This document shows positions 1 to 64,000 of a stretch of 64,000 nucleotides of DNA, one piece after another. Position 1 is the first letter of the stretch, and each line of letters begins with the position of its first letter. The translations under genes and the position numbers were made by a program. The stretch is from the NCBI RefSeq assembly GCF_032854445.1, contig NC_088295.1:558501-622500 (forward strand), written 5' to 3'. The DNA comes from Liolophura sinensis. Lineage: Eukaryota; Mollusca; Polyplacophora; Chitonida; Chitonidae. A model generated the notes under the pieces. The model was not told the DNA's origin and did no database searches. It saw only the letters and a program-made list of their open reading frames with translations.

Positions 1-1900
1 TACTCATAATCTTACACTGCACACTGCTCTACTCATAATCTTACGTTGTCCAATGCTCTACTCATAATCCTACACTGCCCACTGCTCTACTCATAATCTT
101 ACACTGCACACTGCTCTACTCATAATCTTACACTGCCCACTGTTCTACTCATAATCTTACACTGCGAACTGCTCTACTCATAATCTTACACTGCCCACTG
201 CTCTACTCATAATCTTACACTGTCTACTGCTCTACTCATAATCTTACGTTGTCCAATGCTCTACTCCTAATCTTACTCTGTCCAATGCTCTACTCATAAT
301 CTTGCTCTGTCCAATGCTCTACTCATAATCTTACACTGCACACTGCTCTACTCATAATCTTACTCTGTCCAATGCTCTACTCATAATCTTACTCTGTCCA
401 ATGCTCTACTCATAATCTTACACTGCCCACTGCTCTATTCATAATCTTACACTGCCCACTGCTCTACTCATAATCTTACACTGCCCACTGCTCTACTCAT
501 AATCTTACTCTGCCCACGGCTCTACTCATAATCTTACACTGCCCACTGCTCTATTCATAATCTTACTCTGTCCAATGCTCTACTCATAATCTTACACTGC
601 ACACTGCTCTACTCATAATCTTACTCTGTCCAATGCTCTACTCATAATCTTACTCTGCACACTGCTCTACTCATAATCTTACACTGCCCACTGCTCTACT
701 CATAATCTTACACTGCCCACTGCTCCACTCATAATCTTACTCTGCCCACTGCTCTACTCATAATCTTACTCTGACCAATGATTTACTCATAATCTTACAC
801 TGCACACTGCTCTACTCATAAACTTACTCTGTCCAATGCTCTACTCATAATCTTACTCTGCACACTGCTCCACTCATAATCTTACACTGTCCAATGCTCC
901 ACTCATAATCTTACACTGCCCACTGCTCTACTCATAATCTTACTCTGTCCAATGCTCTACTCATAATCTTACACTGCCCACTGCTCTACTCATAATCTTA
1001 CTCTGTCCAATGCTCTACTCATAATCTTACACTGCCCACTGCTCCACTCATAATCTTACTCTGTCCACTGCTCTACTCATTATCTTACATTGTCTACTGC
1101 TCATCGCATTATCTTACGTTGGCCACTGCTCTACTCATAATCTTACTCTGCCCACTGCTCTACTCATAATCTTACTCTGTCCACTGCTCTACTCATAATC
1201 TTACACTGCACACTGCTCTACTCATAATCTTACATTGTCTACTGCTCTACTCATTATCTTACGTTGTCCACTGCTCTGCTCATTATCTTACATTGTCCAT
1301 TGGTCTGCAGATTAATTTACATGGTCTACTGCTCTATACATTATCTGACCTCGTTGCATTCCACAGATTGTCACGTCATGATTGCTTTACGTCGCCTTCT
1401 GTCATTGACAGCTGTACACATTATCTTAAGTCGTTGACTGCTCTACACAATACCTCATGTCGTGAACTGTTCTACACATTCTCACGTTGTTGACAACTCT
1501 ACACATTATCTCATGTCGTTGACAGCTCTACAGATTATCCCATGTTGTCAAATGCTCTACCCATTATATTACATTGTCCACTGCTCTACTCATTAACTTA
1601 CACTGTTCACTGCTCTACTCTTTATATTACATTGTACACTGTTCTACTTTTTATCTTACATTGTCCACTGCCCTACTAATTATCTTACATTGTCCACTGC
1701 CCTACTAATTATCTTACATTGTCAACTGCTCTACTCATTATCTTACATTGTCCACTGCCCTACTAATTATCTTACAGTCAACTGCTCTACTCATTATCTT
1801 ACATTGTCCATTGGTCTACACATTAATTTACATTGTCTATTGCTCCACATTATCTTACATTTTCCACTGCTCCACTCATTATTTTACTTTTGTTACATAC
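1..1900. repeat. 29-bp satellite array, degenerating rightward
   Basis: The unit reads approximately TACTCATAATCTTACACTG followed by CCCACTGCTC. About 45 well-kept copies run to position 1300, then increasingly diverged copies continue to about 1900. Variants such as GTCCAATGCTC and CACACTGCTC alternate irregularly. The array continues beyond the left edge. Open frames at 1293-1493 and 1690-1929 lie inside it and look like chance. No gene is seen here. Confidence 0.95.
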
Positions 1901-1992
1901 ATGTATTTCCCTATTATGTAACTCACTAACAAAAAATCAGGAAAAAACCCATTTGTGAACATTTATAAGGGTATGGGTATGATCTTTGTTAC

Positions 1993-2475
1993 AGTATGAG
2001 TAATGCTAAGTGTTACAGTATGAGTAATGCTGACTGTTACAGTATGAGTAATGCTAAGTGTTACAGTATGGGTAATGCTGAGTGTTACAGTATGAGTAAT
2101 GCTGAGTGTTACATTATGAGTAATGCTGAGTGTTACAGTATGAGTAATGCTGAGTGTTACACTATGAGTAATGCTGAGTGTTACACTATGAGTAATGCTG
2201 ATTGTTACAGTATGAGTAATGTTGAGTGTTACAACATGAGTAGTGCTGACTGTTACAGCATGAGTAATGCTGAGTGTTACAGTATGAGTAAGGCTGACTG
2301 TTACAGTATGAGTAATGCTGAGTGTTACACTATGAGTAATGCTGAGTGTTACACTATGAGTAATGCTGAGTGTTACAGTATGAGTAAGGCTGACAGTTAC
2401 AGTATGAGTAATGCTGAGTGTTACACTATGAGTAATGTTGAGTGTTAGACTATGAGTAATGCTGATTGTTACTGT
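1993..2475. repeat. 24-bp tandem array with an open 8-residue period
   Basis: About 20 copies of a unit AGTATGAGTAATGCTGAGTG followed by TTAC. Because 24 is a multiple of three, a 150-codon frame (1996-2448, plus) stays open and repeats MSNAECYS. Nothing else supports a gene: there is no flanking exon signal and no unrepeated domain. I treat it as satellite. Confidence 0.93.
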
Positions 2476-23045
<20,570 letters not shown>

Positions 23046-23269
23046 GATCACGAATTGTTTTGGAACTTCGGCTTCACTGGACGCCTTACAAAGCAGTCGC
23101 TAAGCCGCCAAGGTCCACAACGATTGTCCTCAACCTATAGCCTCATATATTCGCCAAATCTAACGTGGGCTGGATTAATCTGACAGATGTCAGTTAGCCA
23201 GTTGTAGATCGTCTGTGACTGCGAATAAAATGAGGTCGGTGTGCTCCAAAATCCAGCTTTCACCCTGGT

Positions 23270-23395
23270 GCATCATTCAAGCGAAACACCTTACAGCTGT
23301 GACTGTGTACGGCCTTCGCTGTGTCACGTGACGACGGATTGAGTTTTTAACACTTCCGGGTCAGAGTGTAGTTGTCAGAGTGGGCGTGGCATCTG
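23270..23395 (-). promoter_or_regulatory. likely promoter of the phospho-lyase gene
   Basis: Upstream of the minus-strand start codon at 23045 lie a palindromic E-box GTCACGTGAC (23323-23332), an ETS-type site CACTTCCGGG (23351-23360; CCGGAAGTG on the gene strand) and a GC/KLF-type box TGGGCGTGGC (23381-23390). No TATA box is clear. This is typical of TATA-less broadly expressed promoters. The motifs are seen; their use is inferred. Confidence 0.45.
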
Positions 23396-23616
23396 TCGGA
23401 GGGAAGTTGAGATGATATGCCTATATTCCCTACCGTGATCAAAGAAATACGTGGCGATAGCGCATAGATCTAAGTTATGCAATATTGTTTGGCTGCGACT
23501 TAGTTCAGCTTGCCATGAATATTGGCTCTTCACTGTTTCTAAGTGGGTAACATCTGGCAGAACCGCACGACATGGATAATCGGAAAACACAAAGTGCGGT
23601 GATTGTAGCTGGGGAT

Positions 23617-23640
23617 AGGGTGGGGGGGGGGGGGGGGGGT
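23617..23640. repeat. poly-G tract
   Basis: About 20 consecutive G preceded by GGGTG, a potential G-quadruplex and also a region prone to length error in sequencing. Confidence 0.9.
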
Positions 23641-24227
23641 GATGACAGGTCCATGCATATCGGTTCGTAGTTAAGCTGTCTTTTTTACTTATACATGTAT
23701 CTTTAACCCGCAGCGCTTTGGGACCATATAGGGTATTAATACCATGCATGTTAGGCTTCATACATATTCTAAGCTCATCTGTCCCAAACCTCTGCGCTCC
23801 CAAATTCCAGCGGTCCCAAACCCCAGCATACATGGGTATGTGCTCTGATTGCTATATATTATATATCATAATAGATCAAGAAAAGTTCCTACACCGCTGC
23901 TGGCAACATTTGCATGGGATCTCTACAGATTTCAAATGAAATCTCTGAAAGATACAAAATTTAGGCTTATTGCATGGCGTGTACTAATCCCAAAAGCAGT
24001 TTCAATCGCGTCGATCACGTAAGTGTCTTCATTTGTTAGTAGATCGTGTCTAATGACGACCTGGATTTCGAGCTGCAGGTCACAGACCTACAGTGTTTAT
24101 CTAAAAGACAGACTTTACCCACGGTTGTTATGACAGTATTTAAACGGGTGTTTCAGTTCAACATCAGAAACATCGCCTATGTTTGCGATTGACGTCATAT
24201 TAGATACACGTGTATTTAACTATTCTG
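23641..24227. other. unique intergenic sequence
   Basis: No feature is recognised. Short open frames here show no domain. Confidence 0.5.
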
Positions 24228-25047
24228 CTAAACGTGGATAGTAGGAGAGAGAGGACATTCAATACAAGCCTGGTTGAATACAGCTGACCAGACAGGCAGC
24301 ACAGTGATGACTAACTGTGCATGTGGGCTTATGGATATAGGGGGCCTAATGTAGATTGCAGTGTATGTCCACACGGTGGCTATACATTGTTCAGTGTCGG
24401 GCGGTTTGTAGAAAATAACTGTGATTATCCCATTCCCTTTGCGAGTAAGGAGAATGTCTGAGAAAGGTATTTCATCGTGACTAGTTTCTACCGTGAACTT
24501 GATATTTGGGTGCAAATTGTCTAAGGCAGTAAAAAGATCCATTATATTACCTTTCTGCTGATAAAAATGATAAAACAATCATCTAAAAACCTTTTGAATG
24601 ACTCTTTGACGAATTTCGATATATTACGTCCGTAGTTACTTTCCGTTTCACTATAGAGCTTTTGCTGTAAGTATCCTAATAATAAAGTAGAGTAGGTTGG
24701 TGCAAAGTTTGTACCCATCACTGGGCCTAAAATTTGGCGATAATTTTTACTTCCAAATTCAAATGCGTTATTTTCTAAAATGACTCGTATATCGGACAGT
24801 AAAATTCCTTCGAAAAACGGTCGTTTATATGGCCCGGATGTTTATCGAGCCAATATACAATGGCTGTAATCTCAAGTTGATGAGAGATATTGCTGTAAAG
24901 ATTGGTTGCATCTAAGGTACAAAATATTTCATCATCGTTTATGGAATTAGGGATGAAGGTTAGGAAATCTCGATCATCCCGCATATGATGATGGGACATA
25001 GTGAACATATGGTTTTAACAGGATATCAACGAGCTGACTTAGGTGAT
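24228..25047 (-). pseudogene. Penelope-like retroelement, reverse-transcriptase fragment (degenerate)
   Basis: Read on the minus strand with a few frame changes, the fragment shows the PLE order: SQLVDILLKPYVHYVPS, then DFLTFIPN, TLDATNLYSNISHQLE, a GPVMGTNFAPTYSTLLLGYL stretch, the catalytic RFLDDCFIIF and finally NLHPNIKFTVETSHDEIPFSD. Catalytic Asp-Asp is kept, but the reading frame breaks before NIMDLF (about 24542) and near 25000, so it is dead. It meets a PLE endonuclease fragment of opposite strand at about 25047. Confidence 0.85.
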
Positions 25048-25345
25048 GATCCCATATGTCTTAACCTGTTATAATTGTAACAAATTCTACACAGGCAAAA
25101 CCGGTGATTCATTAAGGATTCGATGTAGGATACATAGACAACAAATTAACACTCCAAGTTTAACACACCTGTAGCCAAACATATCGCATCATGTACCCGA
25201 AACCTACACAAGTTCCACATAATGCCCTTCTTTAAATCATCGGCTCAAACCAGAGGAACCAACGAACAGTACTTCATTCGTAAATTTAAATCTGAACAAA
25301 GTAAACATCGGGAGATTATTTCTCCGAATGGATAATCCCCTGGGC
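25048..25345 (+). pseudogene. Penelope-like retroelement, GIY-YIG endonuclease fragment
   Basis: Plus-strand reading gives PYVLTCYNCNKFYTGKTGDS, then LRIRCRIHRQQI, and after one frameshift TPVAKHIASC and GTNEQYFIRKF. This is the PLE type of GIY-YIG nuclease: a CxxC knuckle followed by YTGKTG, the conserved Arg/His helix, and the distal Glu. In an intact PLE this domain follows the RT on the same strand, whereas here the RT fragment is inverted relative to it. Confidence 0.8.
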
Positions 25346-25449
25346 AAATTCGAACTTTATTATATTATATTTAATTTGTAACTAGGACTAACCACCATGG
25401 CTTAATGTACCTGAATGTATATATAGCTGTCACAAGATATGCAGAAATA

Positions 25450-25530
25450 AAAAAAGCTCTGAAGAACCGTGATGATACGGTGAAACTAGCAAGCTAAATC
25501 AACAAGTTGAGCTTGTCATGTTTCTTCTAT
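25450..25530 (+). ncRNA. hammerhead-ribozyme-like core in the PLE 3' region
   Basis: CTGAAGA (25459-25465) fits the core CUGANGA. It is followed by a perfect 5-bp hairpin ACCGT-gatgat-ACGGT (25466-25481) and then GAAAC (25482-25486), the three invariant parts in the right order. Downstream CAAGCT and AGCTTG can pair, and a GTC triplet follows. PLEs are known to carry hammerhead motifs in their terminal regions. Stems I and III were not clearly resolved, so activity is unproven. Confidence 0.5.
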
Positions 25531-26990
25531 AGTATATAATTTTACCACAATTGAGTCCAACAATGAATGCAATTGATATGGAAATGTATACATATTGCAG
25601 GTGAAAAAAACCACAACAGGCTTGTAAAGAATCCAGTTTCATGATGTGCACAAATATAGAATCCGAGACGGATCAGTATGCCGATCTGGGAAAGTAATGT
25701 CAAAAGTAAAACAAAAGACCTTCGTGTAGTTTTACCAGACACATATTTGTATAAAATACTTGTCATGTACCTGTAATTTTTCTTATTTTTTTTTCTTATG
25801 TTTCTTAGTCTCCGAATTAATGTACAGGGTATATCGAGCAGTTCCTCAAGCTAATTGTTACGTCTTCTACATGCTATGGTCAAAATACAGGTTGTATATG
25901 GCTGAAGTTTAGAATGATTAGAACTTTCCATCCATGCACACTTAGGAAATGTGTATAAGTGAGATTGCATACCTTGCATAATGTATTCATATTTTAATTT
26001 GCTTTGCTGTATTTTGTCGTCTGAACATCGGAACTCATAAAATACAATGGCAATCACTTTTGATCGCCTGGTTTAAATTGCGGTGAATTTCTTTCTGTTG
26101 TCTTGTACATAAATATTTCCGTTCATGTTACTGGAAGGTATTTATACTTAATTTCTATTTCAATGATTTAAAAAAAAAGTAAATAAAATACGTCCCGGCC
26201 ATTCTACCTATGCAGTAATATGACTCACGGTGCATTCTGCACCTTTAAATAAATGAATCATCAGTCATTGCATGTGTATTCATGGAAGAATATATACCTT
26301 AGCCCGGGGCTAACAAAAGGTGTGGAATTTATTCGGCAAAGAGTGGCGGCATGTCCTTGTTTTCGATGTTTTAATGAGAATTAGGTAGTTTTCTCTTGTT
26401 AAGAGCCCCTTCGTTGTCGAAATGATGGGTTGTCTGATGAGACCATTTTGAAAGCTACATGCACGCGAATTAAGTTCAGAATGATCAAGATGTTTACTCT
26501 ATAAGCGGTGACATGGATTGTCAAATCTCACCTCTCGATGAAGCGTACATTCGTTTTTTGTTTTATAAGTTTATTAACGATTTTTAGTGTTTGAATATGA
26601 TGGATTACATCATGGAACTAATTTGAAACTCTCTTTATATAGTTGACTACAAGCAACATTTTATGCCTTAGAAGAGTACGTGTCAAGTTCAAATAATATG
26701 AAATAAAAAAACTGTAGGAAATATACAAAGTATATATACATGATAAACGTCGAAACAATGAAGACATAGAATGGAGAACATCTGAATATGCCGCAAACAG
26801 ATATCTCCAAAGAATAAACCGTTGTCAATTTATAGATCGATGTCTCTTTGCTCACAAAGACAAATTAAAACATAGTTTAAAACAACACGGAAACAATATT
26901 TATGACCACTCTTCTTATCCAATTCGAAAGTTCGCGCATGACAAAGCCAACAGTTCCAAGCGATCGTTACGGTAACAAGTCTGCGATGGT
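25531..26990. other. AT-rich unique sequence
   Basis: No gene, repeat or RNA recognised over about 1.45 kb. Confidence 0.5.
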
Positions 26991-26995
26991 GCTAA

Positions 26996-27217
26996 CTACA
27001 TCAGGTATACTACTACTGCTAAGTCCAAGTCACTGTTATGATGATTGTAAGGTCGTGGAATAAGCCAGTCCATGGCTTCAGATCGCGCAATGAATTGTGG
27101 GATGGCCTCATCAAAATTCAACATTGACAAACCATCGTCGTCCATGCATGTTGCTGACATTGTAAACTCGTCCGACCACTTTGGCAGTTCAGTAGGTATT
27201 TTGCATATAGAGAGTAT
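26996..27217 (-). CDS. possible unidentified terminal exon (minus strand)
   Basis: A 222-nt open stretch follows a possible acceptor (ACATTAG) and ends in a stop at 26998-26996. It encodes ELPKWSDEFTMSATCMDDDG, then FDEAIPQFIARSEAMDWLIP and a short tail. The composition is protein-like (acidic then hydrophobic), unlike the satellite frames. I do not recognise a family. It could be the last exon of a minus-strand gene or a decayed element. Confidence 0.25.
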   Translation of the reverse strand: MLSICKIPTELPKWSDEFTMSATCMDDDGLSMLNFDEAIPQFIARSEAMDWLIPRPYNHHNSDLDLAVVVYLM

Positions 27218-27422
27218 CTAATGTCATTTTAGCTGTAGATAATGCTGTTCTCGGTTGTTATAATTAGGGCCACCCAAGCAGAATTCTATATGGAAAAGAG
27301 GCTTTAAAATCGTCAAGAAGATCCCAAATATACTTTAGAAATCAGGATACTAGGTCTACACCTTGGATATAATATGTGTATTACTAAAAGATAAACCAAC
27401 TGATTTGATACTGAAATATGCA

Positions 27423-27704
27423 TCATTTGTGTCGCACCGTAATGACGGTTTTCGTTACAGTTATCAAGCTTGCTGCACAGGGGAGATAACTGGACTCGAC
27501 CACACTGCCTGCAATCTCTTTTGCATGGGCCGTTATGGGAAGAAGATATGAAGTTTCATGGATCAAGCTTTTTGCTAAATCCCTTCCCTCCACCCTCTTG
27601 GGCATAAGTACATAGTCGAGAAACATTTTAGGTGTACAGACTTCGTTTTCGCAAGCTAGCATCATGCCACAGATGCAACCAAGACTATTCTCGCATAATT
27701 GCAA
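27423..27704 (-). CDS. unidentified open frame, 93 codons
   Basis: A minus-strand frame with ordinary amino-acid composition, including PKMFLDYVLMPKRVEGRDLA and YLLPITAHAKEIAGSVVES. It lies just upstream, in the minus-strand sense, of the candidate exon at 27217-26996, so the two could belong together. No family is recognised; it may be a chance frame or transposon remnant. Confidence 0.2.
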   Translation of the reverse strand: MQLCENSLGCICGMMLACENEVCTPKMFLDYVLMPKRVEGRDLAKSLIHETSYLLPITAHAKEIAGSVVESSYLPCAASLITVTKTVITVRHK

Positions 27705-28480
27705 CTTGGTAAGTCACAGTTAACCAGACAAGAATGCTTGAACTCCACAACCCCAGATATGTAGTGCTATCTATTTATTTATTTGATTTACACGGAAATC
27801 TGGTATTACATCTGAGCCATTCAGATTCAAATCATCTACACGTGAGTCTACTAAGCTTGTACATGTCTGTACCTGGGTGACTAATTTTGGTTCATCGTTA
27901 CGCAGTTTTGGTCAGACCAGTAAGCTTCGGCAGAGCAATTTACATAAGTTTTCCCCCGCAAAACTTGTAAAAATCAGTAGCTGGTGGAACTGACGGTCAT
28001 ATGCTAATGCGTTACCGAAAGGCGACATTTAACAAATTAAATGATATGTTGGCGCGTGGTCGATCTTTTTAATTTTAGACACAAAAAGTGAAACATTTCA
28101 CTTCAAAATATAACGGTTTTCCCATCTTTGATTCCAAAGGGCGATAGATCAACAACTCAACATCTAAAATTAAAATGTTACGTTGTGAGTGTATTAAAAG
28201 TACAAAACCAGGCGTTTTATATTGTTAAATTGGGGTGGTTCCTCTAAGGAAAATAGAGGGTGACTGAGCAACAAAAATGTTGTCGAGCCGTCGTGCAGCT
28301 CGATGGTGCGACGGAGCGATCTGGCTTCCATAACATAGAGCCCGCTCGCAACGGGGTTTGATAAAAAAAAGTTTCTGGTGTCAACGACGGTCACCCTGTG
28401 CACTCCAAGACAAGAACTAGCTTTATGGCCGACTTATGGACATAAGATGAAATGTGTTAAAGTTAACATACATGTATGGA
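27705..28480. other. unique intergenic sequence
   Basis: Nothing is recognised apart from short open frames without domains. Confidence 0.5.
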
Positions 28481-28499
28481 AGCCGTTTGAGGCCACTCG

Positions 28500-28735
28500 C
28501 ATTTTCTTACTTTCGACCTTATAAATAAAAGGACGAAAACATGAAAGGGCGAAGATCGAAAGTGCGAAAGCACGAAAACACGAAAGGGCGAAGCGTTTTC
28601 GGGTTTTTGCTGCGCATGTTCGGGTATTCGACCTTTCCCTTGTCGAAAATGTTAAGTTAACTTTACTTTTTCACCCATTTTGAAAAGGTCGAAAAAGCGA
28701 ACCGAAGTTAACTTCGGTCATTTGCCTTCCGGTCT
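28500..28735. repeat. CGAAA-rich element with a GAAGTTAACTTC palindrome, copy 1
   Basis: A run of CGAAAG/CGAAAA words (28510-28600) is followed by a TTTTGAAAAGGTCGAAAAAG block and GAAGTTAACTTCGGTC. Related sequence recurs at 30490-30610. It may be a non-autonomous DNA element or a locally spread satellite. Confidence 0.6.
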
Positions 28736-29079
28736 GCTGTTTAGACTTCCCGTCTCAGTGTGTTGTCAGCGTGCTGCATGACACTACCACTAACCTTTAG
28801 CGCGCCGCTACAAAATCAAGATTGTCGAACTAAGTACAAAAACGAAGTACAAAAACGAACGAGGATCAACTCTTCACAAATTATACATTGAATGGCTTTT
28901 ATAAACAAAAAGGTGTATGTCACTGTTTTCCCGTTAGACTATAATTCCTTGCTTGAGAAATAAAATTGGCCAACCTCTTAGGACATTGAAATAAAGACAG
29001 CAGGGTGGCATGCGACACAGTCCGTTTTACTCTTCACCCATGTAGTATTGTCCTGATGCAACACAAATATGTGTGGTGT

Positions 29080-29338
29080 TTATTTATTTATTCGATTGGT
29101 GTTTTACACCGTATTCAGGAATATTTCACTTCTACCAGGACGGCTAACATTAAGGTGAGGGGAAACTGGGCAGATCCCGGAGAAAATCCACGACCATCCG
29201 CAAGTTGCTAACAGACCTTCCCACGTACGGCTGGAGAGGAAACCAGCATGACTTGAACTCACAGCGACCGCATTGATGGGAGGCTCCCGGGTCATTGCAC
29301 CGCGCTGGTGTGCTAATCCTCTCGGCCACTGAGGTCCA
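29080..29338 (-). mobile_element. near full-length tRNA-headed SINE
   Basis: On the minus strand it starts with GGACCTCAGTGGCCGAGAGG (box A region). GAGTTCAAGTC (box B) follows, then the conserved body (GGAAGGTCTGTTAGCAACTT), AATATTCCTGAATACGGTGT and a tail of AAT/AAAT repeats. It is the best-preserved copy of the SINE family seen about ten times in the window. Confidence 0.92.
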
Positions 29339-29836
29339 CCGCGTGAAGTTCAAAGCTTTTTTATTTTAATACCGTACAACTGGCCAACCCACAGCAGTGA
29401 GTTAACCGCGCCTACACGACAGGGAGGATTACTTTGTGCTCCGTGTGACACCAAATGTGCCACAGTGTTAGGCATATTCAGATTGGCAGACCTGCAAGGT
29501 AGCATTTTTCCCTCGTTTTGCCCCATAGTCCATCACTGCCACACAACACAGAGGCGTGTTCCTTTAGGGGTTTTACTTATATCAATTGTAAGCTTAAGTT
29601 TGAAATTTTTCTCATACTAACAATTACGTATCGTTCACAACATAATATATAGGTTTGCAGGCTGTGTAGTCATTTATCTATGTTTATTTCACGAACCTCT
29701 CCCAATTTTTGTTGTGTGGGAATGCGTTTCATTTTATTTTCGTTCTGTTTTACTTTTAATGGTGGCGAGTTATGCATTTCCTGTGAAGTTGTAGTTAAAA
29801 TTTGCTTTATCCACATGTAGAGAAGATATTTTATTG

Positions 29837-30192
29837 AGTGAGTGAGTGAGTGCTTGGGGTTTTAACGTCGTAATTAGAAAATTTTTAGTCAGATGACGAC
29901 GAAGGAATCCTTGGAGTGCATGTAATGTGCCCTCCCAGTTGCAGGACGAATTTTCACCGCTCTTTTATCCAGTGCTGCTTCACTGAGACACCTTACCGAA
30001 GGCATGTAAGGTGTCCCGCCATTATACTGATACGGGTCAACCAGTCGTTGCACTATCCCCTCCATGCTGAACGCCAAGCGAGGAAATTACAACTTCCTCT
30101 TTTAAGGTCTTAGGTGTGATTCGATCCAGGATTCACCCTGGATCCACCGCTCCCGAAGCGCACGCTCTACTAACTGTGCTAGCGCTGCCGGT
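29837..30192 (-). mobile_element. second SINE family, tRNA-headed, with (TGAG)n tail side
   Basis: On the minus strand the head shows CTAGCACAGTTAGTAGAGCG (box A) and GGATCGAATCACACC (box B). The other end is a GAGTGAGTGAGTGAGTGCTT run. The body differs from the first SINE family. TTTTATTGA occurs on both flanks and may be the target-site duplication. Confidence 0.85.
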
Positions 30193-30489
30193 TATTTTTA
30201 TTGAACAAAGCATCTCTGAAAGACGCTTAATCTTTGTTCTTTATAATCCTTCCAGGACTATACCAGGTTAAACAAAACCTGGCAACCCTGAATATATGAG
30301 GTTTAGTAACCCTGTGTATCTAACTTTAAAGTAAGTAGATGCTCTCAGTCTCTCTCTCCATTTTACTTCTCAAGTAACGAACCATATGCGTATTTAGATT
30401 TAATCCAACACTCGTGCTTTTGCGTCTTTGGTGGCACGCTCAGGGCTAGTGGGCGCGCTCAGGGCTAGTAATAGCTTGATTCAGCACAC

Positions 30490-30612
30490 TCACAACCCAC
30501 TCAGACCGAAAGTCAAAACATCAGAAGTTAACTTCGGTCTTCCGCATTTTCGACCTTTTCAAAAGGACGAAAGAGCGAAGTTAACTTCACATTTTCGACT
30601 TTAGAAAAGTTA
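30490..30612. repeat. CGAAA-rich element, copy 2
   Basis: It shares GAAGTTAACTTCGGTC and TTTTCGACCTTTTCAAAAGG with the element at 28.5-28.7 kb. Confidence 0.6.
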
Positions 30613-31515
30613 TGCTGATTGCGATACACTGTAGTCGCGCTGGCTGTGGTATAGTGTAGTCATGCTGGCTGTAGTATACCGTAGTTATGCAGATTGTGAT
30701 ACACCATAGTCACGCTGGCTGTGGTATACTGTGGTCATGCTGGCTGTAATGTACTGCAGTTGTGCTGATTGCGATACACTGTAGTTATGCTGGCTGTGGT
30801 ATACTGTAGTTATGCAGATTATGATAAACTGTAGTTACAATGGCTGTTGTATACCGTAGTTATGCAGATTGTGATACACTGTAGTCACGCTAGCTGTGGT
30901 ATACTGTAGTCATGCTGATTGCGATACACTATAGTCACCCTGGCTGTAGTCATGCTGGCTGTACTATACTGTAGTACAGAGTAGTTAAACTAGCTGTAGT
31001 TACGCTGACCGTGATGTACTGTAGCTTTGCTGGCTGTGGTGTACTGTAGCTACACTGGTTGTAATATACTGTAGAACACCACAACCAGCGTAACTGTTAC
31101 TCCAATTGCTGGCTGTGATATATACTGTAGGTACACCGGCTGTGGTAGGCCTATGTCGTAGATTCGCTGGCCGTGATACGATGTAGTTACGTTGGTTGTG
31201 GTGTTCTGTGGTTACGCTGACTGTGGTTGGCCTATACTGTAGTTACGCTGGCTGTGATACAGTGTAGTAACACTGGCTGTGATATCCTGTAGTTACGCTA
31301 GCTATGATACAGTGTAGTTATGGTGGCCGTGATATACTGTACATACGCTGGCTGTGGTTAGCCTATATTGTAGTTACACTGGCTGTGATATACTGTAGTT
31401 ACACCGGCTGTGGTCAGGCTATATTGTAGCTACACTGGCTGTCACATAGTGTAGATACGCTGGTTGTGGTTAGCCTATATTGTAGCTACACTGGGTATGA
31501 TATACAGTAGGTACG
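30610..31515. repeat. degenerate ~25-35-bp array (GTAGTTACGCTGGCTGTGAT)
   Basis: More than 25 imperfect copies of a GCTGGCTGTGATATACTGTA-type unit with many indels, so older than the other arrays. Confidence 0.88.
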
Positions 31516-32640
31516 CTGCATACTTCAAAACTCAAAAACTGTTTGACGTTCCGCCGAAAGGACGCTTCGTCCTGGCTAATTGAAATGTTCAATTGTTTGA
31601 CGCACAAATTTCTCAACTGCACGATTTTTGGATAATTGGAATAATAGTCAACAGCTAAGAAAAGATCTGAAGCATTAAAATGAAATACATCGCATCATAA
31701 TTTCAAACGAGGAATGTGTAACTTTTTTTGATATGTTTCGTGGACACGTTTCAATATGTCTGAATGCCATGATTCAGGGATTAACAATATGCGGTCTTTC
31801 AGAATTCAATCATCTTCTCTACACTGCTCCGTCATTGTACTTCAGCATTTCTGAACACACACTGGACAAGTTGATTATTTTATAATCAGCGATGGCTCTT
31901 TTAAAATCACGTAGCATCTTTGGGTGAGAACTCTACGATGTGAAGGTGATACTCTGGTTCTGAATGTATAGGTTGATAAACCTGAATAGGAGGTCGTAAC
32001 AAGAGAGATCAGGTGCTATCTTTGAAGAGTTGCTTCCCTTCAATCCATTCAAGCACAAAATTATAACGCCCTAAGGATAATAGAAGAAGCATTTTATTGG
32101 CTTAGTGCTGTTCGGGTGAAAATGTTCTCCAGTAAACACTATGGAACGCCGTCTGTTTGGACATGGAATATTGGCCTGGATTCAAATAAAATAATTCTGA
32201 AATACCTGATGTTGAAACCTGGAAATTTGTGGCATACAATCGCCTCCTGTCAGCAGCTAGTCTTTACTTTTCTGTCCTTTGGTTGCCCTGTCTTGGCATG
32301 AAGACATCACGTATCAGTGTGTCTACACACAGACTCAAACCACGATTTTTTTTTTGTTGTTGTTTACTGGAGAATTAACGAATGGAATACAGCCGTTAAA
32401 TCTCGTACCATTCTAGAATTTCTCGAGAACAACAATGGATAACCATTGTTGTCCAACGTCAAAGTACGTGGGGAATTATTAATATATTTACTTGGTATGT
32501 AGCAATATTATGACATAAAACCTCGAAAAGAAACAACACTATGCTCAGCTGATAGCTGATAGTTAGAAACATCAATATCTGGACGGAATATTACGTTCGA
32601 AAACTTTATGTTCGAATTTAACAATTAGATCTGTTGGGAC
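31516..32640. other. unique sequence downstream of the dehydratase gene
   Basis: AT-rich sequence with no exon or repeat recognised. Confidence 0.5.
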
Positions 32641-32711
32641 TTACATTTGCTTATGCCATACGCCGAGTGAACTATAACACAGAATTATAAATCTCATCCA
32701 TAAAATGTCAT

Positions 32712-34016
32712 TTAAAATGGCATAAATGGTTTTCCAGGAACAGGTTTTCTGGCGTTCTGTTGTGCTTGTGTGTGCGACTCGGCTTTGGATCGAGGGTAGG
32801 GCCGCCTTAGTCCGTCTGGGCACAGTGTTACGCCGAACCCTGGTCGATCAGGTAGCTCAATGATCCCGCCCTTAGGGAGCGGCTCGTCTGGGAACAGTCC
32901 GCCAAAATAAGGAACTATCTGGTCAGCGTTTGGGCTCAGGTTGATGTACTCGGCTACTGGACAATTAGGGAAGGCGTACTGTAGATGATAGGAGTACACG
33001 CTGGAGCCGTGAGGAATTACGAGTGTGTCATGCGCAGACGCCATAGCCACCACTCTCCTCGCTTCAGTAATTCCGCCCAGCCAGGTGATGTCCGGTTGCA
33101 GAATGTCAGCGCATCTTAAGGCGATGAGTTGCCGGAAGCCATATCGAGTGTACTCGTGCTCTCCTGTAGTCAGTAACACACTGGAGCCAGCCAGACTTCG
33201 TTTGACTTCGGCATAACCCTCGTAATCATCAGGGGGGAGAAATTCTTCTATCCATTTTATGCCGTACTTTTCCAATTCTTTGGCCAAACGGATAGAATAG
33301 GGAACAGTTAACGCCATGTAGCAGTCTAGACTCAAAGGGAATTCCGATCCAACTTTTTCACGCCAGGTTTTGAAAAATTCTACATTCTTACGAAATCCTT
33401 CGTCTCCTGCAGACGGTCCATAAGGGCAAGGGATTTTGGCGCCAACAAAGCCTAAACGTTGAGCAATATCTGGCCTGGCAGTGGTGGAGTACACTGGCAG
33501 AAAATCCCTGGCTTTCCCTCCAAGAAGGGCATACACAGGTTCTTGTCTGAGTTTTCCCAGCAAGTCCCAGAGGGCCAAATCGACGGCGCTGATGGTTTGG
33601 ATCGGTAGACCCTTCCGACCATAGTTCAGGGTGGCTCTAAACATCTTGTCCCATATCTTTTCTACGTTTCTGGGATCCTCCCCCTCTAGGAAGCGACTCA
33701 GGTGTTTCTCCACAATAAAACAGCCGGGCTCCCCTCCAATCGTCACCCCCACCCCAACAGTACCGTCTTCAGCCTCCACTTCTACAATAAGTGACCCCAG
33801 AGCATTGATGCCCCAGGATTTTCGGGTACTCTGGTAAGGTGGGTACATCGACATGGGGTTAGCAATGGGCGTCGGGTGACCGTTAATCCAGTGAGTATCC
33901 ACGACATCATGGCAATCCGCCCCTTGATCAGGAGATCTGGACGATTTGCCGGCCTGGGTGAAGGCGCGGACATACTTAATACGAGGAAAGTTCTTACACC
34001 TGTCTTTACCCTCCAT
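32712..34016 (-). CDS. rhmD: L-rhamnonate dehydratase-like enolase-superfamily protein, intronless
   Basis: A complete 434-residue frame of the mandelate-racemase/enolase superfamily. These enzymes abstract the proton alpha to the carboxylate of a sugar acid and eliminate water; RhmD turns L-rhamnonate into 2-keto-3-deoxy-L-rhamnonate. Visible landmarks are HWIN (H43) and STRKSWGIN (R65), which match RhmD substrate-side positions, GCFIVEKHLSRFLEG, metal ligands D231 (LSLDC), E257 (WIEEFLPP) and E286 (GEH), and the D309-H336 dyad (QPDITW, VIPHGSSVYS). E. coli RhmD is about 405 residues; the extra length is at both ends. An in-frame TGA at 34058-34056 supports the chosen ATG. There is no intron, unlike the adjacent dehydrogenase. 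The family is firm; the substrate could be another 6-deoxy or hexonic acid. Bacterial or fungal origin is possible but untested. Confidence 0.92.
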   Translation of the reverse strand: MEGKDRCKNFPRIKYVRAFTQAGKSSRSPDQGADCHDVVDTHWINGHPTPIANPMSMYPPYQSTRKSWGINALGSLIVEVEAEDGTVGVGVTIGGEPGCFIVEKHLSRFLEGEDPRNVEKIWDKMFRATLNYGRKGLPIQTISAVDLALWDLLGKLRQEPVYALLGGKARDFLPVYSTTARPDIAQRLGFVGAKIPCPYGPSAGDEGFRKNVEFFKTWREKVGSEFPLSLDCYMALTVPYSIRLAKELEKYGIKWIEEFLPPDDYEGYAEVKRSLAGSSVLLTTGEHEYTRYGFRQLIALRCADILQPDITWLGGITEARRVVAMASAHDTLVIPHGSSVYSYHLQYAFPNCPVAEYINLSPNADQIVPYFGGLFPDEPLPKGGIIELPDRPGFGVTLCPDGLRRPYPRSKAESHTQAQQNARKPVPGKPFMPF

Positions 34017-34397
34017 ATTGAAGTTTACGGAAAAAGTAAAGACAACTGATATCAGTCACGCTGCTCTGTTTTATTTGGACTTTGATCGGTCGCTCTACTG
34101 CACGAGGTCAACGTGATACGGCCTGACAGACGTGAGCGCACATATGGCGACAGTTGCTTCTAAGGCAGGACTCATATCTCGGACGTATGTGTCTACACCT
34201 GAGTTTTTTTCACGTCATAGTGGCCTATATAAATGTGTCGCTTAATCTAAGTGGAACGTACAATTCGTGATCTATACAGGCCAGAATTCAAGCAGCCGTT
34301 ACACGTGAATAGTGCCCGTGAACACATCTGTGTACCTAGAGATCACAGATCCATTTTAATTGGCATCGGGTTCGCAGCACAACGCAACTCTCCGAAG
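34017..34397. promoter_or_regulatory. divergent promoter region between dehydratase and dehydrogenase
   Basis: It is 381 bp between opposed start codons. On the plus strand TATATAAA (34226-34233) predicts a start of transcription near 34258, with ACGTCA (CRE-like) just upstream in TTTCACGTCATAG. On the minus strand AAATAAAA (34076-34069) is a TATA-like candidate about 55 bp from the dehydratase ATG. The plus TATA places the ATG at 34251 ahead of the expected transcript start and so favours the dehydrogenase start at 34398. Confidence 0.5.
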
Positions 34398-34845
34398 ATG
34401 ACCGAAACGATTCGCAAGACGATGAAGGCTCTGGTGAAGAGAGAAGAGAAAGAGTCGTACGTTCTTCAGGACATCCCAGTGCCGGAGCCGACAGGGGACG
34501 AGGTTCTACTGAAAGTGGAATCTGTGTCCATATGCGGCTCGGACATCAGCCTGTACAAGTGGACAGAGATGGCTAAAGTGATTGCTACCATTCCCTTTAT
34601 CCCAGGTCACGAGTGCGCAGGTGTGGTGGTCAAGGCTGGGCCCCAATGTCCCCTACCCCTTGGAACTAGGGTCGGGGTGGAGAATCACTTCTACTGTGGG
34701 GACTGCTACCAGTGTACCCACAACCAGAAGGAGATCTGTCAAAATATGGGGCAGTACGGGCACGGCAGAAAGACATTTCACGGGGGGTGTTCCCAGTACA
34801 GTATTGTCTCCGCCAAATACTGCTACCCGCTCAAGACAAATATCA
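34398..34845 (+). CDS. dehydrogenase exon 1
   Basis: It encodes residues 1-149, from MTETIRKTMKALV through the catalytic and structural zinc sites to YCYPLKTNI. The donor is GTAGGT at 34846. The last ~31 nt and the donor are the first unit of the 79-bp array that follows. Confidence 0.92.
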
Positions 34846-37800
34846 GTAGGTACATACCTCATGCCTTTCTCATGCAACCGACCCCTTAAACCCAAATACT
34901 GCTACCCGCCCAAGACAAATATCAGTAGGTACATACCTCATGCCTTTCCCATGCAACCGTCCCCTTAAACCCAAATACTGCTACCCGCCCAAGACAAATA
35001 TCAGTAGGTACATACCTCATGCCTTACTAATGCAAGCGTTCCCTTAAACCCAAATACTGCTACCCGCTCAGAACAAATATCAGTAGGTACACACCTCATG
35101 CCTTTCCCATGCAACCGTCCCCTTAAACCCAAATACTGCTACCCGCCCAAGACAAATATCAGTAGGTACATACCTCATGCCTTACCAATGCAAGCGTTCC
35201 CTTAAACCCAAATACTGCTACCCGCTCAAGACAAATATCAGTAGGTACATACCTCATGCCTTACCAATGCAAGCGTTCCCTTAAACCCAAATACTGCTAC
35301 CCGCCCAAGACAAATATCAGTAGGTACATACCTCATGCCTTACCAATGCAAGCGTTCCCTTAAACCCAAATACTGCTACCCGCTCAGAACAAATATCAGT
35401 AGGTACATACCTCATGCCTTTCCCATGCAACCGTCCCCTTAAACCCAAATACTGCTACTCACCCAGAACAAATATCATTAAGCGGACCTAAGTGACAAGG
35501 TCTTTCAGCAACCTGCGGATGGTCGTGGGTTTCCACAGGGCTTTGCCTGGTTTCCACCCACCCTAATGCTGGCCGCCGTCGCATAAATGAAATATTCTTG
35601 AGTATGGCGTAAGACACCAATCAAATAAATAAATAAATCAAATATCATTAAGTACATATCACATGCCTTCCCCATACAAACACCCCCTTCAAAACAAACG
35701 CTACCCGCTCAGCATAAGCACCAGAATGTACGTACAGCCATGATGTTCCCAATACAACCGTCCTCAGAAAAATCCAACCTCTACCCACTTACGGTAAACA
35801 CCAGAATGTACATACGGGCATGATGTTCCCAATACAACTCCCGGGTTAAACGTAGCATCATTTGTGATCAGATATAGTCGTATGACTTAACTGTCCATAA
35901 CGTACATGATATACACCCACATTAATAAAATAAGTGTATAACTCCATATCTTTGACTTTTCACAGATGTATATGACCTCTACATTTTCAGTACAGTTATG
36001 AAATGTTCAATCTGGTTTAAAGCTATGGTCTCTTTAATCCCAAATTCGCTTGCCTACAAGCTGGTGACAAATAATTATGTCAGATATGCAATCTAGACAG
36101 CGACATGTAACGCACATATGGTTGTCTCCCTTTAGCTGCAGAGGACGCGGTGTTACTGGAGCCCCTTGGGGTTGCCCATAATGCCATAGAACGCCTGGAG
36201 GTGGCGGGAGAAGATGTGCTTGTCATCGGATGTGGGCCTGTCGGGCTGCTGGCCATAGGGGTAGCCAAAGCCATAGGCGCTTCAAGGTATTTCTATGTAA
36301 ACATTTGCAATTACCGCGCATGAAAAGTCGACTTACAACCTCTGACGTTTGAAAGCATAAGCGGGTCGTTGTCATATGAAATCAAAGCCATCAGGAATGT
36401 TTTGTATCAGTGATGAAGGAAATAATGGACAGAATAGGATTCATGGAATCTTTTGTCAACTGGCGACCATTGTCGTTTTCTACGTTTTCTGTGATCTATG
36501 AGTCGTAAGAGGGCGTTTTTACATGCGTAAATGAAGTTTGTTGGGTCAGACCCCTCATGAGTAGGCTACAGTTACTTAGTATCGGTTCAGGCCTAGGCTA
36601 TGTAAGCCCAGCTATTATTCACGAACTATGCCCGACTCCGAGATAGTGGTCTTGATTGTGTTTGTCATTCTTACAGAATCACAGATGATGGCATGATTCT
36701 GTTGTCGTCCTTACAGGTTTACGGGTGTTAACATGACTCTGTTTGTCATTCTTACAGAGTCACCGGTGTTGACATGATTGAGTTTGTCATCCTTACAGAG
36801 TCACAGATGTTGACATGATTCTGTTTGTCATCCTTACAGAGTTACGGGTGTTGACATTGATGAAAGTCGCTTGGAATTGGCCAAAACGTTAGGCGCCGAT
36901 CGGCTGATTAATTCACTGAAAGAAAATGTGAAGGAGGTAAGGTAAAAGTATGTCATGTCTACAGCTCATAAGAGACAAAGAGGTAAAGGTTTGATGCTAT
37001 GTGCCTTCTCGCAGTCAGTAAAAAAGCAGAGATTATTTGACTGGTGTTTCACATTCGACGGCGGCCAGCATTATGGTGGGAGGAAACCTGCAGAGCCCGG
37101 GGGAAAGCCACGACCATCCGCAGTTTGCCGACAGACCTTCCCCCTTACGGCCGAAGAGGAAGCCGGCATGAGCTGAACTTGAAGTCAAAGAGGCTCTTGG
37201 TGAAAGGCTCTGGGGTCATTGCGCCATGACATGCGCCTTCTCTCAGTCCAGTAAAGAAACAAAGACGTAATGGTTTGACGCTACATACCGTCTCTGAGTT
37301 TGATAAAGGAACAAAGACATAATGGTCTGACGCTACGTGCCTTCTCTCAGTCTAAGAAAGAAACAAAGAGGGAAGGGTTTGACGCTACGTGCCGTCTCTG
37401 AGTTTGATAAAGAAACAAAGAGGGGGTGGTTTGACGCTACGTGCCTTCTCTCAGTCTAAGAAAGAAACAAAGAGGGAATGGTTTGACGCTACGTGCCGTC
37501 TCTCAGTCTAACAAAGAAACAAAGAGGGAAGGGTTTGACGCTACTTCCCTTTTATAAGCCTAGTAAAGAAGCGAAGCGGTAAGGGTCTGACGTTGCATGC
37601 CTCCTCTCAGTCTAGTAAAGAAATAAAGTGGGAGTGGTTTGACGCTACGTGCCTTCTGTCAGTTTACTAAAGACACACAGTGGTATTAGTTAGACGCTAT
37701 GTGTCTTCTCTCAGTTCAGTAAAGGAAGAAAGTTGTATTGGTTTGACGTTGCATGTCTTCTCTCAGTTTACTATAGAAACAACGAAGGAATGGTTTGACG

Positions 37801-38888
37801 CTGTGCGCCTTCTCTACAGAGTGTAAAAGAGTCATTTCTGTAATGAAAATATGTATATATACATCAGTGATTAGGCCTAATCGCCACTGATTGATTGATT
37901 CATTCATTCATTCATTGAGTGACTGATTGATTGATTAATGGAGGAAACCGACTAAGTGGGAATGTACTGTCTTTTCCTTCAAGGCATGACTTGTCTCTAC
38001 TCCACAGACAGTGCTGAAGCAAACCAATGGGGACGGAGTGGGCCGAATTGCCGAATGTAGTGGGGCGGCGGCCATGATCAGCTCTATGTTTACTTACCTC
38101 CGAAAGGGTGGTCAAGTGGTCATGGTGGGCCTGCCAAAGCAGCCCGTCCACGTAGAAGATCCTCTGCCAAACATAGGTAAGGGGATATCATGGTGGGCCT
38201 GCCTTAACAGCCCGTCCACGTAGAAGATCCTCTGCCAAACATAGGTAAGGGGATATCATGGTGGGCCTGCCTTAAAAGCCCGTCCACGTAGAAGATCCTC
38301 TGCCAAACATAGGTAAGGGGATATCATGGTGGGCCTGCCTTAACAGCCCGTCCACGTAGAAGATCCTCTGCCAAACATAGGTAAGGGGATATCATGGTGG
38401 GCCTGCCTTAACAGCCCGTCCACTTAGAAGATCCTCTGCCAAACATAGGTAAGGAGACATCACTGTGGGCCTGCCAAAACAGTCCGTCCACTTAGAAGAT
38501 CCTCTGCCAAACATAGATAAGGTGACATCATTGTGGGCCTGCCAAAACAGGCTCACTGTGTACCACATTTACAACGGCTATAGGTTACACTTACTGTTAA
38601 TATCTAGCGATTTAGCTTTTGATTTTATACAGTGACGAGTGTATCTCAAAAGCGCATCATGACGACGCCATTTCGCTTCTTCCAGTGTTCAAAGGTTTAA
38701 CGCTGAAAACAGTTCACGGGCGGCAGATATTCCACACGTGGGAAGAGGCGGAAAGGCTAACATCTGAGAAAAAAGTGAAGACTGCGGCCGTCATCTCTCA
38801 CCGGTTCCCCATGTCCAGGTTCGAGGAGGCATTTGACGCTCTGTTCAGCGGGAAGGCCTGTAAGATTGTGCTGGACCCGCACAGCTAG
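34398..38888 (+). CDS. zinc-dependent medium-chain dehydrogenase, threonine/polyol dehydrogenase type (5 exons)
   Basis: Joined exons 34398-34845, 36136-36286, 36840-36936, 38008-38176 and 38686-38888 give 355 codons plus stop, with all phases consistent (1, 2, 0, 1). The protein has catalytic zinc ligands C46 (ICGSD), H71 and E72 (PGHECAGVV) and E158 (LLEPLG). The structural-zinc cysteines are C100, C103, C106 and C114 (CGDCYQC...C). A Rossmann GCGPVG lies at 181-186, with VDID at the end of the second strand, which favours NAD. The C-terminal part has VFKGLTLKTVHGRQIFHTWE, as in bacterial threonine dehydrogenase (341 residues). Members oxidise a secondary alcohol of threonine, polyols or sugar acids. 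Pairing with a sugar-acid dehydratase suggests a sugar-acid substrate, which is inference. A longer N terminus from 34251 is possible but disfavoured by the TATA box. Confidence 0.93.
34815..35468. repeat. 79-bp array built from the exon 1 3' end and its splice donor
   Basis: The unit is AAATACTGCTACCCGCTCAA, GACAAATATCAGTAGGTACA, TACCTCATGCCTTTCCCATG, CAACCGTCCCCTTAAACCC. The first unit starts inside exon 1, and about seven more copies lie in the intron. Every intronic copy through about 35400 keeps ATCAGTAGGT, so the intron holds several copies of its own 5' splice site. Diverged copies continue at 35653-35870 beyond a SINE. Confidence 0.95.
35483..35638 (+). mobile_element. 5'-truncated SINE with 14-bp target duplication
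   Basis: The element runs CGGACCTAAGTGACAAGGTC ... ATATTCTTGAGTATGGCGTA and a CAAATAAATAAATAAAT tail. It is flanked by CAAATATCATTAAG at 35469-35482 and again at 35639-35652. It inserted into the 79-bp array of dehydrogenase intron 1. Confidence 0.92.
36136..36286 (+). CDS. dehydrogenase exon 2
   Basis: The acceptor is TCTCCCTTTAG and the donor GTATTT. It encodes AEDAVLLEPLGVAHNAIERL and the GCGPVG dinucleotide-binding loop through AIGAS. Exon 1 ends in A and this exon supplies CT, making Thr150. Confidence 0.92.
36655..36862. repeat. 41-bp array of the intron 2 splice acceptor
   Basis: About 4-5 copies of TGATTCTGTTTGTCATCCTT, ACAGAGTCACAGATGTTGAC. Each has the TCNTTACAG acceptor and the first bases of exon 3, and the last copy runs into the genuine exon at 36840. 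Confidence 0.93.
36840..36936 (+). CDS. dehydrogenase exon 3
   Basis: The acceptor is CCTTACAG and the donor GTAAGG. The 97 nt encode VTGVDIDESRLELAKTLGAD and RLINSLKENVKE. The Asp after the second Rossmann strand points to NAD. Confidence 0.92.
36955..37825. repeat. ~52-bp array in intron 3, interrupted by a SINE
   Basis: The unit is GGTTTGACGCTACGTGCCTT, CTCTCAGTCTAAGAAAGAAA, CAAAGAGGGAAT, about 12 copies. The first recognisable copy starts close behind the exon 3 donor. A SINE occupies 37031-37228. Confidence 0.9.
37031..37228 (-). mobile_element. SINE, minus orientation, in dehydrogenase intron 3
   Basis: ACTGGTGTTTCACATTCGAC, GGCGGCCAGCATTATGGTGG, ACCTTCCCCCTTACGGCCGA and GGTCATTGCGCC follow the order of the family copy at 29.1 kb. 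The AT-rich tail is mostly lost. Confidence 0.85.
38008..38176 (+). CDS. dehydrogenase exon 4
   Basis: The acceptor is CTACTCCACAG and the donor GTAAGG. It encodes TVLKQTNGDGVGRIAECSGA through GGQVVMVGLPKQPV and EDPLPNI, ending in phase 1. Its last 57 nt seed the array that follows. Confidence 0.92.
38119..38560. repeat. 68-bp array built from the exon 4 3' end and its splice donor
   Basis: The unit is GTAAGGGGATATCATGGTGG, GCCTGCCTTAACAGCCCGTC, CACGTAGAAGATCCTCTGCC, AAACATAG. The first copy is exon 4 itself, followed by about five to six intronic copies. Most keep ACATAGGTAAGG, the exact exon-donor junction, while the most distal has ATAAGG. Intronic copies carry in-frame stops. Confidence 0.95.
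38686..38888 (+). CDS. dehydrogenase exon 5 (terminal)
   Basis: The acceptor is TTCGCTTCTTCCAG. It encodes VFKGLTLKTVHGRQIFHTWE through ISHRFPMSRFEEAFDAL and ends DPHS-stop. The HRF and FEEAFDAL segments are typical of the C terminus of threonine/polyol dehydrogenases. Confidence 0.93.
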
Positions 38889-39037
38889 ATCCGCATGTGT
38901 TCAGTTCGCATTTAGGCCTACTACAGCAATACATTACCAGAGGAATCAGTATACGCATATGCTTTTTCCACATCTCATATTGGCAGAAAAAAGCTAATAT
39001 TTATTATTTTGACGTTATCTTGGCGATGAAGTGAAGA

Positions 39038-39043
39038 AATAAA
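39038..39043 (+). terminator. polyadenylation signal of the dehydrogenase gene
   Basis: AATAAA 150 bp after the stop codon, in AT-rich 3' sequence. No competing signal lies nearer. Confidence 0.55.
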
Positions 39044-39409
39044 CGGAGGTTATTACGTATTGTTGTTGTCTTTGTTAGCCAAAGTCAAATAAGACATAAC
39101 GACATGATCTATTCTGGGCATTACAACTGCCTTGTTAAAATTGAAGACTTGCCGTACGATCATCCACCACTTAGATTGGCTGTAGTTGTACTGGGTGGAG
39201 AGTTTAACCATAACCATCTTCGTGCTGTTCCATACGAGTTCACTCGTTCACCTTAACCACTTCTATTTAACACTACTGTGAGCTCAGAAAAAATGGCATG
39301 GGCATGCATGGTAAGCGTAACCTTAAAAATTACTGTCAATACAGATCATAAGAAAGGGAGTAGTGCTGTCGTATAGGGTGATTGATTTTCAATCTCTGGG
39401 ACACGTCGG

Positions 39410-42135
39410 GTGAGGGTAGTACTCTATCGGCTGGTGCTTACCTTTCAATCGCAAAAACACAACAGGTGCAGGGGTTGAGATCTAGTGACGGGTGCTTGTC
39501 ATTCAATCGCTAGGACACGTGGTACTGGTCAAGTGGCTGGTCCTTGTCTTTCATTCGCCAGGACACAACAGGTGCAGAGGCTATGGTCTAGTAGCTGGTG
39601 CTTGTCTTTCAATCGCTAGGACACACCAGGGGCAGGGGCTGTGGTCTAGTAGCTGGTGATTGTCTATTAATCGCTAGGGCACACCAGGGGCAGGGGTTGT
39701 GGTCTGGTGACTTGTGATTGTATTTCAATCGCCAGGACACAACAGGTGCAGGGGCTGTGGTCTAGTAGCTAGTGATTGTCTATTAATCGCTAGGGCACAC
39801 CAGGGGCAGGGGTTGTGGTCTGGTGACTTGTGATTGTATTTCAATCGCCAGGACACAACAGGTGCAGGGGCTGTGGTCTCGTAGCTGGTGATTGTCTATT
39901 AATCGCCAGGACACAACAGGTGCAGGGGTTGTAATCTAGTGACTTGTGATTGTCTTTGAATCGCTAGGACACACCAGGAGCAGGGGCAGTGATCTATTAA
40001 CTGGTGTTTGTCATTCAGTGGCTAGGACACACCAAGTGCAGGGGTTGTGGTCTAGTGCCTGGGGCTGGTCTCTTTAAATTACTAGGACACACGATGTGCA
40101 GGGGCTGTGGTCCAGTGACTTGTGATTGTCTTTTAATCGCTAGGACACAACAGGTGCAGGGCCTGTGGTCTAGTGCCTGGGGCTGGTCTCTTTAAATTGC
40201 TAGGACACACGATGTGCAGGGGTTGTGGTCCAGTGACTTGTGATTGTCTTTCAATCGCTAGAACACAACCGGTGCAGGGGCTGTGGTCTAGTGCCTGGGG
40301 CTTGTCTTTCAATCGCTAGGACACAACAGGCGCAGAGGTTGTGGTCTAGTGGCTGGGGCTTGTCTTTCAATCGCTAGGACACAACTGGTGCAGAGGCTGT
40401 GGTCCAGTGACTTGTGATTGTCTTTCAATCGCCAGGACACAACAGGTGCAGAGGCTGTGGTCTAGTGCCTGGGGCTTGTCTTTCAATCGCTAGGACACAA
40501 CTGGTGCAGAGGTTGTGGTCTAGTGGCTGGGGCTTGTCTTTCAATCGCTAGGACACAACAGGTGCAGGGGCTGTGGTCCAGTGACTTGTGATTGTCTTTC
40601 AATCGCTAGGACACAACAGGTGCAGGGGCTGTGGTCTACTGCCTGGGGCTTGTCTCTTTAAATCGCTAGGACACAACAGGTGCAGGGGCTGTGGTCTGGT
40701 GACTTGTGATTGTCTTTCAATCGCCAGGACACAACAGGTGCAGGGGCTGTGGTCTAGTGCCTGGGGCTTGTCTCTTTAAATCGCCAGGACACAACAGGTG
40801 CAGGGGCTGTGGTCCAGTAACTTGTGATTGTCTTTCAATCGCTAGGACACAGCAGGTGCAGGGGCTGTGGTCTAGTGCCTGGGGCTTGTCTTTCAATCGC
40901 TAGGACACAACAGGTGCAGAGGTTGTGGTCTAGTGGCTGGGGCTTGTCTTTCAATTGCTAGGACACAACAGGTGCAGAGGTTGTGGTCCAGTGACTTGTG
41001 ATTGTCTTTAAATCGCTAGGACACAACAGGTGCAGGGGCTGTGGTCTAGTGCCTGGGACTTGTCTTTCAATCGCTAGGACACAACAGGTGCAGAGGTTGT
41101 GGTCTAGTGGCTGGGGCTTGTCTTTCAATCGCTAGGACACAACAGGTGCAGAGGTTGTGGTCCAGTGACTTGTGATTGTCTTTAAATCGCTAGGACACAA
41201 CAGGTGCAGGGGCTGTGGTCTACTGCCTGGGGCTTGTCTTTCAATCGCTAGGACACAACAGGTGCAGAGGTTGTGGTCTAGTGGCTGGGGCTTGTCTTTC
41301 AATCGCTAGGACACAACAGGTGCAGAGGTTGTGGTCTAGTGGCTGGGGCTTGTCTTTCAATCGCCAGGACACAACAGGTGCAGGGGCTGTGGTCCAGTGA
41401 CTTGTGAATGTCTTTCAATCGCCAGGACACAACAGGAACAAGGGTAGTGGTCCAGTGGCTGGCGTTTGTCTTTCAATCGCTAGGACACACCGGGAGCACT
41501 GGTTGTGGTCCAATGACTTGTGATTGTCTTTCAATCGCTAGGACACAACAGGTGCAGAGGCTGTGGTCTCGTGGCTGGGGCTTGTCCCTTTAAATCGCTA
41601 GGACACACGACGTGCAGGGACTGTGGTCCAGTGACTTGTTATTGTCTTTCAATCGCTAGGACACAACAGGTGCAGAGGCTGTGGTCTCGTGGCTGGGGTT
41701 TGTCTTTCAATCGCTAGGATACAACAGGTGCAGGGGTTGTGGTCTCGTGGCTGGGGCTTGTCTCTTTAAATCGCTAGGACACACGACGTGCAGGGGCTGT
41801 GGTCCAGTGACTTGTTATTGTCTTTCAATCGCTAGGACACAACAGGTGCAGAGGTTGTGGTCCAGTGACTTGTGATTGTCTTTCAATCGCTAGGACACAA
41901 CAGGTGCAGGGGCTGTGGTCCAGTGACTTATGATTGTCTTTCAATCGCTAGGACACAACAGGTGCAGAGGCTGTGGTCTCGTGGCTGGGGCTTGTCTTTC
42001 ATTCGCCAGGACACAACAGGTGCAGAGGCTGTGGTCTCGTGGCTTGGGCTTGTCTTTCACTCGCTAGGGCACACCAGGTGATTGGGTAGTGGTCTTTGAG
42101 CTGGTGCTTGTCTTTCAGTCGCTAGGACACGCCAG
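39410..42135. repeat. 58-bp satellite, about 46 copies
   Basis: The unit is GCTTGTCTTTCAATCGCTAG, GACACAACAGGTGCAGGGGC, TGTGGTCTAGTGCCTGGG. Alternating versions (GACTTGTGATT and CCTGGGGCTTG) give a dimeric look. The short plus-strand frames in it are artefacts. Confidence 0.95.
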
Positions 42136-42324
42136 GAGCAGTTTTAAAACCGGCCTCGGGTAGGGACATTTTAGATTCCCCTGCGACCAGTCAACGACGC
42201 TTGTGTGGCGCAATCTAACATTCACTGAACCCACTTGTCTTCCATCAATATGGTGAGCATATCTGTACGTGTGAGATCGGAAATGTCGTCAGTAACTGGC
42301 CAAAGTTCGATGGTTTTTGCCGGG

Positions 42325-42450
42325 CACTCCGATTTCCTTCACCCATGAAGTTGATGGCTATCATATAAGTGAAAAATTCCTCTGAATGGGTTAAACAACA
42401 ATTAAATATATAGATACGTAAAGACAATAAATAAATAAATAAATAAAATG
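42325..42450 (+). mobile_element. diverged SINE-like 3' fragment
   Basis: GATTTCCTTCACCCATGAAG, GGCTATCATATAAGTGAAAA and a (AAAT)n tail follow the layout of the SINE 3' half, but with much divergence. Confidence 0.45.
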
Positions 42451-42677
42451 ATATGTATAATAAAATAGAGTAAAAGAGAGTAAAAAAGAATATCGTAACA
42501 ACCACAAAGTAAAACACTATGTATTCCACACACAAGACTCACCCAAGTGACTCCTTTGCGTGGGAATATGCTCCCTTTCAATCTCTATTTATTGTCAGAC
42601 CTTATTTAGTATAGTTAAGTATTGAAAGTTTTGAAAATAAAAATGTTTTTGAAAAAGGTATAACTTTTACTAAATTC

Positions 42678-45600
42678 CATACAGGCATTAGAAGTAGCTG
42701 TAGAAGTGTACCTGTATGGTCGAGGTGTTCCCTGTTTGCACAGCACATTTTTTCGTGTAGGGACAATTCCATACAGGCATTAGAAGTAGCTGTGGAAATG
42801 TACCTGTATTATCGAGGGTTCCCTGTTTGTACAGCACATTGTTATCTGTAGAGACTATTCCATACAGGCATTAGAAGTAGATGTGGAAGTGTACCTGTAT
42901 TATCGAGGTTGCCCTGTTTGTACAGCACATTGTTTTGTGTAAAGACTATTCCATACAGGCATTAGAAGTTGCTGTGGAAGTGTAACTGTGTTATCGAGGT
43001 TGCCCTGTTTGTACAGCACATTGTTTTGTGCAGAGACTATTCCATACAGGCATTAGAAGTAGATGTGGAAGTGTACCTGTATTATCGAGGTTGCCCTGTT
43101 TGCACAGCACACTGATTTGTGTAGAGAATATTCCATACAGGCATTAGAGGTAGCTGTGGAAGTGTACCTGTATTATCGAAGGTGCCCTGTGTGTACAGCA
43201 CATTGTTTTGTGTAGAGAGTATTCCATACAAGCATTAGAGATAGCTGTGGAAGTGTACCTGTATTATCGAGGGTGCCCTGTTTGTACAGCACATTGTTAT
43301 CTGTAGAGACTATTCCATACAGGCATTCGAAGTAGATGTGGAAGTGTACCTGTATTATCGAGGGTGCCCTGTTTGCACAGCACATTGTTTTGTGTAGAGA
43401 GTATTCCATACAGGCATTAGAAGTAGATGTGGAAGTGTACCTGTGTTATCGAGGGCCTGTTTGCACAGCACATTGTTTTGTGTAGAGACTACTCCATACA
43501 GGCATTAGAAGTAGATGTGGAAGTGTACCTGTATTATTGAGGGTGCCCTGTTTGCACAGCACATTGTTTTGTGTAGAGACTATTCCATACAGGCATTAGA
43601 AGTAGATGTGGAAGTGTACCTGTATTATCGAGGGTGCCCTGTTTGCACAGCACATTGTTTTGTGTAGAGACTATTCCATACAGGCATTAGAAGTAGATGT
43701 GGAAGTGTACCTGTATTATCGAGGGTGCCCTGTTTGCACAGCACATTGTTTTGTGTAGAGACTATTCCATACAGGCATTAGAAGTAGCTGTGGAAGTGTA
43801 ACTGTATTATCGAAGGTGCCTTTTTTGCACAGCACATTGTTTTGTGTAGAGACTATTCCATACAGGTATTACAAGTAGCTGTGGAAGTGTACCCGTATTA
43901 TCGAGAGTGCCCTGTTTGCACAGCACATTTTTTCGTGTAGGGACAATTCCATACAGGCATTACAAGTTGTTGTGGAAGTGTACCTGTATTATCGAGGGTG
44001 CCCTGTTTGCACAGCACATTGTTTTGTGTAGAGACTATTCCATACAGGCATTAGAAGTAGATGTGGAAGTGTACCTGTATTATCGAGGGTGCCCTGTTTG
44101 CACAGCACATTGTTTTGTGTAAAGACTATTCCATACAGGCATTACAAGTTGTTGTGGAAGTGTACCTGTATTATCGAGGGTGCCCTGTTTGCACAGCACA
44201 TTGTTTTGTGTAGAGACTATTTCATACAGGCATTAGAAGTAGATGTGGAAGTGTACCTGTATTATCGAGGGTGCCCTGTTTGCACAGCACATTGTTTTGT
44301 GTAAAGACTATTCCATACAGGCATTAGAAGTAGATGTGGAAGTGTACCTGTATTATCGAAGGTGCCTTTTTTGCACAGCACATTGTTTTGTGTAGAGAGT
44401 ATTCCATACAGGCATTAGAAGTAGATGTGGAAGTGTACCTGTATTATCGAGGGTGCCCCGTTTGCACAGCACATTGTTTTGTGTAGAGACTATTCCATAC
44501 AGGCATTAGAAGTAGCTGTAGAAGTGTACCTGTATTATCGAAGGTGCCTTTTTTGCACAGCACATTGTTTTGTGTAGAGACTATTCCATACAGGCATTAG
44601 AAGTAGATGTGGAAGTGTAACTGTATTATCGAAGGTGCCTTGTTTGCACAGCATATTGTTTTGTGTAGAGACTATTCCATACAGGCATTAGAAGTAGATG
44701 TGGAAGTGTACCTGTATTATCGAGGGTGCCCTGTTTGCACAGCACATTGTTTTGTGTAGAGACTATTCCATACAGACATTAGAGGTAGATGTGGAAGTGT
44801 ACCTGTATTATCGAGGGTGCCCTGTTTGTACAGCACATTGTTTTGTGTAGAGAGTATTCCATACAGGCATTAGAAGTAGATGTGGAAGTGTACCTGTATT
44901 ATCGAGGGTGCCCTGTTTGCACAGCACATTGTTTTGTGTAGAGACTATTCCATACAGGCATTAGAAGTAGATGTGGAAGTGTACCTGTATTATCGAGGGT
45001 GCCCTGTTTGCACAGCACATTGTTTTGTGTAGAGACTACTCCATACAGGCATTAGAAGTAGATGTGGAAGTGTACCTGTATTATCGAGGGTGCCCTGTTT
45101 GCACAGCACATTGTTTTGTGTAGAGACTATTCCATACAGGCATTAGAAGTAGATGTGGAAGTGTACCTGTATTATCGAGGGTGCCCTGTTTGCACAGCAC
45201 ATTGTTTTGTGTAGAGACTATTCCATACAGGCATTAGAAGTAGATGTGGAAGTGTACCTGTATTATCGAGGGTGCCCTGTTTGCACAGCACATTGTTTTG
45301 TGTAGAGACTACTCCATACAGGCATTAGAAGTAGATGTGGAAGTGTACCTGTATTATCGAAGGTGCCTTGTTTGCACAGCACATTGTTTTGTGTAGAGAA
45401 TATTCCATACAGGCATTAGAAGTAGATGTGGAAGTGTACCTGTATTATCGAGGGTGCCCTGTTTGCACAGCACATTGTTTTGTGTAGAGACTATTCCATA
45501 CAGGCATTAGAAGTAGCTGTGGAAGTGTAACTGTATTATCGAAGGTGCCTTTTTTGCACAGCACATTGTTTTGTGTAGAGACTATTCCATACAGGTATTA

Positions 45601-48600
45601 GAAGTAGCTGTGGAAGTGTACCCGTATTATCGAGAGTGCCCTGTTTGCACAGCACATTTTTTCGTGTAGGGACAATTCCATACAGGCATTACAACTTGTT
45701 GTGGAAGTGTACCTGTATTATCGAGGGTGCCCTGTTTGCACAGCACATTGTTTTGTGTAGAGACTATTCCATACAGGCATTAGAAGTAGATGTGGAAGTG
45801 TACCTGTATTATCGAGGGTGCCCTGTTTGCACAGCACATTGTTTTGTGTAGAGACTATTCCATACAGGCATTAGAAGTAGATGTGGAAGTGTACCTGTAT
45901 TATCGAGGGTGCCCTGTTTGCACAGCACATTGTTTTGTGTAGAGACTATTCCATACAGGCATTAGAAGTAGATGTGGAAGTGTACCTGTATTATCGAAGG
46001 TGCCTTTTTTGCACAGCACATTGGTTTGTGTAGAGAGTATTCCATACAGGTATTAGAAGTAGATGTGGAAGTGTACCTGTATTATCGAGGGTGCCCTGTT
46101 TGCACAGCACATTGTTTTGTGTAGAGACTATTCCATACAGGCATTAGAAGTAGATGTGGAAGTGTACCTGTATTATCGAGGGTGCCCTGTTTGCACGGCA
46201 CATTGTTTTGTGTAGAGACTATTCCATACAGGCATTAGAAGTAGCTGTAGAAGTGTACCTGTATTATCGAAGGTGCCTTTTTTGCACAGCACATTGTTTT
46301 GTGTAGAGACTATTCCATACAGGCATTAGAAGTAGATGTGGAAGTGTAACTGTATTATCGAAGGTGCCTTGTTTGCACAGCATATTGTTTTGTGTAGAGA
46401 CTATTCCATACAGGCATTAGAAGTAGATGTGGAAGTGTACCTGTATTATCGAGGGTGCCCTGTTTGCACAGCACATTGTTTTGTGTAGAGACTATTCCAT
46501 ACAGGCATTAGAAGTAGATGTGGAAGTGTACCTGTATTATCGAGGGTGCCCTGTTTGCACAGCACATTGTTTTGTGTAGAGACTATTCCATACAGGCATT
46601 AGAAGTAGCTGTGGAAGTGTACCTGTATTATCGAGGGTGCCCTGTTTGCACAGCACATTGTTATCTGTAGAGACTATTCCATACAGGCATTAGAAGTAGA
46701 TGTGGAAAGTGTACCTGTATTATCGAGGGTGCCCTGTTTGCACAGCACATTGTTTTGTGTAGAGAGTATTCCATACAGGCATTAGAAGTAGATGTGGAAG
46801 TGTACCTGTATTATCGAGGGTGCCCTGTTTGCACAGCACATTGTCTTGTGTAGAGACTATTCCATACAGGCATTAGAAGTAGATGTGGAAATGTACCTGT
46901 ATTATCGAGGGTGCCCTGTTTGCACAGCACATTGTTTTGTGTAGAGACTATTCCATACAGGCATTAGAGGTAGATGTGGAAGTGTACCTGTATTATCGAG
47001 GGTGCCCTGTTTGCACAGCACATTCTTTTGTGTAGAGACTATTCCATACAGGCATTAGAAGTAGATGTGGAAGTGTACCTGTATTATCGAGGGTGCCCTG
47101 TTTGCACAGCACATTGTTTTGTGTAGAGACTTTTCCATACAGGCATTAGAAGTAGATGTGGAAGTGTACCTGTATTATCGAAGGTGCCTTTTTTGCACAG
47201 CACATTGTTTTGTGTAGAGAGTATTCCATACAGGCATTAGAAGTAGATGTGGAAGTGTAACTGTATTATCGAAGGTGCCTTGTTTGCACAGCACATTGTT
47301 TTATGTACAGACTATTCCATACAGGCATTAGAAGTAGATGTGGAAGTGTACCTGTATTATCGAGGGTGCCCTGTTTGCACAGCATATTGTTTTGTGTAGA
47401 GACTATTCCATACAGGCATTAGAAGTAGCTGTGGAAGTGTAACTGTATTATCGAAGGTGCCTTTTTTGCACAGCACATTGTTTTGTGTAGAGAGTATTCC
47501 ATACAGGTATTACAAGTAGCTGTGGAAGTGTACCTGTATTATCGAGAGTGCCCTGTTTGCACAGCACATTTTTTTCGTGTAGGGACAATTCCATACAGGC
47601 ATTACAAGTTGTTGTGGAAGTGTACCTGTATTATCGAGGGTGCCCTGTTTGCACAGCACATTGTTTTGTGTAGAGACTATTCCATACAGGCATTAGAAGT
47701 AGATGTGGAAATGTACCTGTATTATCGAGGGTGCCCTGTTTGCACAGCACATTGTTTTGTGTAGAGACTATTCCATACAGGCATTAGAAGTAGATGTGGA
47801 AGTGTACCTGTATTATCGAGGGTGCCCTGTTTGCACAGCACATTGTTTTGTGTAGAGACTTTTCCATACAGGCATTAGATTTTTTTTTTTTTTTTTTTTT
47901 TTGATTGGTGTTTTACGCCGTACTCAAGAATATTTACAGGCATTAGAAGTAGATGTGGAAGTGTACCTGTATTATCGAAGGTGCCTTTTTTGCACAGCAC
48001 ATTGTTTTGTGTAGAGAGTATTCCATACAGGCATTAGAAGTAGATGTGGAAGTGTAACTGTATTATCGAAAGTGCCTTGTTTTGCACAGCACATTGTTTT
48101 GTGTAGAGACTATTCCATACAGGCATTAGAAGTAGATGTGGAAGTGTACCTGTATTATCGAGGGTGCCCTGTTTGCACAGCACATTGTTTTGTGTAGAGA
48201 CTATTCCATACAGGCATTAGAAGTAGATGTGGAAGTGTAACTGTATTATCGAAGGTGCCTTTTTTGCACAGCACATTGTTTTGTGTAGAGAGTATTCCAT
48301 ACAGGTATTACAAGTAGCTGTGGAAGTGTAACTGTATTATCGAGGGTTCCCTGTTTGCACAGCACATTGTTTTGTGTAGAGACTATTCCATACAGGCATT
48401 AGAAGTAGCTGTGGAAGTGTACCCGTATTATCGAGAGTGCCCTGTTTGCACAGCACATTTTTTCGTGTAGGGACAATTCCATACAGGCATTACAAGTTGT
48501 TGTGGAAGTGTACCTGTATTATCGAGGGTGCTCTGTTTGTACAGCACATTGTTTTGTGTAGAGAGTATTCCATACAGGTCTTAGAAGTAGCCGTAGAAGT

Positions 48601-48658
48601 GTACCTGTATGATCGAAGGGCGCCCTGTTTGCACAGCCAATTTTTTTTTGTAGAGATT
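42678..48658. repeat. 91-bp satellite, about 65 copies, with 19-unit higher-order repeat
   Basis: The unit is CCATACAGGCATTAGAAGTA, GATGTGGAAGTGTACCTGTA, TTATCGAGGGTGCCCTGTTT, GCACAGCACATTGTTTTGTG, TAGAGACTATT. A rare variant (TTTTTTCGTGTAGGGACAAT) occurs near 43925, 45655, 47575 and 48465. The first gap is 1730 bp, which is 19 units. A 55-bp SINE tail interrupts it at 47880. Confidence 0.96.
47880..47934 (-). mobile_element. 55-bp SINE 3'-end insertion with 13-bp target duplication
   Basis: T23 followed by GATTGGTGTTTTACGCCGTA and CTCAAGAATATT: the last 32 bp of the common SINE with its A-tail, in minus orientation. It is flanked by TACAGGCATTAGA at 47867-47879 and 47935-47947. Confidence 0.93.
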
Positions 48659-48870
48659 TACTAAGACTACTTGGTAGTCTTGCAATACTGTCATCGTTCC
48701 TTGAGATCCGGTAAGTAGGGCGAAAACATGTTTATACCATACAGAAAACTGCCAATGGTTACTTTTAACGTCAACGATAACATCAGATATAGTGTCAGAT
48801 GTAGCGGTAAATATAACACCAGGTTTAGCATCTTATTAAGGCCAAATATAAGGTCTGATGTAGCGTCAGA

Positions 48871-49078
48871 TTTATTTATTTAGTTGATTAGTGTTTTACG
48901 CCGTACCGGGGGGAAACCCGCAACCATCCGCAGGTTGCTAAGAGACCTTATCACGTGCGGCCGCTGAGTAAGTCAACATAAGCTGGACTTGAACTCATGG
49001 CGACTGCATTGGTGAGAGGCTCTAAGGTCATTTCGCCGCGCTGGCGTGCTAACTCTCTCTCTCGGGCATGGAGGCCCT
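48871..49078 (-). mobile_element. SINE copy with internal deletion
   Basis: TTTATTTATTTAGTTGATTA, GTGTTTTACGCCGTAC, then a jump to GGGGGGAAACCCGCAACCAT and on to the tRNA-like head region (GGACTTGAACTC; GGCGTGCTAACTC). Confidence 0.88.
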
Positions 49079-49440
49079 CGTTTGTATGAAGGCCTATGCG
49101 TCAATTCAAGTGCTGTCATTTTAACCTTGTACATGAAATTTCAACTGGCGTAAGATCGAAGTCCCGAAGCTACAGGCCTAACGTCGACGGGCACGGTGAT
49201 AAACTGTTTTGACATTTTTTGGGGGGTGGTGGGGTGGGTGGGGGTGGGGTTGGGGGGTTCGAGATCCGATGTTAAGACGGAAAACATTAATGTTTTAAGA
49301 GCCAGAGCTGACCGGGGACAGCGATATTTTTCCCTGTGCAGACAGCGGTGCTCGTTGCTAAAATACAAAGTGTACCAGGGACACGCTCTTGTCTACAGGT
49401 GAAATAAAGTGATTAGTACTTTGGGCGCTTATGCCTGGCC
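49079..49440. other. unique sequence with a G-rich tract
   Basis: GGGGGGTGGTGGGGTGGGTG and following G-runs (49219-49258) form a potential G-quadruplex. No gene is recognised. Confidence 0.55.
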
Positions 49441-49464
49441 TAGCACAGTTTTGTTTCACTGAGA

Positions 49465-49985
49465 TATTTATTGTGACGTCCATGGGACCGTACCCAGGAA
49501 CAGTATTAAATGTGCTGCCTAACACTAGTACATGAGGCAGTACTCGGTTACAGTATTAATTGTGCTGCCTAGCAATAGTACATGACATGGTACCCAGTTA
49601 CCAGTTACAGTATTAATTGTGATATCCAACAAACTTTCAAGAGACCCTAGTCAGCTACAGTACTGATTTTGCTGCCCACAAACGTCAATGAGACCGTACC
49701 CTGTTACAGTATTAATTGTGGTGCTTAGCATACGTCCATGAAACAGTACCCAGGTACAGTATTAAGTATGCTGTCTAGCAAACTTCTGTCAGACCCTACT
49801 CAGCTACAGTAGTAATTGTTCCGCCTAGCATACGTCCATGAGACTGTACCTAGTTACAGTATTGATTGTGCTGCCTAGCAAACTTCCTTAAGATCCTACT
49901 CAGCTACGGTATTGATTGTGCTGCCTCACAAACATCCATGAGACACTACCCACTTACAGTATTAATTGTGCTGCCTTGTTAATAT
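49465..49985. repeat. 50-bp satellite, block 1
   Basis: The unit contains TTACAGTATTAATTGTGCTG, CCTAACAAACGTCCATGAGA and CCCTACCCAG, about 10 copies, rather diverged. The same family occurs at 52.6 and 58.4 kb. Confidence 0.92.
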
Positions 49986-50934
49986 TGTGGCGATTTTGCT
50001 AGAGACAGCATATGATTTCATATAATTGCATGGGAGGTTAGGGGTTAATTTTCTGCCTTGTCCATAACGTAGACACAGGTTTTACCGGTAGAATGTAAAT
50101 TTTTATGGGTTAGACATATCCTTAAATTAAATTAGAATTTTTGTGGAATATTTTGAAATATATATATGTTTTTTTTGTAACATATAGAGACAGGATATTT
50201 TGTGGACTCATGAGAGCAAGTTGTTTTTGGCGCCTTAATATAACTTTTGAAGGACACAGTTTCCGTGGACCCCTGTCCCTTCCAACGTAAGAATTTTAAC
50301 ATTTGATGACTTAATTAGAACACCATATTTCACGTATAATACACTGACATGTTGAAGGAGTTTCTCTCCAAGCTTGGTGATCAGATATTGTTTGACTAGG
50401 TTGCAAACAACAGTTTTTTTTTTTTTTTTAGCGACCTTAAGTTTGGCGAAACATCCGCCATTGTTAATATTTTGAAGTGACAAATTCGAGTAGAGTTTCC
50501 ATTACTTTTGGACATATTTTTGCTGTAACAAACCACGTACGGCATCTTTCCAGTTAAAACAACATTAGTACTCACTGACTGTGGCATGATTTTGGCATGA
50601 AACGTCCTTTATACCAAGTTTAAGACACTAAATCATTTTTGTGGTTGTTGTTGTTGCTTCGCCGCGCACGATCGTTGTTCATGGTGAACTGCCGGTAGAC
50701 GAGGTTGTCTACTTTACGACATCCTTTAGTGTTAAACTCATATTGAAGAGTTTCAAAAGGGGCATTAACTTATATTTGCGAAAGTAAATAGTTTCACTCC
50801 ACAGGCTCATCTCCTTTCTACCTACAAGTTATTGTTCATCTTTCCATTATTAAGAAAAAGAAAGAAAAATGTGCCATGACATTAGATACGCATGTACATG
50901 TATAGTATTTCTATACACCGATGTTGTTACTTTG

Positions 50935-51745
50935 GTATTAGCCAATCAGTGCTCTGAGTACCATCCTTGGTACTCATGAATATTTATGAGCGTAGACTAT
51001 AAATACTGGGCAAATTCCCACTTTTAGTCCCAGATGATCTCGGACCACCGTCGTGTTAACATCTAAATTTCCACCTAGTTAGCTTTCTAAGGCAGGTATT
51101 TTACATGTATATAAGCAGTGTGAAGTGGTAGCTAGATAAGTTGTCAGCACTGAAGTGGGATTTCAGCTTTAGAGCATACCTAGAGACAGTGGGACTGCTA
51201 GTTCCAAATTGTGACAAAAGTGTTCCCAGGCTGTGGGACTGACTTTCCCAGGCTGTGAGACTGATATTCCCAACCATGATTGAGACAGTATATCTCAATA
51301 GTTTGTAACTGGGATTTTCTGGACCAAAATTTTATAATTCCCAAGTATGAGCTGAAACATTTATACTGGGAGAATTTGTGCATAAGTGCCCCTGAGCAAT
51401 AGTGGGACTGGGATTCCCAGTTTCGGCACAGTGAGACACCGAGTCCCAGAATTTGAAACTCGTTTTCCCAAGTTATTACTGGACCAATTCTGGAACTGTT
51501 ACTCCCAGAGAAGACCTGAAAGTATTATTTACGGATAATGTCCCCACACATGGCTGACATATTGTCTATATGACACCAGTAGGACATACCACTATCACAG
51601 CAGTACTCGGTTTAATACCTCCCTGAGATATCCCTAACACAGTTATCTGAACCATCTGAAGTACAGATGTTGTGCTTGTACACAGTACTGGCACTTTTAC
51701 CTATAAATATATCAACATACTCCTGTCACTCTATTTTAATAAAAC
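50935..51745 (+). promoter_or_regulatory. CCAAT/TATA-to-AATAAA unit, possible solo LTR or noncoding transcript
   Basis: TAGCCAATCAGTG (about 50940) lies about 55 bp ahead of TATAAATA (50999). AATAAAACTGTTGCTGCTG (from 51739) lies about 740 bp downstream. No open frame connects them. This layout fits an LTR (U3-R-U5) or a short noncoding transcript. I could not find matching termini or a second copy. Confidence 0.3.
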
Positions 51746-52042
51746 TGTTGCTGCTGTTTGTTGAACCTTAAAAATCGGACTTTTCTTGGTTATTCGAAGT
51801 TCAGAGCTAACTAGTGGTTTTCCCAAACATACTACTGAATGACACGGACTGACCGAGCTGACATTCAAAAGAATCCATAGTAGCGAACGTCTCCAGCAGT
51901 ATACAGATATTGTTCCAGAGTTCGACACTGGGTGATTCACGCTACCAATATTGTGCTTTCCCCTGTAGTAAATGGTGTGATTTGGAACTGGGATATCTGT
52001 ATCGTTAAGAAGATATATATATATAAACAAATCACTACAATA

Positions 52043-52600
52043 TATACCTAAGGATTATGGTTAGGTAAAAATTCCAGTCGTAATGTTTTCAAATAGCTAA
52101 GGACTGTTCACAGTCTACAGCCCTGTCAACAACCCGCCCAGAATTATTCCCCCTCAAACTCTCTCACAAATGGTATTGCTGATTCCGATGGAATAGTTGA
52201 TGATTTCACTGTATATATGCAAATAAATTGATTCCACTGTTAAGTGTTCGAACTGAAAAACAAATCTTCGGATGTTCTATTATGCTGTTCTTGATGATTT
52301 AGTCAAATAAGTCGTAAGACTGAGTTTTCCTCCAAGAGTCATACTGGAGCAAAACAGACGGGGGATGTATCTTGTGTATTAAATAGAATATCAGCATTGA
52401 ATTAATGATTGGAGTATTGAGAGTAAATCCATGTTTCTGTTATGGTGTCTCGAAATACCCGAGGTAAATGTCGGTATTATATGCTACCAATATAAAACTG
52501 TTTACCGACTCTATCGAAGTCGATAAAGATCAAATGATGATAAACAAAGAGCAGCGCAAAGTCTTTATTCTTAATCTCTTAAGCTCGTAAGACTGCTTTT
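52043..52600. repeat. unique part of a repeated module, copy 1
   Basis: GGTATTGCTGATTCCGATGG and CAAATCTTCGGATGTTCTAT are among many stretches identical to 57870-58440. Both copies run directly, in the same orientation, into 50-bp satellite. Confidence 0.93.
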
Positions 52601-53285
52601 TTTTAATCCGCTACAGTATTGATTGTGCTGCATAACAAACGTCCATGAGAAACTACTCAGCTACAGTATTGATTGTGCTGCCTCACAAACGTCCATGAAA
52701 CCGTACCCAAAAACAGTGTTAATTGTTCTGCCTAACAAACGTCCATGAGACCCTACTCAGCTATAGTGTTAATTATGCTGCCTAACAAACGTCCATGGGA
52801 AACTACCCAGTTACAGAGTTAATTGTGCTGCCTAACAAACGTCCATGAGACACTACCCACTTACAGTATTAATTGTGCTGCCTAACAAACGTCCATGAGA
52901 CCCTTCCCAGTTATAGTATTAATCGTGCTGCGTTGTTAACATCCATAAGACCCTACCCAGTTACAGTATTAATTGGGCTGCCTAGCAAACTTCCATGAGA
53001 CCCTACTCAGTTAGAGTATTAATTGTGCTGCCTAACAAACGTCCATGAGACCCTTCCCAGTTATAGTATTAATTGTGCTGCCTTGTTAACTTCCATGAGA
53101 CTGTACCTAGTTACAGTATTGATTGTGCTGCCTAGCAAACTTCCATGAGACCGTACCCTGTTACAGTATTAATTGTCTACCTTGTTAACATCATGAGACC
53201 CTACTCAGTTACAATATTAATTGTGCTGCCTAACAAACTTCCATGAGACCCTACTCAGTTACAGTGTTTATTGTGCTGCCGAACC
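52600..53285. repeat. 50-bp satellite, block 2
   Basis: About 13 copies of the 50-bp family, following the unique module copy 1 and ending where the gypsy fragment starts. Confidence 0.93.
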
Positions 53286-53329
53286 TAACAGCAGAGGTCC
53301 TTGGGCATCGCCTACTGTACTTGTTACTA

Positions 53330-55780
53330 AAAAGTATGGTTCAACAAAATGCTGAAATTGATTTTGGCTGGATGTCATTGGGAAATATGACTTATACATA
53401 TTGACGATGTGATGGTTTTTGGCAAGTCGTAAGATGAAGCCATCAAAAATCTTAGGAAAATTTTTGACAGACTTAAACTGGCTGGTTTGAAATTAAAGCC
53501 TAAGAAATGTCACCTATTCCAGAAACAAGTTAACTATTTGGGTCATGTCGTGTGTGAAGAAGGAGTGGCAACTGATTATGAGAAAACTGCAGCGATAAAG
53601 AACTGGCCAACTGCAACCTGTCTAAGATAAGTGAGAAGTTTTCTGGGGTTAGTTTCATGCTAGAGAAGATATTAGAGATTTTGGAACAATAAGTAAATCG
53701 TTACACAAGCTGACAGAAAAGTATAAAGAGATCAAATGAACAGAAGAATGTGAGATAGCTTTCCAGAGCAATGCTCCTGTCCTGTCATTTTCAAGTTCAC
53801 AGGGTGACTAAATATTACGTACTGATGCTAGTGGCACAGGCATTGGTGCGGTATTATCTCAGCTTCAAGGAGGTGAAGAAAAAGTTATAGCGTATGCTAG
53901 TGGGACTCTCGGTAAAGCTGAACGTATCTATTGTGTCACTCGAAGAGAGTTGTTAGCTGTGGTGACATAGGTAAAACAGTTCTAACATTACCTGCATGGC
54001 AGACACTTTATTGTGAGGACTCATCACAACCCTCTAAGGTGGTTACTGAATTTCAAAGGACCGGAAGGTCAAATGGCTTGGGTTACTCAGTACATTTGAT
54101 TTTGAGGTCATTCATCGGCCTGGAAAACTCCATGGAAATGCGCTTTCTAGAACTTCTTGTGGTTGTTGTGAGAAGATTGGATAAAAAAATTGCACCTGTG
54201 AACGATGTTCAGTCTGCTAAAACAGAAAATATACAAAATTCAGGTGTGCAGCGCTAACAGATGATTCTGGTCCTATGGAGACTGTTGTTATTATGATTAA
54301 GTGGGTGCCTAAGAATAGGGAGCATAAACAGAAGAGTTTTAAACAAAGAAAATCTAAACAGATGCCTCACACTGCTCAGGTTCAAGCGATCATCACAAGA
54401 AGTCGAGTACCGGCTTGTTCATCTTCGGTTGATGAAAATTGGTCTAGCTCAGAGTCGGCAGATTCACAGATGGAAAATACCGACTTGAGGTGGATAATCA
54501 GTGTGGAAGTGACAGCTGAAAGTGTTACTGGTCTAAGAGGGACAGATTAACTTTCCATGAAGGTGTACTTTATCGCAAGTGGGAAAATGAGAAAAATTAC
54601 TATGTTAAGTGACAAATAATATTACCAGTACAGTATCGTAAAGAAGTGTTTTTACAGCTGCATGCTTCAAAAACAGCTGGTCACTTTGGTGTTTGGAGGT
54701 CTATACCAAAGATTAGGGAACGTTATAACTGGTATGGAATGACCAATGATATTCGCCTTTGGTGTAAACGGTGTGATGTGTGTAGCACTTGAAAACCTCC
54801 TGGTCACAAGTCCAAAGCTCCACTGAAACAGTACAGCGTTGGTGCACCACTGGAAAGGGTATCCATCGATGTTTTGATACCACGTCCTAAAACCGGTAAT
54901 GATAATCAATATATCCTTGTCATACAGGATTATTTTACCACGTGGGTTGAGGCTTATGGTATTTCTAATCACGAAGCTATTGCTATTGTTGACAATGGCA
55001 TTCAGGTTTAGATACAACACAATCCGTAAACATCCAATAAAAATCGAATATTACACAATGTGTTTATCTTACTTTGTGACACAAGCAAATATATTGCTGA
55101 CATGTGCAATCCTACAGCGCACACCTATCCATTATTTCGTAGAATTTTCAGTCAAAGATTTTCCACGAAATGTGCCAAATTCTGGGCATACAGAAAACAA
55201 GCACAACTTCTTATCATCCTCAGTCAAACGGTATGGTGGAAAGATTCAACAGAACACTTGAAGGTGTTTTGGTTAAAATGGTTAACGGGACTCAAAAATG
55301 AATCAACGGGACTGGGATCAGCAGTTACCATTTGCAGTTATGGCATATAGATCTTCATTACATGATGTTACAAGAGACTCCTGCAATGATGATGTTAAAA
55401 GGGAGATAAATCTTCCACTCGATCTTCTTACAGATCGACCAAGATTAACGTCTGGTTTGGAAGGCACAGAATATACAGCTGAGTTGAGGCAGGGACTGGG
55501 GCAAGCACATGAAGGGGCACGGGAACAGCACTGGAGGAATACTATATGACAGAAACGGAATTACATCGTAAGAGGAAAGCAGAAAATTTTCCAAGTTGGT
55601 GACCTAGTCTGGCTATATGACACGTCTCGGAAGACGAACTATACACCGAAGCTTGCTTGCCAGTAGAACTCTGACTTGGGACTTATTCATCACGTTATGA
55701 GACTACTCGACATTTACAGAAGAAGATAAGACAATATAAGATTCATTGTCCGAGGACGAACAAACCTTAGGAAGGGGTGA
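53330..55780 (+). pseudogene. degenerate Ty3/gypsy retrotransposon pol (RT-RNase H-integrase)
   Basis: Reading the plus strand across many stops and frameshifts shows, in order: the end of the RT with HIDDVMVFGKS (53403-53408 encode the Asp pair; the usual Tyr is His) and YLGHVVCEEGV; an RNase H segment with LRTDASGTGIGAVLSQ and RRELLAVV; the integrase HH-CC zinc region (54655-54790); part of the catalytic core; and HPQSNGMVERFNRTLEG. Gag, protease and most of the RT are missing. A purine tract AGGAAGGGG ends at 55777 directly before TGATGTGACG, which looks like the start of the 3' LTR. It cannot encode working proteins. Confidence 0.88.
55024..55143 (+). repeat. ~120-bp segment inside the integrase, duplicated at 55988-56107
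   Basis: ACATCCAATAAAAATCGAAT, GACACAAGCAAATATATTGC and CACACCTATCCATTA recur with few changes at 55988-56107, within the presumed LTR. It interrupts the integrase core, so it is an insertion or gene-conversion patch. Confidence 0.8.
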
Positions 55781-57830
55781 TGTGACGAAAACTTATGGAC
55801 AATCTCTTATTCATATCAGATGGACTGGTGTCACCTGAAACTAACCTGGTTGCCTGATGTTACTTTGGAAGTGTAACTGTGATCACTTGATGGCCCTGAG
55901 TAGTTTAAATGAAACTGCAAGAGAAAAGGAACTCCTCTGCTGGGTTCTCTCACTCAGTTTAATTGAAGGAAAACCTAAAAAAACCTATAAACATCCAACA
56001 AAAATCGAATATAACACAATGAGTTTTGTGTGTCTATCTTACTATGTGACACAGGCAAATATATTTCCAACATGTGAAACCCTATAGAACACACCTATCC
56101 ATTACTCCGTAGTACAAATATTAATAACGCACACTAAACTGATTATGACACTGGCTTATATGAGTTTATAGATTATCCCAATGGAAAAAGTCCTTTCTAT
56201 TTCATTTAAGAATTAACTAGAACAAAACTAAATGAAATAAGCTAAAGGAAGAGCACGTCACAATAATAACTATAAGGTCCACGACAACTAAAAGGCACTT
56301 AATGGCCTAACAAATGTAGTATGACTTTGACTAAATTACCCAGTGAATAGATGAAGATGAAAGATGAAACTGCAACGCAGATATCTTTATACAATGTATT
56401 TCATATCGGGGTCCGCTGAACTTACCCCACGTAACTGTCTGATTACTCCCGTACAGGCTAAACACAGTACATCATCCAACTGATAAACGTGAACAAGAAA
56501 AATTCTCAAAACTGCACAGAACTGTTTCTAGATTATCATCATCAGCTACATACGCAATTCCACTGACAGTAAACATCTTTCCCGTTAGTACAATAAAATA
56601 ATTTCACTAATTCCGAAATACATGTATAGACCGACTAGTGTGACCGACAACAAGCAAAGTAATTTACTCCACAGTCAAGTTACGCCACATTAAAAATGAT
56701 TCGACTTTATCAATCAAAAGTTACTAACGAAATGGTTGCGATCTTCTAACGGGTCACAAGGAACTATAACCTCTGCTGCAGGAACGGGCCCAAGAGTAAC
56801 CTCTGCTGTGATACAGAACCCTCACTTTGATGATAACTACATGTAACTGCATACAATCTTTACAAAATACACAATCTGTATAAGAACAACAACGACAGCA
56901 CGAAAATGGCGCAAAATATTAATAAATAACTGTTGTCTTCAGCTTACCAGCACCGCTGCTGTTAAGTTCTAAGACACTGACACATTACTGCGTGAATATT
57001 CAGGGGAACTTTTCGGCCGAAATGATTCACGTCACTTCGTCGTGGTTTGTAAAGTCCGCAATGATGTTCAGCATTTCGGATTGGACGCTTTGGAATCTAG
57101 GATTTTGATGATTACGAAGGCCGCTATTGTGTTATATTGGTATGGTTAGAGTGAGAAGATTTTAAAGTATCTGTGTTTTTCAATTTAATATTTAATATAA
57201 TACTATTTGATAGCATTTACAGGGCTTTTCTTCATGTTGGTATGAGAAAAATGACTCCATTTTACCCATATTTGCTTCGCCATCATAGTAAATTAAAGGC
57301 GGGGCGTAGTAAGAGGCGAACGCTGCTCACTGCAAGTCAGCCATTGAAAATGTAGGATATCTGGTCATAAGCACCACCTACTCTATAAAGTAGTCTGCAC
57401 GCTATAAAAGGGCATAGATCATGGCGCCTAGCAGATGGTCCTGGAGGTCTACGACAGCCAAGATGAAAGACAAAGACAAAAGCAAAGATATAGGTACGAT
57501 CAAGACAGGCTACAGAGGATTAATTAGAAGATACCACAAATGAAAATTTACAGTTACTGAAATGTACAGATGCAAGGCAGCTATACGGTCTCAAAACACA
57601 GCCAATACATCGATGAGCATCACATAGGGAATCAGCATAGAGATTTGACAGGGATCGCCGATCCACCCCCCCCCCCCCCCCCCACCTCCTCCTCCCCCAA
57701 GAGCAGCCGATCTTGGCTGACAGGAGACGGAGCTTGTGTGTTCAATCCCGCGGGAGATTTGCTCGATCTGGCTGGAAATCAGTAATCTTCAGTACACAGG
57801 CAAGATTTAGTGTTATACTGAAGGGACCGC
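55781..57830. other. presumed 3' LTR start, then unassigned sequence
   Basis: TGTGACGAAAACTTATGG follows the polypurine tract and probably opens the LTR. No second LTR copy was found upstream, so its end cannot be set. TATAAAAG at 57403-57410 lies just before a 40-codon frame (57421-57543, MAPSRWSWRSTTAK), which may be a promoter with a small exon or chance. A C-run lies at about 57667. Confidence 0.4.
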
Positions 57831-57869
57831 GCCTATATGAGTTAAAGAGTTACTTCTCTTGAATTAAAA

Positions 57870-58440
57870 TATGCCTAGGGATTACGGTTAGGTAGAAATT
57901 CTAACACATACAACTGTCGTAATATTTTTAAATTGCTAAAGACTGTTTACCGTCTATAGCCGTGTCAATAAGCCACCCAGAGTTGTTCCCCCGAAACTCT
58001 CTCACACAAATGGTATTGCTGATTCCGATGGAATATTTGATGATTTCACTGTATATATGCGAAGAAATGAATTTCACTGTTTAGTGTTCGAACTGAAAAA
58101 CAAATCTTCGGATGTTCTATTATGCTGTTCTTGATGATTTAGTGAAATCAGTCGTAAGACTGAGTTTTCCTCCAAGAGTTATACTGGAACAAAACGGACT
58201 ATGGATGTATTTGGTGTATTAACAGAATAACAGCATTGAATTAATGATTGGAGTATTGAGAGTAAATCCATATTTGTGTAGTGGTGTCACGAAATACCCG
58301 AGGTAAATATCGGTCTCATATGCTACCAATATAAAGCTTTTTACCTCGGAGTCGATAAAGATTAAGTAGTGATAAACAGAGAGCAGATCAAAGCTTGATT
58401 CTTAATCTCTTAAGGTCATAAGACTGGATTAAAAAAGAAA
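57870..58440. repeat. unique part of a repeated module, copy 2
   Basis: A direct, same-orientation copy of 52043-52600 with scattered substitutions and small indels. It again leads straight into 50-bp satellite. Confidence 0.93.
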
Positions 58441-60240
58441 TCCGCTGCAGTATTAACTATGCTACCTGAGACGTCCATGAGACCGCACTAAGTCACATTA
58501 TTAATTGTGCTGCCGAGCAATCGTCCAAGGGACCGTACCCATTTACGGTATTAATTGAACTGCCTAGAATACGTCCATGAACGTCCATACGTCCATGAAA
58601 CCCTACTCAGATACAGTATTGATCGCGCTACGTAACAAACGCAAGAGAACGAAACCAGTTACAGTATTGATTGTGCTACCTAACAAACGTACATGAGACG
58701 GTACCCAGTTACAGTATTAATTGTGCTACCTAATAAACGTACATGAGAGCGTATCCAGCTACAGTATTAATTGTGCGACCTAATAAACGTACATGAGACC
58801 GTATCCAGTGACAGTATTGATTGTGCTCCGTAACAAACGCTCGTGAGACCCTACCCAGCTACAGTATTAGTTGTGCTACGTAACAAACGCACATGAGACC
58901 GTACCCAGTTACAGTATTAATTGTGCTACCTCACAAACGTACATGAGACTGTATCCAGCTACAGTATTAATTGTGCGACCTAATAAACGTACATGAGAAC
59001 GTACCCAGTGACAGTATTGATTGTGCTACCTAATAAACGTACATGAGACCGTATCCAGTTACAGTACTGATTGTGCTACCTAATAAACGTACATGAGACC
59101 GTATCCAGTGACAGTATTGATTGTGCTCCGTAACAAACGCTCGTGAGACCCTACCCAGCTACAGTATTAGTTGTGCTACGTAACAAACGCACATGAGACC
59201 GTACCCAGTTACAGTATTAATTGTGCTACCTCACAAACGTACATGAGACTGTATCCAGCTACAGTATTAATTGTGCGACCTAATAAACGTACATGAGAAC
59301 GTACCCAGTGACAGTATTGATTGTGCTACCTAATAAACGTACATGAGACCGTATCCAGTTACAGTACTGATTGTGCTACCTAATAAACGTACATGAGACC
59401 GTATCCAGTCATAATGTTGATTGTGCTACCTAATAAACGTACATGAGAGCGTATCCAGTTACAGTATTGATTGTGCGACCTAACAAACGTACATGAGACC
59501 GTATCCAGTCATAGTGTTGATTGTGCTACCTAATAAACGTACATGAGACCGTATCCAGTTACAGTATTGATTGTGCTACCTAATAAACGTACATGAGACC
59601 GTATTCAGTTACAGTATTGATTGTGCTACCTAATAAACGTACATGAGACCGTACCCAGTGACAGTATTGATTGTGCTACCTAATAAACGTACATGAGAGC
59701 GTATCCAGTTATAGTGTTGGTTGTGATACCTAACACACTTACATGGGACCTTATCCAGTTACAGTATTAATTGTGCACCTAATAAACGTACATGAGAACG
59801 TACCCAGTGACAGTATTGATTGTGCTACCTAACAAACGTACATAAGGCCATATCCAGCTACAATATTAGTTGTGCGACATAACAAACGTATATGAGACCG
59901 TATTCAGTGACAGTATTGATTGTGCTACCTAACAAACGTATATGAGACCCTACCCAGCTACAGTATTGATTGTGCTACGTAACAAACGCACATAAGACCG
60001 TACCCAGCTACAGTATTGATTGTGCTACGTAACAAACGCACATGAGACCGTACCCAGTTACAGTTTTAATTGTGCTGCAAAACCGATGTCCATGAGACCC
60101 TACCAATGTTTAGTATTGATTGTGCTGTCTAACAACCGTTCATTGAGACTCCACCAATGTAGTGATTGTGCTGTGTAATAAATGGTCATTGGGACTGTGC
60201 TCAGTTACAGCATTGATTGTGCTGCCTAACAATCGTACTC
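58440..60240. repeat. 50-bp satellite, block 3
   Basis: About 35 copies with the variant CTACCTAATAAACGTACATG and GTATCCAGTTACAGTATTGA. A higher-order block repeats at 300 bp (58800 against 59100). Confidence 0.95.
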
Positions 60241-62390
60241 ATGATACTGTATTACTACACCATACCCTCATGAAACTGTGTTACTACACTGTATAGTCAT
60301 TATTTAATTATTTATTTGGTTGGTGTTTTACGCTGTACAGTTACTCAAGAATGTTTCACTTATACGTCGGCGGCCAGCACCATAGTGGGAGGAAAACGGG
60401 CAGAGCCCGGAGGGAACCCACGACCATCCACGGGTTGCCGACAAACTTCTCACGTAAGGGTATCGTCTTGACCTTGCATTATTACACCGTGCCGCTTTGA
60501 CATTGTATCACTATACTATACTGTCATGGCACGATCATGGCGCTGTGTAACTACACTGTACCGCCATGACACTGTAAAACCACACTCTGTTACCATTACA
60601 CTATGACATTACAGTGTAGCGCCATGACACTGTAACACCACACTGTGCTACCATGACACTATGATACTACACTGTGCCGCCGTGACACTATGTTACCACA
60701 CCGTATCGCCACGAAACTGTAAAACCACACTCTGTTACCATGACACCCGATACTATACTGTACCGCCATGACACTGTAACACCACACTGTGCAACCATAA
60801 CATTATGTTACTACGCTGTACTGCCATGACACAGTATTACTACACTGTAGCGTCATGACACTTTAATACTACACCCTAGCGCCATGACACTGTAAGACCA
60901 CATTGTGCCACTATGACTCTATCTTACTACACTGTAGAGCCATGACACTGTAACACCACACTGTGCTACCATGACACAGTGATACTACACTGTGCCGTCA
61001 TGGCACTGTACTACTACACTGTCCCACCAAGACACTGTATTACTACACTGTAGCGCCATGACATTATGTTACTACGCTGTACTGTCATGACAGTATTGCT
61101 ACGCTGTACCGTTCTGACACTGTTATACCACACTGTGCCACCATAAAACTATGTTACTAAACTGTAGCGCCCTGACACATTAATTCTACACCCTAGCGCC
61201 ATAACACTGTATTACTACACTGTAGTGCCATGGCACTGTAACACCACACTGTGCTATCATGACACTATGTTACCATACTGTACAGTCATGCAAATGTGAC
61301 ACCACACTGTGTCACCATGGCACTATGTTACTACACTGTATCGCCATGGTACAACACCACACCTTGCCATCATGACACTATGTTACTGTACTGTACCTTC
61401 ATGACACCACACCTTGCCAACATGACACTATGTTACTATCATCACACTGTAACACCACATTATGTCATCATGACACTATGTTACTATACTGTACCGCCAT
61501 TACACTGTAATACCCCACCGTGACACTATGACAATATGTTACTATACTGTACCGCCATGACATTGTAACACCACACTGTGACACCATGACACTATGTTAC
61601 TATACTGTAGCGCCATGACACTGTAACACCACACTGTGACACCATGACACTATGTTACTATACTGTACCGTCCTGCCACTGTAACGCCACACTGTGCCAT
61701 CATGACACTATGTTACTATACTGTACCGTCCAAGCACTGTAACACAACACTATGCCATCATGACACCATGTTACTATACTGTACCGCCTTGACACTGTAA
61801 CACCACACTGTGACACCATGACACTATGTTACTATACTGTACCGTCCTGACACTGTAACACCACAATGTGACACCATGACACTATGTTACTATACTGTAC
61901 CGTCCTGACACTGTAACACCAAACTATGCCATGTACCGTCCTGACACTGTAACACAACACTATGCCATCATGACACCATGTTACTATACTGTACCGCCTT
62001 GACACTGTAACACCACACTGTGACACCATGACACAATGTTACTATACTGTACCGCCATGACACTGTAATACCCCACCGTGACACTATGACAATATGTTAC
62101 TATATTGTACCGCCATGACACTAACACCACACTGTGACACCATGACACTATGTTACTATGCTGTACCGTCCTGACACTGTAACACCACACTATGTCATCA
62201 TGACATTATGCTACTACACTGCACCTTCATGACACTGTAACGCCACACTGTGCCATCATGACATTATGTTACTACACTGTACCGCCTTGACACTGTAAGA
62301 CCACACTGTATCACCATGGCACCATGTACTACACTGTACCGTCATGACACTGTAACACCACACTGTACCCCCATTTCAGTAAGATGAACC
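60240..62390. repeat. ~57-bp satellite (or ~28-bp dimer), about 38 copies
   Basis: The unit reads TTACTATACTGTACCGCCAT, GACACTGTAACACCACACTG, TGACACCATGACACTATG. It is a dimer of related halves and is interrupted by the SINE at 60.3 kb. Confidence 0.93.
60301..60462 (-). mobile_element. 5'-truncated SINE copy
   Basis: TTAATTATTTATTTGGTTGG, TGTTTTACGCTGTAC, CGGCGGCCAGCACCATAGTG and ACGACCATCCACGGGTTGCC follow the family order. The tRNA-like head is missing. Confidence 0.88.
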
Positions 62391-63185
62391 CTGTTATTGT
62401 GCTGTATACCTACCTACAGCTGATGTTTGCTACCTAAGAGTTTTTTTTATGGCATAACTGCAATCCTTCTCTCCACGGATGGTAAGATATCTTTATGGTA
62501 AGTCTACTTGCACAGAGGCGGTGGGAATTATCAGGAACAAATCTGTCTTGGTACTTAATGCGCGTGTGTGCGCTGAGCCACACTCTAGGTTTCACATTTC
62601 GCCAGTTAGAGGCACACATGGAGCCTTGCTCACTGTAGTCTATAAAAGTTTTTACGGTTCATATCTGGGGAGTAGCAGTACTCTATGATCACCCACATCA
62701 AGGGCCTTTGCAGCAGCTTGCCAACTCTCACCTAATTGGGGTCAAAACGTTTGACCCAGCTCCCCAGAGAAGTCTTTCAAACTGAAGATTTCCTCGTACT
62801 TTGGAGGCCGGGATATTTCTTATTTAAGCTTCTGTAGGCTATGCTGTGATCTATGGAAGAAAATATCGTCCATTCACCTCCTCTCTATCTCTACCACGTA
62901 AAAGTATCATGTATGAACCGACCGGGACTGTTCTGCTGTGTAACATACCGTGCTAGTGCTGAGATCTATGGAAGTCGATATCGTCTATTCACCTTCTGTC
63001 TATCTCAACGGCGTAAAAATGTCCTGCACGTGCCATTTCGTCCATACCCGTATGGAGGCATGCATGCACCAACGCACCAATGCTCGACTGATACGGTACG
63101 CCGCTGGATATGAAAAATCTAGAACAGGTGCTGTACACAGGTGTCCTCGTATGGCAAAGGGGTAATTTACAACTACATATAAGCC
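62391..63185. other. mostly unique sequence with one diverged duplication
   Basis: GTGATCTATGGAAGAAAATA (62849) and GAGATCTATGGAAGTCGATA (62960) start two related segments of about 110 bp that both contain CTATTCACC or CCATTCACC. No gene is recognised. Confidence 0.5.
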
Positions 63186-63194
63186 TACTGCAGC

Positions 63195-63590
63195 GGGAAA
63201 AAGATGAAGGGTGTATGGAGTATGGGCAGGTGCGATCAAAGCTCGACTGATGTACACATATTTGTATTCGAGGGGTAAAAGACGAAGGGTGTATGGAGTA
63301 TGGGCAGTTGTGATCAAAGCGCGACTGGTGTACACATATTTGTATTCGAGGGGTAAAGACGAATCGTGTATGGAGTATGGGCAGTTGTGATCAAAGCGCG
63401 ACTGATGTACACATATTTGTATTCGAGGGGTAAAAGACGAAGCGTGTATGGAGTATGGGCAGTTGTGATCAAAGCGCGACTGATGTACACCATATTTGTA
63501 TTCGAGGGGAAAAAGACGAAGCGTGTATGGAGTATGGGCGGTTGTGATCAAAGCGCGACTGATGTACATATAGTTGTACTCGAGGGGAAA
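63195..63590. repeat. ~77-bp tandem array, 5 copies
   Basis: The unit is GACGAAGCGTGTATGGAGTA, TGGGCAGTTGTGATCAAAGC, GCGACTGATGTACACATATT, TGTATTCGAGGGGTAAA. Confidence 0.94.
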
Positions 63591-63622
63591 TATTCTTGAG
63601 TACGGCGTAAATCAAAAAATAC
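63588..63622 (+). mobile_element. short SINE 3'-end fragment
   Basis: GAAATATTCTTGAGTACGGC, GTAAATCAAAAAATAC: only the 3' terminus of the common SINE remains, adjoining the 77-bp array. Confidence 0.7.
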
Positions 63623-63629
63623 AAATATT

Positions 63630-63888
63630 GTGGGGGCCTCCGTGGGCGAGAAGGTTAGCGTGCCAATGACTGAGGAACCTCTCAACAATGCGGCCGCTGT
63701 GAGTTCAAGTGTGGCTCATGCTGGCTTCCTCTTTGTCTGTACGTGGGAAGGTCTGAAACTAACTTTCGGATGGTTAAATCTTTCCCTCGGGCTGTGCTCG
63801 GTTTCCGTTTTAGGACTATTAGTGAAATATTCTCTAGCAGGCCAACTGCTTAAAAAGTTATAAATAAATAAATAAATAAATATATACC
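63630..63888 (+). mobile_element. near full-length tRNA-headed SINE
   Basis: GGGGGCCTCCGTGGGCGAGA, AGGTTAGCGTGCC (box A region), GTGAGTTCAAGTGTGGC (box B region), TGAAATATTCTCTAGCAGGC and an (AAAT)n tail. It is on the plus strand, with a diverged 3' part. Confidence 0.85.
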
Positions 63889-64000
63889 AAATACTGTAGG
63901 TTTTTGTATTGTATATCTGCAATAAACCCGGATTGTTGGTGGACTAAGGTGGACTAAGGATCGCTAATGCTTTATGCCGTCACATTTTTTCATGTACACG

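Follow-up and report, generated by a model that had tools for sequence, protein, structure and literature searches.

Tandem arrays spanning splice junctions in a dehydrogenase gene of the chiton Liolophura sinensis and in other genes of its genome

Introduction

Which splice donor is used when the same donor stands several times in a row? Engineered minigenes are the usual means of studying how the spliceosome chooses between identical sites. A natural case is offered by a dehydrogenase gene of Liolophura sinensis, contained in a 64,000-nt stretch of genomic DNA (the window; positions are counted from its first letter), in which the end of exon 1 and its donor are repeated into intron 1. An initial annotation of the window had read these copies as potential decoy or alternative donors and had suggested that their number could tune the level of functional transcript. 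Structures of this kind have been described in amphioxus as 'mirage' minisatellites, with units of 10–160 bp, in Adh3, the globins BflGb6 and BflGb9, troponin C and PGBD5 (accessible sections of PMC3087553 and PMC3902484), and the same sections report that the globin and Adh3 mirages leave regular splicing undisturbed (PMC3087553). Here, we describe the anatomy of the chiton arrays, their frequency in other genes and the properties of the copied splice sites, and we weigh the possible explanations.

Results

Structure of the dehydrogenase gene

The gene model consists of five exons on the forward strand, namely the coding part of exon 1 (34398–34845, 448 nt, ending in phase 1, with the donor GT at 34846–34847), exon 2 (36136–36286), exon 3 (36840–36936), exon 4 (38008–38176) and exon 5 with the stop codon (38686–38888), which are joined in frame to give a protein of 355 aa. 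The protein contains the Pfam domains ADH_N and ADH_zinc_N; the top NCBIfam model is L-threonine 3-dehydrogenase, with 295 bits, below the equivalog cut-off of 380, and the top PDB match is the L-threonine 3-dehydrogenase 3gfb (E 9.5e-63, residues 8 to 354 aligned). Judging from these matches, the product is a member of the MDR family and can be called L-threonine 3-dehydrogenase-like (TDH-like), a name that carries no claim on the substrate. In the alignment with 3gfb, no repeat-sized insertion was found at the exon junctions: the exon 1/2 junction is free of gaps, and the gap closest to any junction, one residue long, lies a few residues ahead of the exon 4/5 junction. The alignment is consistent with normal splicing of the gene and, since it lacks repeat-sized insertions, the sites that make the enzyme should be the first donor of exon 1, the last acceptor of exon 3 and the first donor of exon 4.

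Arrays at the splice junctions of the gene

The exon 1 array was detected by TRF at 34813–35477 (forward strand) as 8.4 copies of a 79-bp unit, with 93% matches. Each unit is made of 33 nt of exon 1 and 46 nt of intron, with the donor ATCA/GTAGGT inside (the slash marks the junction). The claim of the initial annotation that the unit starts within exon 1, includes the exact donor and recurs about eight times was therefore confirmed, the donor sequence being found in 8/8 full units; moreover, all seven full decoys are identical to the real donor, in keeping with their proposed role as potential decoy sites. ATCAGTAGGT is present in each of the eight full units, and copy 9 has ATCATTAAG in its place. 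About three degenerate units, numbered 9–11, follow; the rest of them, read by eye on the forward strand, occupies 35478–35840, with an approximate end, and ATCA/GTAGGT is absent from them. The first in-frame stop past the exon 1 donor is the TAA at 34887, which precedes donor 2, so that every distal donor would bring it into the transcript, and the further claim that distal donor use ends the reading frame holds as well. In 100 dinucleotide shuffles of the gene region (periods of at least 15) the top TRF score was 54 vs 1106 for the 79-bp array. When the unit was compared to the genome, at least 8 matches were obtained, every one of them within the array.

Copy 9 carries a SINE (35483–35638, forward strand), flanked by CAAATATCATTAAG at 35469–35482 and 35639–35652, a 14-bp repeat read by eye on both sides of the element. 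The SINE family is large: 4504 candidates were found at first look, and 40/40 of those scored matched with 90–100% identity. Both flanking repeats carry ATCATTAAG, which suggests that the donor of copy 9 had been lost before the SINE landed. The element and its 14-bp target-site duplication, lying in a degenerate copy, provide a relative age for the distal end of the array.

Beyond the exon 1 array of the initial annotation, which had overlooked them, two other junctions of the same gene are spanned by arrays. The acceptor of exon 3 lies in a 41-bp × 5 array (36653–36857, forward strand, TRF), in which four decoy TTACAG motifs start at 36671, 36711, 36752 and 36793, and the real acceptor (36834–36839) is the last of the five; the pyrimidine-rich lead-ins are alike at all five sites. 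The donor of exon 4 lies in a 68-bp × 6.3 array (38120–38550, forward strand, TRF), whose unit joins the final 57 nt of exon 4 to 11 nt of intron and contains the donor ATAG/GTAAGG; GT is intact in 4/5 full decoys. Of the eight dehydrogenase junctions, a scan for repeated 40-mers flagged these three and no other. Intron 3 also contains a minisatellite clear of splice junctions (37235–37815, forward strand, 52 bp × 11.2).

The window is unusually repeat-rich, TRF arrays covering 53% of its 64,000 nt; in the exon-centred samples analysed below, their share is 6.9% for the 140 pieces and 9.8% for 36 loci taken from the first 41. Past the stop codon of the dehydrogenase there is a 58-bp × 45 array (39526–42141), and further downstream a 91-bp minisatellite of about 65 units with an interruption (42674–48656). 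On the reverse strand, a likely class-III aminotransferase exon (2804–3046; Pfam PF00202, 26 bits, below the cut-off of 30.5) has a 38-bp × 4.4 array (3127–3292) close upstream, which does not reach the matched stretch. Retroelement fragments lie at 53433–55347 on the forward strand, with reverse transcriptase and integrase matches just under the Pfam cut-offs.

Frequency of junction-spanning duplications in other genes

To estimate how often arrays cover splice junctions, exons were sampled from matches to five protein-family models, with 400 bases on each side (n = 172). The hits taken before drops were 70/80 for Mito_carr, 40/50 for Cpn60_TCP1, 20/21 for proteasome and 11/11 for ADH_zinc_N; for Ras, 40 of the 150 scored hits were taken, following the list order of the shorter open frames (at most 118 aa). 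The final sample comprised 32 of the loci L001–L041 and the 140 pieces L042–L181. Intronless, long-frame or duplicate loci were left out (L001, L004, L010, L011, L017, L022, L025 and L031), and L035, being the window itself, was excluded from the junction count. Splice sites were predicted from the open frame and from a splice-site consensus; no donor was predicted for one exon and no acceptor for two, leaving 171 donors and 170 acceptors. A stop was present inside 48/172 family hits, most likely by overrun into the intron. A junction was scored as duplicated when a 40-mer reaching 8 nt or more into both of its flanks recurred nearby at 33/40 matches or more.

The program initially flagged 9 donors and 4 acceptors, and after review by eye 8/171 donors (L015, L047, L086, L094, L097, L140, L169 and L176) and 3/170 acceptors (L015, L021 and L069) were retained. 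The donor flag of L095 was dropped because the predicted site was wrong and fell inside an intronic array; likewise, the acceptor flag of L008 came from a mispredicted site, since the array there contains no exon sequence and ends where the real acceptor probably lies. Arrays with little or no exon sequence also extend up to the acceptors in L095 and L145, and these are outside the count. Among the retained cases, both ends of the L015 exon carry arrays, and the L069 acceptor duplication has two copies only, 298 bp apart. The pooled rate is 11/341 junctions, i.e., 3.2% (Wilson interval 1.8–5.7%), a rate and interval to be taken as rough, since the sample has several exons per gene and comes from this one genome. 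Dinucleotide-shuffled controls (three for each of the 140 pieces L042–L181, both hit ends) gave 0/840. The end of the match to the protein family lies at most 10 nt from the junction of the first copy in 8/8 donor arrays of the sample; in L086 the program had chosen an equal second copy as donor, and the first copy was used for this comparison. Thus, the arrays in the dehydrogenase gene are a recurrent structure in this genome, of the kind already described as mirages. If the rate of 3.2% held over the 28,233 gene models given in the accessible sections of the Liolophura japonica genome paper (PMC11068029), the genome-wide total would be in the thousands.

Two neighbouring paralogues, L037 and L039, have a common donor array at the same exon, distinct from those counted, which may be older than the gene duplication. 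Open frames of 458–779 codons were noticed around short TCP1 exons (G000:C1:72038329, G000:C6:7824721 and G000:C1:56789306), and they may result from read-through of arrays; at G000:C1:72038329 (L097) a junction-spanning array adjoins the exon.

The idea that splice junctions are hotspots for the birth of arrays was not supported, introns being more occupied than junctions: at +80, +140, +200 and +260 past the donor, duplicated 40-mers were present in 11, 14, 19 and 18 of 171 introns, vs 8/171 at the donors themselves, and ahead of the acceptor in 9, 10, 13 and 12 of 170 introns. The lower occupancy of junctions fits arrays that arise anywhere in introns, some of which cover the junction. Donors and acceptors did not differ significantly in frequency (8/171 vs 3/170, p = 0.22). 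A growth gradient, with divergence rising away from the exon, was suggestive within the window, in units 9–11 of the 79-bp array and in the exon 4 array; across arrays it was inconsistent, L169 showing the opposite, and it was discarded.

Conservation, strength and reading frame of the decoy sites

The decoys were analysed in the donor arrays with units in register, nine in all, of which the window has two and other loci seven (L094, with units out of register, was left out). GT is kept in 34/36 decoy donors, and the frequency of mismatches does not differ between the GT (2/72) and the other positions of the unit (131/2940; p = 0.77), a comparison of low power. Neither purging nor preservation of the decoys is seen, and they diverge at the background rate of the array, in a neutral-like manner. 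Scored with a generic donor matrix, 26/36 decoys equal the real site and 2/36 exceed it. Both of the latter belong to L140 (507–933, oriented), an exon of the proteasome family; here GTTCGT, probably the real donor, is outscored by the decoys GTACGT and GTATGT. With 28/36 decoys at least as strong as the real donor, the right choice cannot be explained by site strength alone.

Acceptor decoys precede the real site in the transcript. The largest case, L021 (reverse complement), is a 65-bp × 22 array ahead of a mitochondrial carrier exon, with AG intact in 21/21 upstream decoys. This order is hard to reconcile with a simple first-AG rule.

In-frame stops occur ahead of donor 2 in 7/9 in-register donor arrays, and in L015 ahead of donor 3; in L086, whose period is a multiple of 3, the array is free of stops. 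As distal donors meet stops in most arrays, the genes would often misfire if the choice were not made by position. It follows from this analysis of sequences that either the exon-proximal site would win by position or a good share of the transcripts would be wasted, and the former seems preferable on account of the 11/341 duplicated junctions and of the regular splicing reported for amphioxus mirages.

Discussion

The arrays of the dehydrogenase gene very probably originated by the ordinary growth of minisatellites across splice junctions, tolerated since the exon-proximal site is the one used. For exon 1, we infer both the duplication mechanism and the use of this site: a piece of DNA lying across the junction of exon 1 and intron 1 would have been tandemly duplicated, and slippage or unequal exchange would have amplified it on the intronic side. 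Growth on this side leaves the coding sequence intact, so that only the exon-proximal copy would remain exon, and selection would keep that copy alone as such. The spliceosome would most likely take the exon-proximal site, i.e., the first donor or the last acceptor, the remaining copies being intron. The process appears to be general in this genome, and within the same gene it would also have affected the acceptor of exon 3 and the donor of exon 4.

Alternatively, the arrays would have a functional role, with distal donors used part of the time, so that premature stops and mRNA decay follow and copy number sets the output of enzyme. It would agree with the identity of the seven exon 1 decoys to the real donor, with the TAA at 34887 that comes with every distal donor and with the stops found before donor 2 in 7/9 in-register donor arrays, or in L015 before donor 3; however, intronic stops are expected anyway, L086 has none in an array of period divisible by 3, the decoy GTs give no signal of preservation, within the low power of that comparison, and normal splicing is reported in the accessible sections on the amphioxus mirages (PMC3087553). 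We consider such a rheostat quite improbable, and expression tuning by array copy number is possible but unsupported. Intact donors or acceptors within the units would also suit internal copies that serve as real alternative exon ends or as seeds of new introns, according to the intron-gain model proposed for the amphioxus globin mirages (PMC3087553, accessible sections). Against this, the protein encoded by the five dehydrogenase exons shows no repeat-sized insertion when aligned to known structures, and the gene shows no new intron; such a role is therefore highly unlikely here. Finally, tandem repeats are hard to assemble, and collapsed or duplicated reads might mimic an array; but substitutions differ between units, one of them holds a SINE insertion, the array of about 1 kb is short compared to the HiFi reads of the published assembly, 8,347 bp on average (PMC11068029, accessible sections), and similar arrays occur at unrelated genes, all of which makes an artefact scarcely credible.

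Growth of minisatellites across junctions, the explanation that we prefer, places the chiton arrays beside the amphioxus mirages, as these are described in the accessible sections of the reports. In both, tandem units span the exon–intron boundary (in the chiton 33 + 46 nt, 57 + 11 nt and the exon 3 acceptor), AG or GT is kept (8/8 exon 1 units, 4/5 exon 4 decoys and 4/4 exon 3 decoys) and both types of boundary are involved (two donors and one acceptor in the gene; 8/171 and 3/170 in the sample). On the other hand, the chiton is a mollusc, 3.2% of its sampled junctions are affected and three arrays lie in one gene; unit numbers reach 22 (L021), vs 3 and 6 in two BflGb6 haplotypes. In the tandem genomic duplication model of intron gain (AGGT; potato RdRp, PMC4974935, accessible sections), splice-site sequence is also tandemly duplicated, but there the duplicate is proposed as a new intron, whereas in the chiton the copies multiply a junction that already exists, with no sign of intron gain. 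The minisatellite of intron 1 in earthworm metallothionein (PMC12783039) fills the intron with tandem units, like that of chiton intron 3; the accessible sections of that report, unlike the present case, do not state exon or splice-site sequence in the units. No report of boundary arrays in chitons or other molluscs was found in titles and abstract openings of the open literature, which includes few subscription journals, and the word 'tandem' is absent from the main text of the Liolophura japonica genome paper (PMC11068029).

A bolder idea, which we hold as unlikely, is that a strict rule of exon proximity keeps splicing accurate at thousands of arrays of near-identical sites, such as the 21 consensus-like acceptors of L021, while the output of some genes is affected by variable copy number, so that expression varies between individuals.

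Our data suggest that mirages exist outside cephalochordates and that they are common in this genome, at roughly one in thirty splice points. These structures, which we otherwise found described only in a few lancelet genes, would thus not be a peculiarity of cephalochordates. The chiton genome supplies many natural cases of near-identical sites, at donors and acceptors, that differ in position alone, and it allows the frequency with which tandem duplications extend across splice junctions to be measured.
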